Position numbers and translations under genes: made by a program. DNA of 59,946 nt, taken from the NCBI GenBank assembly GCA_017470505.1, contig JAFUYO010000027.1, positions 1 to 59,946 on the forward strand, in the 5' to 3' direction. The stretch's first letter is position 1. Each line of letters opens with the position of its first letter. This document shows, piece by piece, positions 1 to 59,946 of the stretch. The stretch comes from Butyrivibrio sp. Its GTDB lineage: Bacteria; Bacillota; Clostridia; Lachnospirales; Lachnospiraceae. The notes under the pieces are model-generated. The model was not told the origin of the DNA, made no database searches, and saw nothing but the letters and a program-made list of their open reading frames with translations.

Positions 1-477
1 AAAACCCAGGAGGTTTCACCTATCAGATCTATCAGATATTTATTGTTTATTGTTCATACCCTAAAAATGAACAAAACGAATAAATCCAGTATTTTCAACG
101 GTTTGTGGGGATGATTATTTTGTTTATTTCATTCCGGTGCCATGTTTTCCAAAATCTTACAAACTCATTTTTTTGTTCAAAACGAGTGATCTTGGATTCC
201 TCCTTCCGATTTTTGAAATTTTTTTACGCTACTTCCGGAAGGCATAAAAAATCCCTGCGTCATCCCTTTTGTGATAGAATGTCTGCAGGGTATTGGTTAT
301 GCCTATCCCGCCGGGGCTTCCGATGCTCTTTGCTTTCCAGGCTGCGCATCGGTTGTCCCTTTTTGATGGTTGGACTTCTGCATCAGGTTTGTCCTTATGG
401 TTCCGTTTAGCCTCGTCCTATTCAGTTGTATGGCTCCGGTATCAGGTTTGCTCTTACGAGTCCATTTAGCCTTATGC
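1..477. other. No supportable gene; tail repeat and weak hairpin
   Basis: Downstream of virD4 I see no convincing coding region on either strand. Elements of this type often carry a small membrane protein (Maff2 family) here, but no such frame is open. Positions 382-427 and 441-487 form an imperfect direct repeat. A 6-bp hairpin (CCCTGC/GCAGGG, arms about 251-289) followed by a T-run on the minus strand could be a weak virD4 terminator. Confidence 0.5.
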
Positions 478-2463
478 CTATTCAGTTTTTGCAGCATCAT
501 CTTCAATGACGCCCATATCATGCGTCTCCACGACTTGGCTCTTTTTCATCCTGAGCTTCGTCGATAGAAATGCCTCAACATCAAACAGGTTCTTCTCGTC
601 ATAATCAGACAGCTCCACATATCGTTTGTGCTTTGTGATATCATATTTGTCTGAGAAGAATGGTCTCACGCCTCTAAGCTGCATGATACATTTCCCGCCG
701 TCCATGACTGCGATTTCATCCTGCGACATCAATTCTTTCCCCGTTTTCTGATAATTAAGCCCGTAGGACGGGGACTGCCCTCTGGTATCCGACGTGTTAT
801 AGAGGTCGATAGTCTCTTTACCCAAAATCTCCGACATTTCTTTCAGTGTCGTTTTTTCTTTCCCTCCAAGGAATAAGGTGGTATCACAATTTCCCTCTAT
901 GGTGTCGGCATTATCCTTGTAAATAGCCTTCAACTGCGACTTCGACTGCAAAATAATAGAAGCAGAGATCTCCCTGCTTCGTATCGTTGCGATCAGTTTG
1001 TCGAACTGTGGTATCTGGCCGATATTGGCAAACTCGTCCAATAAAAATCTCACATGGACCGGCAGCTTGCCATGATGCTTATCATCTGCGCATTCGCACA
1101 AAAGATTAAACATCTGCGACTGCATCATCGCCAAAAGAAAGTTGAATGTTCCGTCGGTATCGGACATGATCATAAAGAGTACGGTCTTTCTCTCTCCTAT
1201 CTGATCAAGCTCCATTTCATCGTATTCCGTAAGGTCTCGAAGCTCCTTGATATCAAAGGGAGCAAGCCTCGCACCGCATGAAATTAAAATACTTTTCGCG
1301 GTCTTGCCGGCGGCCAATTTATATTTGGCATATTGCTTTACAGCAAAGTGTTCCGGCTCGTCTGCGGCAAGCTCTTCAAAGATCAGATCAATGGCGTTTT
1401 TGAACGACTCATCGTCCTCCCTCGTCTCCGAAGCATTGATCATATCTATAAGCGTAATAAAATTCTGTTCCTCTTCCACGCACTCGTAGAAGATGTATCC
1501 GATATAGGCCTGATACAGCAATTTTTCCGCTTTGACCCAGAAATCTTCGGTAGCCTGCTGACCCTCTCCTTTGGTGTTTACAATGAGCGTATTCACCAGT
1601 TTTAAGATATCTTTTTCGTCATGAATGTAGGCAAATGGATTATAGTGCATCGACTTTTTGAAATTGATCGTATTGAGCACTTTTATCTCGTAGCCCGCAT
1701 CCTGAAACATCCGGCCCGTCTCGATCAGGATTGTGCCTTTCGGATCTGTGACACAATATGAACTATGGAGCTGCATCAGATTTGGCTTCACAAAAAAGCG
1801 GGTCTTACCTGAACCTGAGCCGCCTATGACCAGAATATTTTTATTCCTCGCATATTTCGGTCCTTTTGGCTTGCCATCCATCAGCAGTCCTTCTGTCTGC
1901 GTCAGGATCACATTATTCTCAGGATCATTCAGATCCATATACGGCTCGATGTCCTTTGCGTTGCCCCAGCGCGCCGATCCATACTCCTCACCTTTACGAA
2001 ACTTTTTGGCATTCTTACCTTTGAAGTAGACAACCGCATACATACCTGCTCCGGCAACCGCACCAATCAACAGATCAAAAGGATGAATACTCGGCATGAT
2101 ATGTGAAAACGCTCCGCCAAGATTCGTAAGGCACTCCATCAGTTTATTAAAGAAATCCGGAGCTTCAGCTGTCCTGTACGAATACCCGATCTTATTGCCA
2201 AAGTAGGCAAACATCAGATACGGAAATATCTTCGTGAGGAGCTTTGTACCACCCTTTTTCACGAACTTCTTTGCCACAAATGTAAGCGCCTGATCTACCG
2301 GGTTACTCTTTGCCGCTTGCTTCTTCTCCGATGATTTTTTTGCCGGTTGTTTCTTGGAAGTCTTCTTTGCCACCGGCTTCTTACCACCGGTATTCCCTTT
2401 TCCGGTCGCCTTCTTTGCAGGTTTTGCCCTTGCTTTGGAAGCAGACTTTTTTATATCACTCAT
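478..2463 (-). CDS. virD4: VirD4/TraG-type conjugation coupling ATPase
   Basis: This 661-aa protein is a type IV coupling protein: an inner-membrane ATPase that links the relaxase-DNA complex to the mating channel. Residues 1-55 are Lys/Ala-rich and low complexity. Membrane-type segments lie near residues 75-150. A Walker A motif (GGSGSGKT, about 214-221) and a Walker B/TraG signature (FLLDEFANIGQIP, about 473-485) are intact, as is the downstream QSKSQL segment. The start ATG overlaps the stop of pcfB as ATGA and has a GGGGG-type Shine-Dalgarno. The length is normal for Gram-positive VirD4 proteins. Function is inferred from family membership and its pcfB neighbour. Confidence 0.93.
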   Translation of the reverse strand: MSDIKKSASKARAKPAKKATGKGNTGGKKPVAKKTSKKQPAKKSSEKKQAAKSNPVDQALTFVAKKFVKKGGTKLLTKIFPYLMFAYFGNKIGYSYRTAEAPDFFNKLMECLTNLGGAFSHIMPSIHPFDLLIGAVAGAGMYAVVYFKGKNAKKFRKGEEYGSARWGNAKDIEPYMDLNDPENNVILTQTEGLLMDGKPKGPKYARNKNILVIGGSGSGKTRFFVKPNLMQLHSSYCVTDPKGTILIETGRMFQDAGYEIKVLNTINFKKSMHYNPFAYIHDEKDILKLVNTLIVNTKGEGQQATEDFWVKAEKLLYQAYIGYIFYECVEEEQNFITLIDMINASETREDDESFKNAIDLIFEELAADEPEHFAVKQYAKYKLAAGKTAKSILISCGARLAPFDIKELRDLTEYDEMELDQIGERKTVLFMIMSDTDGTFNFLLAMMQSQMFNLLCECADDKHHGKLPVHVRFLLDEFANIGQIPQFDKLIATIRSREISASIILQSKSQLKAIYKDNADTIEGNCDTTLFLGGKEKTTLKEMSEILGKETIDLYNTSDTRGQSPSYGLNYQKTGKELMSQDEIAVMDGGKCIMQLRGVRPFFSDKYDITKHKRYVELSDYDEKNLFDVEAFLSTKLRMKKSQVVETHDMGVIEDDAAKTE

Positions 2464-2942
2464 AAGCTCTGCCCCCTGTTCTTCTGTCTGGTCTTTTCCC
2501 TCTCACGGTTCTTATCCATGCCAAGAGCCATATCCTTATATTTCTGAAGGACTTTCTTGAACGGAACACGTTCTTTCTTGCGGTTATTGCTCGCAACAAA
2601 TTCCTTGAACGCCATGGTCATGGCATCCTGATCCCTGCTCTTGAAGAATACGAAATACTTCGGTGGATCCAGCGTCTTATCTTTCTTCACGGCATAGTCG
2701 ATATGATATTTCCTTGCTACCCGATCAAAGGACTTGATATTGCTGTCGTCCACTTCAATATTCGTTGCTCCGGCATTCTGTTCCATAAGCTGTTTCAGTG
2801 TCTGCTTTCCGTGTGCGTACTGATGCGATTTGTTCTTCTGGGCATCCAGGAACATCTTCATCGCCTTTGCCAGCACATTCGCCGTCAGCTTCCCTGTCCG
2901 TATGGAAAGAGATACGACCTTTTGGTTTACTTCCTCCTGCAT
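2460..2942 (-). CDS. pcfB: PcfB-family conjugation accessory protein
   Basis: This 160-aa protein matches the PcfB (DUF3801) family, which accompanies coupling proteins in Gram-positive conjugative elements; in pCF10, PcfB is involved in DNA transfer. The N-terminal segment VVSLSIRTGKLTANVLAKAM is typical, and the C-terminus is strongly basic. I start at the ATG at 2942 because AAGGAG lies 6 nt upstream; an in-frame ATG at 2963 has no ribosome site. The 3' end overlaps virD4 by 4 bp, which implies translational coupling. The exact biochemical role is not visible in the sequence. Confidence 0.85.
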   Translation of the reverse strand: MQEEVNQKVVSLSIRTGKLTANVLAKAMKMFLDAQKNKSHQYAHGKQTLKQLMEQNAGATNIEVDDSNIKSFDRVARKYHIDYAVKKDKTLDPPKYFVFFKSRDQDAMTMAFKEFVASNNRKKERVPFKKVLQKYKDMALGMDKNREREKTRQKNRGQSL

Positions 2943-3022
2943 CTTTGTCTCCTTTCCGGGCATAGCCCTGTATTTGCAGTGGTGTCAGGGAGGCACCACC
3001 AGCCTGTGCAAATTTATTTTCT

Positions 3023-3343
3023 TCATTTCTTTTCTCCATCCACTTTTGAGAATATCCATTTGTCTCCATTGGCATAATGTAAGCAAAATCCCTGATAATC
3101 CGGTTCGTCTCTGCAATATTCAACCGCTTCATCAATCGTTAAGAAAATCCTTTCTCCGATCTCTTCCTCATCATGCCAGAGTCTGTCATCGCTACATAAA
3201 GTAAATCCATGATTCACAGATATGTCTTCAACAAAATCCTCCACGATGTTGTATCTCTCTGGTCCATCCGCAACGGCGTCACGGTACATGAAATAGACTT
3301 TATCCTCAATCATTACTTCTGTTTCCATCATTAGTTGCTGCAT
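3023..3343 (-). CDS. Small acidic element protein, unknown
   Basis: A 106-aa acidic protein that I do not recognise. It has no signal peptide or membrane segment and is rich in Asp/Glu, Tyr and Trp. GGAGG lies 7 nt upstream of the ATG at 3343. The start overlaps the end of the upstream 226-aa gene by 13 bp, so the two are probably co-translated. Its position between the replication genes and pcfB is where conjugative elements carry variable cargo or anti-defence proteins, but nothing in the sequence assigns a role. Confidence 0.7.
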   Translation of the reverse strand: MQQLMMETEVMIEDKVYFMYRDAVADGPERYNIVEDFVEDISVNHGFTLCSDDRLWHDEEEIGERIFLTIDEAVEYCRDEPDYQGFCLHYANGDKWIFSKVDGEKK

Positions 3344-4011
3344 TCCAATTCCTCCTTCAAAAGATAAATCGTATGTAATCCCGCCTGGAACTGTCCTGCA
3401 TCAGTCATGTGCATATCATCCAGAAGCAGACACTGAAACAGAACTTTCCTTATATCTGACAGATGAAATATCTGCTGATGTTCCGGCAGTGTTATGAAGT
3501 CCGGTATCTCCTGAAATGCCATGGCTTTCCTGTACATGATGCTCATAAGATACAGACCGTTTATGATATGCTTCCCTGACAATGGGAAAGCATAGGTTTC
3601 CTTATCCTCATATACGAAGCGATACTTCCCGATGTCCTCTTTCGGAAAATCAAAGTAGCATACTACCGACTCCACAAAGGTTTTATGCTCATAATCCGGC
3701 TTGCATCGTTTGGCATAAGTGATCACATTCAGATAGTTGGCATTGCGCTCCATCACATTATTCCGCCTGTGAAAACTATCCCCGTGGATAAGATGGTTTT
3801 CGGTATAGACATTATTTCTTGTCATATCATTTGCCAGATTTTCAAATTCAGCGATACGCAGCAGATATACCAGCACCTCTTTCAGCTTCGATTCCGAGTC
3901 GATCTCCTGTATTGCTTCTTTCGGATAAGCTATAGTGTCAAAGGTAAGCGGAGCACTTCCCTTTTTGATCTCTTTCTCAATCATCCTGCGAATATCCCTT
4001 GTTGATTCCAT
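3331..4011 (-). CDS. Element protein of unknown function (226 aa)
   Basis: A 226-aa, probably cytoplasmic protein with no family I can name. It is mostly predicted helical, with a His/Arg/Asn-rich centre (HLIHGDSFHRRNN around residues 72-84) and no obvious catalytic triad or CxxC pair. GGAG lies 5 nt before the ATG. A 23-bp palindrome (4027-4049) sits just upstream of that ribosome site. It overlaps the following 106-aa gene by 13 bp. Part of the element operon; function unknown. Confidence 0.72.
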   Translation of the reverse strand: MESTRDIRRMIEKEIKKGSAPLTFDTIAYPKEAIQEIDSESKLKEVLVYLLRIAEFENLANDMTRNNVYTENHLIHGDSFHRRNNVMERNANYLNVITYAKRCKPDYEHKTFVESVVCYFDFPKEDIGKYRFVYEDKETYAFPLSGKHIINGLYLMSIMYRKAMAFQEIPDFITLPEHQQIFHLSDIRKVLFQCLLLDDMHMTDAGQFQAGLHTIYLLKEELECSN

Positions 4012-4026
4012 TTCATCTCCTTCCAG

Positions 4027-4049
4027 CTTTTGGACCGTCGGTCCAAAAG
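4027..4049. repeat. 23-bp perfect palindrome, copy 1
   Basis: Two perfect 11-bp arms (CTTTTGGACCG and its complement) flank a single central base. The site lies immediately 5' of the Shine-Dalgarno of the 226-aa element gene. A second copy with one arm mismatch lies at 6156-6178 inside the rep gene. It could be a protein-binding site (operator or partition site) or an mRNA hairpin; no T-run follows, so it is not a classical terminator. Confidence 0.85.
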
Positions 4050-4120
4050 TTCCATAAATGCAAAAAGGGCGATTACAAGATTTCTCTCATAACCGTCCTG
4101 TCGCTGTCCGTAATTCATTT

Positions 4121-5332
4121 TCAAATATTCTTTATAAAATCCTTATCCCGTCTATAATCCACATCCACGCAGATGCCTCCTATTCTGAAAGCTGCGTTTA
4201 TTGCTTCACCCAAAACATCATCTCCTTGTCCAACCCTGGTGATGCAGATGCAATTGTCAAATTCATCTGTATCCGGAGACAGTATCCTTACCAGTCTTAT
4301 CCCGGAATTCAGACAGAGCCAATTTTTTGCAACCTCCCAATTCTTCTGCGCTTTTGTAGGCTTCCGGTTCTCATAAAACTCTATTGCAAGTTTCTGATTC
4401 GGAAAATAAAACTGTATCGGTATCCCGATAGGTTCCTCATCATTCTCGTAGAACTCCACCTCTGCCCGCTTAGCATAAAATCTGATGGAATTGTACTTCA
4501 TTTCCTCATCATGTATCTCCTCACACACAGGGCAACCGGCTCCATCGGCTCTGTCGCTTATCCTGTCTTTCCAAAGATGACCCCTTGCGCATTTCCAAAA
4601 TACAAACTTCCTGGATTTGGGGGTAAACATATTCGGCGTGATGACTCCGTTCCTGTCCATATCCCATTCACCGGCAAGCTCGGGATACAGAGTTTCAAGG
4701 TCATTGTGCCCCGGTTGAACTGCTCTGTCCTCGCAGGCAGGACATTTCTGCCCTTTAACACGGCTGTCAATGACTCCTCGCCATTCATAACCGCAGCTTT
4801 TGCATTTCCACCAGACATTTCTTCTGGACTTTGACCAAAACATTGAAGGCTTTAGATCAAGGTTCTTATCACTCCATTCCTCTGCAAGGAGCGGATATTC
4901 TGAAGCAAAATCATTAACTCCGGGAATCAGCCTTTCCCCTGCGCATACCGGGCATCCGTGTCCTTCGGTTCTGTCTGCTATACGTGCCTGCCAATGCTGT
5001 CCGCAGGTTTTGCATTTCCACCAGACCTTGCGATTTGCTCTGACAGTTACGGCTGACGGATACAGCGGATAATTCAGTTCCGACCATTCGGCAGCTAGCT
5101 CAGGATAAACAGAAGCCAGGTCATTAAATCCATACAGAACCTGATTGCCTGAGCAGAATGGACATCCACTTCCATTGCCTCTGTTCTTTACCGTTGCTTC
5201 CCAGCTGTGCCCGCAGGAAGCTCTCCACAGGATCCTTTTGTTGGAGCCGTAAGATACTTCCTCCGGTCTCGCTTCATTCTCATCAGACCATTCCTGCACC
5301 AGCTCAGGGTGCTTCTCTGCAAATGATATCAT
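4121..5332 (-). CDS. Zinc-ribbon repeat protein with degenerate nuclease-like C-terminus
   Basis: This 403-aa protein has four consecutive treble-clef/zinc-ribbon units of about 60 residues (DUF4379 type), each with a WWKC-CGHxW-type half and a GCPxC half. The first and last units keep fewer cysteines. The last ~100 residues resemble the Vsr/PD-(D/E)XK-like domain often fused to such ribbons: a beta-hairpin with FYFPNQKLAIEF, then helix and RLVRIL strand. The Asp usual before the YxP strand appears to be Gln here, so activity is doubtful. I start at the ATG at 5332 (AAGGAG 5 nt upstream), 29 bp inside the rep gene's end. DNA binding is likely; the exact role is unknown. Confidence 0.72.
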   Translation of the reverse strand: MISFAEKHPELVQEWSDENEARPEEVSYGSNKRILWRASCGHSWEATVKNRGNGSGCPFCSGNQVLYGFNDLASVYPELAAEWSELNYPLYPSAVTVRANRKVWWKCKTCGQHWQARIADRTEGHGCPVCAGERLIPGVNDFASEYPLLAEEWSDKNLDLKPSMFWSKSRRNVWWKCKSCGYEWRGVIDSRVKGQKCPACEDRAVQPGHNDLETLYPELAGEWDMDRNGVITPNMFTPKSRKFVFWKCARGHLWKDRISDRADGAGCPVCEEIHDEEMKYNSIRFYAKRAEVEFYENDEEPIGIPIQFYFPNQKLAIEFYENRKPTKAQKNWEVAKNWLCLNSGIRLVRILSPDTDEFDNCICITRVGQGDDVLGEAINAAFRIGGICVDVDYRRDKDFIKNI

Positions 5333-6629
5333 CTCTTCTCCTTCTCTCCTCCTCCCAATCCGTGTTGTAGTAGGTATGATTAAAATAATTCTGAAACTGT
5401 ATATCCTTCTCGTCCCTGGCATTATAAAGCGCCGTCAAAAGATACTTGCGCATATTCTTGATTTCCGAAGTATTCCTCTTGAATCTGCCAAGGAGATGGG
5501 TGAGCGTGTCGTAATCCATCTTCGTAAGCCTGCTCACAACAACCTGATGCGGATAATCCCTGCCGTTGATCCTTTCGGTTCCATCGGGCGGCTCTGTTGT
5601 GGCTATGTCAGCAATGACGCTGATAATCCCATCAACGATATTCCTCTGTTCGTGATATATGTCTTCCTCCAGGATACGGTCATACTCCACCTGCCTTTTA
5701 AGCATTTCGATATACTGGTCTCTTTTCGTCATGTCCTGTCCAGTCATTATCTGCTGCATCGAAGGAGCTGCAGTTACTTTGATGGGCTTTGACCAGTCGA
5801 TATGATCCATCCAGTCATCATCCGGGTTATCCACATCCTCTGCCTGACAAGACATGACAGGATCGTATTCTCCGTGTGTAATCTGTGTTGTATTCTCTGT
5901 TGTAATCCCGTAAGTATTCTCTGTAATATTCTCTGTATTTGTCCCACAATCCGTTGCAGGATATCCTACGGAATTTTGTGGGAGGTGGGTACAATTTTCC
6001 GCATGAGATGTTGCATTATTTTGTAGGGGGTCATACAAAATTTCGGGGGAGGTGGTACAAAATTTTGTAGGATATCCTACGGAATCTTGATTTCTTGGGC
6101 TTTCCGCGACTTTTCCTGTTGTGGATAAGTTCGTTTCAGGCATCCCTCTGTCCGACTTTTGGACCGTCGGTCCAGAAGTTCCTCCCTGGGGTTCATCATC
6201 AAAAGTGATCTCCTTCAGCCTGTCGGGAAAAAGCTCAATGAACATCACATTCGGAATCTTTGCTCCATTTGCCAATTTGATCTCACGGAAAACCTTTCTG
6301 ATCACTCCCATCTCTTCCAGCTTATCGAGGGCAGCCTTTATACTTCGCTTTGTCTCTCCGTAAAACTCAGCATACTGCTCATAGGTCTTCTGAAAGAGAT
6401 CGCTCTTAAAGCGCTTCCTATAACCTATGGTATTTCCTGTAGCCTCATCTCTGATCTCCACAGGTCTGTACCAGTAGACAATATCTGACAACAGCGTGAT
6501 GGCAAGCAAATACGGCTTGCCGTTATCACGCAGAATCGTCTTATACCATCTGTGCGGAGTGACATTCCCCGTTATATTTATTTCCCTCATGGCATCGACT
6601 GCATCGCTGCCGGAAGAGAATCCTCCCAT
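5304..6629 (-). CDS. RepA/DUF6017-type replication initiator
   Basis: This 441-aa protein has an N-terminal winged-helix initiator-like region (about residues 15-165, including TKRSIKAALDKLEEMGVI) and a C-terminal helical region (about 300-430) of the DUF6017 type found in replication proteins of Tn1549-like elements. The middle (about 170-290) is low complexity, Asn/Thr-rich, and encoded by repeated and palindromic DNA. I start at the ATG at 6629 (AGGAGG 9 nt upstream); the in-frame ATG at 6656 has no ribosome site and lies inside parB. It begins 2 bp after parB. It probably starts autonomous replication of the excised circle; this is inferred. Confidence 0.78.
   Translation of the reverse strand: MGGFSSGSDAVDAMREINITGNVTPHRWYKTILRDNGKPYLLAITLLSDIVYWYRPVEIRDEATGNTIGYRKRFKSDLFQKTYEQYAEFYGETKRSIKAALDKLEEMGVIRKVFREIKLANGAKIPNVMFIELFPDRLKEITFDDEPQGGTSGPTVQKSDRGMPETNLSTTGKVAESPRNQDSVGYPTKFCTTSPEILYDPLQNNATSHAENCTHLPQNSVGYPATDCGTNTENITENTYGITTENTTQITHGEYDPVMSCQAEDVDNPDDDWMDHIDWSKPIKVTAAPSMQQIMTGQDMTKRDQYIEMLKRQVEYDRILEEDIYHEQRNIVDGIISVIADIATTEPPDGTERINGRDYPHQVVVSRLTKMDYDTLTHLLGRFKRNTSEIKNMRKYLLTALYNARDEKDIQFQNYFNHTYYNTDWEEERRRRDDIICREAP
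5958..6085. repeat. Iteron-like repeats inside rep gene
   Basis: The 17-bp sequence AGGATATCCTACGGAAT occurs at 5958-5974 and 6069-6085. The second copy overlaps two 14-bp palindromes, TACAAAATTTTGTA (6056-6069) and GTAGGATATCCTAC (6067-6080). Variants of GGAGGTGGTACAA recur in between. RepA_N-type plasmids place their origin inside the rep gene, so this is a candidate oriV; that role is inferred. Confidence 0.6.
6156..6178. repeat. 23-bp palindrome, copy 2 (one mismatch)
   Basis: Same CTTTTGGACCG-N-CGGTCC(A/G)AAG sequence as at 4027-4049, here inside the rep coding region, with one arm mismatch that would be a wobble pair in RNA. The flanking bases extend symmetry by one pair. Confidence 0.8.
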
Positions 6630-6631
6630 GG

Positions 6632-7498
6632 TCAACGACCTCCTTTTTCCTTCCATTCTTCAAGGAGCCTTATGATGGTCTCCTCGATTTCTTCACTTGA
6701 ATAATCATCATCAAAATACTGATTGATTGTCTCGGTCTTTAAAGACACCTTGCGTGGCTTTGACTTTTCCTCCGAGAGGATCTCATGCACCAGTCCCTTG
6801 GTCAGTTCCTTATTCTGAGAATAATTTCTGATTTTTGAAGCCTGATCGGGTGAAACTAAAACCTCTTCTTCATTCATAATGGTCTCCACCCATTCCTGCT
6901 CTTTATCCTTCAGATAGGAAAGCTCAACCCCCGCACGGATTGCCAGTTTCTTTTCGTCAACCATGGCAAGAAGACCATCCGTAAGCTTCGACAGGGCAAT
7001 ATATCTCTGAACCGTTTTTGCGCTTTCCCCTGCATCCTCGCTGATTTCTTCAAGAGTGTTTCCGCCCTCGCTTCCCTGATGGCTCATGGCATCAAATTTC
7101 ATACGGTACGCATGGGCTTTCTCGCTTGGCAGGATAATCTCCCTCTGGAGATTCGTATCCACCATGACCACGGTAGCTTCATCATCCGAATAATTACGGA
7201 TAACTACGGGCATGGTTTCAAGTCCGGCAAGTTCACAGGCTCTCTTTCTCCTATGTCCGGCAATCAACTCATAGCCACCGCCCTCCATCCTTGGACGCAC
7301 GATACCCGGATTAAGAATCCCGTTTGTCTTAACGCTCTCCACCATCTCATCCATCTTTTCATCATCAAGGACTCTGAAGGGATGATTCTTAAATTCATGA
7401 AGGTCAGACAGAGGTACATCCGTGATTGCGGTATCGTCTCCGCCGACAAGGTCTGCAAAGTTATTGAGCTTTATCTTTCCTGCAATGCTCCTGCTCAT
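6632..7498 (-). CDS. parB: ParB/Spo0J-family partition protein
   Basis: A 288-aa centromere-binding protein. The N-terminal ParB/Srx domain (about 20-115) carries the CTP-binding-type motif (YELIAGHRRKRACE) and the NLQRE segment; a helix-turn-helix core follows (about 125-190), then a variable C-terminal dimerisation part. Its start overlaps the parA stop by 4 bp (ATGA). With ParA it should segregate the element when it is circular. No parS is obvious, though the 23-bp palindromes are candidates. Confidence 0.93.
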   Translation of the reverse strand: MSRSIAGKIKLNNFADLVGGDDTAITDVPLSDLHEFKNHPFRVLDDEKMDEMVESVKTNGILNPGIVRPRMEGGGYELIAGHRRKRACELAGLETMPVVIRNYSDDEATVVMVDTNLQREIILPSEKAHAYRMKFDAMSHQGSEGGNTLEEISEDAGESAKTVQRYIALSKLTDGLLAMVDEKKLAIRAGVELSYLKDKEQEWVETIMNEEEVLVSPDQASKIRNYSQNKELTKGLVHEILSEEKSKPRKVSLKTETINQYFDDDYSSEEIEETIIRLLEEWKEKGGR

Positions 7499-8295
7499 AC
7501 TGCCACACCTCCCTTCATATCAGAGAGAATTTCCTCAGTCAGCTCTCTGTAGGCATCCGCCACCTTTCCTTTCGGGTCATGCTCATATATACTGATACCC
7601 ATGGCGGATGTTTCAGCAGCACGGACGGATAAAGGAATGTTATTCTTAAAAAAATGTATCTGACCGCCATATCCTTCCGTCAGAAGGCGCATGATCTCAC
7701 GGGCATAATTTGTCCTCTCGTCCACCATGGTCATGAGAATTCCCTCAATTTCAAGATGCGGATTGATCTGACGCTTTACCTTACGGATAGTCTTGATCAG
7801 CTGCTCCAAGCCTTTTGCAGGCAAATATGCCGCCTGCACCGGAATCAGCACGCTGTCTGCCGCAGCAAAAGCATTGACTGTGACCATACCAAGGCTTGGC
7901 ATACAGTCGATCAGGCAATAGTCATACTGATCCTTGATCTGTTCCAGATATTCTTTCAGAACCATCTCTCTGCTCATGACATTTACAAGGGATACTTCCA
8001 GACCCGATAATTCGATGTTGCTGGGCATCAGGTCAACGCCCTCTTCATGATGTAAAATGCCCTCTTGTATATCAAACTCTTCTTCATTTATAATCTTTCC
8101 AAGAATTGTGGCAAGGGTGTATTCCATCGCATCCGGTTCCTCATAGCCAAGGCTCGCTGTAAGCGACCCCTGTGCATCTGCGTCAATCAAAAGAACCTTC
8201 TTGCCTGCTGATGCAAGACCAATCCCCAGATTCCCTGTAGTAGTGGTCTTTCCCACCCCGCCTTTCTGATTTGCTATTGCGATAATCTTGCACAT
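7495..8295 (-). CDS. parA: ParA-family partition ATPase
   Basis: A 266-aa Walker-type ATPase. The deviant Walker A motif KGGVGKTT follows the first strand, LLIDADAQGS is the A' motif and YCLIDCMPSLG the Walker B region. It lacks the N-terminal DNA-binding domain of long ParA proteins, so it is the short, soluble type. GGAGG lies 7 nt before the ATG at 8295. It is translationally coupled to parB by a 4-bp overlap. Its role is active partition of the element. Confidence 0.95.
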   Translation of the reverse strand: MCKIIAIANQKGGVGKTTTTGNLGIGLASAGKKVLLIDADAQGSLTASLGYEEPDAMEYTLATILGKIINEEEFDIQEGILHHEEGVDLMPSNIELSGLEVSLVNVMSREMVLKEYLEQIKDQYDYCLIDCMPSLGMVTVNAFAAADSVLIPVQAAYLPAKGLEQLIKTIRKVKRQINPHLEIEGILMTMVDERTNYAREIMRLLTEGYGGQIHFFKNNIPLSVRAAETSAMGISIYEHDPKGKVADAYRELTEEILSDMKGGVAV

Positions 8296-8314
8296 AAGCT
8301 TTCCTCCCGTTTAG

Positions 8315-8554
8315 TTACGCTTCAATCTGTTTGTTATGGTGTTTTTTAAGTCTTTTCTCTTCTTTTAGATCCCGGAACGAAGCAAATTCCCTAAGCCTCG
8401 GTCCGTCCCCACTGTTTTTCCTGATACCTGAACTGCTCATCAGTACAAAGCCTTTTTCTTTTTCCAGGCTTTCAAGCGCCCTCTTGATCTGATAGGAATC
8501 ATTCGCCTGAATCCTGACCTGAACCATATTTCTGTGATTCTTGTAGTTTTTCAT
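8315..8554 (-). CDS. Small basic element protein upstream of parA
   Basis: A 79-aa basic protein of unknown function, first in the par-rep operon apart from a possible leader peptide. The N-terminus (MVQVRIQANDSYQIKRALES) resembles small proteins placed at the same spot in Tn1549-like elements; no DNA-binding motif is certain. GGGAGGAG lies about 12 nt before the ATG at 8554, a long spacing; the later ATG at 8527 has no ribosome site. Possibly a regulator of the par-rep genes; this is a guess from position only. Confidence 0.7.
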   Translation of the reverse strand: MKNYKNHRNMVQVRIQANDSYQIKRALESLEKEKGFVLMSSSGIRKNSGDGPRLREFASFRDLKEEKRLKKHHNKQIEA

Positions 8555-8574
8555 ACTCTGATTTTTCTCCTCCC

Positions 8575-8640
8575 TTACGGATAATTCTCGCAGGGAAAGC
8601 TCATGTGTTTAGCCATTTGCACTGTCGCTGATCCTGGCAT
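8575..8640 (-). CDS. Possible 21-aa leader peptide
   Basis: A 21-codon ORF with AGGAGG 10 nt before its ATG ends in a TAA that abuts the ribosome site of the 79-aa gene. Such a position fits a leader peptide or translational coupler of the par-rep operon. An even shorter overlapping frame shares the same ribosome site with too short a spacing. No similarity is claimed. Confidence 0.35.
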   Translation of the reverse strand: MPGSATVQMAKHMSFPCENYP

Positions 8641-8693
8641 CGCTCTCCATCCTCCTTTCAAAAAATTTCACCATAACAGAGATTTCTGAAAAC

Positions 8694-8740
8694 AAAAAAG
8701 GACACCTTCTTCGAAATTTCTTTCTTAGAAAGTGTCCTTT
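8694..8740 (-). terminator. Rho-independent terminator at lysS/element junction
   Basis: Arms AAAGGACAC (8697-8705) and GTGTCCTTT (8732-8740) form a 9-bp stem that on the minus strand is followed by TTTTTT. It would stop lysS readthrough into the element. Confidence 0.75.
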
Positions 8741-8783
8741 GTCTTACAGTATTTGATAGACTCACCGGGCTTCCAAAATGCAC

Positions 8784-8837
8784 TATCATGCATTATCATG
8801 CACAGAGCTTGGAAATTTTGTAGGACGATTGTAGGAC
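8784..8837. repeat. Paired short direct repeats next to lysS stop
   Basis: TATCATGCA occurs at 8784-8792 and 8794-8802, and TTGTAGGAC at 8818-8826 and 8829-8837, the latter with an 11-bp period. They lie 47-100 bp beyond the lysS stop. Tandem short repeats near an element end are typical of recombinase or Xis arm sites; this function is inferred. Confidence 0.55.
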
Positions 8838-8883
8838 TTTTTTGCCCTTCGCCCCTTAGAAACCCTCTATTTTACGGCGTTTT

Positions 8884-10446
8884 TTACGATAATGATTTTA
8901 GTGTCGGGAACAACAATACATCTCTAATCCCCGCACTGTTTGTGAGAAGCATGCAGAGTCTGTCGATACCGTAGCCGATACCGCCTGTGGGGGGCATACC
9001 GATCTCGAGGGCGTTGAGGAAGTCCTCGTCGGTGTGCTCTGCTTCTTCGTCGCCGGCGGCGGCGTTGGCGTCCTGGGCGGCGAAGCGCTCGCGCTGGTCG
9101 ATGGGGTCGTTGAGCTCTGAGTAGGCGTTGCACATCTCCCAGGTGTTGATGTAGAGCTCGAAGCGCTCAACCTTCTCGGGATCTGTGGGCTTCTTCTTGG
9201 TCAGGGGCGAGATGGCAAGAGGGTGATCCATGATGAACGTGGGCTGGATCAGTTCTTTCTCGCAGAACTCTTCGAAGAAGAGGTTGATGATGTCGCCCTT
9301 TGTGTGGCGATCTTCAAACTCGATGCCTTTTTCCTTTGCAAGGGCCTTGGCCTCTTCGTCTGACTTGACTGCATCAAAGTCGATGCCTGCGTACTTTTTG
9401 ATGGCATCGTTCATGGTAAGGCGCTCGAAGGGCTTGCCAAGGTCGATGATATTATCGCCGTAGGGAATCTGAGTCGTGCCGCAGACCTTCCCGGCAAGAT
9501 AGCGGAACATGCTCTCCGTCAGTTCCATCATCCCCTCATAATCGGTGTATGCCTGGTAGAGCTCCATGAGTGTGAACTCAGGGTTGTGTCTGGTGTCTGT
9601 GCCCTCGTTCCTGAATACGCGACCGATCTCGTAGACCCTCTCCATACCGCCGACGATAAGTCTCTTCAGGTACAGCTCCAGCGAAATGCGAAGCTTTCTC
9701 TCCTCATCGAGTGCGTTGTAATGTGTGATGAACGGTCTTGCAGCAGCGCCGCCTGCATTCTCAACGAGCATCGGGGTCTCAACCTCCATGAAATCCCTGC
9801 CTGCGAGGAAGTTGCGGATCTCCCTTATGATCGCCGATCTCTTTTTGAAGGTCTCTTTTACCTCCTCATTCATGATGAGGTCAACATATCTCTGTCTGTA
9901 ACGGATCTCTGTATCAGTGAGTCCATGGAATTTCTCGGGAAGAGGCATGAGTGACTTTGACAAAAGAGTGAGTTCTTTTACATGCACTGAAATCTCTCCT
10001 GTCTTAGTTCTGAAGGCAAAGCCCTTAATGCCAATGATGTCTCCGATATCCAGCTTTTTAAAATCAGCATAAGCTTCATCGCCGATGTCATTTCTTGAAA
10101 CATAGAGCTGCATTCTGCCATCTCTGTCCTGGAGCCCGGCAAAAGAAGCTTTTCCCATGACACGCTTACTCATCATACGGCCGGCAAGAGACACCACCTT
10201 CTCTGAGGGAATCTCAGACAGAGGTACCACAACTGCCTTGCCCTCTTCATCTGTCGGCGGAACAAACTCGAGCTCATCGAACCTGTCCCTGATATCCTTT
10301 GTGTGATGTGTCTGGTCGTACTTGACGATTTGGAAGGGATCCCTGCCCTGAGCCTGAAGCTCTGAGAGCTTGTCTCTTCTGACCTGACGAAGACGCCCAA
10401 CGTCCTCCTGTGTATTCTGGTTATTCTGCTGATTATTCTCTGACAC
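8884..10446 (-). CDS. lysS: Lysyl-tRNA synthetase, class II
   Basis: This 520-aa enzyme charges tRNA-Lys. An N-terminal OB-fold anticodon domain (about 65-175) precedes the class II core, with motif 2 (RNEGTDTRHNPEFT) and motif 3 (GIGYGIDRL, then GIRDVLLFPT near the C-terminus). I start at GTG 10446, 7 nt after AGGAGG; the TTG two codons earlier is only one base from it. A TATAAT at 10473-10478 gives a short leader. The segment coding the C-terminal quarter is clearly richer in G+C than the rest. The gene end is adjacent to the mobile element. Confidence 0.96.
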   Translation of the reverse strand: MSENNQQNNQNTQEDVGRLRQVRRDKLSELQAQGRDPFQIVKYDQTHHTKDIRDRFDELEFVPPTDEEGKAVVVPLSEIPSEKVVSLAGRMMSKRVMGKASFAGLQDRDGRMQLYVSRNDIGDEAYADFKKLDIGDIIGIKGFAFRTKTGEISVHVKELTLLSKSLMPLPEKFHGLTDTEIRYRQRYVDLIMNEEVKETFKKRSAIIREIRNFLAGRDFMEVETPMLVENAGGAAARPFITHYNALDEERKLRISLELYLKRLIVGGMERVYEIGRVFRNEGTDTRHNPEFTLMELYQAYTDYEGMMELTESMFRYLAGKVCGTTQIPYGDNIIDLGKPFERLTMNDAIKKYAGIDFDAVKSDEEAKALAKEKGIEFEDRHTKGDIINLFFEEFCEKELIQPTFIMDHPLAISPLTKKKPTDPEKVERFELYINTWEMCNAYSELNDPIDQRERFAAQDANAAAGDEEAEHTDEDFLNALEIGMPPTGGIGYGIDRLCMLLTNSAGIRDVLLFPTLKSLS

Positions 10447-10472
10447 GTTCAATCCTCCTGATCTGAATCATT

Positions 10473-10478
10473 ATTATA
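10473..10478 (-). promoter_or_regulatory. Putative lysS -10 box
   Basis: A perfect TATAAT on the minus strand 27 nt upstream of the lysS GTG; the -35 (TGGAAA at 18 nt) is poor. It lies between the palindromic insert and lysS, so lysS may be transcribed independently of greA. Confidence 0.5.
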
Positions 10479-10604
10479 CTCATTGACGAAAATCTTTTCC
10501 ATTTCGTTAATGAGTTAGCGCCGGCCTCATGCAGCATAGCTGTAAATTTCATTATGCGCTCGTGTGCATAAGTTTATACCGATATATATATATGAAGTGC
10601 TCTA

Positions 10605-10759
10605 AGGAACTGTAGCAAAATAACTTGAACAATTTACTTGCCTGATTTTCCAAATGCTGCGTCAAGAACCTTAACAATGCCCGCATTGTCTGCGTTTTCT
10701 TCCTTGCCTTTGAAAAATCATTCGTCGTAAATTGTTCAGTTAATTCTGCTACAGTTCCT
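10605..10759. mobile_element. 155-bp palindromic MITE-like insertion
   Basis: The first ~32 bases (AGGAACTGTAGCAAAATAAC...) are the near-perfect reverse complement of the last ~32. Complementarity resumes inside (TGATTTT, CAAA) and closes on a central ACAATGC-CCG-CATTGT hairpin. It has no ORF. A non-autonomous transposable element or a very long hairpin fits; a TA-rich run lies just outside its left end (10582-10593). No second copy is in the window. Confidence 0.65.
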
Positions 10760-10766
10760 AAAATCC

Positions 10767-10801
10767 AACTGAGCCGACGATCCTGTCTCGCCGGCTCAGT
10801 T
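10767..10801 (-). terminator. greA terminator
   Basis: A 10-bp stem (AACTGAGCCG and complement) starts 4 nt after the greA stop. The T-run is weak on the minus strand (GGATTTT) and better on the plus strand, so it may work both ways. Confidence 0.6.
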
Positions 10802-10804
10802 TTA

Positions 10805-11293
10805 TCATTCTTCCTCTGACTTATCTATAGCAAGTACCTTGTACTTGAAGATACCGGCCTGTGTCTCAACGGAAACTGTCTGTCCCTTCTTGGCACCGAT
10901 AAGAGCTTTGCCAACAGGTGACTCATTTGAAATCTTGCCCTGAAGAGAGCTGGCCTCAGATGATCCAACAATCCTGCACTCGAGTTCTTCATCTGACTCG
11001 AGGTCGCGGATCTTGACCTTGCAGCCAACACTTACCTTGTTAATGTCAACTTCGTCGGAAACAACTACTTCTGCATTCTTAAGGATCTTCTCAAGAGTTT
11101 CGATCCTCGCCTCCATATCGCGCTGCTCATCTCTGGCCGCATCGTACTCGGCGTTCTCTGAAAGGTCGCCCTGGGCTCTTGCTTCTTTGAGCTTCTCAGC
11201 GATTTCCTTACGTTTGACTGTCTTGAGCTCGTTGAGCTCGTCCTCGTATTTCTTTAATCCTGCCGCTGTTAAAATATTTTTCTTTACTTCCAT
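10805..11293 (-). CDS. greA: Transcription elongation factor GreA
   Basis: A 162-aa GreA of normal length: an N-terminal coiled coil (about 1-75) with the acidic tip DLSENAEYDAARDEQ that enters the RNA polymerase channel, and a C-terminal FKBP-like domain ending in the SPVGKALIG segment. It rescues backtracked polymerase by stimulating transcript cleavage. The Shine-Dalgarno before the ATG is weak. It follows dusB after about 120 bp and ends in a hairpin terminator. Confidence 0.97.
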   Translation of the reverse strand: MEVKKNILTAAGLKKYEDELNELKTVKRKEIAEKLKEARAQGDLSENAEYDAARDEQRDMEARIETLEKILKNAEVVVSDEVDINKVSVGCKVKIRDLESDEELECRIVGSSEASSLQGKISNESPVGKALIGAKKGQTVSVETQAGIFKYKVLAIDKSEEE

Positions 11294-11413
11294 TGCATAA
11301 CCCTGCCCTTCATAAGAAATCTATCTTAATTTATGGAACTTCTTTTTTAACTTTGCTATTATACTGTTATTTACCGCACGTGTCAACTCACCAGCCGCCG
11401 AGCATTGCCTTTT

Positions 11414-12397
11414 CTATAAGGCGCCGAGCATCACCTTTTCGCAGGCTTTTTTGAGCGACTCCATATCTGTCATCTGGTTTATCTCATTTCGAAACTTTGC
11501 ACTGCCCGGCATGCCAAAGGTGTACCAGGACACGTGCTTTCGCATCTCCCTTATGCCAATGTACTCGCCTTTATACTTAAGCTGCATATCCGCATGTCTT
11601 ATAACAGTGTCGTAGATTTCCCTGCTGCCCGGCTTTTCGCAGCTCCTTCCGGTCTCAAAAAAGCTCTTTATTTCGCGAAAGATGAATGGATTCCCCTGCG
11701 CTGCCCTGGCAACCATCACGCCATCGCATCCTGTCTGATCAAACATCGCCCTTGCGCTTTGCCCATCAACGACATCTCCGTTTCCGATAACCGGAATCTT
11801 CACGGCCTCCTTTACTCTGCGAATTATATCCCAGTCAGCTTTCCCTGAGTAGTACTGCTCTCTGGTCCTCCCGTGGACCGCGACAGCTGCTGCCCCTCCC
11901 CGCTCTGCTGCAAGGGCGCACTCAACTGCATTTACCGTTTCATCGTTAAAGCCTTTCCTTATCTTGACCGTGACCGGTCTGTCCGAGACTTTCACAAGTG
12001 CTGATACGATTTTTTCTATAAGCTCCGGGCTCTTCATAAGGGCTGAGCCCTCGCCGTTACTCACGATCTTCGGCACCGGGCACCCCATGTTGACATCCAG
12101 GATGTCAAAGGGTCTTTCTTTTATCATCCCAAAGGCCTCCTGAAAGACTTCCGGGTCTGACCCGAACAGCTGCAGTGATACCGGATGCTCTTTTTCATGG
12201 ATCTCAAGGAGCATATTCGTATTGCGGTTTTTGTAGATGATCGCTTTGGCGCTAACCATCTCCATGCACACGAGCCCCGCTCCCATCCCGCTGCATAAAA
12301 CGCGAAAAGGCAGGTCTGATACACCTGCCATTGGTCCAAGGATTATGTTATTGTCAAGAGTTACGCTGCCGATCTGCAGCTTGCCGTATCCTGCCAT
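11414..12397 (-). CDS. dusB: tRNA-dihydrouridine synthase
   Basis: A 327-aa FMN-dependent TIM-barrel enzyme that reduces specific uridines in tRNA. Visible are the N-terminal GPMAGVSDLPFR, the active-site cysteine in NMGCPVPKI, KIRKGF, VHGRTREQYY and the phosphate-binding GNGDV...RAAQGNP. I start at ATG 12397 with AGGTGG 4 nt upstream; the upstream in-frame GTG overlaps the preceding gene by 4 bp and has no ribosome site. The dusB-greA-lysS order is common in Firmicutes. Confidence 0.95.
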   Translation of the reverse strand: MAGYGKLQIGSVTLDNNIILGPMAGVSDLPFRVLCSGMGAGLVCMEMVSAKAIIYKNRNTNMLLEIHEKEHPVSLQLFGSDPEVFQEAFGMIKERPFDILDVNMGCPVPKIVSNGEGSALMKSPELIEKIVSALVKVSDRPVTVKIRKGFNDETVNAVECALAAERGGAAAVAVHGRTREQYYSGKADWDIIRRVKEAVKIPVIGNGDVVDGQSARAMFDQTGCDGVMVARAAQGNPFIFREIKSFFETGRSCEKPGSREIYDTVIRHADMQLKYKGEYIGIREMRKHVSWYTFGMPGSAKFRNEINQMTDMESLKKACEKVMLGAL

Positions 12398-12408
12398 AAA
12401 ACCACCTG

Positions 12409-12915
12409 TCACAATGTATGATGCCAGTCCAAAAGGTCTGCGGGGTTCTCGCCCAGGACGTATATCCTGTAGTAAATACCGAGAGCCTCAAAGAGGTCCT
12501 GCCTCTTTCGCCTGACTTCGCCAACTAAAAGCCCCGCCGTGATCTCATCGTAGGTGATGTCCTCCTCGTCGGCGTTGGTCTCGATGGATATGCTGCCGTC
12601 CTCCTCGAAGACAATGGTGAATATCCCGCCTGCCTCCTGGGTAAAGAGAACGCTGATGATATTCAATTCTTTTTTGATGCTCTCGGGTATCTGCCTGAAA
12701 ACAGGATTGAAGTAGTACTTCTGCTCATAGGCATTGGCGCCGCACAGCACCACTCTCCCACCGGAAAGCTTTTCAAATACGCGTCCCTTATTGGTCTTCT
12801 GCATCTCATCTATTCTGAGATCATCCTCTATTTCTTCAGGCTCCCCAGGCTCATCCTCGGGAATAATACCCTCAAACTCTCTCTTATACTCTCTCTCAAA
12901 ATCTTCAGCGCTCAT
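12409..12915 (-). CDS. Conserved acidic protein of unknown function
   Basis: A 168-aa protein between coaX and dusB. Its core (VVLCGANAYEQKYYFNPVF, then a helical C-terminus) resembles an uncharacterised family (I believe DUF6145) found at this position in Lachnospiraceae; the assignment is from memory. The first ~40 residues are very acidic. No signal peptide, membrane segment or catalytic motif is visible. It starts 3 bp after coaX ends, so it is part of the same operon. Confidence 0.75.
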   Translation of the reverse strand: MSAEDFEREYKREFEGIIPEDEPGEPEEIEDDLRIDEMQKTNKGRVFEKLSGGRVVLCGANAYEQKYYFNPVFRQIPESIKKELNIISVLFTQEAGGIFTIVFEEDGSISIETNADEEDITYDEITAGLLVGEVRRKRQDLFEALGIYYRIYVLGENPADLLDWHHTL

Positions 12916-12918
12916 AGA

Positions 12919-13734
12919 TCACTCCGGTTGGTCCTCATCTTCAAATTCTTTGTTGTGGGGCTGTTGCTTTTTGTTCTTTTTGTACAGGATCTGAAGTCCT
13001 CTGAGTGTCAGGGTTGGATCATAAATGTCAATCTCCTCGGTCTCAGCGGAGATGAGTCTTCCAAGCCCGCCAGTCGCCACAACTTTCATATCGGGAAGAT
13101 TCGACGCCTTCTTCATCTCGTTTATTATGTACTTGGACTGGCCTATCTGACCGTAAATAAGTCCCGCCTGCATGCTGGATATTGTCTCTCTTGCAAGGAT
13201 GCTGTCAGGCTTCTTGATCTCTATCTCTGGGAGCTTCGCCGTGCCTTCCCACAGCGCCTTTGCCGAAATCCTGATACCGGGCGAAACAACTCCCGCAAAA
13301 AACTCGCCTTTTTCATTGATCGGCACGTAGGTAGTTGCTGTCCCGTAGTCAATGACAAGCACAGGCCCGCCGTAGAGCTCATAGGCCGCAACCGCATCGA
13401 CGATGAGGTCGGGTCCCACTTCCCTTGGATTGTCTATGGTTATCTTTATCCCGGTCTTGATCCCGGGGCCCACAATGTAGGGCTTTTTTTCAAGGTATTT
13501 TACAATGGCGTTGACCAAAGCGTGCATCACCTGCGGAACGACGCTTGCGATCATAACTCCCTCAATCTCCTGTTTGCCGACACCGTTCATGCCGAGCATT
13601 GTCAAAAGCTCAACTCCGTACTCATCAGATGTATGCGCCGTCTTGGACATCATCCGAAAACTGGTAACAAGCTCATCGCCGTCAAAAACTCCGAACGTAA
13701 TGTTGGTGTTTCCCACATCTACCACCAGGATCAT
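12919..13734 (-). CDS. coaX: Type III pantothenate kinase
   Basis: A 271-aa ASKHA-fold kinase for the first step of coenzyme A synthesis. The N-terminal phosphate motif DVGNTNITFG, the pantothenate-site GPGIKTG, the aspartate motif DYGTATT and the GVVSPGI segment are all present. I start at ATG 13734 because GGAGG is 9 nt upstream; a GTG at 13740 is only 3 nt from it. It sits 14 bp after birA. Confidence 0.95.
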   Translation of the reverse strand: MILVVDVGNTNITFGVFDGDELVTSFRMMSKTAHTSDEYGVELLTMLGMNGVGKQEIEGVMIASVVPQVMHALVNAIVKYLEKKPYIVGPGIKTGIKITIDNPREVGPDLIVDAVAAYELYGGPVLVIDYGTATTYVPINEKGEFFAGVVSPGIRISAKALWEGTAKLPEIEIKKPDSILARETISSMQAGLIYGQIGQSKYIINEMKKASNLPDMKVVATGGLGRLISAETEEIDIYDPTLTLRGLQILYKKNKKQQPHNKEFEDEDQPE

Positions 13735-13748
13735 AGTCACTGTCCTCC

Positions 13749-14609
13749 TTATACATAGCCGTAGAGCCCTCTCACCGAGACCTCACCGGCGTTTATCTCT
13801 ATAACTCCGTCTTTATTGCAGGCAAAAGAACTTCCTGAAGGAAGCTCATTTACCGGTTTGATCACCAGAGATCCGCCATCTGTTATCCCATAGGCTGTAG
13901 CCTCAAATTCTCCCCCCGGGTCAAGTATCTTTACCCTCTCTCCCTTGTTGAGAAGCCTGTCCTCGTACTGCTCTCTCAAAAGAGACAGATCATACGTCTC
14001 TTCATACTTCCCGTAGTTTTCTTCAAATCTCTCCATGCACCTGGCTACCACAAGACTCCTGTCAACTCTTACCCCGGTCTGCGAAAGAACAGATCCCGCA
14101 GTATTTTTTATCTCATCGGGGAAATCAACCATTGTGACATTTATCCCAACCCCGATTACCACATCGGATATGGTGTTGTCAGGATTCATATGAAGCTCTG
14201 TCAGTATGCCGCATATCTTGCGGCCGCCGATCACAATGTCGTTCGGCCACTTAATAAAGCAATCCCTGCCTCTGTCCCCGAGGGCCATTTCTGAAATGGA
14301 AAGGTCCACCCCTTCCGCGACAGAGAGCCCCATCACAAGAGTCAGCATGGGAACCTTTGCAGGCGGTGCATCGGGGCGGACGATGATGCTCATGGCGATG
14401 TTGCTTCCGCTCGGAGTTGACCACGACCTTCCTCGGGATCCCCTGCCGCTGTCCTGTCTGTCCGCCACCACAAGGGTTCCGCCAGGCGCGCCATTTTGCG
14501 CAAGGCTCCCGGCGTCATTGTTGGTGGAGCCTGTCACATCCATGTACACTATCCTCTGCCCTGCCCAGGTGCTGTGAAGATACTTTGAAATATGTTCCGC
14601 AGATAACAT
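13749..14609 (-). CDS. birA: Biotin-protein ligase (monofunctional)
   Basis: A 286-aa enzyme that attaches biotin to acyl-CoA carboxylase-type carrier proteins. The biotin loop GRGSRGRSW (about 55-63), KWPNDI and KICGILTEL are intact, and a C-terminal SH3-like domain follows. There is no N-terminal helix-turn-helix, so it lacks the repressor function of E. coli BirA. It starts 2 bp after argF ends. Confidence 0.93.
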   Translation of the reverse strand: MLSAEHISKYLHSTWAGQRIVYMDVTGSTNNDAGSLAQNGAPGGTLVVADRQDSGRGSRGRSWSTPSGSNIAMSIIVRPDAPPAKVPMLTLVMGLSVAEGVDLSISEMALGDRGRDCFIKWPNDIVIGGRKICGILTELHMNPDNTISDVVIGVGINVTMVDFPDEIKNTAGSVLSQTGVRVDRSLVVARCMERFEENYGKYEETYDLSLLREQYEDRLLNKGERVKILDPGGEFEATAYGITDGGSLVIKPVNELPSGSSFACNKDGVIEINAGEVSVRGLYGYV

Positions 14610-14611
14610 GG

Positions 14612-15601
14612 TCAGTTTTTGAGAGTCGCATACATCACTGCCTTTATGGTGTGCATGCGGTTCTCCGCCTCTTCAAATACTATGGATCTCTCCGACTCAA
14701 ATACCTCGTCAGTTACCTCCATCTCATTCAGTCCGTACTTTTCCTTTATCTCTTTGCCGATGCCTGTGTTAAGATCGTGGAAGGAAGGCAGGCAGTGCAT
14801 AAACACAGCCTTGTCGCCCGCATTCTTCATGATATCCATTGTCACGCGGTATGGCTCAAGGTCTTTAATCCTCTCCTCCCAGATGCTGTCGGGCTCACCC
14901 ATCGACACCCAGATATCCGTGTAAATAACATCGGCGCCCCTGGTTCCCTCTATCGGGTCCTCGGAGAAATCAATGATGGCTCCGGTCTCTTTGGCAATCT
15001 TTCTGCAGGTTTCTACAAGCTCCTCCGACGGGAAGTACTTCTTGTTGGAAACTGCCGTGAAGTGCATACCAAGCTTTGCACACACAACCATAAGGGAGTT
15101 ACCCGTGTTGTACCTCGCATCTCCCATGTAGACAAGATGTATGCCCTTCAGATGCCCAAAGTGCTCCCTTATTGTGAGGGTGTCTGCCAGCATCTGCGTC
15201 GGGTGAAACTCATTGGTCAGCCCGTTCCACACAGGAACCTTGCTGTACTTCGCCAGCGTCTCAACAATCTCCTGTCCGTAACCTCTGTACTCAATTCCGT
15301 CGTACATGCTTGAGAGGACACGCGCCGTATCTGCTATGCTCTCCTTCTTGCCAATCTGGGAATCGTTGGGATTTAAATATGTTGAGCCCATGCCAAGGTC
15401 ACTTGCTGCCACTTCAAAAGAGCACCTGGTCCTTGTACTGGTCTTCTCAAAGATGAGTGCAGTATTCTTCCCCTTGAGCTCGTCGTGAAGAATACCCTTT
15501 TTCTTTTTTTCCTTGAGCTCTGCCGCCAGATCTATGAGATACTCTATCTCCTCTGAAGTGTAGTCAAGGAGTTTCAAAAAATCGCGTCCGTATAAGTTCA
15601 T
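14612..15601 (-). CDS. argF: Ornithine carbamoyltransferase
   Basis: A 329-aa enzyme that makes citrulline from ornithine and carbamoyl phosphate. The carbamoyl-phosphate site STRTR, the HPTQ motif, the ornithine loop (SMGE) and the catalytic HCLPSFHD are complete. It could serve arginine synthesis or, as catabolic ArcB, work with the carbamate kinase encoded at 33169; sequence alone does not decide. AGGAGG lies 7 nt before the ATG. It leads the run birA-coaX-dusB-greA. Confidence 0.95.
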
Positions 15602-15629
15602 AGTGCTCCTCCTTATTGCTTTAATAATG

Positions 15630-15660
15630 AAAAAAGGGACTGCCTTAACTGCAATCCCTT
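15630..15660 (-). terminator. Terminator of SleB-type hydrolase gene
   Basis: Arms AAGGGACTGC and GCAATCCCTT pair with one mismatch, followed on the minus strand by a run of T. It separates the wall hydrolase from argF. Confidence 0.85.
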
Positions 15661-15675
15661 ACATTCTATCATATT

Positions 15676-16791
15676 TTACCAGAAAACGTGAGCTCCGATG
15701 ATAATTCCATCTCTTCCGTTTGCACGTCTGAAATGGAGTGCTGATCCAACTGTGGTGTCGCCGCCTATTGCCGCCTGTGCCGCCTGATAACTGCTGTCAC
15801 TTATCCTGCCTCCATTGTATACGTTTGCAACCGTTCCGTTGAGAGCCGGTGTAAATTGGCCCGAAGCATAGATGACGCCGTAAATACTGTTGGGGTACGC
15901 CCCTGATCTGACACGGTTCATGACCACCGCTCCGACTGCTACCTTGCCCTCGTACGGCTGATTTCCTGCCTCGCACTGTATAAGTGCCGCAAGGAGCTTC
16001 ACCTCATCCGCATCAGCGCTTACTGCTCCGCGGTTTCTGGTAAGAGAAGCTTTCTTTTCTTCCTCCTCGCGTATCTTGATTGCTGCAAGTGTCTCGCCCT
16101 GGTCAATCTTGAAGGACGATGTAACATACTCTGACTGGACGTATCCCGTCTCGTCGTTGTAGTCAACGCTCATCCATCCGTTGCCGAGATCCTCTATAAG
16201 ATCCACAAAGGCGTTCTGAGTAAGAACTCCTATGACCTCAGAATCCTGCGAATCCTCAGCTCTTATGTTGAGCGCCGAGCTGTTGCCGGTGACTATCTGC
16301 TTGCCAACATCATTGGCGAGATCCTCTGCATCTTCATCAAATAAAAGATATTCATCCTTGGCCCATCCGATCAGATCGCCTGACTGGATCTTGGTCCAGC
16401 CGTCATCTCTGTCGAGAATCTTGCCGCCGCAGTCCTTGTAAAGAACGCCTACCTTGGTCGCATCCTCGCTTGGCTCTTCCCTTACGTTCATGACCGAACT
16501 CACATTGGCCATGAAAAGCCTGGATGAAGTGCTCTCAGTATCTGAGGATGACTCCTCCCCGTCCTGACTCTTTTCTGCCTGTTCAGCTACCTTGACTTCC
16601 GTCGCTTCCTCATCAACACCCAAAGGCGAAATGGGACTGACAATACTCGTAATACCCTCTGAAAGATCCAAATAGCCGGAAACGCTTCTTGCCTCTGCTG
16701 TCAGCTGCGCTGTATAAAGAGACGACGTCAAAAGCCCCGCTGCAGTCGCCCCGAGGATTCCTCTTCTAAGCAGCTTAAGTGCATTATTCAT
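15676..16791 (-). CDS. SH3-domain cell wall hydrolase, SleB family
   Basis: A 371-aa secreted protein: signal peptide (about 1-34), an acidic Ser/Glu linker, two bacterial SH3 domains (about 93-155 and 165-232), and a C-terminal SleB/Hydrolase_2 domain (about 262-371) with AALIQCEAG and EGKVAVGAVVMNRV, where the Glu of CEAG is the likely catalytic acid. It should cleave peptidoglycan outside the membrane. A close relative with a coiled-coil N-terminus is encoded at 38839-40038. A strong promoter (TTGACA, 17 bp, TAATAT) precedes it. Confidence 0.9.
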   Translation of the reverse strand: MNNALKLLRRGILGATAAGLLTSSLYTAQLTAEARSVSGYLDLSEGITSIVSPISPLGVDEEATEVKVAEQAEKSQDGEESSSDTESTSSRLFMANVSSVMNVREEPSEDATKVGVLYKDCGGKILDRDDGWTKIQSGDLIGWAKDEYLLFDEDAEDLANDVGKQIVTGNSSALNIRAEDSQDSEVIGVLTQNAFVDLIEDLGNGWMSVDYNDETGYVQSEYVTSSFKIDQGETLAAIKIREEEEKKASLTRNRGAVSADADEVKLLAALIQCEAGNQPYEGKVAVGAVVMNRVRSGAYPNSIYGVIYASGQFTPALNGTVANVYNGGRISDSSYQAAQAAIGGDTTVGSALHFRRANGRDGIIIGAHVFW

Positions 16792-16873
16792 ACTTTGCTA
16801 TCCTTATCCTACTCTCTGTCATAAATGTTACGAAATTGTTTCAACATGTTACCAAATAACGAAATCGTAGGTA

Positions 16874-16902
16874 ATATTAGCAAAGAATATTACATTTGTC
16901 AA
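16874..16902 (-). promoter_or_regulatory. Strong promoter of SleB-type gene
   Basis: TTGACA (16897-16902) and TAATAT (16874-16879) on the minus strand with a 17-bp spacer. The transcript has a leader of about 75 nt. Confidence 0.85.
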
Positions 16903-16915
16903 ATTTTAGGATTAT

Positions 16916-17710
16916 TTATAGGTTTTTGCTCTTGTCAATGCACGCAGATACAGCATTTATCACGGCTGCGCGGAAGCCCTCTTCCTCAAGCACCCTTACT
17001 GCCTCGATCGTGGTTCCTGCCGGCGAGCAAACCATGTCTTTTAGCTCTCCGGGATGCTTGCCTGTCTCCAAAACCATCCTGGCCGATCCAAGTACAGACT
17101 GGGCGGCAAACTCATATGCCTGCTTTCTCTGCATTCCTCCTGCCACGGCTGCATCTGCCATCGCCTCAATGAACATAAATACATAAGCAGGCGATGAACC
17201 GCTGACTCCAACCACCACATCCATAAGGGACTCGGAAACTGTCACGGCCTTGCCAAAGCTCTCCAAAAGCTCCATCACAAAGTGATAATCGTCATCACTC
17301 ACCATGTCATTTCTGCAGACAGCGGAGCATCCCTCGCCGACAAGAGCGGGCGTATTCGGCATGACTCTGATTATCCTGACTTTCTTTTCAAACTCGCCGG
17401 CGATCCAGGCTATGGTCTTGCCTGCAGCAATGCTGACTATCACCTTGTTCTCATCCACGCTGTCCATGATATCCGCAATGACAACCTTTAGGTACTGGGG
17501 CTTGACGGCAAGTATGATTATGTCTGCCTCCCTGGCCACAGCCTCGTTGGAATTTCTGACCTGTATCCCGTACTGGTCAGAGACATTTTGCCGCGTCTGC
17601 TCTGTTAGTGATGTTCCGATTATCTCATTCGGGCCCATGAGCCCCTTGTGAAGTATCCCTCCGATCATGGCCTTTGCCATGTTTCCAAGTCCGATGAATC
17701 CCAGTGTCAT
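16916..17710 (-). CDS. proC: Pyrroline-5-carboxylate reductase
   Basis: A 264-aa NAD(P)-dependent enzyme for the last step of proline synthesis. It has the Rossmann motif GFIGLGNMAKAMIGG, the RVMPNTPALVGEG segment and the C-terminal signature (GSSPAYVFMFIEAMADA, PGELKDMV). Length is normal. Its ATG overlaps the stop of the rRNA methyltransferase gene by 4 bp in the ATGA manner, with that gene transcribed first. Confidence 0.96.
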   Translation of the reverse strand: MTLGFIGLGNMAKAMIGGILHKGLMGPNEIIGTSLTEQTRQNVSDQYGIQVRNSNEAVAREADIIILAVKPQYLKVVIADIMDSVDENKVIVSIAAGKTIAWIAGEFEKKVRIIRVMPNTPALVGEGCSAVCRNDMVSDDDYHFVMELLESFGKAVTVSESLMDVVVGVSGSSPAYVFMFIEAMADAAVAGGMQRKQAYEFAAQSVLGSARMVLETGKHPGELKDMVCSPAGTTIEAVRVLEEEGFRAAVINAVSACIDKSKNL

Positions 17711-18525
17711 TCCTCTTTCTCCCTTCTCTGTCTTGAAGCCTCAAATGTCAGTATCGCCGATGATGTCGCAGCATTCATCGACTCAACGCTCCCCTTCATG
17801 GGTATGAGGACATACTCTCCCGCAGCATCTGCAGTCTCATCTGTAAGACCGTTCCCCTCGTTTCCGATGATGAATGCGGTGGGTCCTAAATAGTTGAACT
17901 CGTCATAGTTCTTTTGCCCCTTTAAGTGCGCAGCATAAGTCTTTATCCCCCTGCTGCCCAGATTCCTCACCACATCGGGAACACTTTCCACATATATGTA
18001 AGGCATCCTGAATATGGAGCCCATTGTCGACCTGATCACCTTGGGGTTGTAGAGGTCGGCGCAGCCCTTTCCAAGAATTATGCCTGTGACTCCCGCTCCC
18101 TCTCCTGACCTGAACATGGTTCCAAGGTTTCCCGGATCCTGTATGTTCTCCAGTACCAGCAAAAGAGGTGCCATCCTCTCTTCACCTGCAGCGGCATTGT
18201 AGCCCTCAAGTACCTCTTCGTAGGTGTACTCGTACCAGCTGACAACCGCAAGCACGCCCTGAGGTGTCCGGGTGTCAGCCATCTTCTTCATGACTTCAAA
18301 AGAGACCGTCTCCGCTCCGTATCTCCAGAGTATCTCCTTGTCATCCTCTGTTGCGATATCCAGAAACTCCTCTGTCACATAGACCTCGCACACCTGGAGT
18401 ACCGGAGCCTCCCTCAGCATCTTCATTCCTTCTATAATAAATACCTTGTCTTCTCTCCGGGCCTTGCTCTTCTGCGTATAAGAGACAGCCCTCTTGACCC
18501 TGTCATTATTTACACTTGTTATCAT
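17707..18525 (-). CDS. TrmH/SpoU-family RNA methyltransferase
   Basis: A 272-aa SPOUT methyltransferase with an N-terminal substrate-binding domain (about 1-95) and the knotted C-terminal domain: LENIQDPGNLGTMFRS, FIIGNEGNGL and the final IPMKGSVESMNAATSSAIL. It probably methylates 23S rRNA ribose; the exact site is not deducible. I start at ATG 18525, where AGAGG lies 9 nt upstream; the in-frame ATG at 18594 has none. Confidence 0.9.
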   Translation of the reverse strand: MITSVNNDRVKRAVSYTQKSKARREDKVFIIEGMKMLREAPVLQVCEVYVTEEFLDIATEDDKEILWRYGAETVSFEVMKKMADTRTPQGVLAVVSWYEYTYEEVLEGYNAAAGEERMAPLLLVLENIQDPGNLGTMFRSGEGAGVTGIILGKGCADLYNPKVIRSTMGSIFRMPYIYVESVPDVVRNLGSRGIKTYAAHLKGQKNYDEFNYLGPTAFIIGNEGNGLTDETADAAGEYVLIPMKGSVESMNAATSSAILTFEASRQRREKEE

Positions 18526-18628
18526 AACGTATGGCCTCTGACCTTCATGATTGTTGATAGGTAGAAATATTATATGACATCCGGAATGATTCATTCAAGA
18601 TGTCATCATGTCATGAATAAAAATAAAT

Positions 18629-18662
18629 AAAAAACGCTCCCTCACGCAAGCATGAAAGAGCG
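18629..18662 (-). terminator. pfkA terminator
   Basis: CGCTC (18635-18639) pairs with GAGCG (18658-18662), with partial pairing inside, followed by TTTTTT on the minus strand. Confidence 0.8.
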
Positions 18663-18681
18663 CATTCACTATATATCTCAA

Positions 18682-19650
18682 TCAGATGGTTCTGGCAATC
18701 TCGTACATATACTCGTTGATGTTCTTCTTCATTGCAAGAGCCTCGTCGATGTCATAGTCAACGAACTGTCCGTTCCTGTAGCCTACAACCCTGTTTGTCT
18801 TGCCGGCTGCAAGGATATCTGCGGCGTAGCATCCCATCATTGACGCATACACACGGTCCTTACAGGTAGGGCTTCCGCCTCGCTGCATGTATCCAAGTAT
18901 CGAAGCCCTGGTCTCAAGCCCCGTTGCCGCCTCGATACGGCGTGCCATGGAAGTTGAGTGTCCGATACCCTCGGCGTTGATGATGATGTGATGAGTCTTG
19001 CCCTTCTTGCGGTTGTCGATGATGTTGTCGATGACGCGCTGCTCGTTGTAATCATATTTCTCAGGAAGGAGAATATCGTCAGCTCCGTTTGCGATAGAAC
19101 ACCACAGCGCAATATAACCTGCGTGGCGTCCCATAACCTCTACAATGCTGACTCTCTCGTGAGACGAAGATGTGTCACGGATCTTGTCGATGGCGTCCAT
19201 CGCTGTGTTGATGGCTGTGTCAAAGCCAATCGTATAGTCTGTGCATGCGATATCAAGATCGATGGTTCCGGGAATGCCTACTGTGTTGATACCCTGTGCT
19301 GAGAGCTTCTGTGCTCCGCGGTATGAGCCGTCACCGCCTATAACTACCATGCCGTCGATACCGTGCTTGCGGCACATCTCTGCGCCCTTTGCCTGGCCCT
19401 CAGGTGTGGTGAACTCCATGCAGCGCGCTGTTCCGAGTATTGTTCCTCCGCGCTGTATGATATCTGCAACGCTTCTCCTGTCCATATCAATGATCTCCTC
19501 ATTGAGGAGGCCCTGATAGCCCTTCTTGATACCCTTGACCTTAAGGCCGTTTGCAAGAGATTTACGCACAACTGCACGGATTGCAGCGTTCATTCCGGGG
19601 GCATCTCCGCCGCTTGTCAGTACGCCGATTGTCTTGATCTGCTTCGCCAT
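18682..19650 (-). CDS. pfkA: 6-phosphofructokinase
   Basis: A 322-aa bacterial PfkA that commits fructose-6-phosphate to glycolysis. It has GVLTSGGDAPGMNAAIR, the ATP-site GGDGSYRGA, the catalytic PGTIDLDI (both aspartates kept; Leu where E. coli has Asn), MGRHAG and the effector-site residues. Gly after P in PGTID and the GGDGS motif point to ATP rather than pyrophosphate as donor. It is monocistronic, divergent from dnaE, with its own promoter and terminator. Confidence 0.96.
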   Translation of the reverse strand: MAKQIKTIGVLTSGGDAPGMNAAIRAVVRKSLANGLKVKGIKKGYQGLLNEEIIDMDRRSVADIIQRGGTILGTARCMEFTTPEGQAKGAEMCRKHGIDGMVVIGGDGSYRGAQKLSAQGINTVGIPGTIDLDIACTDYTIGFDTAINTAMDAIDKIRDTSSSHERVSIVEVMGRHAGYIALWCSIANGADDILLPEKYDYNEQRVIDNIIDNRKKGKTHHIIINAEGIGHSTSMARRIEAATGLETRASILGYMQRGGSPTCKDRVYASMMGCYAADILAAGKTNRVVGYRNGQFVDYDIDEALAMKKNINEYMYEIARTI

Positions 19651-19725
19651 CTTCTATTCCTCGATTCCTCTAAACTCCTGATTATTCCTTCTGATTGATA
19701 AATTCATAACGTTTTCTAATCTATT

Positions 19726-19754
19726 ATATTATCGCAACTTCTCTTAAACTGCAA
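19726..19754 (-). promoter_or_regulatory. pfkA promoter
   Basis: TTGCAG (19749-19754) and TAATAT (19726-19731) on the minus strand with a 17-bp spacer. Confidence 0.75.
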
Positions 19755-19759
19755 GTAAA

Positions 19760-19788
19760 TTGATATTATTACCCTCAAATGATAATAT
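19760..19788 (+). promoter_or_regulatory. dnaE promoter
   Basis: TTGATA (19760-19765) and TAATAT (19783-19788), spacer 17 bp. Its -35 is only 5 bp from the pfkA -35, so the two promoters are back to back. Confidence 0.8.
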
Positions 19789-19817
19789 GGATTGATAAAC
19801 AAATGGAGAATTAATAT

Positions 19818-22800
19818 ATGGCTTTTACACATCTGCACGTCCATACTGAATACTCTCTTTTGGACGGCTCCAACAAGATAAAAGAATATGTGAAGCGCCT
19901 TCAGGAACTTGGCATGAGTGCAGGTGCCATAACGGACCACGGCGTCATGTACGGCGTAATTGATTTTTACAAAGAATGCAAGAGCTCTGGTATCAATCCG
20001 ATAATAGGGTGTGAGGTGTATGTCGCGCCCGGCTCGAGGTTTGAAAAAGAAAACTCCGAGTCTGACGAGAGGTACTACCACCTCGTTCTCCTTGCAGAGA
20101 ACAATACCGGTTATTCCAATCTCTCACACATTGTTAGCCACGGGTTTACAGAAGGGTACTACTACAAGCCGCGCATCGACATGGAGCTGCTAAAAGAGTA
20201 CCACGAGGGGATAATCGCACTAAGCGCGTGTCTAGCCGGCGAGATCCCGAGGAATATCATAAAGGGGCATCCCGACAGGGCCAAAGAAGTCGCAATGCGC
20301 TTGGACAACATCTTTGGACACGGCAATTTCTTTCTTGAGCTTCAGGATCATGGGATTCCAAACCAGAGGCTGGTAAACACCACCCTGCTCTCACTCTCGC
20401 AGCAGCTTGATATACCTCTTGTCGCAACCAACGACTGCCACTACACCTATGCGGATGACGCGGAGGCCCACGACCTGCTTCTGTGCATCCAGACAGGCAA
20501 GAAGGTTTCCGACGAGGACCGCATGCGCTATGAGGGCGGTCAGTATTACGTAAAGAGCGAGGAGGAGATGAGAGCTCTTTTCCCATATGCTCAGGAGGCA
20601 ATTGACAACACACAGAAGATTGCCGACAGATGTCATGTGGAGATTGAGTTCGGCGTCACAAAGCTCCCGCACTATGAGGTCCCGAAAGGGTACGATTCCT
20701 GGACATACCTCAACAGGCTCTGCCTGGACGGTCTCAATGAGCGCTACCCTGAAGATGACGGCAGGCTCAAAAAGCGCCTCGACTACGAGCTCTCCGTCAT
20801 AAAGAGAATGGGATATGTTGATTACTTCCTTATTGTATGGGACTACATCAACTACTGCAGAAAAAACGGCATTGCAGTCGGCCCGGGACGTGGCTCGGCA
20901 GCCGGGAGCATCGTCTCCTACTGCATGCATATCACCAACATCGATCCGATAAAGTATGACCTGCTGTTTGAGAGGTTTTTAAATCCCGAGCGTGTGTCCA
21001 TGCCCGATATAGACGTGGACTTCGAGTACGAGCGCAGGCAGGATGTGATCGACTATGTCACTGAGAAATACGGCGCCGACAAGGTGGTCCAGATCATCAC
21101 CTTCGGTACTCTCGCTGCCAGGGGCGTAGTCAGGGACGTCGCAAGAGTCATGGATCTGCCCTACAGCTTCGGCGATCAGATTTCCAAGATGATTCCGACA
21201 GAGCTTAATATCACTCTGGATAAGGCTCTTTCGATGAACCCCGAGCTCAGAAACCAGTATGAGAGCGATCCCGTTACCCACAAGCTAATCGATATGTGCA
21301 AAAAGCTCGAGGGCCTGCCAAGGCACACCTCAATCCACGCAGCGGGCGTTGTCATCTGCCAGTCGCCGGCAGAGGACTTGGTTCCTCTCTCCCGCTCCGC
21401 CGAAGGCAATATCACTACCCAGTTCACAATGACAACCATTGAGGAGCTTGGTCTTTTAAAAATGGATTTTCTGGGGCTGAGGACCCTGACTGTCATAAAG
21501 GATGCAGTCAACTTTGCAAACAGGTCCCTCGGCGCACACCCGGGTGATCCCAATTATATAAATATAGATGAAATAAACTACAACGACTCTGCGGTCCTGT
21601 CCCTCATAGGGAGCGGCAAGTGCGACGGCATTTTCCAGCTGGAGTCCGGAGGAATGCAGTCCTTCATGAAGGAGTTAAAGCCAAAATCTCTGGAGGACAT
21701 AATAGCGGGAATATCTCTTTACCGCCCGGGTCCCATGGACTTTATTCCAAAATATATCGCCGGCAAAAACGACGAGAGCTCCATAACCTACCAGACACCG
21801 GAGCTTGAGCCTATCCTGCGCCCCACCTACGGGTGTATCGTCTACCAGGAGCAGGTCATGCAGATCGTGCAGCAGCTTGGCGGCTATACCCTCGGGCGGG
21901 CCGACCTCGTGCGCAGGGCCATGAGCAAAAAAAAGCAGTACGTCATGGACGAGGAGCGCGCAAACTTTGTAAACGGCAATGAGAAGGAAGGCGTTCCCGG
22001 CTGTGCCTCCAGGGGGATCAGGCCCGAAATTGCAAACGCGATCTACGACTCCATGATGGACTTTGCAAAATACGCCTTTAACAAGTCACATGCTGCCTGC
22101 TACGCAGTTGTCGCTCTCCAGACAGCCTGGCTCAAATACTACTATCCCGTGGAGTTCATGGCAGCTCTCATGACCTCCGTAATCGACAACCCGGGAAAGG
22201 TTTCCGGGTACATCATGAGCTGCCGCAATATGGGAATATCGCTGCTGCCTCCTGACATCAACGAGGGCTACGGCGGCTTTTCCGTCACGGAGATCGACGC
22301 ATCCGAAAGCGATCAGGCACTCCCAGGTGCGGTCATAACCTCTCCCCCCGGCAAAAAGAAGGCGATCCGCTACGCCCTGACTGCCATAAAGGGAGTGGGG
22401 CGACCCGTCATAAACTCCATCGTTACGGAGCGCGAACACAGGGGAAGGTTCAAAAACCTCAATGACTTTCTGACCCGCATGGACAGCGGAGGCGATGTAA
22501 ACCGGCGCGCTGTCGAGAACTTCATAAAGGCAGGGGCGCTCGACTGTCTTTTCGGCACCCGCAAGCAGAAGATGACCATATACGGCCAGATCATGGACAA
22601 GCTGCACACTTCAGGCAAAAACTCCATGGCCGGGCAGATATCCCTCTTTGATATCGCAGGGGAAGAGAACAGGAAAGAGTATGAGATCCCGCTCCCGGAC
22701 GTTGGCGAATTTGACAAGGAGCTTCTTCTGGAATTTGAAAAAGAGGTTCTGGGCATATACGTCAGCGGACATCCCTTAGAGGAGTACATGTCGCTGTGGA

Positions 22801-23354
22801 AAAAGAAGATCACCAACACCACCACAGATTTTTATCTCGATGACGACACAGGTATCCCTATAGTAAAGGACAACACCTATGCCACGATCGGAGGGATAAT
22901 CACATCCAAAAAGATCAAGTACACAAAGACTGACCAGGTCATGGCTAACATTGACCTTGAGGATATGGTCGGATCGATCGAAGTCGTCGTATTCCCCAGG
23001 GCCTACGAAGCCAATGCACCAAGGCTCTTCGAGGACAGCAAGGTATTCATAGAGGGAAGGGTCAGCTGCGAGGATGAGAAAAACGCCAAGCTCATCGCCA
23101 GCAAAATAATCACCTTTGACGAGGTCGAAAAGACGGTGTGGATCCGCTTTAACAACATGGATGAGTATGAGGAAGCGCTTCCCTTCCTTAACCATTTTAT
23201 ATCGGAAAACACCGGTCATGACGGGATAGCCATCTATCTCAGACAGACGCGAAAGATCAAAAAACCGGGACAGGCCGGCCAAATAAAAGCGAGCAGACAA
23301 ACCCTGGAAATTCTCAGAGAAAAATTCGGAAAAGAAAACGTGCAGATCTCATGA
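19818..23354 (+). CDS. dnaE: DNA polymerase III alpha subunit DnaE
   Basis: An 1178-aa replicative polymerase. The N-terminal PHP domain (about 1-210) begins FTHLHVHTEYSLLDG. The C-family polymerase core carries GPGRGSAAGS and the catalytic PDIDVDFEYERR. HhH motifs follow, then an OB-fold (about 1000-1080) with IGGIITSKKIK. It is the DnaE type (no internal exonuclease), which in Firmicutes works beside PolC. The TGA stop lies inside the terminator hairpin. Confidence 0.97.
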   Translation: MAFTHLHVHTEYSLLDGSNKIKEYVKRLQELGMSAGAITDHGVMYGVIDFYKECKSSGINPIIGCEVYVAPGSRFEKENSESDERYYHLVLLAENNTGYSNLSHIVSHGFTEGYYYKPRIDMELLKEYHEGIIALSACLAGEIPRNIIKGHPDRAKEVAMRLDNIFGHGNFFLELQDHGIPNQRLVNTTLLSLSQQLDIPLVATNDCHYTYADDAEAHDLLLCIQTGKKVSDEDRMRYEGGQYYVKSEEEMRALFPYAQEAIDNTQKIADRCHVEIEFGVTKLPHYEVPKGYDSWTYLNRLCLDGLNERYPEDDGRLKKRLDYELSVIKRMGYVDYFLIVWDYINYCRKNGIAVGPGRGSAAGSIVSYCMHITNIDPIKYDLLFERFLNPERVSMPDIDVDFEYERRQDVIDYVTEKYGADKVVQIITFGTLAARGVVRDVARVMDLPYSFGDQISKMIPTELNITLDKALSMNPELRNQYESDPVTHKLIDMCKKLEGLPRHTSIHAAGVVICQSPAEDLVPLSRSAEGNITTQFTMTTIEELGLLKMDFLGLRTLTVIKDAVNFANRSLGAHPGDPNYINIDEINYNDSAVLSLIGSGKCDGIFQLESGGMQSFMKELKPKSLEDIIAGISLYRPGPMDFIPKYIAGKNDESSITYQTPELEPILRPTYGCIVYQEQVMQIVQQLGGYTLGRADLVRRAMSKKKQYVMDEERANFVNGNEKEGVPGCASRGIRPEIANAIYDSMMDFAKYAFNKSHAACYAVVALQTAWLKYYYPVEFMAALMTSVIDNPGKVSGYIMSCRNMGISLLPPDINEGYGGFSVTEIDASESDQALPGAVITSPPGKKKAIRYALTAIKGVGRPVINSIVTEREHRGRFKNLNDFLTRMDSGGDVNRRAVENFIKAGALDCLFGTRKQKMTIYGQIMDKLHTSGKNSMAGQISLFDIAGEENRKEYEIPLPDVGEFDKELLLEFEKEVLGIYVSGHPLEEYMSLWKKKITNTTTDFYLDDDTGIPIVKDNTYATIGGIITSKKIKYTKTDQVMANIDLEDMVGSIEVVVFPRAYEANAPRLFEDSKVFIEGRVSCEDEKNAKLIASKIITFDEVEKTVWIRFNNMDEYEEALPFLNHFISENTGHDGIAIYLRQTRKIKKPGQAGQIKASRQTLEILREKFGKENVQIS

Positions 23355-23367
23355 TCTGCACGTTTTT
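23337..23367. terminator. Bidirectional dnaE/metK terminator
   Basis: Perfect 12-bp arms (AACGTGCAGATC and complement) with a 4-nt loop and T-runs on both sides. It overlaps the last codons of dnaE and serves convergent metK as well. Confidence 0.93.
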
Positions 23368-23382
23368 TATGCTCATATTCTT

Positions 23383-24573
23383 TTACTGAACTGCTGCCTT
23401 AAGCTCTTCAGCCTTGTCTGTCTGCTCCCAGGGAAGGTTAAGATCGTTCCTTCCAAAGTGACCGTAGCTGGCTGTCTGCTTGTAGATAGGTCTTCTGAGG
23501 TCGAGCATCTTTATGATGCCTGCGGGACGCAGGTCAAAGACCTTGCGGACTGCCTCCGTGAGCTTCTCATCGGATACCTTGCCGGTTCCGAATGTATCTA
23601 CAAGGATAGATGTGGGCTGCGCAACGCCGATAGCGTAGGAGAGCTGAATCTCTGCCCTGTCTGCAAGTCCTGCTGCCACGATATTCTTGGCAACATATCT
23701 TGCCGCGTAAGCGGCCGAGCGGTCAACCTTGGTGCAGTCCTTGCCGGAGAAGGCTCCGCCGCCGTGACGCGCTGCTCCGCCGTAGGTATCAACGATGATC
23801 TTGCGGCCTGTAAGTCCGGCATCTCCCTGAGGTCCTCCGATAACAAAGCGGCCTGTGGGATTTATGAAGATCTTGGTGTTGTCATCAACGAGCGATAAGT
23901 CAACAACCGTATCAATAACGTGCTTTCTGATATCTGTGTGGATCTGCTCCCGGGTTACCTTCTCATCGTGCTGTGTTGAGATTACGATAGCCTCTAGTCT
24001 CTTGACCTTGCCATTCTCATCATACTCAACGGAAACCTGGCTCTTGCCGTCTGCGCGGAGGTAAGGAAGCGTTCCGTTCTTTCTGACCTCGGTGAGCTTC
24101 TTGGTCAGCTTGTGTGCAAGGCTGATGGCGTAAGGCATGTAGTCATCTGTCTCATTTGTTGCATATCCGAACATCATCCCCTGGTCGCCGGCGCCGATTG
24201 CCTCGATCTGCTCGTCTGTCATCTGGTTTTCTTTGGCCTCGAGAGCCTTGTCAACGCCCATTGCGATGTCGGCTGACTGCTGGTCAAGTGCGACGAGAAC
24301 GGCACAGGTATTGCCGTCAAATCCCTTGGCTGAATCGTCATATCCGATCTCGCATACAGTCTCACGGGCAATCTTTGCGTAATCAACATGGGCCTTTGTT
24401 GTGATCTCACCTGTTATGAGAACAAAGCCTGTGCAGGTCGCTGTCTCGCAGGCAACTCTGCTCATAGGGTCCTCAGCCATGCAGGCATCGAGGATAGCAT
24501 CTGAGATGTTGTCGCAGATCTTGTCGGGATGTCCCTCTGTAACTGATTCTGAAGTAAAAATAAACTTATCCAT
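23383..24573 (-). CDS. metK: S-adenosylmethionine synthetase
   Basis: A 396-aa enzyme that makes SAM from methionine and ATP. It has the ATP-binding [23 protein letters not shown] and the loop [16 protein letters not shown] start at ATG 24573, giving the conserved [19 protein letters not shown]-terminus with AAGGAA just upstream; nine further in-frame codons upstream lie in the leader. Expression is controlled by the SAM-I riboswitch at 24615-24791, so it is repressed when SAM is high. Confidence 0.97.
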
Positions 24574-24614
24574 TCTCTTCCTTTCCGTGTACGAATACAC
24601 TGACGCATTAATGC

Positions 24615-24791
24615 AAAAATCCGCTTGTTGCGTGCACCAACAAGCGGAACTGATCGGGTTTCAGATCCTCATATTGCTCGTTGTTACGCAGACATGCTGC
24701 GCAGTTGCACGCTCAGGTTGGCACCTTCCCGAAAAACAGGGGTTGCCGTGGCTTCACAGGTCCTATGTACCTCCACCACTCTGAATAAGAG
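24615..24791 (-). promoter_or_regulatory. SAM-I (S-box) riboswitch with terminator
   Basis: The minus-strand leader of metK has the S-box signature: CTCTTAT...CAGAGTGGTGGAGG, GACCTGTGAAGCC, ACGGCAACC and AAGGTGCCAACCTG, then ATGAGGATCTGAAACC closing P1. The expression platform is a terminator with 11-bp arms (24620-24648: TCCGCTTGTTG and complement) followed by TTTTT. Binding of SAM should favour the terminator. Confidence 0.95.
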
Positions 24792-24799
24792 AACATTAA

Positions 24800-24829
24800 A
24801 TTGTAGCTTGAACAATATGTACTGTTCAA
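24800..24829 (-). promoter_or_regulatory. metK promoter with inverted repeat
   Basis: TTGAAC (24824-24829) and TACAAT (24800-24805), spacer 18 bp. The -35 and spacer form an inverted repeat, TTGAACA-N8-TGTTCAA (24808-24829), a possible operator. Confidence 0.6.
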
Positions 24830-24896
24830 TTTCGATGATACCTTATACCTATAAGAAAATCAATAGGGCAATTAATGAAAAATAACGCTTCATTCA

Positions 24897-27641
24897 TCAG
24901 TCGTTGGCGTTTCCTCTGAAGATGACTATACCCTTTTTCTTGAACTTTTTGGGGGCATCTGCAGGAGCTTTGGCAGCACCTACGGCCTCCTCTGCCTTTG
25001 GCGCAGCACTTTCTGAAGGAGCGCGCTTTACAGGTGCGCTCTCAGACGCCGCACTCTTTGTTTTCTCGCTCCCCGGCGTTGCGGTCCTTGGCGCCGCAGT
25101 CTTTGCAGCTGCTGCCTTCAGGTCGACGCCGGCTGCATCTGCAACCTGCCTGATAACCGAGGTGCGCTTCTGCGAAGAAGAGCCTGAGAGCTTTGCGTTC
25201 TCTGCCCTGGGAGAGGGTGCCTTGGATCTCTGTGCAGCCTTTGCTGCCGCCTCAGCGGCAACCTTCGCGGGGTCCTGAAGCTTCATCGTAAGGGATATCC
25301 TCTTCTTGTCAAGCTCCACGTCAAGCACCTGAACATCGACAATGTCGCCAACACTCACTGCTTCAAGCGGGTGCCTGATATACTTGTCTGTTATGTGGGA
25401 TATGTGTACCAGACCGTCCTGGTGAACTCCTATATCCACAAAGCATCCGAAATCTATTACGTTTCTGACTGTGCCCTTTAATATCATGCCCGGCTTTAAG
25501 TCCTTCATGTCGAGGACATCGCTCCTGAGGATCGGAGCAGGCATGCTCTCTCTGGGGTCTCTTGAAGGTTTCTCAAGCTCCGAGAGGATATCTGTGAGCG
25601 TGATCTCACCAATACCAAGCTCCTCTGCGAGCTTCTTCTTCTCGGCCTCAGTGACCTTCCTTGAAAGAGTACCGACAGCAGAGCCGTTTGATGCTGCTGT
25701 GCCCTGGTTCTTCTCTTTTCTGCCGCGGCCTGTGTCGTCCACGATTGCTATATCACTCCCTGCAAGTGCTGCTGCGAGAGCTGCTCCCATGGCTGTGCCC
25801 GTATTTCTGATAACGAGCTGTTTGGGCTTTTTGGCGGGACGATTTTTGCTCTGAGGGGCAGGTGCCTTCTCCTGAGCCTTCTTGGCGGCATTTTTCTGAG
25901 CTGCGCGGACATCATCGAAGGTGATGCCGAGCTTGTCCATGAGCTTTAAGGTAGCCTCGTAGGACTCGGGGTGGACTGATGTTGCATCGAGCGGGTTTTC
26001 GCCGTCCGCGATGCGAAGGAAGCCGGCGCACTGCTCATAGGCCTTTGGTCCAAGCTTCGGAACGTTCAAAAGGTCCTCTCTCTTTTTGAACCTGCCGTTT
26101 TCCTCCCTGTAATCGACGATATTTTTGGCAATAGTCTTGCTGATACCTGATATATACTGAAGGAGTGGCGCTGATGCCGTATTGAGGTCAACACCAACCT
26201 TGTTTACGCAGTCCTCGACCACGCCCTCAAGGGTCTCTCCCAGTTTCTTCTGGTTCATGTCGTGCTGATACTGTCCTACACCGATGGACTTGGGATCTAT
26301 CTTTACAAGCTCTGCCAGAGGGTCCTGAAGTCTTCTCGCTATAGAAGCAGCGCTTCTCTGCCCCACGTCAAACTGAGGGAACTCCTCCGTGGCGAGCTTA
26401 CTTGCGGAATACACGCTCGCTCCTGCCTCGCTCACGATGACGTACTGAAGCGGTCTGTCAAGTTCCTTTATGAGTTCGACGATTATCTGCTCCGACTCTC
26501 TTGAAGCGGTGCCGTTTCCAACCGAAATAAGGTCAACGCCATACTTATCTATCAGCTTTTTGAGCTCTGCCTTGGACTCCTCAACCCTGTTCTGCGGAGC
26601 TGTGGGGTAGATAACTTTGGTGTCAAGCACCTTGCCTGTCGCATCCACAACGGCCAGCTTGCACCCTGTTCTGAAGGCGGGGTCCCACCCAAGAACTGTT
26701 TTCCCGGCGATTGGAGGTGCCATCAGGAGCTGCGTAAGGTTCTTGCCAAAAACCGAAATAGCTCCGTCCTCTGCCTTGTCCGTCAGCTCATTTCTGATAT
26801 CTCTCTCGATTGCGGGAGCTATCAGCCTGTCGTAGGCATCCTGGTTGATCTCTTCTATAACAGGAGTCGTGACAGGATTGTCGTTTTTCAGCATCTTTTT
26901 GTTGAGGAACTGCAGGATCCTCTCCTCCGGCGCCTGTATCTTTACCGTCAGGAATTTCTCTGCCTCGCCTCTGTTCAGGGCGAGCACTCTGTGGCCGAGA
27001 ACTTTTTTCACCGGCTCCTCGTAGTCGTAGTACATCTCGTATACGGACTGCGCCTTCTCGTCCTTGGCCCTGCTGACAAGAAGTCCCTCGTCCATTGTCG
27101 CCTCTCTTATATACGCCCTGAAGTCAGCGTTGTCGGAGACGTCCTCAGCGATGATATCCATGGCTCCCTGCAGAGCCTCAGCGACGTTGTTTACGCCCTT
27201 TTCCTCATCGACAAAAGCAGCTGCCTCCTCCTGAAGGGGCCTTGTGGTCTCCTGAAGGAGCAGTATCTCTGAGAGCGGCTCAAGTCCCTTTTCTCTGGCA
27301 ACTGAAGCCCTCGTCTTTCTCTTTGGTCTGTAGGGAAGATAGAGGTCCTCGATGGCAACCATGGTCTCAGCGGCCATGATCTTCTCTTTCAGCTCATCTG
27401 TCATCTTGCCCTGCTCTTCAATTGAGGCAAGCACCTGCTCACGCCTCTCCTCGAGTCCGCGCAGGTATTTGAGTCTCTCATCCAGGTTGCGGAGCTGCTC
27501 ATCGTTTAAAGAGCCTGTGACTTCCTTTCGGTATCTGGAAATGAAAGGAATGGTGTTCCCCTCGTCGATCAGCCCTATCGCTGCCTCCACCTGCCACTTC
27601 TCAACTCCAAGTTCCTCTTTGATCTTTAATACTATGTCCAT
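24897..27641 (-). CDS. tex: Tex-family S1 RNA-binding protein, extended
   Basis: A 914-aa Tex protein, an RNA-binding transcription accessory factor. It has the N-terminal helical Tex region, the YqgF-like domain (GWDPAFRTGCKLAVVD; GNGTASRESE), HhH motifs (about 490-560) and an S1 domain (714-788). Usual length is 715-775. Two low-complexity Ala/Lys/Pro-rich parts explain the excess: an insert of about 85 residues (about 580-665) before the S1 domain and a 126-residue tail (789-914) ending in a basic KKFKKKG patch. SD is weak; the promoter is at 27694-27723. Confidence 0.93.
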   Translation of the reverse strand: MDIVLKIKEELGVEKWQVEAAIGLIDEGNTIPFISRYRKEVTGSLNDEQLRNLDERLKYLRGLEERREQVLASIEEQGKMTDELKEKIMAAETMVAIEDLYLPYRPKRKTRASVAREKGLEPLSEILLLQETTRPLQEEAAAFVDEEKGVNNVAEALQGAMDIIAEDVSDNADFRAYIREATMDEGLLVSRAKDEKAQSVYEMYYDYEEPVKKVLGHRVLALNRGEAEKFLTVKIQAPEERILQFLNKKMLKNDNPVTTPVIEEINQDAYDRLIAPAIERDIRNELTDKAEDGAISVFGKNLTQLLMAPPIAGKTVLGWDPAFRTGCKLAVVDATGKVLDTKVIYPTAPQNRVEESKAELKKLIDKYGVDLISVGNGTASRESEQIIVELIKELDRPLQYVIVSEAGASVYSASKLATEEFPQFDVGQRSAASIARRLQDPLAELVKIDPKSIGVGQYQHDMNQKKLGETLEGVVEDCVNKVGVDLNTASAPLLQYISGISKTIAKNIVDYREENGRFKKREDLLNVPKLGPKAYEQCAGFLRIADGENPLDATSVHPESYEATLKLMDKLGITFDDVRAAQKNAAKKAQEKAPAPQSKNRPAKKPKQLVIRNTGTAMGAALAAALAGSDIAIVDDTGRGRKEKNQGTAASNGSAVGTLSRKVTEAEKKKLAEELGIGEITLTDILSELEKPSRDPRESMPAPILRSDVLDMKDLKPGMILKGTVRNVIDFGCFVDIGVHQDGLVHISHITDKYIRHPLEAVSVGDIVDVQVLDVELDKKRISLTMKLQDPAKVAAEAAAKAAQRSKAPSPRAENAKLSGSSSQKRTSVIRQVADAAGVDLKAAAAKTAAPRTATPGSEKTKSAASESAPVKRAPSESAAPKAEEAVGAAKAPADAPKKFKKKGIVIFRGNAND

Positions 27642-27693
27642 ACATCCCTCTAAACTTTAACTAAATTTTTTATAAATATTTACATACCTCCCT

Positions 27694-27723
27694 ATTATAC
27701 CAAGGTGACGTGCCTGTTTTCAA
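27694..27723 (-). promoter_or_regulatory. tex promoter
   Basis: TTGAAA (27718-27723) and TATAAT (27694-27699), spacer 18 bp, on the minus strand. Confidence 0.75.
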
Positions 27724-27745
27724 GACTCTGAAAAGCGCTCAAACA

Positions 27746-27774
27746 TTGAAGTTTGCCGCAGCTTATTGTAAAAT
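27746..27774 (+). promoter_or_regulatory. Promoter of 27811 gene group
   Basis: TTGAAG (27746-27751) and TAAAAT (27769-27774), spacer 17 bp. It probably drives the plus-strand group 27811-31525. Confidence 0.65.
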
Positions 27775-27810
27775 ATAATCAAGAATGCGCAGTTATGAGG
27801 AAAAGTATTG

Positions 27811-28215
27811 ATGGGAGAAAACGGGGAAGATAATCAGTCAGGCAACTATAACTACAACATAACACACAACAACCTTGACCCGCACGTGACTTTAGCCGGA
27901 ACAGCTCTTGTTATGGGGCTTGCATCGATTCCACTTGGCTTTTTTCTCAACATGGGAGTTATTACGGGAGGGATTGCCATCGTGCTGGCACTGCTCAGCA
28001 GAGGAGAGCTTTCATCTCTCCTTCCTCAGGCGAAAAAGGCTGTTGTCTACGGGATTTTGGGAGTAGTTATAGGATACGCAATCTTTGCTTATGACATCTA
28101 TGCCGTGGTCACTGACCCGAATGCAAGAGCACAGCTCAATGCAGTCTCTGAGCAGGTGAACGGAGTCAGTTTTGATGAGCTTCTTGAGCAGCTTGGCATA
28201 GAGACAGACGGCTGA
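27811..28215 (+). CDS. Small membrane protein, unknown
   Basis: A 134-aa protein with a polar Asn/Tyr-rich N-terminus (about 1-28), two hydrophobic helices close together (about 28-63) and a third (about 78-98), then a polar tail. The pattern resembles DUF4190-like small membrane proteins, but I do not assign a family firmly. I start at ATG 27811 (GAGG 10 nt upstream) rather than the TTG one codon earlier. First gene of a plus-strand group with a HExxH protein and a DUF975 protein. Confidence 0.7.
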   Translation: MGENGEDNQSGNYNYNITHNNLDPHVTLAGTALVMGLASIPLGFFLNMGVITGGIAIVLALLSRGELSSLLPQAKKAVVYGILGVVIGYAIFAYDIYAVVTDPNARAQLNAVSEQVNGVSFDELLEQLGIETDG

Positions 28216-28295
28216 CAGCCTTACATGAACGCGCAGTTGCCGGGCAGGAACTGTAACAGCGCATGCGGCGTTCGCAGTTACGGAACGAGGTACCT

Positions 28296-28820
28296 ATGAG
28301 TTTGATCGGTTCGATTGGAAGTGGATATGGTTCATATATGGGCGCATACGGTATGGGTATTGGTATGGGCTCTGGAGTATCCGGTGCCGGAGAAACCGGG
28401 GACGTCAAGGCCATTCTCAATCCCGGAGAGTCCACCAAGGCCAATCCCGGCAAGAGAGTTTCTCCCGCAGAGTGTGAGACCTGCAAGAACCGCAAGTACC
28501 AGGACGGCTCAGATGAGATGGTCTCTTTTAAGTCAGCCCAGCACATAGACCCTCAGTCAGCCATGGCCCGCGTAAGAGGACACGAGGCTGAGCACGTGAG
28601 CAACGCCTTCAAGGACGCCGCCCAGAATAACGGCAAGGTACTTCAGGCCTCAGTTTCCATCAAGACCGCGATCTGCCCTGAATGCGGACGCACCTATGTG
28701 TCCGGGGGCGAAACCTGCACCAAGATAGCATACAAAAACGAAGATAATCCTTATACCAAGGCGAGGAAAGCCGAGAACAGGCAGGGGCTTTTGGGGGCAA
28801 ATGTCGATCTCGCCGGATAA
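28296..28820 (+). CDS. Putative HExxH metalloprotein, Gly/Met-rich N-terminus
   Basis: A 174-aa protein of a type I have seen only as hypothetical in Lachnospiraceae. Residues 1-33 are Gly/Ser/Met/Tyr-rich. Two cysteine pairs (C60/C63 and C127/C130, plus C141) frame a central RGHEAEHV segment at 94-101, a canonical HExxH zinc motif. SprA-like or other minimal metallopeptidase folds are possible; no third zinc ligand can be named. There is no signal peptide. Start chosen at ATG 28296 (GAGG 5 nt upstream). Followed after 18 bp by the DUF975 gene. Confidence 0.7.
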   Translation: MSLIGSIGSGYGSYMGAYGMGIGMGSGVSGAGETGDVKAILNPGESTKANPGKRVSPAECETCKNRKYQDGSDEMVSFKSAQHIDPQSAMARVRGHEAEHVSNAFKDAAQNNGKVLQASVSIKTAICPECGRTYVSGGETCTKIAYKNEDNPYTKARKAENRQGLLGANVDLAG

Positions 28821-28838
28821 GGCGGGGAGTTTTGCACC

Positions 28839-29564
28839 ATGAATGAATACAAATCAACAGCCAGGCTTAAGAGCATTGCCGCAGAAAGATCACTTGGCAG
28901 ATACGGCACACTGATAGGTGCCAACATCATAATCTATGCCATTCAGGTCATTGTTTCCGCCATAACAACTGTCTCGACAGGCGGGAGCTTATTTTTCATC
29001 ATAACCAACAACATCATAACTCTTATCGTAAACATCCTTTTGGGACTGCTTGTGTCCGGGAAGGCTTATCTTTATATGAACCTTCTCTACTCACAGCCGG
29101 TTGCGGCATCCGATATCTTCTTCGGGTTAAAGCAGCAGCCGCAGAAGGCTGTCGCCATACAGGCACTCTTTGTCATAGTTGATTTTCTGATCTCCATCCC
29201 GGGGCAGCTCCTTATGATCCAGTACCAGAAATCTCCTGATGCCAACTCAGTTCTCGCCGCAGTGCTCGCTCTCTCTGTCGGTCTGTGTATCAACATCATC
29301 TTTTCTCTTGTTTATTCCCAGTCGTTTTTCATACTGCATGACTTCCCCGACAGGACCGCGGTGAAAATACTTGCAAGCAGCAGGCATTTGATGAAGGGCA
29401 ATATTTTCAGACTCTTTTACCTTCATGTATCTTTCATACCGCTGTATATCCTGGGGTGCCTTACGTTGTTTGTCCCGATCCTGTGGATAAACGTTTATCA
29501 TTATGCCGCCACCTGCGCTTTCTATCAGGATCTGATCGAGAGCACGGTTTCAACCGGAAAGTAG
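28839..29564 (+). CDS. DUF975-family integral membrane protein
   Basis: A 241-aa protein with about five to six transmembrane helices and the N-terminal amphipathic RLKSIAAERSLGRYGTLIGA typical of DUF975 proteins, common but uncharacterised in Clostridia. The middle cytoplasmic loop has SDIFFGLKQQPQKAVAIQAL, and the tail carries an RHLMKGN segment typical of the family. No transport or enzymatic motif is visible. It precedes the GH2 gene by 29 bp, so co-transcription is likely. Confidence 0.85.
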   Translation: MNEYKSTARLKSIAAERSLGRYGTLIGANIIIYAIQVIVSAITTVSTGGSLFFIITNNIITLIVNILLGLLVSGKAYLYMNLLYSQPVAASDIFFGLKQQPQKAVAIQALFVIVDFLISIPGQLLMIQYQKSPDANSVLAAVLALSVGLCINIIFSLVYSQSFFILHDFPDRTAVKILASSRHLMKGNIFRLFYLHVSFIPLYILGCLTLFVPILWINVYHYAATCAFYQDLIESTVSTGK

Positions 29565-29593
29565 GAAAGTAATACTCTGCGAGGAAAAGATAA

Positions 29594-31525
29594 ATGGATC
29601 TGATTGACGCAATAAAAGCAATAGACAAGCCACATGAGGACGATATCCTGAGCCGCCTCTTTACACCCTGGGGCGAAAAGCTGGACGCTTCACGTGTTCT
29701 GAAGGAGTACCCCAGACCCCAGTTTGTGAGGGATAGCTACATAAACTTAAACGGCTACTGGGACTACTGCATTATAAAAAAAGCTTCTGACTCCGCCCCA
29801 ATAGTACAGCCAACAAAATTTGACGGGCGGATCCTGGTTCCGTTCTCTCCGGAAGCTATGCTCTCGGGAGTTGAAAGGCGCCTTGAGCCTGATGAGTATC
29901 TCTGGTATAAAAGAACCGTTCCCGATATCACAAGATCGTCGGATGATTCGAGATTTCTTTTGCACTTCGGAGCTGTGGATCAGTTTGCCGATGTGTTCAT
30001 AAACGGAAAATATGTCGCCTCCCACAGCGGAGGGTATCTTCCCTTCACCCTGGACATAACCGAATACTTAAACGCCCCTGAAGGCGATATCCTGTCGGGA
30101 AATATCCTCTCTGTCAGAGCCTCCGACACAAGCGACTCCTCCTATCACAGCAGAGGCAAGCAGACGCTGAGGCGCGGCGGCATGTACTACACCTGTCAGA
30201 GCGGGATCTGGCAGAGCGTGTGGATAGAGGAGGTGCCAAAAACCTACATAAGGCAGATCCGCATACGACCTGAGAGCGACCTTGAAACCCTCAGTATAGA
30301 GGTATCGACCAATCACCCTGTCAATGTGACCGTAAGAATCGACGAAAATGAGATGACAAGGCAGCATGAGCCCTCGTTAAACTACGAGACCATGATTCAG
30401 GAGTCTGAATCATTTTCATCAGACACATATCCTGTCGAGGCGTCTGTTTCTTCCTCTGAGACTCCTTCCTACTGCAGGTTTTCTTTTACCATAAAAGACG
30501 CACATCTCTGGACACCGGAGGATCCCTGTCTCTATCCAGTTACGATAAGCGCAGGAGATGATACTGTTCGTTCCTACTTTGCGATGAGATACTACAGCAT
30601 CGAGCCCGACGATGAGAATATCCCGAGATTTTGTCTGAACCATAAGCCCTGCTTCCTGATGGGCGTCCTCGATCAGGGCTACTGGCCCGACGGCCTCTAC
30701 ACCGCGCCCTCAGACGAGGCACTGATCTACGATATCACTGAGATGAAGCGCCTTCATTACAATATGATGCGCAAGCACATGAAGATTGAGTCTGCCCGCT
30801 GGTACTACCACTGTGACCGTCTCGGGATGATCGTGTGGCAGGACATGGTCAGCGGCGGCTCATCCTACGCCAAGCCTGTCGTCTCCTATCTTCCCACTCT
30901 TTTCCCGAAGATATTCGGGAGGATGAGCGACGGCCCGTCCCACTATAAGACTTTCTCCCGCGCATCTGCCAAGGGGCGAAAAGAGTGGCTTTTGGAGATG
31001 CAGAACACTATCCACTATCTGTACAACGTCCCAAGCATAGCAACCTGGGTTCTGTTCAACGAGGGCTGGGGGCAGTTTAATGCTTCCGGCGCCACCATCA
31101 TGGCAAAAGAGATGGATGACACGCGCCCGATCGACCAGGCGAGCGGCTGGTTCGACGAGGGGAGCGGTTCATTTCGGAGCGTTCACAACTACTTCAGACC
31201 GCTCAGTGTGGAGAGAGACCCAAACGGCCGCGCCTTCGTCATCTCGGAGTACGGGGGGCTCGCCTGCCATATAGACGGCCACAGCAGCGTCGACCGCGTC
31301 TACGGGTATAAAAAATACGACACCCTCGACGAACTGGGTGTCGCATACTACAATCTTATAAATGCCACCATGATGCCGCTTATAGAAAAGGGGCTCTCGG
31401 GTGTTGTCTACACGCAGCTATGTGACGTGGAGGAGGAGGTAAACGGTCTTATGACCTACGACCGCAGGATCACAAAAATCAACCCTGACCTTGACCCCGG
31501 CCTGACAGCTCACATAAATGCATGA
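29594..31525 (+). CDS. Glycoside hydrolase family 2 enzyme
   Basis: A 643-aa GH2 enzyme (beta-galactosidase/beta-glucuronidase/beta-mannosidase clan). An N-terminal jelly-roll sugar-binding domain (about 40-215) and an Ig-like domain precede the TIM barrel. The acid/base Glu is in LFNEGWGQF and the nucleophile Glu in FVISEYGG. No signal peptide, so it acts on imported oligosaccharides in the cytoplasm. Substrate cannot be assigned from sequence. No dedicated transporter or regulator is adjacent. Confidence 0.9.
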   Translation: MDLIDAIKAIDKPHEDDILSRLFTPWGEKLDASRVLKEYPRPQFVRDSYINLNGYWDYCIIKKASDSAPIVQPTKFDGRILVPFSPEAMLSGVERRLEPDEYLWYKRTVPDITRSSDDSRFLLHFGAVDQFADVFINGKYVASHSGGYLPFTLDITEYLNAPEGDILSGNILSVRASDTSDSSYHSRGKQTLRRGGMYYTCQSGIWQSVWIEEVPKTYIRQIRIRPESDLETLSIEVSTNHPVNVTVRIDENEMTRQHEPSLNYETMIQESESFSSDTYPVEASVSSSETPSYCRFSFTIKDAHLWTPEDPCLYPVTISAGDDTVRSYFAMRYYSIEPDDENIPRFCLNHKPCFLMGVLDQGYWPDGLYTAPSDEALIYDITEMKRLHYNMMRKHMKIESARWYYHCDRLGMIVWQDMVSGGSSYAKPVVSYLPTLFPKIFGRMSDGPSHYKTFSRASAKGRKEWLLEMQNTIHYLYNVPSIATWVLFNEGWGQFNASGATIMAKEMDDTRPIDQASGWFDEGSGSFRSVHNYFRPLSVERDPNGRAFVISEYGGLACHIDGHSSVDRVYGYKKYDTLDELGVAYYNLINATMMPLIEKGLSGVVYTQLCDVEEEVNGLMTYDRRITKINPDLDPGLTAHINA

Positions 31526-31548
31526 TGAGCGTTTCCCGCAGTGTTTCC

Positions 31549-32919
31549 TCAGTATATCTCTACCTGGCCGTTGAATATCCTGCCAAGCTTCTTCTTTACC
31601 CTGATATATGCCGGGATGAGGAACGAATCCGCAAGTACCCACGCTATGGGGCTGGCAAAGCAGATAGCGGGGAAGCCAAATATCGGGACCAGGACCACTC
31701 CAACCAGGGTCCTTCCCACCATCTCCATGACACCGGCAAGGACCGCAAACATCGAATAGCCCATTCCCTGGATCAGGAACCTGACTATATTGACAAGCGC
31801 CAGCGGTATGTAAAACGCGCCGTTGATAATAAGGTACAGATGGGCGTTGTCAAGGCATGCGGTGTCCCCTGCCTCCAGAAATACCATGGCAAAGATCCTT
31901 CCAAACAGATAGAGCACCATGAAGGCGATCACTGAATAGCCGACTCCGAGCTTGACTGCTGCCACAAGTCCGTCCTGCAGGTGGTCAAGCTTTTTGGCTC
32001 CCACATTCTGACCTCCGTAGGTCGCCATGGTAGAGCCGAGAGCATCAAAGGGAATGCAAAAGAACATCCCGACCTTCTGCGCCGTCGTGACCGCTGCCGC
32101 AGCGTCTGTCCCAAGTCCGTTTATTGCGATCTGCAATATGACACTTCCAATAGCCGTTATCGAATACTGAAGTCCCATGGGCACTCCCATGTTCATAAGA
32201 ATGAGGAAGTGGGACCTGTCCAGAGTCCAGTCCTCTTTTTTCAGCTTGAGGATATCGATATTCTTTACTATAAAGGCAAGACACATAACTCCGGAAATGC
32301 CCTGGGATAATACGGTTGCAAGCGCAGCTCCCGTGATCCCCCAGCCAAAGGGTATGATAAAGAGAAGATCCAGGAGTATGTTTATGACTGATGCGATGAT
32401 CAAAAACTGCACGGGATGTTTGGAATCACCGAGGGCTCTAATTATGCCCGACAGAAGATTGTACATATAAGTGACAGGGATTCCCAAAAAGATAACGATT
32501 ATGTACCCGTATGCATACTCAAGTACGTCATCGGGTGTGTTCATCGCGACAAGTATCTGCCTGCAGAACAGGCTGACAAACAAGGTCATGACCGATGCAA
32601 ATATAACACTTAAGATAATGGCATGGGATACGAACTTCCTCATGCTCTTAAAGTCCCTCGCGCCAAATCTCTGGGCAACAGGTATGGCAAAGCCGTTGCA
32701 GACTCCCATACAGAATCCCATTATCAGGAAATTTACGGCGCCTGTTGTTCCCACGCCGGTATAGGCTTCTTTTCCTATAAACCAGGAGACAATGGCCGTG
32801 TCTATAATGTTGTAGAGCTGCTGAAAGAGCATTCCCCAAAGGAGCGAGAGTGAAAATCCCATAATGAGTCTCATGGGATCACCGACGGTCAGATCTTTGA
32901 TATTTGAGTTTTTCTGCAT
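31549..32919 (-). CDS. MATE-family efflux transporter
   Basis: A 456-aa membrane protein with about 12 helices and the two-fold MATE architecture: MRLIMGFSLSLLWGMLFQQL in helix 1, FGARD between halves, and the second-half start YGGQNVGAKK. It exports organic cations or drugs using Na+ or H+. I start at ATG 32919 (GAGGG 8 nt upstream), which gives the usual length; the open frame extends 73 codons further but without MATE-like sequence. It converges with the GH2 gene, 23 bp apart. Confidence 0.92.
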   Translation of the reverse strand: MQKNSNIKDLTVGDPMRLIMGFSLSLLWGMLFQQLYNIIDTAIVSWFIGKEAYTGVGTTGAVNFLIMGFCMGVCNGFAIPVAQRFGARDFKSMRKFVSHAIILSVIFASVMTLFVSLFCRQILVAMNTPDDVLEYAYGYIIVIFLGIPVTYMYNLLSGIIRALGDSKHPVQFLIIASVINILLDLLFIIPFGWGITGAALATVLSQGISGVMCLAFIVKNIDILKLKKEDWTLDRSHFLILMNMGVPMGLQYSITAIGSVILQIAINGLGTDAAAAVTTAQKVGMFFCIPFDALGSTMATYGGQNVGAKKLDHLQDGLVAAVKLGVGYSVIAFMVLYLFGRIFAMVFLEAGDTACLDNAHLYLIINGAFYIPLALVNIVRFLIQGMGYSMFAVLAGVMEMVGRTLVGVVLVPIFGFPAICFASPIAWVLADSFLIPAYIRVKKKLGRIFNGQVEIY

Positions 32920-33103
32920 GCTTATTTCCCTCTGCCGGAAAGCCGGCCTTAAACACAACTGCCCTGTTACATTGAAGCAAATAAAAAAACAACTTCTCAG
33001 ACAAGTGAATAGTCTACTACACCTTTGCAGAATATCAATCGGTATTTCGCCAAAATATTTCTGATATTCTTTTTGTTCATACAAGCAAATTGCACATAAA
33101 AAC

Positions 33104-33132
33104 TTCACTTCTTTTGATGAATGGTTTAAAAT
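33104..33132 (+). promoter_or_regulatory. Putative arcC promoter
   Basis: TTCACT (33104-33109) and TAAAAT (33127-33132), spacer 17 bp. Confidence 0.5.
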
Positions 33133-33168
33133 AGCCATATATCATTTTTTCTAAGAAACGGGGACAAA

Positions 33169-34107
33169 ATGGAAAATATCAAAGCAGTTGTTTCTCTCGG
33201 GCACGAAGCCCTCGGCATCACCACCAATGAGCAGATGAACGCCACCAGGGTCACGGCAAGGGCGCTCGCCGATCTGATAGAGGCCGGCTACCAGCTGGTC
33301 ATCACACATTCAAACGGACCGCAGGTCAGCATGATACACAAGGCCATGACCGAGCTCCACAGGATCTACATAGACTACACCGCAGCTCCCATGTGCGTCT
33401 GCAACGCGATGAGTCAGGGCTATGTCGGATATGATATTCAGAATTCATTGAAGACAGAGCTGACCAGCCGCGGCATCTACACACCTGTCAGCACTCTGCT
33501 GACACAGGTCACCGTGGATCCTTATGACGAGGCCTTCTATGCTCCCACCAAGGCTATCGGCAGGCACATGTCCAGGGAGGACGCCGATGCGGAGGTCAAG
33601 AAGGGCAACTTTGTAAAAGAGGAGCCGGGCAAGGGATACCGCAGGATAATAGCTGCTCCAAAGCCCATTGATATAGTAGAGATAGACGCAATAAGGGCTC
33701 TTGTCGATGCGGGGCAGGAAGTCATCGCCTGCGGTGGAGGAGGAATCCCTGTCATAGAGCAGGGACATGTTCTAAAGGGCGCTTCAGCCGTGATAGAAAA
33801 GGACGCAATCGCAGGCAAGCTGGCCGCAGACCTTATGTCCGACAGGCTCATCATCCTGACATCCGTTCCCTACGTATACAGAAACTTTGAGACTCCAAAA
33901 GAGGAGCCTATCCTCAAAATGAATGTCGAGACGGCGAGGGAATACATTGCGGCTGGAGAATTTGGCGAAGTTGATATGCTTCCAAAGATAGAGGCAGCCA
34001 TCACTTTCCTGAATGCAAACAAAAATGGTCAGGTTCTTATCACATCGCTTGGCGCCGTATCCGATGCGCTAAAGGGCAAGGCAGGTACGCTCATAACCTT
34101 CAATTAA
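33169..34107 (+). CDS. arcC: Carbamate kinase, LGHEALG variant
   Basis: A 312-aa amino-acid-kinase-fold enzyme that makes ATP from carbamoyl phosphate and ADP. THSNGPQV, the ACGGGGIPV loop, VIEKD and the C-terminal ITSL segment are present. The N-terminal phosphate motif is SLGHEALG, not the usual GGNAL, as in a subgroup of Firmicute carbamate kinases. With the ornithine carbamoyltransferase at 14612 it could complete arginine or citrulline fermentation, though the genes are 18 kb apart. It has a GGGGA ribosome site and its own terminator. Confidence 0.93.
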   Translation: MENIKAVVSLGHEALGITTNEQMNATRVTARALADLIEAGYQLVITHSNGPQVSMIHKAMTELHRIYIDYTAAPMCVCNAMSQGYVGYDIQNSLKTELTSRGIYTPVSTLLTQVTVDPYDEAFYAPTKAIGRHMSREDADAEVKKGNFVKEEPGKGYRRIIAAPKPIDIVEIDAIRALVDAGQEVIACGGGGIPVIEQGHVLKGASAVIEKDAIAGKLAADLMSDRLIILTSVPYVYRNFETPKEEPILKMNVETAREYIAAGEFGEVDMLPKIEAAITFLNANKNGQVLITSLGAVSDALKGKAGTLITFN

Positions 34108-34112
34108 AGAAT

Positions 34113-34151
34113 CACCGGGAGGAATTTTTACATTTCTCCCGGTGTTTTTTT
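34113..34151 (+). terminator. arcC terminator
   Basis: Perfect 9-bp arms CACCGGGAG/CTCCCGGTG and a T-run of seven, between convergent arcC and clpX. Confidence 0.92.
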
Positions 34152-35665
34152 CAGACATTCTGTGCGTTTTCCGTATCCAGCTGAGGAAGCTTCGGAACAG
34201 GCCCCTCTCCTCTTATCTCGATAAGGGGCGATGCCTTTCCCTCTATGTAATCCCTTGTTATTGTCACGCGGCCGATGTTGTCATCCTTGGGAATCTCGTA
34301 CATGATATCCAGCATGAACTCCTCTATGATAGCGCGGAGAGCTCTCGCACCCGTATCTTTTTCCATGGCTTTTTCGGCAATTGCTTCAAGAGCCGAGTCG
34401 TCAAACTCAAGATCAACCTCATCCAGGGCAAGGAGCTTTTGGTATTGCTTGAGTATCGCGTTCCTGGGCTCCTTTAAAATCCTGACCAGCATGTCCTTGG
34501 TGAGAGCCTGCAGAGTGCAGATGATCGGAAGCCTTCCCAAAAACTCCGGGATCATTCCAAACTTCTTTAGGTCCTCGATGGTGACGTTTGTGAGGAGGTT
34601 GGGATCATCCTCGTACTTGTCCTTGAGGTCCGCGTCAAACCCGATGGATGTCTGCTTGTTGAGCCTCTGCGTTATGATCTTTTCAAGGTCGGGGAAAGCA
34701 CCTCCGCAGATAAAGAGGATGTTTCTCGTATTCACTGTCGCAAGAGGAACCATGGCGTTCTTGCTGCCGGCGCCGACCGGGACCTCAACATTGGACCCTT
34801 CAAGGAGCTTTAACATTCCCTGCTGGACCGACTCACCCGATACATCCCTTGAGGTAGTGTTCTTCTTTTTGGCGATCTTGTCAATCTCATCGATGAAGAT
34901 GATGCCGTGCTCCGTCTTCTCGACGTCATTGCCTGCTGCCGCAAGGAGCTTGCTCACAACGCTCTCAATGTCATCGCCTATGTAACCGGCTTCCGTCAGG
35001 CTCGTTGCATCCGCTATCGCAAGCGGCACGTCAAGGAGCCTTGCAAGTGTCTTGACAAGGTAGGTCTTTCCGCTTCCTGTAGGTCCCAAGAGAAGGATGT
35101 TGGACTTCTCAATCTCTATCTCATCCATGGTGTCGGTGGCAACCCTCTTGTAGTGGTTGTAAACCGCAACGGACATGACCTTTTTGGCCTTATCCTGCCC
35201 TATAACATATTCATCAAGCTTTGCCTTTATCTTGTGCGGCGCGGGGATGTTCCTGATATCTATCGTAGCCTTTCCGTGCTTTTCGCTCTTTTTCCTGATC
35301 TTCTGGGAGTTGGGGATACCGCCGCCCATGTTCATCCCGTCCATGTTAAAAAAGCCGAAGTTCTGCCCCATGTTCTTGTTGAGCTCATTCATCAGCCCCG
35401 GGTTATTCAGCATATTCTGATAGTCGAACTGGCTGACAGCATCCATTGTCCTGTGCATACAGTCGTCACAGATACATATATTGTTGGGGAGATGGAACAT
35501 CTTGCCCGCCTTGCTCTCAGGTCGTCTGCAGACAAAGCACACATCCTCAAACTCTTTCTTCTCATCGCCGCTTGTCTTGCCATCTTCCTTTTTGTCGTTA
35601 TTTATTTCTTTTCCGTCTTCAGTAACCTCTCTGAAGTCGAACTCATCGTTTCTGTTATCTTCCAT
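34151..35665 (-). CDS. clpX: ATP-dependent protease ATPase subunit ClpX
   Basis: A 504-aa AAA+ unfoldase that feeds ClpP. The zinc-binding domain has C43, C46, C66 and C69. Walker A is GPTGSGKT, Walker B IIFIDEIDKIAKK, and the ClpP-binding loop is an IGF (TSIGFDAD). It is about 80 residues longer than typical: an acidic 40-residue N-terminal extension and a Met/Asn-rich linker (about 85-130). clpP is not in the window. The promoter lies at 35698-35726. Confidence 0.96.
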   Translation of the reverse strand: MEDNRNDEFDFREVTEDGKEINNDKKEDGKTSGDEKKEFEDVCFVCRRPESKAGKMFHLPNNICICDDCMHRTMDAVSQFDYQNMLNNPGLMNELNKNMGQNFGFFNMDGMNMGGGIPNSQKIRKKSEKHGKATIDIRNIPAPHKIKAKLDEYVIGQDKAKKVMSVAVYNHYKRVATDTMDEIEIEKSNILLLGPTGSGKTYLVKTLARLLDVPLAIADATSLTEAGYIGDDIESVVSKLLAAAGNDVEKTEHGIIFIDEIDKIAKKKNTTSRDVSGESVQQGMLKLLEGSNVEVPVGAGSKNAMVPLATVNTRNILFICGGAFPDLEKIITQRLNKQTSIGFDADLKDKYEDDPNLLTNVTIEDLKKFGMIPEFLGRLPIICTLQALTKDMLVRILKEPRNAILKQYQKLLALDEVDLEFDDSALEAIAEKAMEKDTGARALRAIIEEFMLDIMYEIPKDDNIGRVTITRDYIEGKASPLIEIRGEGPVPKLPQLDTENAQNV

Positions 35666-35697
35666 ATTCGCTCCAATCTGTCAATCACTTGCGCTTT

Positions 35698-35726
35698 ATT
35701 ATATTCGCAGGTCAAAACACTTACAA
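35698..35726 (-). promoter_or_regulatory. clpX promoter
   Basis: TTGTAA (35721-35726) and TATAAT (35698-35703), spacer 17 bp, minus strand. Confidence 0.75.
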
Positions 35727-35742
35727 GTGAACTTTCTATAAA

Positions 35743-38301
35743 CTACCTGCGGCCGCTGCGGATGTAGGTAATAAAGTGGTTCCCGTTCTCCTCAAAGAGC
35801 TTTGCTGTATCGTTCATACCGTACTTGTAAACCTCGCCTGTCTTTGTGTTTACAAGCACCGTGTTGAGGTCATTGAAACCGATGAGCAGCATTGATGTCC
35901 CGTCGTTTAGCATGACCATAACCGGCAGATCCTGGTTGACATAGTAGAGCATTGCCTGCAGAGGGCAGGAGTCAAGCTCAAGCACCCTGATATCGGGAAT
36001 GGAAGAGCCAAGTATCTCAACGACGCTCTCACCGCCAGATAGAAGCGACTCGACATCCCTGCTGATCCCTTCAAACTGTAAGATAAGGCCAAGGCAGGCT
36101 GCGGTAGTATCCATAGACTCAAGGTCGTCATAGGTCTCGACAGCCCTTGTTATTGACATTATCTGATTTGAGCGGGACAGATTCCCCTTTAGCCAGATAT
36201 AGTCGTTGTCGTCGCCTATCACTACTCCCGGAGCGTCAAAGGCGAGGCTCACCGCCTCAGCAGGGTCTGTGAATATCCCCTCTATGGTGTGAAGGCCGTA
36301 GACGTAGTAGAAAGGCTTTTCGAGCGTGTTTCTCTCAATCTCGGGTGTTATGTTGCGGCTCCCCTCAAACAGAGTCTGCTCGGGAGTCAGGACTCTGAGC
36401 TGCTTTGTCTTTATATCATTTTTGGTCGTTATCTGCACGATCTTTTCAAAAGTATCGACAGAGACTACGGAGACGACGTTATTTCCGCCCTCGGCCTTGA
36501 GCGTGCTCATGATCTGGTCATCGTAGGTAGCGACATACTCTCCGCTCTCATCCCTTGTTACCCTGGAGAGTTTAATCTGATTGTCTCCTAATGTGACTCC
36601 TGTCACATAGATGCCGTCCGGGTGGTAGTTTTCCAGAAGGTTCCCGTCCAGGTCCTCGATACGGATGCTGTACATGGCATAGATCGGGTTGCCTATCCTG
36701 TCAACTCCGACATCATCTCCGTGACAGAGGCCGTAGACCAGATCCTCCCCCATAAACCCGAGAAGTATTATGTAGTCCCCGGGGTCAGAGCCTATCTCAG
36801 ACTCAAGCCTTGTGCTGAGGTTCATCATCTTGAGACTCTTAAGGCCGCTCTGCCAGGCTATCGTGCTCTCGGACTTTGAGATCTTGTACTCTCCGGCTCC
36901 GAGATTGTCGACAACAAGGCTTGCCTGTTTGCCGATAAGGTCGATTGCATATATGTTCTGGTCCAGCATCGAGTAAAACATGTCGCTGCTGGTGTAGGAT
37001 ATGGTCTTAAAGTAATGTATGAGGATGTCCGGCGACTGCTCACTCTCAACAAAGGCCTGCTCCTCGACGGCATTCATCGCAGAGTTGTAGTCGTAGACCG
37101 CAATGCCGACGCATCCCTCGTGGATGCCGCGGTTCATGTACCCCGCCACCGCAAACCTGACATTTCCGGCCTCATCGACTTTGAGCACCTTGATGCTGTG
37201 CCTGTTCCATCTCGTCCTCAGATCGTCGTTGTCAGTATCGTAAAAGCCAAAAAGGTAAGCCAGCTTATTCTCGGAGTTGTTGAACATATACAGCCTGTTC
37301 TCGCTGACAAAGGCAAAAGCCGAGCCTCCGCTGCTCTCAACAAGCTCAAGGTCCGGGTCTGAAATGCTGAGACCAATGGCGTTACTGCCTATTGAGTAGG
37401 ACGAGGAATCAAACAGATAGTTCATTCTCCTCTCATAATTCAGCAGATAGATCCTGTCAGAGGTGTATCTGACCCTGAAGTCCTCTGTGACATTGTACTG
37501 GCGGCTGATCGTGCCTTCTCTGACAGTCACCCTGTACACAAGCTCAATGCTCCCTGTCTGGGAGTGAAGGTCTGTGACATATATCTCGGGGTCAGTGTGT
37601 CTTGTCACATTCAAGTCTCCCCATGTAACCTGGCTGAAGCTGGAGTGTATATTCACCCTGTTAAAGGTCGTGTTGTCGCCCTCCGAGTTTGACTCAAGGT
37701 ACTTACTGTACTCCTGAGCTGCAGTCTTTGAGAAGGTCGCCTTTGAAAAACCGAGCACAAAATCAAGTTCATCCTCTAAGTGGTATCTTGAGTCATCCTC
37801 TGTCCAGACAAACCTCGTGTAGTATTTTGCAGTGCCGCTCTCCGTGTCCATACATATGACGAGCATATACTCCCTGTCCGGAGTTATCAGATCTTTTAAT
37901 ACAAAAGAGCCTTCAATATACCGGCCGCTCTCCCTGTAGTCAACAATATCCGTGCTCTCGACAAGAGAACTGCCGTCTATGTTTCTGACTTCAAACCTAA
38001 GGTCATGGGCCTTCGATCCGTAGGTATTTATCCTGTAGGATATGCTTCTGGAGGCGCCCACAGGTATTATCGGTCCCCGCAGGTGGCTCTGATCGATCTT
38101 TGAGATATATCCGCGGAGTGGATTGATCTCATTTTCACCGCTCATAAGAGTCACAACAGGGAGCGTCGCTCTGGGCATCGGCGCAGACATATCCGCGTTG
38201 TCCCCGCCAAAAAAGCGGCTCATGATGAGAATGGATATGAGCAGTACAATAAAGAAGTATGCTATTTTTAATATAGTAAGTCTAATTGATCTTTCTCGCA
38301 T
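35743..38301 (-). CDS. Large membrane-anchored beta-rich protein with C39-like end
   Basis: An 852-aa protein of no named family. A single N-terminal transmembrane anchor (about 8-28) is followed by an extracytoplasmic beta-rich region with several Y/F-hydrophobic-x-N/D repeats suggestive of a beta-propeller (about 280-640). The last ~115 residues look like a C39-type papain-like domain: TTAACLGLILQFEG, then YYVNQDLPVMVML and TSMLLIGFNDLNTVLVN. The histidine expected before the LLIGF strand is replaced (GTS), so it is probably not a protease. No clear ribosome site precedes the ATG. Divergent from the DUF402 gene. Confidence 0.75.
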   Translation of the reverse strand: MRERSIRLTILKIAYFFIVLLISILIMSRFFGGDNADMSAPMPRATLPVVTLMSGENEINPLRGYISKIDQSHLRGPIIPVGASRSISYRINTYGSKAHDLRFEVRNIDGSSLVESTDIVDYRESGRYIEGSFVLKDLITPDREYMLVICMDTESGTAKYYTRFVWTEDDSRYHLEDELDFVLGFSKATFSKTAAQEYSKYLESNSEGDNTTFNRVNIHSSFSQVTWGDLNVTRHTDPEIYVTDLHSQTGSIELVYRVTVREGTISRQYNVTEDFRVRYTSDRIYLLNYERRMNYLFDSSSYSIGSNAIGLSISDPDLELVESSGGSAFAFVSENRLYMFNNSENKLAYLFGFYDTDNDDLRTRWNRHSIKVLKVDEAGNVRFAVAGYMNRGIHEGCVGIAVYDYNSAMNAVEEQAFVESEQSPDILIHYFKTISYTSSDMFYSMLDQNIYAIDLIGKQASLVVDNLGAGEYKISKSESTIAWQSGLKSLKMMNLSTRLESEIGSDPGDYIILLGFMGEDLVYGLCHGDDVGVDRIGNPIYAMYSIRIEDLDGNLLENYHPDGIYVTGVTLGDNQIKLSRVTRDESGEYVATYDDQIMSTLKAEGGNNVVSVVSVDTFEKIVQITTKNDIKTKQLRVLTPEQTLFEGSRNITPEIERNTLEKPFYYVYGLHTIEGIFTDPAEAVSLAFDAPGVVIGDDNDYIWLKGNLSRSNQIMSITRAVETYDDLESMDTTAACLGLILQFEGISRDVESLLSGGESVVEILGSSIPDIRVLELDSCPLQAMLYYVNQDLPVMVMLNDGTSMLLIGFNDLNTVLVNTKTGEVYKYGMNDTAKLFEENGNHFITYIRSGRR

Positions 38302-38303
38302 AA

Positions 38304-38332
38304 TTGACTTTCAATTTGGGTGATAGTATTAT
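38304..38332 (+). promoter_or_regulatory. Promoter placing the start at the DUF402 ATG
   Basis: TTGACT (38304-38309) and TATTAT (38327-38332), spacer 17 bp. The expected start of transcription falls on or within a base of the ATG at 38339. Confidence 0.7.
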
Positions 38333-38338
38333 TTTTGT

Positions 38339-38845
38339 ATGAAAAATATAGCTTTATTTCGCAAGCGCTTCATCCCCGATGAATGCGTCGAATTAAAAGA
38401 TGATATCATTCTAAAAGCTGAAGGCGATGTGATCGTCACCAAATGGAGGGCGATCCACGAGCGCTCTGATCTGTCCTGCGGTTATTCCTGCTACTATCTG
38501 GACAGAGGCTACAAGATCAGCAAGTTCTTAAAGAGCGACAATTCCCTTCTGTGCTGGTACTGCGACATCATAACCCACGAATACGACGAAAATAGTTCCT
38601 CCCTTCTGGTGATCGACCTTCTGGCCGATGTCAAGATTTATCCTGACGGGAGAATCCGCGTACTTGATCTCGATGAGCTGTCTGCCGCTTTTGAGAAGCG
38701 TCTTATTGACGAGACCCTTCTTAAAAAGAGCCTGCTCTCCCTGAACAGGCTCCTGGGTGAAATCTATTCCGAGGGCATCGCGCCCCTGTGCGCTCCGATC
38801 GAGGAGCTCATAAAAGGTGATGGCACCTCCCGGGATCCTCAGTAG
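38339..38845 (+). CDS. DUF402-family protein
   Basis: A 168-aa protein of the DUF402 fold. Members such as S. aureus SA1684 and Ntdp are nucleoside di/triphosphate phosphatases with a metal site in a beta-barrel. The WYCDIITHEYD and DLLADVKIYPDGRIRVLDLDEL segments are diagnostic. No Shine-Dalgarno precedes the ATG and the promoter is so close that the mRNA is probably leaderless. Its 3' end overlaps the convergent wall-hydrolase gene by 7 bp. Confidence 0.85.
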   Translation: MKNIALFRKRFIPDECVELKDDIILKAEGDVIVTKWRAIHERSDLSCGYSCYYLDRGYKISKFLKSDNSLLCWYCDIITHEYDENSSSLLVIDLLADVKIYPDGRIRVLDLDELSAAFEKRLIDETLLKKSLLSLNRLLGEIYSEGIAPLCAPIEELIKGDGTSRDPQ

Positions 38846-40038
38846 AATACATGTCCCCCGATATTTATGCCCGAAAGTCCGGGCACCGGTGTTCTGAAAT
38901 ATACACAGTTTCCAACATTTGAATAACCCTTCATGGCTTCGTCAGCTGCCTGGTAACAGGCAGCTGTTGCTTTGTCGTTGGCAAGCGCTATGGCAAGCCT
39001 TCCGCTGGCAACAGGTGAAAACTGCCTGTTCTGGTAGATAACTCCAACAACCGTGTCAGGATATACTGAGCTCAGCACGCGGTTAATGACAACCGCTCCA
39101 ACCGCGACCTTTCCCTCGTAGGGCTCTGCCCCTGCCTCACAGTAGATGAGATTTGCCAAAAGAGTCCTGTCTCCTTCCGCAAAGGTCACCTCTGAGATAT
39201 TCCTCCAGGTTGAAGCCCTTGCCAGTTTGGATAGCCTTATCTCCTCTGCAAGCTTTGCTTCAAGCTTCTTTATGTCAGCCTCCTGGGCCTTGATCTTGTC
39301 TTCAAGCTCCCGGGCCTTTGACTCGGCATCTGAGATGTCGTTTGAATACTGCTTTATAGATCCGGAGGTCTGGCTTACAAGCCCCGCAACTCTGCTCTGC
39401 TCCGCCTGTTCCTTGACCCGAAAGTCCTCCAGCTGTTCCTTCTCCTCCTTGAGGGCATCCTCTTTCGCCTCTATGAGGCGCCTCGTCTCCATGTATTCGC
39501 TCAGCATCCTGCGGTCGTATGCCGCAAGCTGCTCAAAGTAGTTGCTCCTGTTAAGAAAATCCGCAATGCTTCCGCTCTCTAAGAGATTGGCAATGAGAAC
39601 CACGTTCTGCTTCTCATACATGAACTGAATGCGCTTTTTCATGGAGGAGTACTGTTCTGCCTCCATTGACCTGGCTGCCTCCAGCTCCACCATCGTGTTC
39701 TCTATCTCGGTTTGTTTGTCATCGATCTGTTCCTCGATATTCTCGAGGTTGTCGCTGACCTCGGAAAGCTGCGAGTTCAGGTTATTGAGCTGCCCCTGAA
39801 GAGTGGACTTCTCCTCGTTCATCTCGGCGATGTCGTCCTTGGTATCCTCAAGCTCGCTCCGGGACTGGTCCCTTACTTTTTTGGCCTCCTCAAGCTGCTG
39901 CCTGGTGGACTCTGTAGCACGCCCTTCCGTGTAAAACAATGATGCGAGCACAGCTATCAGGCAGATACTTCCAAGAAATCTTTGCGCTTTTTTTACTATG
40001 AAGTTGTTCTTACCTTTTCCGGTGCCCCTCTTTGTCAT
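38839..40038 (-). CDS. Coiled-coil cell wall hydrolase, SleB family
   Basis: A 399-aa exported protein: N-terminal signal/anchor (about 17-38), a long CwlO/PcsB-like coiled coil (about 45-280), and a C-terminal SleB/Hydrolase_2 domain (about 290-399) with NLIYCEAGAEPYEGKVAVGA. The coiled coil resembles regions through which FtsEX activates hydrolases, an inference. The catalytic part closely matches the protein at 15676-16791. No good ribosome site precedes the ATG, which lies 4 bp after the comEB stop, so translation is probably coupled. Confidence 0.88.
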   Translation of the reverse strand: MTKRGTGKGKNNFIVKKAQRFLGSICLIAVLASLFYTEGRATESTRQQLEEAKKVRDQSRSELEDTKDDIAEMNEEKSTLQGQLNNLNSQLSEVSDNLENIEEQIDDKQTEIENTMVELEAARSMEAEQYSSMKKRIQFMYEKQNVVLIANLLESGSIADFLNRSNYFEQLAAYDRRMLSEYMETRRLIEAKEDALKEEKEQLEDFRVKEQAEQSRVAGLVSQTSGSIKQYSNDISDAESKARELEDKIKAQEADIKKLEAKLAEEIRLSKLARASTWRNISEVTFAEGDRTLLANLIYCEAGAEPYEGKVAVGAVVINRVLSSVYPDTVVGVIYQNRQFSPVASGRLAIALANDKATAACYQAADEAMKGYSNVGNCVYFRTPVPGLSGINIGGHVFY

Positions 40039-40042
40039 GGTG

Positions 40043-40525
40043 CTAAATGGTTATCTGAATGTTCCTTCCGCTTCTCTGATACTGGTAATATCTCACGCCG
40101 GCTGCGTCAAACATCTTCTTGGACGCCCTTGTCATCGGCGCATCCGCGTATTTGTCGCTGTCGTAGACAACTGTCCGTATCCCGGCCTGAATGATCGCCT
40201 TGGCGCACTCGTTACACGGGAAAAGAGATACATATATCTTTCCGCCGACAAGGCTGCCGCCTCTGTAATTGAGGATGGCGTTGAGTTCCGAGTGAGTGAC
40301 AAAGGGATACTTGGTATCGAGCTCATCACCGGCCTCTCTCTCCCAGGGAAAATCGTCATCTGAGCAGCCCTTAGGAAAGCCGTTGTAGCCCATGGAGAGG
40401 ATGTTGTTGTCCTCGCTGACTATGCAGCTGCCCACCTGTGTGTTGGGGTCCTTGGAGCGCATTGCTGCAAGCTTGGCGACCCCCATAAAGTATTCATCCC
40501 AGGAAATATAGTCATCTCTCTTCAT
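40043..40525 (-). CDS. comEB: dCMP deaminase (ComEB type)
   Basis: A 160-aa zinc-dependent deaminase converting dCMP to dUMP for dTTP synthesis. The zinc and catalytic motifs are HSELNAI (His and Glu) and PCNECAK (two Cys). I start at ATG 40525, with AGGAGG 4 nt upstream, rather than the frame opening at 40570, which overlaps upp. Part of the run ywlC-rpiB-upp-comEB. Confidence 0.93.
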   Translation of the reverse strand: MKRDDYISWDEYFMGVAKLAAMRSKDPNTQVGSCIVSEDNNILSMGYNGFPKGCSDDDFPWEREAGDELDTKYPFVTHSELNAILNYRGGSLVGGKIYVSLFPCNECAKAIIQAGIRTVVYDSDKYADAPMTRASKKMFDAAGVRYYQYQRSGRNIQITI

Positions 40526-40566
40526 ACGTCCTCCTAATCCGCGATACATGGATTGCTCCGCTTCGC

Positions 40567-41196
40567 TCACCTGGTGCCGAAGATCCTGTCGCCGGCATCG
40601 CCAAGTCCCGGTACTATATATCCGTGATCGTTGAGCTTCTCATCGAGGGCTCCGACATAGATATCAACATCGGGATGCGCATCCTGCATCGCCTTGAGCC
40701 CCTCGGGAGCAGCTATGATGCACATGAAGTGTATCTTCTTGCAGCCCCTGTCCTTGAGCATCTGAATCGCTGCTACTGAAGATCCGCCTGTTGCGAGCAT
40801 AGGGTCTACCACGAAGATCTCTCTCTCTGAAATATCCACGGGCATCTTGCAGTAATACTCAACAGGCTTAAGTGTCTCAGGGTCCCTGTAAAGACCTATA
40901 TGTCCGACCTTGGCTGTTGGAATAAGAGCAAGCATTCCGTCAACCATGCCAAGTCCTGCCCTTAAGATAGGAACAATACAGAGCTTTCTTCCCTTTAGTT
41001 CCTTGACCGTGGTCCTGCAGATGGGCGTCTCAATCTCCACATCCTGGAGCTGTAAATCTCTTGTCGCCTCATAGCAGATCAGCATCGCGATCTCGCCGAT
41101 AGTCTGCCTGAAATCCTTGGTCCCTGTCTCAATTCTCCTTATTTTTCCGATCTTGTGCTGGATCAGCGGATGATCCATAATAACTACTTTGCTCAT
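40567..41196 (-). CDS. upp: Uracil phosphoribosyltransferase
   Basis: A 209-aa salvage enzyme making UMP from uracil and PRPP. The PRPP loop is [10 protein letters not shown], and the uracil-site [13 protein letters not shown] lies at the C-terminus. AGGAGG precedes the ATG. Its place next to rpiB and comEB groups pentose-phosphate and pyrimidine steps. Confidence 0.97.
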
Positions 41197-41248
41197 AGTA
41201 TCCTCCTGTATATTTTATTAGGGAAACGCCATGCTTTTCAGCGCCTTT

Positions 41249-41677
41249 TCAGCTTTCCAGCTTGGCTATCCTGCGGCTGTGCTTCTCAAGCCCTGAAAAA
41301 GGTGTGTCAAGAAAAATATCGACCATCTCATTTGCCAGTACCTCACCGACAAAACCGCCCCCCATCGCCAAAACATTTGCGTCATTGTGCTCTCTTGTGA
41401 GCCTTGCCGACGTTGTCTCAGAGCAGAGCGCGCATCTGACTCCCTTAACCTTATTGGCTGCTATGGAAATCCCGATCCCTGTGGTGCAGATGACAATTCC
41501 CTTCTCGCACTCACCACCTGCTACCGCCTTGGCGGCAGGTATTCCAAAATCAGGATAATCGCAGGAGTCCTTAGAGTAGGTGCCGAAGTCCTTATACTCG
41601 ATCCCCCTCTCTTCCAGGTGCCTTTTCACCGATTCCTTTAAGTCAAATCCACCGTGATCACTCGCTATTGCAATCAT
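41249..41677 (-). CDS. rpiB: Ribose-5-phosphate isomerase B
   Basis: A 142-aa RpiB/LacAB-type isomerase interconverting ribose-5-phosphate and ribulose-5-phosphate. It begins IAIASDHGGFDLKE and has the anion loop TTGIGISIAANK with the catalytic cysteine in VICTTG. Normal length. Located 46 bp after ywlC. Confidence 0.96.
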   Translation of the reverse strand: MIAIASDHGGFDLKESVKRHLEERGIEYKDFGTYSKDSCDYPDFGIPAAKAVAGGECEKGIVICTTGIGISIAANKVKGVRCALCSETTSARLTREHNDANVLAMGGGFVGEVLANEMVDIFLDTPFSGLEKHSRRIAKLES

Positions 41678-41723
41678 TGTTGCCCCTCCTCCGGCATAAA
41701 TTTATTTGTAACCGGACTATTTT

Positions 41724-42782
41724 TCAAAGACTGATGACTCTGTGTCCCGCCGCCTTCAAGAGCCTGTTCATTACAGCCTGTCCGACTCCGGTGTCATCAA
41801 ACGCCTCGGAAAAAGAAATATCAATTCCCTCATCGTCAAACTCCCTGAGGACTTTAAACAGCTCGTGTGCAACTGCTGCCTCGTTATCCCTGTCACCCAC
41901 ATTTTTTACAACATCGGCGCGGTAGCTTAAAGCAGTCTTCCCGGTGGCTATAACTCCGACTTTTTTGCCGGCAGACATCTGCTCTTGGGCTCTTTTATTT
42001 ATGTATTCCAAAACCTTTTCCTGTTCGCCCTCAACAATTGTGAGCTCTCCCTTCGGAGCGTAGTGTTTGTACTTCATCCCGGGCGCCTTGGGCTTTAGCG
42101 CAGATGATGAGTCTATGATAGTCCTGTCTACCTCCACATCGCCGAGGACCTCTTTTAACATGTCAAGGGTTATATAGCCCGGACGCAATATCATAGGCGT
42201 GTCTGATGTGAGATCAACTATTGTGGATTCCACGCCTATCCCTACCTGGCCTCCGTCTATTATCATCTCGATCTTGCCGGATAAGTCCTCCTCGCAGTAC
42301 TTTGCGAGCGTCGGGCTCGGCCTTCCCGAGGTGTTGGCGCTAGGAGCTGCGATAAAGCCGCCGGCTGCCCTTATGAGCTCCAATGCAATCTTATTGTCTG
42401 GCATTCTTATGGCAACGGTATCAAGGCCTCCCGTCGTCTCTGTCGGGACCTTGTCATTCCTGCTCATTATCATGGTAAGAGGCCCCGGCCAGAACGCCTC
42501 TGAGAGCTTAAGCGCCTCTTTGGGGACAGCGCTTACTATCTTCCCGACATCCTCCATGCACGCAACATGCACAATAAGAGGATTGTCCGAAGGGCGCCCC
42601 TTTGCCGCATATATCTTTTTGGAAGACAGGGGATTTAATGCGTCGCCTCCAAGGCCATACACCGTCTCTGTAGGGAAGGCCACAAGCCCGCCGTCCTTTA
42701 ATATCTGCCCGGCCCTCTGAAGTGCCTTTTTTGCACTGTCGTCTATATTGTTTTCATCAATCGTAACTGTCTCAGTAATCAT
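41724..42782 (-). CDS. ywlC: Threonylcarbamoyl-AMP synthase (Sua5 type)
   Basis: A 352-aa enzyme for the first step of the t6A tRNA modification. The YrdC domain (about 15-215) has FPTETVYGLG, YAAKGRPSDNPL and PSANTSGRPSP; the C-terminal Sua5 domain (about 240-350) makes it the long form. The start lies 3 bp after the GH18 stop with a poor ribosome site, so translation is probably coupled. Confidence 0.95.
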   Translation of the reverse strand: MITETVTIDENNIDDSAKKALQRAGQILKDGGLVAFPTETVYGLGGDALNPLSSKKIYAAKGRPSDNPLIVHVACMEDVGKIVSAVPKEALKLSEAFWPGPLTMIMSRNDKVPTETTGGLDTVAIRMPDNKIALELIRAAGGFIAAPSANTSGRPSPTLAKYCEEDLSGKIEMIIDGGQVGIGVESTIVDLTSDTPMILRPGYITLDMLKEVLGDVEVDRTIIDSSSALKPKAPGMKYKHYAPKGELTIVEGEQEKVLEYINKRAQEQMSAGKKVGVIATGKTALSYRADVVKNVGDRDNEAAVAHELFKVLREFDDEGIDISFSEAFDDTGVGQAVMNRLLKAAGHRVISL

Positions 42783-42785
42783 TAT

Positions 42786-44489
42786 TCAGCCGCCAACATA
42801 TTCAGCGATAGTATCCCAGACATCCGCCGTCTCCATCCCTAGAGACCAGCTGGCAATTCCTGCAATTTCACCGGCCTTCATGGAATCAATCTTCTGGCCT
42901 ATCGATGTGGCATCCTCCATCCAAATCTGATTAAAAGTCCCGTCCGATTCCGTGAACTCACCGTAGTTCTGCCCTGCCCCAGCGTCCCACTGCAGCTCAA
43001 TGCTGTGATTGCTCACATAATTTGCCGCAATCTTCATGGACACAGCCTCGCTTGAAAGAGTGCCGTTCTTGGTGTGCCATATCCTGGTGTAAAAGGGAAC
43101 TGCGTTTATGACCTTTGAGGGGTCAACCTCCTTGAGCGTGTTGATGATACCGTTTTCAACATATCCAAGGGATGCGACAGATCCGGCCTCAGCAGAGCCT
43201 GCGTAGTGTTCGTCGTACCCCATTATAATAACATAGTCGGCAACAACGCCCTGCTCCTCGAGGTCATAGTAGTCATTGAAGTTCATCGGAACATAATTGT
43301 CAATCGAAAAGACAAGCCCCGCCCTTCGGCAGGCAATCGAAAGCTCCCTGACAAACTCGACAAAGGACTGTCCATCCTCTGATGAGACCATCTCAAAGTC
43401 GAGGTTTATGCCGTCTACTCCAAGAGAGAGCGACTGCGTTACAACGTTGTCTATGAGGTTTGCCCTGCTCTGTGCATAGCTCAAGAACTCGTGGGTTGAA
43501 ACCTCTGCGCCACCCGTGAAATTATCTAAAAGAGCCCACACCTCAAGTCCCTTATTGTGGGCGCTCTTTACATAGGCTTCAGAGCCGAAGCTTCTGATCG
43601 AGCCGTCGTTTGACGAAACCGCAAACCACGTCGGAGAGATGACATTGAGGCTCTTTGCCTGCGCTGTAACGTCTGATAGAGTATCATTTCCGCCGGGTCC
43701 CCCTATCTGATGGAATCCAAGGTTTATTTTGTGATCTCTCACAAGAGATGAGTACTCAGGCTCTGTATAGTCTGTGACCGGAATCGGGCTCTTGGTAGCA
43801 GCATCCGAGATACGCTTATTCTCAATATATCCTATAAAAGCATCATGGGTGACGACCTTTGTCCAGTTCTCAAGCTGTTCAAGAACAACTACGCTCTCAT
43901 CCTTTTCAACCTCTCTCAGGACCTCGCTCTTAACTCCGCCCCTCAGGCGCACCTGCGTATCCCTTGTGACACTTGCAACCTGCTCATCCTCCCAGGCAGT
44001 AGTCATCACCATCCTGTTTGGCTCTGTGAAGGTCTCATATGAGAAGTTCGTGTATTTTTTTACATAATCGAGGGACACGTAGAGTATCTCGCCGTCAAGG
44101 ATGCTGGTTTTACTCTCCTCATCACCTGATCCGCCGTCGGTGTCCTGCCAGGTGCTCTCTCCCACGGGCGCCGTGATGATAGTCTCAGGCGTCGTATACA
44201 CCAGTATCCCGTCCTCTTTCCCGTAGTAAAACCTGTCATTTAAGTACTTCCGGACAGAATCAAAATCAAGATAATACGCTCCGTCAAGGAGCCTGGCGTG
44301 TTCCTCTGTGAACTCTTTGTTTAACAGAATCGGAACGTCGCTGTCATCGGCAATATTAAAATAGCTCTTAAGGTCTGCCTGCTCATCGCTGTGGGAATAC
44401 TTTTTCAAAACCTGCTGCAGAACAAATATGCCTGCAAAAAATATAATAAGGACGATTATAATAATCGCCGGAATCACCTTTTTCTTCAT
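42786..44489 (-). CDS. Membrane-anchored SH3 and GH18 domain protein
   Basis: A 567-aa protein: N-terminal transmembrane anchor (about 5-28), a region like the copper-amine-oxidase N-domain (about 45-160), an SH3 domain (about 170-230) and a GH18 TIM barrel (about 250-565). The catalytic DGINLDFE is intact (DxxDxE type). It resembles SleL/YdhD-type cortex or wall N-acetylglucosaminidases and should act outside the membrane. AAAGGAG precedes the ATG; a TATAAT lies about 30 nt further upstream. Confidence 0.9.
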   Translation of the reverse strand: MKKKVIPAIIIIVLIIFFAGIFVLQQVLKKYSHSDEQADLKSYFNIADDSDVPILLNKEFTEEHARLLDGAYYLDFDSVRKYLNDRFYYGKEDGILVYTTPETIITAPVGESTWQDTDGGSGDEESKTSILDGEILYVSLDYVKKYTNFSYETFTEPNRMVMTTAWEDEQVASVTRDTQVRLRGGVKSEVLREVEKDESVVVLEQLENWTKVVTHDAFIGYIENKRISDAATKSPIPVTDYTEPEYSSLVRDHKINLGFHQIGGPGGNDTLSDVTAQAKSLNVISPTWFAVSSNDGSIRSFGSEAYVKSAHNKGLEVWALLDNFTGGAEVSTHEFLSYAQSRANLIDNVVTQSLSLGVDGINLDFEMVSSEDGQSFVEFVRELSIACRRAGLVFSIDNYVPMNFNDYYDLEEQGVVADYVIIMGYDEHYAGSAEAGSVASLGYVENGIINTLKEVDPSKVINAVPFYTRIWHTKNGTLSSEAVSMKIAANYVSNHSIELQWDAGAGQNYGEFTESDGTFNQIWMEDATSIGQKIDSMKAGEIAGIASWSLGMETADVWDTIAEYVGG

Positions 44490-45122
44490 GTTCTAGCTCC
44501 TTTACAACCGCCCTATATTATAACAGACTATTAAGTTTACGTCATTATGAAAGTCTCACCCTTAAACTCATTAAAATTTTGTGTATGAATTGGTGGGGTC
44601 CTCTTGCATATTCATTTTTTAACTTGATTGTTATTATCAGGTTTTCCTTTCATCGCTACGCCGCCTGCACCAAAAGGACCGTTCCTGTGATAAATTCCTG
44701 TTTCGTCTTTGCCTGCTGCAGCGTAAAACATATTGACATATTTTAATAATTCAGAGATGCCAGAGCACAAATCCTTTTGTATCATATCTTGATTCACACA
44801 AAATATGGTATAATTAATGTAGAAAAAAATTCTTAAATGTTATTTGTTATCTCTTGATGTATATAATTTGGGAATTTTGTTCGAAACTATTTATAAGACA
44901 TCCTGCCCGTCGGCGGGATAATTGAAAATAGAATTTAAAACTTCCCGAATCGCCTCCTCTCCGGATCATATATTCGGCTGAGGCATCTCACAGGAATTAT
45001 ATTATCAGATAAATCTTAAGATTTACCGTCGAAATTTCTTAAGATTTCCTTAAGATTTTCAGCAGATTTTCTTAAGATTTCAGAATATTCAAAGATTTGA
45101 CCAAAATTTGACGATATATCTA
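44490..45122. other. Long gene-poor interval with structured segments
   Basis: No convincing gene. It holds the GH18 promoter region (minus TATAAT near 44517-44522), a 61-codon frame without a ribosome site (rejected), an interleaved complementary pair of segments at 44945-44984, and four CTTAAGATTT boxes at 45015-45080. Confidence 0.6.
45015..45080. promoter_or_regulatory. Four phased CTTAAGATTT boxes upstream of mecA
   Basis: Identical 10-bp boxes begin at 45015, 45038, 45049 and 45071, i.e. 23, 11 and 22 bp apart, so all face nearly the same side of the helix. The last ends 42 bp before the -35 of mecA. The 11-bp period is typical of sites for OmpR/PhoB-type response regulators; the regulator is unknown. 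Confidence 0.8.
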
Positions 45123-45151
45123 TTGACATAGAATTTTCTTTTAATTAATAT
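45123..45151 (+). promoter_or_regulatory. mecA promoter
   Basis: TTGACA (45123-45128) and TAATAT (45146-45151), spacer 17 bp: near consensus. Confidence 0.88.
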
Positions 45152-45183
45152 CTATGTATTCAGTCAGAAAGGAGGTATGCATC

Positions 45184-45975
45184 ATGAAAATCGAAAGAGT
45201 TAACGAACACCAGATCAGATGTACACTTACCAGAGACGACCTTGCAAAACGTGACCTCAAGATTACAGAGCTTGCATATGGTACTGACAAAGCCAGAGAG
45301 CTTTTTCAGGACATGATGCAGCAGGCAAATATAGAATTTGGTTTTGAAGCGGAAGATACTCCACTTATGATAGAGGCCATTCCCATCAACTCAGAATGTA
45401 TTGTCCTTATCATCACCAAGGTGGAGGATCCGGACGAGCTCGATACGAGATTCTCCAATTTCGCCCCCTCAGTTCATGAGGAGGATGAAGATGAGGACGA
45501 ATACGACGATGACTACTACGATGAGGACGAGGAAGAGAACAGCGAAGAGGATGTGATGAGTCTCTTCAAGAAGCTCCAGCACAGCAACATGTCAGAGTAC
45601 TCACCCCTCGGCCCCCAGTCAGACTCCAGGAAGGTCAAAGAAAAGACTGCCGGACAGCGCAGGAAGGGCGCACCGGCCAGGAAGGGCTCAAAGATTTTTT
45701 CCTTCGATTCAATGCACGAGGTCACAAAATTTGCAGCGATTGTCAGCCGCAAGTTCAACGGTATCAATACACTGTACAAGAACGACGCAAAAGGTAAGTA
45801 CTACCTGATTCTCCATCAGGGGGATCTCGACGATGTTCTGTTCGGCAATATCTGCTCTCTCCTCACCGAGTACGGCAAGACAGAGATAGGCAGCACAGCT
45901 GATGAGCACTATCTTGCAGAGCACTACAGCATCGTCATAAAGGGCAGCGCAGTACAGACACTGTCCGGAATCTGA
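45184..45975 (+). CDS. mecA: Adaptor protein MecA
   Basis: A 263-aa adaptor that delivers substrates to the ClpC protease. The N-terminal substrate-binding domain (about 1-95) begins MKIERVNEHQIRCTLTRDDL; a very acidic linker (about 98-125) and a basic patch (about 155-175) precede the C-terminal ClpC-binding domain. I start at ATG 45184, with AAAGGAGG 8 nt upstream; an earlier ATG at 45154 falls at the likely transcription start. Monocistronic, with upstream repeats and a strong terminator. Confidence 0.92.
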   Translation: MKIERVNEHQIRCTLTRDDLAKRDLKITELAYGTDKARELFQDMMQQANIEFGFEAEDTPLMIEAIPINSECIVLIITKVEDPDELDTRFSNFAPSVHEEDEDEDEYDDDYYDEDEEENSEEDVMSLFKKLQHSNMSEYSPLGPQSDSRKVKEKTAGQRRKGAPARKGSKIFSFDSMHEVTKFAAIVSRKFNGINTLYKNDAKGKYYLILHQGDLDDVLFGNICSLLTEYGKTEIGSTADEHYLAEHYSIVIKGSAVQTLSGI

Positions 45976-45997
45976 ACTTTTTTAGAAAAAGAAAATG

Positions 45998-46031
45998 CAG
46001 CTTCGGAGTTTTTCTCCGGAGCTGTTTTTTT
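45998..46031 (+). terminator. mecA terminator
   Basis: CAGCTTCGGAG (45998-46008) pairs with CTCCGGAGCTG (46014-46024), one wobble, followed by a run of T. Confidence 0.92.
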
Positions 46032-46063
46032 GTTCAACAGGGCATTGTCCTGCAAATTCAGCC

Positions 46064-46100
46064 AAAAAAACTGCCGCCCCGGGTAATCCCGAAGCGGCAG
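46064..46100 (-). terminator. nifJ terminator
   Basis: CTGCCGC/GCGGCAG stem with an inner CCCGGG-type stem, followed on the minus strand by seven T. Confidence 0.9.
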
Positions 46101-46134
46101 CTGTTATTTTACTGAAAAGTGCTCTATTTTAGTA

Positions 46135-49100
46135 TCAGTCCTTACCATAGAGAGAAACCAGCTTCTCGAGATAAGCTCTGTGCTCCTTGGCGTGCTGGGC
46201 AGCCTTAGCATTGAGGTCTGCAGCTCTCTCAGGATTCTTGAGCTTGAGTGAAAGGTATCTTACCTCACCATCGAGGAAGCTCTGGAAGTCTTCTGTAGCA
46301 GGCTTGGAATCAAGAGTGAACTTGTTCTCTGCCTGAGGATTGAATCTGAACATATCCCAGTATCCTGTAGCTACAGCCTTCTTCTCCTCATCCATAACCT
46401 TGTTCATGCCGGCCTTAAGACCCTGGTTGATACAAGGAGCGTAAGCGATGATGAGTGAAGGTCCGGGATAAGCCTCAGCCTCTTTGATCGCATTGATGGT
46501 CTGCTGCATGTTAGCGCCCATAGCGATCTGTGCTACATATACGTAGCCATAGCTCATAGCGATCGAAGCAAGATCCTTCTGCTTGATCTCTTTTCCGCCT
46601 GCAGCGAACTGTGCAACAGCACCTGTAGGTGTAGCCTTGGAGGACTGTCCGCCTGTATTTGAGTAAACCTCAGTGTTAACAACCAGAACGTTGACATCCT
46701 TGCCGGAAGCAAGTACGTGGTCGAGACCACCGAATCCGATATCGAATGCCCATCCGTCACCACCGAAGATCCACTGTGACTTCTTAGCTGCGAAATCTTT
46801 ATTCTTTACAACGTACTTGGCTGCATCTGAGGAATCACCCTTGAGAGCCTCAATGAGAGCTTCTGTAGCAGCTGAGTTCTCTGATCCGATATTAAATGTA
46901 TCGAGCCACTTCTGAGCAGCATCCTTAGCGGAACCGCCTGCAGCTACGATCTCCTCAACCTTCTCCTTGATAGCATCACGGAGAGCGTTCTGAGCAAGGA
47001 TCATACCCATACCAAACTCTGCATTATCCTCAAACAGTGAGTTATCCCATGCAGGACCCTGGCCCTTGGCATTTACTGTGTAAGGAGTTGAAGGTGAAGA
47101 GTTACCCCAGATTGATGTACATCCTGTAGCGTTTGCAACGTACATTCTGTCGCCAAAGAGCTGAGTAACAAGTTTAACGTAAGGTGTCTCACCGCAGCCT
47201 GCGCATGCGCCTGAGAACTCAAGGAGAGGCTGCTTGAACTGTGAGCCCTTGATAGAAGCTTCACCGAACTTGGCAACAACGTCTTCCTTGATAGGAAGTG
47301 TTACGGCATAATCAAAGTACTTCTGCTCGTCCTTGTTAGCTGCAATAGCACCCATCTTGAGGGTCTCGCCCTTGTTGTTTCCGGGACATACATTAGCGCA
47401 TGATCCGCAGCCGGTGCAGTCAAGAGCTGAGATAACAACTGAGTACTTGTAGCCGTCCATACCTGCGAGAGGCTTGGTCTGAAGTCCTTCAGGTGCCTTG
47501 GCAATCTCATCGTCAGTCATCGCGATTGTACGGATTGCAGCGTGAGGACAAACAAGTGAACAGAAGCCGCAGCCGATACATGTTGTTGCATCCCATGCGG
47601 GAACGTTTACTGCGATACCTCTCTTCTCGTATGCAGCTGATCCTGAAGGTGTGTCACCTGCAACATAAGGAAGCACGTCTGAAACCTTAAGAGTGTTACC
47701 TTCCTGAGCGTTAACCTTGGACTGGATGTTGTTAACGAAATCGATAACATCCTTCCTGGAGCCTTCTGCTACCTTGAAGTCAAGGCCTTCATCCTTGGCA
47801 TCCTTCCAGGACTCAGGAATCTCAACCTTGATGAGGTTCTTGGGATCTGCACCTGCGTCGATGGCAGCCCAGTTCTTCTTAACGACATCCTCACCCTTGC
47901 GGCCGTATGTCTTCTGAGCAGCGTCCTTCATGAACTTGATGGCATCCTCTTCAGGAATGATCTTGGTGATGTTGAAGAATGCTGACTGAAGGATTGTGTT
48001 GATCCTTGTAGGTCCCATTCCGACTTCAACACCGATCTTGGAACCGTTCATGATATAGAAGTTGATCTTGTGATCATACATGAACTTCTTAACCTGGCCG
48101 GGGATCTCAGCCTCGAGCTGGTCTACTGTCCAAGGGCAGTTGAGGAGGAATGAACCACCGTCAACAAGCTCCTGAACCATGTTGAACTTGCGGATATATG
48201 AAGGATTATGACAGGCAACGAAGTCAGCCTGCCTGATGAGGTAAGTAGACTTGATAGGCTTCTTACCAAATCTGAGGTGAGACATTGTAACACCGCCCGA
48301 CTTCTTGGAGTCATAATCAAAGTATGCCTGTGCATACATGTCTGTGTTGTCACCGATGATCTTGATGGAGTTCTTGTTTGCACCAACAGTTCCGTCAGCG
48401 CCAAGTCCCCAGAACTTGCAGTTTGTTGTTCCCTCAGGTGTTGTAACGAGAGGAGCACCTGCATCGAGTGAAAGATTTGTTACATCGTCCTCGATACCGA
48501 TTGTGAACTCTTCCTTCTTGTCGTTGTTAAATACAGCAACGATCTGAGCAGGAGTTGTATCCTTGGAACCAAGTCCGTAACGTCCGCAGAATACAGGAAC
48601 TGACTCGAACTTTGTTCCCTTGAGAGCAGCGATAACATCAAGAGCAAGAGGCTCACGATATGATCCGGGCTCCTTTGTTCTGTCGAGAACTTCGATTCTC
48701 TTAACGGAATCAGGAATAGCTGCAACAAGAGCCTTTGCTGAGAAAGGTCTGTAGAGACGAACCTTAACAACGCCGACCTTCTTGCCCTGCTTTGCAAGGT
48801 AATCTATTGTCTCTTCGATTGTGTCGTTTACAGAACCCATAGCTACGATAACTACCTCTGCATTGGGATCGCCGTAGTAGTTGAAGAGCTTGTAGTCTGT
48901 GCCGATCTTGGCATTAACCTTGTCCATGTACTTCTGAACGATGTCGGGAAGCTCGTTGTAGCCTGTGTTGCAAGCCTCTCTTGTCTGGAAGAAGATGTCA
49001 GGGTTCTGAGCTGAGCCCATCTGGCAAGGGTGATTAGGATTGAGAGCTGAAGCCTTGAATGCATCGATTGCATCGTGGTTAACCATCTCATCAAGATCCT

Positions 49101-49665
49101 TGTAATCCCAAACCTCGATCTTCTGAATCTCGTGTGAAGTACGGAATCCATCAAAGAAGTTAATAAAAGGAATTCTACCTTCGATTGCTGCGCAATATGC
49201 AACAGGTGTCAGATCCATTACCTCCTGAACACTGGAGTCGCAAAGCATTGCAGCACCTGTCTGGCGGCAAGCATATACATCAGAATGATCGCCAAAGATG
49301 TTGAGTGCGTGGGACGCTACGCAACGAGCTGAAACGTTGAATACACCGGGAAGTCTCTCACCGGCCACCTTGTAGATATCAGGGATCATAAGAAGAAGTC
49401 CCTGGGAAGCTGTGTATGTAGATGTAAGAGCACCTACAACCAGTGATCCGTGTACAGCACCTGCTGCACCAGCCTCAGACTGCATCTCTGTAATCTGAAC
49501 CGTACGGCCGAAAATGTTCTTCTTTCCGGCTGTTGCCCACTCATCTACATGCTCAGGCATAACAGATGATGGTGTGATTGGGTACATAGCGGCAACTTCG
49601 GTAAATGCATATGAAGCATATGCAGCAGCCTCGTTACCATCCATGGTTTTCATGTTTCTTGCCAT
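46135..49665 (-). CDS. nifJ: Pyruvate:ferredoxin (flavodoxin) oxidoreductase
   Basis: A single-chain, 1176-aa PFOR converting pyruvate and CoA to acetyl-CoA, CO2 and reduced ferredoxin. Domain order is I (about 1-250), II, III (gamma type), an EKR-type segment, a 2[4Fe-4S] domain (CIGCGFCSLVCP and CTGCGSCANVCP, about 690-765) and the TPP domain with CAGCGETPYVKL and GDGWAFDIGFGGLDH. A conserved C-terminal extension follows. AGGAGG precedes the ATG. Divergent from a ferredoxin gene, its likely electron acceptor. Confidence 0.97.
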   Translation of the reverse strand: MARNMKTMDGNEAAAYASYAFTEVAAMYPITPSSVMPEHVDEWATAGKKNIFGRTVQITEMQSEAGAAGAVHGSLVVGALTSTYTASQGLLLMIPDIYKVAGERLPGVFNVSARCVASHALNIFGDHSDVYACRQTGAAMLCDSSVQEVMDLTPVAYCAAIEGRIPFINFFDGFRTSHEIQKIEVWDYKDLDEMVNHDAIDAFKASALNPNHPCQMGSAQNPDIFFQTREACNTGYNELPDIVQKYMDKVNAKIGTDYKLFNYYGDPNAEVVIVAMGSVNDTIEETIDYLAKQGKKVGVVKVRLYRPFSAKALVAAIPDSVKRIEVLDRTKEPGSYREPLALDVIAALKGTKFESVPVFCGRYGLGSKDTTPAQIVAVFNNDKKEEFTIGIEDDVTNLSLDAGAPLVTTPEGTTNCKFWGLGADGTVGANKNSIKIIGDNTDMYAQAYFDYDSKKSGGVTMSHLRFGKKPIKSTYLIRQADFVACHNPSYIRKFNMVQELVDGGSFLLNCPWTVDQLEAEIPGQVKKFMYDHKINFYIMNGSKIGVEVGMGPTRINTILQSAFFNITKIIPEEDAIKFMKDAAQKTYGRKGEDVVKKNWAAIDAGADPKNLIKVEIPESWKDAKDEGLDFKVAEGSRKDVIDFVNNIQSKVNAQEGNTLKVSDVLPYVAGDTPSGSAAYEKRGIAVNVPAWDATTCIGCGFCSLVCPHAAIRTIAMTDDEIAKAPEGLQTKPLAGMDGYKYSVVISALDCTGCGSCANVCPGNNKGETLKMGAIAANKDEQKYFDYAVTLPIKEDVVAKFGEASIKGSQFKQPLLEFSGACAGCGETPYVKLVTQLFGDRMYVANATGCTSIWGNSSPSTPYTVNAKGQGPAWDNSLFEDNAEFGMGMILAQNALRDAIKEKVEEIVAAGGSAKDAAQKWLDTFNIGSENSAATEALIEALKGDSSDAAKYVVKNKDFAAKKSQWIFGGDGWAFDIGFGGLDHVLASGKDVNVLVVNTEVYSNTGGQSSKATPTGAVAQFAAGGKEIKQKDLASIAMSYGYVYVAQIAMGANMQQTINAIKEAEAYPGPSLIIAYAPCINQGLKAGMNKVMDEEKKAVATGYWDMFRFNPQAENKFTLDSKPATEDFQSFLDGEVRYLSLKLKNPERAADLNAKAAQHAKEHRAYLEKLVSLYGKD

Positions 49666-49746
49666 TTTAATTCCTCCTACTTTTTAGTATTGTAAGTTTT
49701 GGCTTTTACACAATTATCAGTATATGATAATAGGTGTCTCAATTAT

Positions 49747-49760
49747 ATGATTTATATCAA
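49747..49760. promoter_or_regulatory. FNR/CRP-like half-symmetric site near nifJ promoter
   Basis: ATGAT-TTAT-ATCAA matches the FNR-type pattern TTGAT-N4-ATCAA at 9 of 10 bases. It overlaps a possible minus-strand promoter (TTGTGA, 18 bp, TATAAT) of nifJ. The rest of 49666-49983 shows no other feature except the ferredoxin ribosome site. Confidence 0.35.
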
Positions 49761-49983
49761 AATCCTCACAATCTGCCGACTTTCATAGTAACATTTTTGG
49801 GCCTGATTGTCAGCCAATTTATACAATTTTAATCAATTAATCTGATAAAAGTTTTCGTTATTGGCCTTGATAATTCATCTTTCTTATATTATGATAAACA
49901 AGTAACAGAGTCCGGTCAGGCAAACCGCTTTGTTGCGCTACAAAAATGGCATTTATATCAAACAAACGGAAGGAGATTTTACT

Positions 49984-50154
49984 ATGGCATACGTTATAAG
50001 TGATGGTTGCATCAGCTGCGGTTCATGCGCTGCTCAGTGCCCTGTTTCAGCTATTTCTCAGGGAGATACACAGTACAATATCGATCCTGATACATGCATC
50101 GATTGCGGTTCATGTGCAGCTCAGTGCCCTGTTTCAGCTATCTCTCAGGGCTGA
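49984..50154 (+). CDS. Clostridial 2[4Fe-4S] ferredoxin
   Basis: A 56-aa electron carrier with two CxxCxxCxxxCP clusters (C9, 12, 15, 19 and C38, 41, 44, 48). The halves are almost identical (GSCAAQCPVSAISQG twice), and the DNA coding for them agrees at 44 of 47 bases (50017-50063 and 50104-50150). AAGGAG lies 8 nt before the ATG at 49984. It should accept electrons from the divergent PFOR and pass them to hydrogenase or Rnf, neither of which is in the window. Confidence 0.95.
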   Translation: MAYVISDGCISCGSCAAQCPVSAISQGDTQYNIDPDTCIDCGSCAAQCPVSAISQG

Positions 50155-50293
50155 GTCCAAGCGACAAAAATAATAAAGGTGCAGTTTGCAAGCTTGCTTG
50201 CGTAACTGCACTTTTTTATTTTGGGCATTTGGCGAAGCCAGAAGAACTTGGAAATGCGCATAGCATTTCCGAGTGCTCGCTTGGACTCAGCCC
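50148..50293. repeat. 17-bp inverted pair around ferredoxin terminator
   Basis: GGGCTGAGTCCAAGCGA (50148-50164) covers the ferredoxin stop and is perfectly complementary to 50277-50293. The terminator hairpin and the first tandem unit lie between. Confidence 0.8.
50179..50220 (+). terminator. Ferredoxin terminator
   Basis: GTGCAGTT/AACTGCAC outer stem with an inner GCAAGC/GCTTGC stem, followed by TTTTTT. Confidence 0.92.
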
Positions 50294-50372
50294 CTTTTCA
50301 TCTTGGGCATTTGGCGAAGCCAAATGAACTCGGAAACGCATGGCGTTTCCGAGTGCACGCCTGAGCCAGCCC
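50221..50372. repeat. Two tandem ~82-bp hairpin units
   Basis: Units at about 50221-50293 and 50303-50372 share TTGGGCATTTGGCGAAGCCA and a 12-bp hairpin. The stems read GGAAATGC/GCATTTCC in unit 1 and GGAAACGC/GCGTTTCC in unit 2, so changes are compensated. Between convergent ferredoxin and dnaB. Confidence 0.8.
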
Positions 50373-50385
50373 TGCCTTACTCTTC

Positions 50386-51729
50386 TCATCGACCCTTCTC
50401 AAGGTTTGCGAACTTCGTGTACTGCGGAAGCCACATAAGCTCAACCGTCCCTATCGGGCCATTTCTCTGCTTGGCTATGATTATATCCGCGACACCCTTT
50501 TTCTCCGTGTCGTGGTTATAGTAATCATCCCTGTAGATGAACATTACCATGTCTGCGTCCTGCTCGATGGCTCCCGACTCTCGAAGGTCTGACAGCATCG
50601 GTCTGTGGTCAGGTCTCTGCTCAACCGCACGGGATAACTGCGAGAGCGCAACCACAGGCACATTGAGTTCCCTTGCAAGGGACTTTAATGACCTGGAGAT
50701 ATCCGATATCTCCTGCTGCCTCGACTCCGACCCTTTGCCTGAGCCTCCGCTCATCAGCTGCAGGTAGTCGATCATGATTATCTGAAGGCCGAATTCCATC
50801 TTGTACTTACGGCACTTAGAGCGCAGCTCCTGAATGGAAATACCGGGGGTGTCGTCTATTATGAGCTTGGACTTGCCGATGACGTCAGCGCTCTCTATGA
50901 TATTCTCCCAGTCCATGTCGGACATGTTACCCGTCCTAATATGGGTCGAATCAACGTGTGATTCCATGGCCATAAGACGGTTTACGAGCTGCTCCTTGCT
51001 CATCTCGAGAGAGAATATGGCAACGCACTTGTCGTCGTGAAAAGCCATATGCTCAGCGATATTTAAGACAAAGGCGGTCTTTCCCATTGAAGGACGGGCA
51101 GCGATAAGTATGAGGTCCGAGGGCTGAAAGCCTGCAGTGTCGTAGTCAAGGTCCGTAAACCCCGTCGCATGTCCCGTGACATTGCCACTCGTCTTACTCG
51201 CCTTCTCGATCCTGTCGAGGGCGTTCATGACGATCTGGCCGATCGGGGTAAACTCACCGACGTTTCTCTTCTGCGTTATCTTAAAAATATTCTTTTCAAC
51301 ATCATTGAGGATCCCCTCCATATCATCTGCGTTGGTGTAGCAGGTGTTGATGGTCTCCTCGCTGACATGTATGAGCTTTCTTAAGGTCGATTTCTCCGCT
51401 ACGATCTGGGCGTAATATTTGACATTGGCGGAGGTGGGCACGGAGTCAACAAGGTCAGCGATATACTCAACACTTGAGACCTGCGCAGAGACATTCTTTT
51501 CCCTGAGCCTGTTCTGAAGCGTCACGATATCCACGGCGCTTCCGCTCTTGTCGAGCTCCACCATCGCATCAAAAAGAGTCCCAAGCTGCTTGTCGTAGAA
51601 GTCATCCATGCTTACGATCTCGGATGCAACCTGTATTGCTTCTTTATCCATCAGCATCGCGCCGACAACCGACCTCTCGGCCTCTATGCTGTTTGGAGCA
51701 ACTCTCTTTAGCAGATTCTCTTCGGGCAT
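50386..51729 (-). CDS. dnaB: Replicative DNA helicase DnaB
   Basis: A 447-aa hexameric helicase. N-terminal DnaG-binding domain (about 8-110), then a RecA-like core with Walker A (ARPSMGKTAF), Walker B (QIIMIDYLQLM) and SQLSRAVEQR. The last gene of gdpP-rplI-dnaB, starting 1 bp after rplI. The repeats downstream probably contribute to its 3' end. Confidence 0.96.
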   Translation of the reverse strand: MPEENLLKRVAPNSIEAERSVVGAMLMDKEAIQVASEIVSMDDFYDKQLGTLFDAMVELDKSGSAVDIVTLQNRLREKNVSAQVSSVEYIADLVDSVPTSANVKYYAQIVAEKSTLRKLIHVSEETINTCYTNADDMEGILNDVEKNIFKITQKRNVGEFTPIGQIVMNALDRIEKASKTSGNVTGHATGFTDLDYDTAGFQPSDLILIAARPSMGKTAFVLNIAEHMAFHDDKCVAIFSLEMSKEQLVNRLMAMESHVDSTHIRTGNMSDMDWENIIESADVIGKSKLIIDDTPGISIQELRSKCRKYKMEFGLQIIMIDYLQLMSGGSGKGSESRQQEISDISRSLKSLARELNVPVVALSQLSRAVEQRPDHRPMLSDLRESGAIEQDADMVMFIYRDDYYNHDTEKKGVADIIIAKQRNGPIGTVELMWLPQYTKFANLEKGR

Positions 51730-51730
51730 A

Positions 51731-52177
51731 TCACTGTTCCTTTACACTCACTTTAAGTGTGCCTGTTACCTGTGGATGGAGCTTGACAGGGATCTCATAG
51801 GTGCCAAATGCCTTGATGGGCTCAGGCATCTGGAGCTTCTTCTTGTCGAGTTCAAATCCGAACTGCTGCTTTGCGGCAGTCACGATCTCCTTGGAGGAAA
51901 CGGATCCGAACACCCTTCCGCCCTCGCCTGCCTTCATTGTGAGCTGAACTGTCTCTTTTCCGATCTTCCCGGCGTAGGCCTTTGCCTCGTCGAGCTGCTG
52001 CTGAGCTATGATCGAGTCCCTCTTCTGCTGGTTCCTGAGTTCATTCTTGTTCTTCTGGGTTGCCTCAACACCGAGCTTCTGGGGGATCACGTAGTTCCTT
52101 GCGTAGCCGTCGCTCACCTTAACTATCTCACCTTTCTTTCCAAGGCTCTTTACATCTTCCAATAAAATAACCTGCAT
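51731..52177 (-). CDS. rplI: 50S ribosomal protein L9
   Basis: A 148-aa L9 of normal size: N-terminal rRNA-binding domain ([32 protein letters not shown]), a long central helix and the C-terminal domain with [19 protein letters not shown] precedes the ATG. It sits 2 bp after gdpP and 1 bp before dnaB. Confidence 0.97.
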
Positions 52178-52179
52178 TA

Positions 52180-54231
52180 TTATAACTCTCCTTCTTCTAT
52201 CATCTTGTCCAGTGTTCTCTTGATGGTTGCGATTGCCTCAGGCGCAGAGATGCCCTCCATCTGACAGCCCGCCGAGCTCATGTGACCGCCGCCTCCGAGT
52301 TTCTCCATTATCACCTGGACATTGACCTCATCTATCGATCTTGCGCTAACATATATCTGGTTCTGATACTCGGTACACACAAAGCTGGCTCTCACTCCCT
52401 TGATATTGAGGAGCTCGTTTGCAGCCTGTGCTCCGACTATGGTCGGGCTGTGTATCTCATCGTTGGAGAGAACCGAGATTGCAAATCTGTTCCTGTAGAT
52501 CTCCGCCTGGCTGACCGTGTCAGCCTTGGCCTTGTACTCTGTCGCATCCTCTCTGAAGAGCTTCCTGACTCTCGTGACATCAGCGCCGTTTCTCCGAAGG
52601 AACGCTGCCGCCTCAAAGGTCCTGACACCGGTCTTGTTCATAAAGTTGTTGGTGTCAACCATCATGCCGGAGTAAAGACTGTCAGCCTCCTCGTTGTGGA
52701 TTTTGACGTTGTCACCAATATACTGCAATATCTCCGAAACCATCTCGCAGGCAGACGATGCGTAGGGCTCGACATAGGAAAGCGTGGCGTTCTCTATGAC
52801 CTCTGCCCCCTGTCTGTGGTGGTCGAGGACCACTATCGTCTTGCAGAATCTGAGAAGCTCAGGGCACTCTGTGATGCTCGGTTTATTGACATCCACCACG
52901 ATCAGCACCGTGTTGTTCCCGGCGACATCAATCGCCTGCTGATTGGTGATTATCATGTCGTCCTCGTACTCAGGATTATTTTTGAAAAGATCTACCAGCG
53001 GCTGCATCGAGGTTGTGACATCATTGAGCACAATGTGGCACTTTCTGTTAAGTGTCCTGGCTATTCTGTAAATACCAACCGACGAGCCGAAGCTGTCCAC
53101 ATCGCCGATCCTGTGTCCCATTACGATGACGTTGTCCTTGCCTGATATAATCTCGCGGAGGGCGTGGGCCTTGACTCTTGCCTTGACCCTGGTACTCTTT
53201 TCAATCTGCTGGCTCTTGCCTCCATAGTAGGTGATAGAGTCCGCCGTCTTGACTACCGCCTGGTCTCCGCCTCGTCCGAGCGCCACATCTATCGCGTTCC
53301 TCGCAAACTCATAGTTCTGGGCATAGGACAGACCATTCAGTCCGATTCCGATACTTAAGGTAACCGCCATCTCGTTGCCGATATTTACCGTCTTGACGTC
53401 CTCTAAGATGTCAAACTTCTGCTCCCTCAGGATCTCACAGGACTTCTTGGGCATAACCACGAAATACTTGTCCTTCTCGATCTTCTTGGCAATACCACTG
53501 GCAGAAGCGATGTACTTGTTCACCTTTCGATCTATAAGAGCGGTCAAAAGAGATCTCCTGACCTCCTCAACGCTGTCGAGGGCCTCCTCGTAGTTGTCGA
53601 GATATATTAGCCCCGCTGCGAGCGACTGGTTGTCAACTTCCTGGATTGCGAGGCGGAGCGCCGTCTCATCAAAAAGATAAATCGCGATAAGGCTGCCCTC
53701 ATACCCGTTGGCATCGATTATGTCGCTGTTTGCAGCCATCTCCTGAAGTGATATCCTCTTCATCTTGATGGTGTAGTTGCTGTTCTCGTAATCGATCTCG
53801 TAGGAGACCTCCTCATACCCCTCGGGGAACTTGTCCATCGTAATGCTCGGGAAAAGAGAAAAGATGCTCTTTTTAAAGCCTTTTTCCTGATGAACAATTT
53901 TCTCAAAAGCGATATTGGTCCACACCACCTTGCCCGTATCGTCCAAAACGGCGTGAGGCAGGTCGAGCTCCCTTAAAAGCTTTTTCTGGATCTGACCGTA
54001 CTCCGTCGCAAAGCTAACAAGCTCATTCATAATGATGGGCTTGGAATAAAAATTCATATACAGGATTGCAATAAAGTACAATGCCGTAAAAGCAAGAAGG
54101 ATCAGCCCGGTCGTAAAGTTCACCGTAAATATTGCAATATTCACAAACACCAGCAGGATCCCAAGATATGTAAAGACTCTTATATAAGACTTAAGTCTCC
54201 CTTTCAGTTTTACTCTGTTTTTATTAGCCAT
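52180..54231 (-). CDS. gdpP: c-di-AMP phosphodiesterase GdpP
   Basis: A 683-aa membrane protein that hydrolyses the signal c-di-AMP. Two N-terminal transmembrane helices (about 15-60), a PAS-like domain (about 80-165), a degenerate GGDEF domain (about 180-320) and a DHH/DHHA1 unit (about 360-680) with [24 protein letters not shown] and [10 protein letters not shown]. The DHH metal ligands look intact. Its promoter lies next to the PAP2 terminator (TATACT at 54284-54289). Confidence 0.95.
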
Positions 54232-54283
54232 ACTCTTATCCTTCTCCCGGGCTCTTGGCGCTGTGCCAAAATAACCTTTTTAT

Positions 54284-54289
54284 AGTATA
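54284..54289 (-). promoter_or_regulatory. gdpP -10 box
   Basis: TATACT on the minus strand, about 52 nt upstream of gdpP; a TTAGGC at 18 nt could be the -35, lying inside the PAP2 terminator. Confidence 0.5.
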
Positions 54290-54293
54290 GCAC

Positions 54294-54327
54294 AAAAAAG
54301 TCAGGTCGCCTAATTACCGACCTGACT
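54294..54327 (-). terminator. PAP2 gene terminator
   Basis: Perfect 10-bp arms AGTCAGGTCG/CGACCTGACT followed by six T on the minus strand. Confidence 0.93.
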
Positions 54328-54360
54328 TGTATAAATATAGTTTTTTCGTGTTTTGCGGTA

Positions 54361-55305
54361 TCACTCCGCAGTCTTTTGAATCACTATCGGCCATACGCAC
54401 ATCACAAAGATCATCATCAAAAATCTTGCGATGAAATTGCCCCAGTGTCCGCCAAAGGCAGCCACTATGGTAGCCGGTCCGAAGTACTCTTTCCAGGAAA
54501 AGGACAGGGCGGCCCCGACGCATACGAGCATGGAAAGATTTTTAGCTCCAAAGGGAATCTCGTAGTGGATATAGTGCCTGTCAATGTAGCTTCCAATAAG
54601 GAACCCCAGGAAAGCGCCGCACGCCTTGTAGCAGTCCTTAGTCATGCTCTTGGGATCGACGAGGAGCTTACCTGCTGCGTCGTAGTCCATCGGGTAGGAC
54701 TTCAGCTGAATGTAGGCAAGTGATACGATAACAACCACTACTCCCACTGCGGTCAGGATATCCAGAAGCTTTTCGTTTCCCTCAACCTTCTTTGAAACAG
54801 CCAGCACCGCAAAGAGAAGGATCACTGACTCAAGAAATCCTACTATAACATCCTGTGGCGTGTGCACACCGAGAAAGTTCCTTGAAAAGCCCGTCAGCAG
54901 GATAAGAACAGCACATGTGACAGAGAGCCACCTTCTCTTATCCTTCTGCCAGACACAGACAGCGCCGTAATTTGAGGTTGCCGTCCTCGTGTGACCGCTG
55001 GGAAAAGAATAACCTGTCGCTGCGACCTTCGAATCACCCGCAGGCTCAATAAGATCGGACCTGATCCACGGTCTGTACGCGCAGACAGTAAGCTTTATAA
55101 CCCCGTTCACAACTTCTCCAATCCAGTGATTTGTCAGAAACAGGTATCCCCATTTCTTGTCGACTCCCCAGAAAATGACGAAGGGAAGGAAAGGAAGTAT
55201 GTCTACGGCAAATTTTGAAATAGCATTGAACAGCTCGTCAAATATCCCTCCGGTAGCATTTCTCAGCTCCTGTAGCATCAAAAGATAACTGATATCAATT
55301 TCCAT
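54361..55305 (-). CDS. PAP2-superfamily membrane phosphatase
   Basis: A 314-aa membrane protein with about seven to eight helices. The three phosphatase motifs are present: KLTVCAYRP, FPSGHTR and SRNFLGVHTPQDV. Such enzymes act on undecaprenyl pyrophosphate or phosphatidic-type lipids; the substrate cannot be told apart here. The C-terminal half, with extra helices, is longer than in BacA-like PAP2 enzymes. It starts 10 bp after the lipoprotein gene ends. Confidence 0.9.
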   Translation of the reverse strand: MEIDISYLLMLQELRNATGGIFDELFNAISKFAVDILPFLPFVIFWGVDKKWGYLFLTNHWIGEVVNGVIKLTVCAYRPWIRSDLIEPAGDSKVAATGYSFPSGHTRTATSNYGAVCVWQKDKRRWLSVTCAVLILLTGFSRNFLGVHTPQDVIVGFLESVILLFAVLAVSKKVEGNEKLLDILTAVGVVVVIVSLAYIQLKSYPMDYDAAGKLLVDPKSMTKDCYKACGAFLGFLIGSYIDRHYIHYEIPFGAKNLSMLVCVGAALSFSWKEYFGPATIVAAFGGHWGNFIARFLMMIFVMCVWPIVIQKTAE

Positions 55306-55315
55306 TCTGACCTCC

Positions 55316-55849
55316 TCAGCCTCCGATTGTCTTGTTCACGTATGCTCTTGCTCCCTCTTCATCAAGCTCAACTGCATCGTAAACCTTGCCTGTTGTATCA
55401 ACTATAATGCCCGTCACAAGATCCTCGTTGAAGTAGTATCCGTATGTACCGATGCTTCCCTCAATCTTTGCATACTCAGTTCCGTCTTCTGTCTTAACGG
55501 TCTCTGTCGTATACATTCCGTAATCAAGATTGCCGTCCTCTTCATAGGTATAGATTATATCCCCGTCCTCATTGCGGAACATCGAAACAGCAATTGCCTT
55601 GTCAGCATCATCTGCAGTCTTAAGGCCGCCCATAAATGTCAGCGTAGCCTGAACAGCTGCAGCCTCATCCTCAGGATTTACTTCGTCAGCGCCTGCTTCA
55701 TCCTGAGCTTCAGCAGGTGCCTCTTCAGTTACCTGAACCTCTTCAGCCGTCTCAGTTGAGCTCACTGTCTTTGAGCATGCAGTTACAGATGCAAGGATCA
55801 TCACTGCACATGCTCCGGTCACAACTCCTCTGATAATTTTCGATTTCAT
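55316..55849 (-). CDS. Acidic lipoprotein, unknown
   Basis: A 177-aa lipoprotein: signal peptide with lipobox SVTAC (lipidated Cys25), a Glu/Ala-rich linker (about 30-65) and a small beta domain (about 66-177) with Tyr-Gly-Tyr strands. No family is recognised. GGAG precedes the ATG. Possibly co-transcribed with the PAP2 gene, suggesting an envelope role. Confidence 0.8.
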   Translation of the reverse strand: MKSKIIRGVVTGACAVMILASVTACSKTVSSTETAEEVQVTEEAPAEAQDEAGADEVNPEDEAAAVQATLTFMGGLKTADDADKAIAVSMFRNEDGDIIYTYEEDGNLDYGMYTTETVKTEDGTEYAKIEGSIGTYGYYFNEDLVTGIIVDTTGKVYDAVELDEEGARAYVNKTIGG

Positions 55850-55977
55850 TTTTCATCTCCTCATTTTCTTTATTTTTATTCACAACAGTATCAATAATAC
55901 TCCCTAATTGCAAGACTGATTCTAAAAAGATTATAAAATATGCAGACGCCGCCGAAAAATGTATCTGATTATCATAC

Positions 55978-56019
55978 AAAAAAGGCACTTCCCGGATTAT
56001 TTTCCAAAAAGCGCCTTTT
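55978..56019 (-). terminator. rpsR terminator
   Basis: AAAAGGC/GCCTTTT-type stem with a long loop and TTTTTT on the minus strand, 20-60 nt past rpsR. Confidence 0.7.
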
Positions 56020-56038
56020 ATAGTGCATTTTTAAGTGA

Positions 56039-56302
56039 TTACTCAGCTACATAGGGCATAAGTGCCAGGTGGCGGGCTCTCTTGATTGCTGATGTGAGCT
56101 CTCTCTGGTGCTTAGCGCAATTGCCTGTGATCCTTCTGGGAAGAATCTTGCCGCTCTCAGAAACGAACTTCTTGAGCTTGGCTGTATCCTTGTAATCGAT
56201 TGTGTTATCTTTGCCACAGAATACGCAAACTTTCTTCCTTCTGTGTATTCCGCCCTTTCTCCTTACAGGAGCATCGGATCTATCTGACTTTGCAAAAGCC
56301 AT
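56039..56302 (-). CDS. rpsR: 30S ribosomal protein S18
   Basis: An 87-aa S18 with the RNA-binding [25 protein letters not shown] core. It keeps a CVFC pair and a later Cys, like the zinc-type form. Last gene of rpsF-ssb-rpsR. Confidence 0.97.
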
Positions 56303-56317
56303 TGTTCATTCCTCCTT

Positions 56318-56815
56318 TTAATTAAAAGGCAATTCTTCCTCGATTCCGTCGGGAATGTTCATGAAGCCATCGCCTGCTGCAGTGGGTGCAGGGTCATTGG
56401 CAGGAGCGGGAGCACTGCTATTGCTGTAATTATTGTAGCTGTTGTTATTGCTGTAATTACCGCTGTTTCCGCCGTTTGCTGAGGCGCTCTTGCTCTCGGC
56501 AAACTCCTGTTCCTCTACAACCACTTCGGTTGTGTAGACTTTAACCCCTTCCTTGTTGGTATAGCTACCAGTCTGGATTCGGCCTGAAACAATGATCTTG
56601 GTACCTTTCTTGTAGTACTTCTCAGCAAACTCAGCTGTCTTTCCAAAAGCTACCATGCTGATGAAATCTGCTGTCTGCTCGTTCTGATCGCTGTTTCTTG
56701 ATCTTCTGCGGTCTACTGCAAGTGTGTAACGAGCGATTGCCAACGGCTCAGCGCTCTGTGAATACCTTACTTCCGGGTCTCTGGTTAAACGTCCACATAA
56801 TATTACTTTGTTCAT
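56318..56815 (-). CDS. ssb: Single-stranded DNA-binding protein
   Basis: A 165-aa SSB: an OB-fold (about 1-108) starting MNKVILCGRLTRDPEVRYS, a Gly/Asn/Ser-rich linker and the acidic partner-binding tip DGIEEELPFN. Between rpsF and rpsR as in most Firmicutes. Confidence 0.97.
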   Translation of the reverse strand: MNKVILCGRLTRDPEVRYSQSAEPLAIARYTLAVDRRRSRNSDQNEQTADFISMVAFGKTAEFAEKYYKKGTKIIVSGRIQTGSYTNKEGVKVYTTEVVVEEQEFAESKSASANGGNSGNYSNNNSYNNYSNSSAPAPANDPAPTAAGDGFMNIPDGIEEELPFN

Positions 56816-56833
56816 AATGTTGTCCTCTTCAAT

Positions 56834-57121
56834 TTAAGCCTCGTTCTTAACGCATAAATATCTGATGACGCCATCCATGATTCTCATACGAGCTTCAATC
56901 TCAGCGGGTGCTGTGGGCTCGCCGTCGAACTGGATGAAATAGTAGAAGCCTTCTGTCATTTTCTCGATCTCGTAAGCAAGCTTCTTCTTGCCCCACTCAT
57001 CTACTCCGGTAATCTGACCACCATGCTTCTCGATAGTCTTCTTAACCTTCTCGATGACTGCGGTTCTTGCGTCGTCCTCGATCTTAGCACTAACAACAAC
57101 GGCTAATTCGTATTTGTTCAT
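56834..57121 (-). CDS. rpsF: 30S ribosomal protein S6
   Basis: A 95-aa S6 with MNKYELAVVVSAK, GKKKLAYEIEKMTEGFYY and the C-terminal MDGVIRYLCVK. AGGAGG precedes the ATG. First gene of the rpsF-ssb-rpsR operon; a leader hairpin lies just upstream. Confidence 0.97.
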   Translation of the reverse strand: MNKYELAVVVSAKIEDDARTAVIEKVKKTIEKHGGQITGVDEWGKKKLAYEIEKMTEGFYYFIQFDGEPTAPAEIEARMRIMDGVIRYLCVKNEA

Positions 57122-57149
57122 GCCTTTAGTTACCTCCTTTTGGTCTCTG

Positions 57150-57172
57150 GCTACCCGTATCAGTCAGGTAGC
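57150..57172 (-). promoter_or_regulatory. rpsF leader hairpin
   Basis: GCTACC/GGTAGC stem with an 11-nt loop in the rpsF leader. Firmicute rpsF leaders can bind the S6:S18 complex for autoregulation; the match here is only structural. Confidence 0.35.
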
Positions 57173-57194
57173 AAGGAATTTATCACAGAATGTT

Positions 57195-57223
57195 AATCTA
57201 CCATACTTTTTGTAAAAAAGCAA
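57195..57223 (-). promoter_or_regulatory. rpsF promoter
   Basis: TTGCTT (57218-57223) and TAGATT (57195-57200), spacer 17 bp, minus strand. Confidence 0.5.
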
Positions 57224-57269
57224 TGGTTTTTTCATTTTTTTCCAAAAAAGGCATGAGAATAATCCTCTG

Positions 57270-58025
57270 TTACAGCTCTATTCCCTGAAGTGCGGCCAGT
57301 TCAGTGAAAACTTTGCCTATCTTTTCTTTTATAATAAGGGTGTTGAAAGCTTCCCTGACACTTATGTCGCTCTCATTTATGACAACCAGTGTGTGTCCCC
57401 TGAAGTAGTTTACAAAAGAAGCCGCAGGGTACACTGAGAGCGATGTTCCTCCGATTATCAGCATCGACGCCTGTGAAATGGCATCTATTGCGCCCGAAAC
57501 CTGGTCATCAGGAAGTCCCTCTTCATACAGAGTGATGTCGGGCCTTATTATGCCGCCACAGTTGCACTTCGGAACAGGCTCTTTTGACTCAAAAATATAG
57601 TCGGAAGGATATTCCCTGCCGCAGCTCATACAGTAGTTCCTGAGAGCACTGCCGTGGATCTCGTAGACTGTGGTGCTGCCGGCTTTCTGATGAAGTCCGT
57701 CGATGTTCTGGGTCACAATTCCTTTGAGCTTGCCCATCTTCTCGAGAGCCGCAAGATACTTGTGCGCATTGTTGGGCTCGATATTTCTGGTGTCCATCTT
57801 CTGACGATGGAACTCATAATAAACCTTGGGTTCATAGACAAGGCAGCTGTGGCTCAGAAGATACTCAGGCTGGTATCTGTCAAACCTGACATCATGCTGA
57901 TTGTAGAGCCCGTCCTTGCTCCTGAAATCCGGTATACCGCTCTCTGTCGAAACTCCGGCGCCTCCAAAAAAAACGATGTTGTCTGCCACTTCTATAAGCT
58001 CTTTGAGCTTCTGAACATCTGCCAT
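57270..58025 (-). CDS. cobB: Sirtuin-type NAD-dependent protein deacylase
   Basis: A 251-aa sirtuin removing acyl groups from lysines with NAD+. GGAGVSTESGIPDFRS, TQNIDGLHQKAG, the catalytic His in EIHGSALRNYC and a four-Cys zinc site (CMSC and CNC) are present. The zinc spacing in the second half is tight (CxC). Separated from the S1-domain gene by 24 bp, so probably co-transcribed. Confidence 0.95.
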   Translation of the reverse strand: MADVQKLKELIEVADNIVFFGGAGVSTESGIPDFRSKDGLYNQHDVRFDRYQPEYLLSHSCLVYEPKVYYEFHRQKMDTRNIEPNNAHKYLAALEKMGKLKGIVTQNIDGLHQKAGSTTVYEIHGSALRNYCMSCGREYPSDYIFESKEPVPKCNCGGIIRPDITLYEEGLPDDQVSGAIDAISQASMLIIGGTSLSVYPAASFVNYFRGHTLVVINESDISVREAFNTLIIKEKIGKVFTELAALQGIEL

Positions 58026-58049
58026 AACTGCCTCCTGATATATGTGAGC

Positions 58050-58958
58050 TCAGAATCCTGCCTTTTTCAGAATATCTGCCAGAGAAGTGGTTGCCTCTCC
58101 GTCGCTCTTAAACTCAATCTTCTCCTCGGTTATCTCAGTTGCTGCGATTTCCTCCAAAGCCTTCATGCTAAGACTAAGCTTTCCATCCTTGATCGCCGTG
58201 ACCTTAACCTTTACCCTGTCGCCGACTTTCAGGACAGAACCCGGATGCTTGATCCTCTGGTTGCAGATCTGGGAGATATGAACAAGGCCTGAGAGGCCGT
58301 TTCCGAGGTTGATGAATGCACCGTAGCTCTGAAGACTCTCAACTATGCCCTCTGTGACTAGTCCAACCTGCACATTTGAAACCATCTCGGCTCTTTTAAT
58401 ATCTGCCTGCTCCTTGAGGTAATCCCTCGCTGAAAGAACGAGCTTTCCTGCCTTTTCGTCCGCAGTAATAACCTTTACTTTGAGAGTCTTGCCAACAAAA
58501 TCATTTATTGCATCCTCTTCTACATAATTCAGATCCAGTTTGGATGCCGGGATGAAGCCCCTGATGCCCTCAAGGAATGCAACGGCACCTGCCTTGACTG
58601 CCTCTGAGACCTTGACATCGATATATTCCCCACTCTGGAGGTACTCCTTAAGTTTATCCCAGGCAAGTACATGGTTGGCCTGTCTCTTGGATAAAAGAAT
58701 ATTTCCGTTGCCGTCATCTGTTGCGATGACAGTTGCAGAGACCTCATCTCCAACAGCTATGTCCCTGTGGATATTAAACCTCGGATCATCGCTCAGATCC
58801 TCAGCCCTGATGATTCCCTGTGTGTAATACTTAAGGTCCAGAGTAACATCGGTATCTGAGACATCAATAACTGTCCCCTCCAGGATATCCCCCTCCTTAA
58901 CCTTGCGGAAAGATCTCTCGATCTCATCCTTGTAATCGTTCATTGTTTCTTCTGACAT
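58050..58958 (-). CDS. S1-domain RNA-binding protein (short S1-like)
   Basis: A 302-aa protein with three S1 domains (about 17-85, 105-175 and 190-265), like the short ribosomal-protein-S1 homologues of Firmicutes, not the six-domain E. coli form. The third domain is the most typical (YGAFINLGNGLSGLVHISQI). GGAGG lies 6 nt before the ATG; a TATAAT is at 58988-58993. It may assist translation initiation; this is inferred. Confidence 0.9.
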   Translation of the reverse strand: MSEETMNDYKDEIERSFRKVKEGDILEGTVIDVSDTDVTLDLKYYTQGIIRAEDLSDDPRFNIHRDIAVGDEVSATVIATDDGNGNILLSKRQANHVLAWDKLKEYLQSGEYIDVKVSEAVKAGAVAFLEGIRGFIPASKLDLNYVEEDAINDFVGKTLKVKVITADEKAGKLVLSARDYLKEQADIKRAEMVSNVQVGLVTEGIVESLQSYGAFINLGNGLSGLVHISQICNQRIKHPGSVLKVGDRVKVKVTAIKDGKLSLSMKALEEIAATEITEEKIEFKSDGEATTSLADILKKAGF

Positions 58959-58997
58959 ACCACACCTCCATAAAAAAGACTGAGTAAATTATAGCAC

Positions 58998-59030
58998 AAA
59001 AAAACCTATGATTGAGATATCAATCATAGG
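58998..59030 (-). terminator. Terminator of the tRNA/rRNA transcript
   Basis: Perfect 10-bp arms CCTATGATTG/CAATCATAGG followed by seven T on the minus strand, 9 nt after tRNA-Cys. Confidence 0.93.
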
Positions 59031-59038
59031 CTTTTTAG

Positions 59039-59109
59039 AGGTGACAGGCGGATTTGAACCGCCGCTCGAGGTGTTGCAGACCTGTGCCTTACCGCTTGGC
59101 TATGTCACC
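59039..59109 (-). tRNA. tRNA-Cys (GCA)
   Basis: A 71-nt cloverleaf with acceptor GGTGACA/TGTCACC, anticodon GCA, T-loop GGTTCAAATCC and discriminator U, the Cys identity base. CCA is not encoded. Confidence 0.96.
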
Positions 59110-59113
59110 AAAA

Positions 59114-59185
59114 TGACTCCGACGAGAATCGAACTCGTGTTACCGCCGTGAAAGGGCGATGTCTTGACCGCTTGACCACGGAGCC
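59114..59185 (-). tRNA. tRNA-Glu (UUC)
   Basis: A 72-nt cloverleaf with acceptor GGCTCCG/CGGAGTC, anticodon loop CTTTCAC and T-loop GTTCGATTC. CCA is not encoded. Four bases from tRNA-Cys. Confidence 0.96.
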
Positions 59186-59234
59186 AAAGAGTTAGCGACC
59201 GTCTTGTGGTCGCTTACTCTTTGGCTTTGCCGGA

Positions 59235-59266
59235 GTTCTTAGCGAGGTTTCCCACGAGCTTAGAAC
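59235..59266. repeat. Spacer hairpin A (inverted orientation)
   Basis: Outer stem GTTCT/AGAAC around the family core read on the opposite strand. Part of the six-member hairpin family in the rRNA/tRNA spacers. Confidence 0.75.
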
Positions 59267-59316
59267 GTCGGCTGAGCCGTCTGTACAACGACCAACGATC
59301 AAGTTTAATTATACAA

Positions 59317-59345
59317 CACTAAGCTCGAAAATACCTCGCTAAGTG
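59317..59345. repeat. Spacer hairpin B
   Basis: Outer stem CACT/AGTG around AAGCTCG-AAAATA-CCTCGCTA. Confidence 0.8.
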
Positions 59346-59362
59346 CTATCGCTCCGGCTGCT

Positions 59363-59393
59363 CCACTAGACTCGAAAGTACCTCGTCAAGTGG
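59363..59393. repeat. Spacer hairpin C
   Basis: Outer stem CCACT/AGTGG around AGACTCG-AAAGTA-CCTCGTCA. Confidence 0.8.
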
Positions 59394-59406
59394 CCATCCA
59401 GGCTAC

Positions 59407-59437
59407 GCACTAAGCTCGAAAATACCTCGCTAAGTGC
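59407..59437. repeat. Spacer hairpin D
   Basis: Outer stem GCACT/AGTGC around the same core as B; 27 bases are identical to B. It ends 5 bp from tRNA-Asn. Confidence 0.8.
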
Positions 59438-59442
59438 TATCG

Positions 59443-59515
59443 CTCCCCCTGTCGGACTCGAACCAACGACACTTCGGTTAACAGCCGAATGCTCTACCGA
59501 CTGAGCTAAGGAGGA
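59443..59515 (-). tRNA. tRNA-Asn (GUU)
   Basis: A 73-nt cloverleaf with acceptor TCCTCCT/AGGGGGA, D-arm GCTCAGTCGGTAGAGC, anticodon GTT and T-loop GGTTCGAGTCC. First tRNA after 23S rRNA. Confidence 0.96.
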
Positions 59516-59574
59516 TTATTTCAAGATACAACAAGACCATGCTCTCGCATGGCACACTTTGTACCCTCAAAACT

Positions 59575-59617
59575 ACCGGAAATGCGACTCATGAAAAACT
59601 TCGTCTGCATTTTCGGT
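59575..59617. repeat. Spacer hairpin E
   Basis: Outer stem ACCGGAAATGC/GCATTTTCGGT (one wobble) around GACTC-ATGAAAAA-CTTCGTCT, a diverged core. Confidence 0.7.
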
Positions 59618-59620
59618 ATG

Positions 59621-59659
59621 TGTGTCGTTAAGCTCAAAAAAACTTCGCTAAACGACACA
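59621..59659. repeat. Spacer hairpin F
   Basis: Outer stem TGTGTCGTT/AACGACACA around AAGCTC-AAAAAAA-CTTCGCTA. Confidence 0.78.
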
Positions 59660-59739
59660 GCACGAACACTGAAATCGTGCTAAGGTTTGTACCCTCAAAA
59701 CCGAACACTGAAATCATCGAAATTCTAATTGCTCCTATC

Positions 59740-59946
59740 TTGGATAAGCCCTCGACCTATTAGTACACATCAGCTGAACACGTTACCGTGCTTACACCTT
59801 GTGCCTATCTAACCTCGTACTCTACAAGGGGTCTTACTGCTATAAGCAGGGATATCTCATCTTGAGGGGGGCTTCACGCTTAGATGCCTTCAGCGTTTAT
59901 CCCTTCCGGACGTGGCTACCCAGCCTTATGCACCTGGCGGTGCAGC
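59740..59946 (-). rRNA. 23S ribosomal RNA, 3' end (partial)
   Basis: The minus strand reads as the end of domain VI of 23S rRNA: GGATAAACGCTGAAGGCATC, TAAGCGTGAAGCC, AGATGAGATATCCC and the final GTACTAATAGGTCGAGGGCT. The 3' end is placed near 59740 by analogy. The gene continues past the window. Confidence 0.95.

Follow-up and report, generated by a model that had tools for sequence, protein, structure and literature searches.

Hairpins in the spacers of an rRNA-tRNA locus

The window, a 59,946-nt stretch of DNA from a Butyrivibrio genome, ends in an array of RNA genes on the minus strand: in order, the 3' end of a 23S rRNA, tRNA-Asn, tRNA-Glu and tRNA-Cys, with hairpins occupying the spacers (Table 1). 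An initial annotation had described six hairpins, A to F, with a common core. They are present where it placed them, on the strand of the 23S-tRNA-Asn-Glu-Cys genes, and element A is indeed reversed relative to the others. Five of them (A, B, C, D and F) match a covariance model of the family at 42-55 bits, with E-values from 1e-12 to 5e-9, and are themselves among the 69 sequences in that model; the score of element D is tied for the top among the matches listed from its own genome and those of the family. The common core does not extend to all of element E, which is strong as a hairpin and matches the family in its inner core only. We thus count five firm members and one doubtful one. The core pattern AGCGARGTN{2,10}GAGCT has four matches in the whole window, all among these hairpins, against a mean of 0.04 in shuffled sequence (0/100 shuffles reach four). 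From the gene order, we infer that A to F would be carried on a single rRNA-tRNA transcript.

Table 1. Genes, hairpins and composite units at the end of the window
Feature	Coordinates	Strand	Basis
23S rRNA 3' end, cut by contig end	59740..59946	-	Rfam scan
tRNA-Asn (GTT)	59442..59515	-	tRNA annotation
tRNA-Glu (TTC)	59113..59186	-	tRNA annotation
tRNA-Cys (GCA)	59038..59109	-	tRNA annotation
Inverted repeat beyond tRNA-Cys	59000-59035		
Element A, core hairpin, orientation opposite to rRNA genes	59234..59267	+	covariance model 42.3 bits, E 5e-9
Element B, core hairpin, repeats start of D+C unit	59315..59347	-	51.3 bits
Element C, second hairpin of D+C unit	59362..59394	-	45.2 bits
Element D, first hairpin of D+C unit, 3 nt past tRNA-Asn end as drawn by ARAGORN	59406..59438	-	55.1 bits
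D+C unit including bounding direct repeats GGAGCGATAGC	59345..59446	-	repeats at 59436-59446 and 59345-59355
Element E, long hairpin, common to family in inner GA/GA core only	59573..59619	-	fold z -4.84; 13 bits, E 0.65
Element F, core hairpin, 9-bp outer stem	59618..59661	-	43.0 bits; fold z -3.66
F+E inserted unit splitting a copy of GATTTCAGTGTTCG plus GTTTTGAGGGTACAAA	59574..59662	-	comparison with uninterrupted copy

Four of the hairpins are arranged in two composite units. The F+E unit interrupts a motif made up of GATTTCAGTGTTCG and GTTTTGAGGGTACAAA, the halves of which lie at 59663-59676 and 59558-59573; an intact copy adjoins it at 59686-59715. The D+C unit is bounded by direct repeats, one of which overlaps the end of tRNA-Asn, and similar bounds are recognisable by eye in two loci of relatives (L175 and L184). 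In L182 and L184, a member is oriented to tRNA-Glu as element A is, with different letters in its outer stem.

Other features of the region deserve mention. Directly before tRNA-Glu is a 19-bp hairpin (59182-59226; z -9.25) with a weak likeness to the core (15.7 bits, E 0.12), and the tRNA-Asn/Glu spacers of relatives, inspected by eye, also finish in other short hairpins. Between the 23S gene and tRNA-Asn (59516-59739) 5S rRNA is absent, and an Rfam scan at the gathering threshold finds none in the window; the 5S gene for this operon is therefore elsewhere or missing. Elsewhere, the minus strand of the window contains an S box leader, or SAM riboswitch (24668-24791; 66.9 bits), upstream of a 405-aa frame at 23383-24600. 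At gathering scores, the window and 14 further loci yield only tRNA, rRNA and the SAM riboswitch, and no Rfam family for the hairpins; relaxing the search of the spacer to E values up to 1 returns tRNA and one below-threshold microRNA match only.

A covarying stem around a mismatched core

Read 5' to 3', the core fold consists of a variable outer stem, a U.U mismatch, three base pairs, tandem G.A/A.G, a single G-C or A-U pair and a short loop. The outer stems differ from copy to copy, each paired with its own complement, as had been noted from the window alone. The accompanying proposal that structure and not sequence is kept describes the stems correctly and the core incorrectly, since the U.U and GA/GA positions are nearly invariant in sequence.

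The pairing was measured in 131 copies anchored inside the stem. The search that supplied the source stretches had also fixed the three positions that follow, so that only positions from 4 outward are free. At positions 4-8, there are 127, 113, 99, 87 and 71 Watson-Crick pairs among the 131 copies; permutation of the right flanks lowers these numbers to 68, 64, 59, 36 and 43. Two alignments give a similar picture. A1 (69 rows) was assembled from a structural scan that demanded pairing (178 matches, with 3 in a reversed control) and from copies added by name, and it keeps one probable false match (L027:1284-1317); A2 was aligned to the model and includes two weak rows (E 0.03). In both alignments, all 10 of 10 pairs vary on both sides, which is also seen in 2/500 shuffles. 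The possibility, raised at the outset, that there might be no further copies and no more covariation than in shuffled sequence is contradicted on both counts: copies occur elsewhere, and the covariation score of A1 and A2 is reached by 0/500 shuffles. The anchored test of 131 copies is the cleaner one, because pairing guided the choice of A1, and A2 was fitted to the model.

Among 82 distinct copies found by the model in the genus, the eight inner pairs comprise 636 Watson-Crick pairs, 13 G.U, 1 A.C, 1 other and 5 gaps, an excess of G.U over A.C (p 0.002). The inner triplet takes 17 combinations in these copies. The U.U mismatch is kept in 82/82, and the four letters of the G.A pairs in 80, 82, 81 and 82 of 82, figures to be read with the lean of model matches toward this core, as the model was built from copies having it. 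In other genera, we count 6 G.U and 22 A.C, 21 of the latter being CA at pair 7, so that the G.U excess is absent there. The long outer arms show no clear asymmetry between G.U and A.C under an extension scheme that is lenient, with control arms reaching 69 nt at the 95th percentile.

This pattern of pairing points to selection on a folded single strand, be it RNA or DNA. Within the genus, element strand also follows GC skew (82 to 16 in genus loci, with a further comparison in genome G070), a bias that we do not count separately because it follows gene direction. The strand bias in the genus, taken with a core whose mismatches are conserved, suggests a single-strand fold that is recognised.

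Filled and empty spacers

Members of the family are an inconstant feature of rRNA-tRNA loci. Across 30 such loci of the genus, some of them cut by contig ends, only 11 carry a member anywhere. The spacer between tRNA-Asn and tRNA-Glu ranges from 23 to 255 nt in the 24/30 loci in which both tRNAs were found, and 8 of these 24 spacers, our own included, contain one to four members each. Behind the 23S gene, 14 of 18 spacers (our own counted here) are 58-80 nt long and without a hairpin unit, and 4 of 18 are 146-154 nt long with a two-hairpin unit of about 85 nt. Filled and empty sites can be paired closely at this position (L176 versus L177, and L181 versus L180).

The same is seen elsewhere. 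The spacer between tRNA-Gly and tRNA-Arg varies from 3 to 404 nt (25/30 loci), and 17/30 tRNA-Pro/Gly/Arg loci carry a member anywhere. At one of these (L280), the flanks are common to L271 and a second family unit sits in the loop of the first hairpin; similar nesting is found in L277. Several short tRNA-Gly/Arg spacers that have no core (L275, L278, L279, L283, L285 and L287) contain, by eye, a hairpin whose sequence is species-specific yet paired.

The initial annotation had offered rRNA/tRNA processing as one possible role. We reject a conserved processing signal, as equivalent spacers are filled in some species and empty in others. Since many relatives lack the hairpins and element A is antisense, we regard those of the window as insertions of a dispersed repeat rather than as signals of the operon.

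Distribution

Copies are dispersed over the genome and the family. The genome from which the window comes has at least 23 model matches, 5 of them inside the window. With one genome taken per genus, a match is present in at least 55 of 200 Lachnospiraceae genomes, and a phylum-wide sample gives at least 3 of 199 (the same genome, a congener and a weak match in another family); both counts are lower bounds, as up to 35 candidates were scored per genome under strict filters. The exact pattern occurs in at least 119 stretches of genome contigs. Most of the 80 matches listed with titles are Lachnospiraceae or clostridial (Butyrivibrio, Robinsoniella, Hungatella, Mediterraneibacter, Konateibacter and others), and one is titled Bacteroides. 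Viral contigs contain no exact match to the pattern, which argues against viral carriage. Lachnospiraceae are common in the gut and rumen. Neither Rfam nor the open-access papers listed in our literature searches yielded a repeat of this family, with its non-Watson-Crick core.

An apparently mobile unit and the search for its mover

The core is constant, and the sequences around it differ from genome to genome. In Robinsoniella-type genomes, it forms the centre of a transposable element of about 196 bp (mostly 194-196 bp) with inverted ends GTAACAGTTCAGCC. Among 28 elements with these ends, to which this count is confined, 9 are flanked by a perfect 8-bp duplication of the target and 13 by one matching at 7 or more of 8 positions (permuted mean 0.54). 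Perfect duplications of other widths were found in 1/28 at 7 bp and in 0/28 at 6, 9 or 10 bp. The flanks are inverted rather than direct in 4/28; in L118, L123, L054 and L320 they are 12-nt inverted copies, so that the palindrome continues past the ends of the element. Genome G077 has 125 matches to the core pattern and 263 to the end sequence. There (L293-L322), units with a different centre, such as TTTTCTAGTAAAGATGG, are bounded by GTAACAGTTCAGCC too, and several contigs of this draft stop near GTAACAGTTCAGCC.

No ends of the GTAACAGTTCAGCC type were recognised in the Butyrivibrio units. In genome G078, the twelve core pairs that were fetched (L234-L245) are all arranged minus then plus, about 350-3600 bp apart, with differing contents. 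These pairs look like a composite unit of two hairpins.

The search for a transposase covered two families, Y1 and IS66. Y1 genes were not found in the genome of the window (83.9% complete), yet they have matches in 16/19 genomes of the genus. The three genomes with high copy number (G077, G078 and G080) contain broken or below-cut-off Y1 matches only, and four further carriers (G081, G083, G084 and G085) contain none. Members lie near 2 of 12 Y1 loci (L163 and L164), one of the two checks having covered 10 of the 12, and the member in L163 belongs to a tRNA-Gly/Arg spacer. Together, these counts disfavour RAYT/Y1 as the mover. Ends in GTAA and 8-bp duplications are traits of the IS66 family, which we considered on these grounds; no IS66 transposase was found in G077. 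For an autonomous partner with the same ends, the analysis of that genome covered IS66 and intact Y1 matches, of which there are none, and, by eye, the frames at 11 of 30 end-repeat loci; a partner from another family may exist.

Placement behind stop codons in Butyrivibrio

We examined the surroundings of 100 genus loci, hand-picked from model and pattern matches; many matches near contig ends and with other loop lengths were left out. In 70 of these the element is co-oriented with both neighbours and in 8 it is opposite to both; 11 are convergent and 4 divergent, and the rest are at a contig edge (4), inside a gene (1), a duplicate (1) or without a match (1). The sense copies crowd behind the upstream gene. 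Of 81 upstream genes in sense, 42 end within 15 nt of the core, 19 of them exactly 7 nt before it, and 2 of 74 downstream genes in sense start within 15 nt of it. In 111 named loci of other genera, 38 are co-oriented and 24 opposite (p 0.10), and a gene ends within 15 nt in 4/52. Eight loci titled Butyrivibrio in the exact-pattern set likewise show no bias (2 co-oriented, 3 opposite). A role at 3' ends may therefore be limited to some subtypes.

When 50 copies are read with the frame of the upstream gene, the outer stem in many of them includes the stop codon, often together with the last codon, and the far arm matches. Scored in 43 copies, the far arm fits the end of its own gene with a mean of 13.7, against 8.6 under permutation (0/2000); in 7 of the 43, a copy's own far arm scores below its mean against the arms of other copies. 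The frame listing and this test used a narrower loop, and the comparisons of homologues and of T-runs described below a wider one.

A homologous gene with an element is present in a second genome for 23/51 loci, and the arms can change together between the two. The gene at L394 ends AAG TGA GCTC and is followed by far arm GAGCTCACTT; its counterpart at L432 ends AAG TAA TCAC, with far arm GTGTACTACTT. Both arms also differ between L408 and L435 and between L031 and L368. L370 and L376 have different units behind the same stop codon. That stems containing the stop codon are kept across species with compensatory change suggests, on sequence comparison, that such copies may have an RNA role at 3' ends.

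These hairpins do not resemble intrinsic terminators. A run of five T within 5-30 nt past the core is found in 0/51 of the genus copies at 3' ends, and within 30-90 nt in 9/51. None of A-F is among the three terminator-like sites of the region.

Interpretation

It is probable, in our judgement, that the hairpins are copies of a mobile palindromic repeat of Lachnospiraceae, similar to REPs and MITEs, in which the folded strand is under selection, that the spacer copies are tolerated insertions, and that the copies at 3' ends probably act as RNA. Of the proposals in the initial annotation, a small palindromic mobile repeat has fared best: the family is present in at least 55/200 genomes, one type has target duplications, and sites are found both filled and empty. 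A protein-binding RNA family, also proposed there, would be consistent with a non-Watson-Crick core that is conserved and with copies placed in sense behind stop codons.

We envision mosaic palindromic repeats whose short units, each with one or two hairpins, would disperse across genomes, arriving by transposition with the enzymes presumably supplied in trans. Where a copy lies behind a stop codon or the 3' end of a tRNA and folds in the sense strand, it could then be retained for its RNA hairpin. A protein that reads the G.A core would probably bind it, and the RNA 3' end or the terminating ribosome may thereby be shielded or timed. In the window, such units would have inserted into the tolerant 23S-tRNA and tRNA-tRNA spacers, with element D coming to lie right behind tRNA-Asn.

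Alternatively, the family could be purely selfish MITE-like DNA. Its fold, formed in single-stranded DNA, would then serve nothing but the transposition machinery, and stop-proximal positions would simply be the least harmful sites. The inverted ends and 8-bp target duplications of one type are consistent with this, as are the patchy spread, the nested insertion and the lack of a clear orientation bias in other genera. However, selfish copies should decay after insertion, and nearly half of the loci compared have an element-bearing homologue in a second genome; some homologous pairs differ on both arms in step, once with a different stop codon. A sense bias of 70 to 8, with 19 copies exactly 7 nt past the stop, is also hard to derive from harm avoidance alone. 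We hold this alternative to be possible and on balance doubtful.

The reading of a mobile repeat with a selected fold can be carried a step further, into a proposal that we consider unlikely and offer as speculation. The element may build its stem from the host: on sense insertion behind a stop codon or tRNA end, the far arm would become the complement of the host's near side, and the stop codon would be locked in a hairpin that a dedicated protein recognises. An RNA intermediate, or a single-stranded one, might serve for spread by folding back and copying the target. Such a SINE-like 3'-end element could have been domesticated as a general device for translation termination or RNA ends in Butyrivibrio.

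Template-switch correction of quasi-palindromes is known in bacteria, and by perfecting imperfect palindromes it could produce paired arms without any selection on structure. The outer arms of the long palindromes, copy-specific yet nearly perfect, are what such a process would leave. It would also erase central mismatches, yet 80-82 of the 82 distinct genus copies, located by a model that leans toward this core, retain U.U and GA/GA, and the mismatches left over in the genus are G.U and not A.C. These two observations disfavour template switching as the sole cause of the pairing, and we judge it quite improbable.

That the hairpins are conserved processing signals of this operon, cleaved in the manner of RNase III, is very improbable: all window copies do lie between genes of one rRNA-tRNA cluster, with D directly after tRNA-Asn, but the equivalent spacers are empty in many relatives, 19/23 scanned member loci have no tRNA gene at all and A is antisense. 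Scarcely more credible are REP elements moved by a RAYT (Y1) transposase, for which one can cite the small intergenic palindromes, the conserved stem mismatches, the Y1 genes of most genus genomes and the many copies near stops, as described for E. coli REPs (PMC12306157), and against which stand the want of an intact Y1 in the three high-copy genomes, its absence from the four further carriers and the genome of the window, the scarcity of members near Y1 loci and the lack of an invariant column in flank positions 9-15.

A stop codon within a covarying stem ties mobile repeats to the 3' ends of RNA and to the termination of translation. Genes that occur naturally in pairs, one with the hairpin and one lacking it, provide ready material for a test. 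The window also carries a caution, as a hairpin in an rRNA or tRNA spacer need not be a processing site and can be a mobile repeat.

Comparison with known repeats and RNA structures

The hairpins share with intrinsic terminators a position at gene 3' ends and differ from them in lacking a T-run close behind the core. A likeness to MITEs lies in the Robinsoniella-type elements, which have inverted ends, duplicate 8 bp of their target and mostly measure 194-196 bp; unlike MITEs, the family has one central hairpin within different outer sequences in different genomes. A survey of human microbiomes, as summarised in its report, described 250 candidate structured RNAs of palindromic form, among them 20 that may be REPs or belong to another class (PMC8040213). 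The four examples named there are mostly or only from Bacteroidetes, and some overlap of our family with unnamed candidates is possible.

The REP/RAYT system offers a further comparison. REP and BIME sequences, in the accounts cited, are short intergenic palindromes of many copies with paired units and conserved stem mismatches, some copies lying within 15 nt of a stop codon (PMC8266576; PMC12306157). Our family has the same short palindrome, many mostly intergenic copies, paired units, conserved stem mismatches and copies within 15 nt of stops. REPs are further described as having a fixed tetranucleotide, GTAG or CGTC, at one end (PMC3733652). In contrast, the hairpin family has no such tag in the 131 copies, where no column of flank positions 9-15 on either side is invariant, and no RAYT partner was found for it. 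Its core of U.U and tandem G.A, its near confinement to Lachnospiraceae and its stems that include the stop codon set it apart as well. REPs of E. coli that lie no more than 15 nt from a stop codon are reported to stall ribosomes (PMC12306157), and these stop-proximal REPs are, among the systems compared here, the closest precedent for an RNA role of the Butyrivibrio hairpins at 3' ends.
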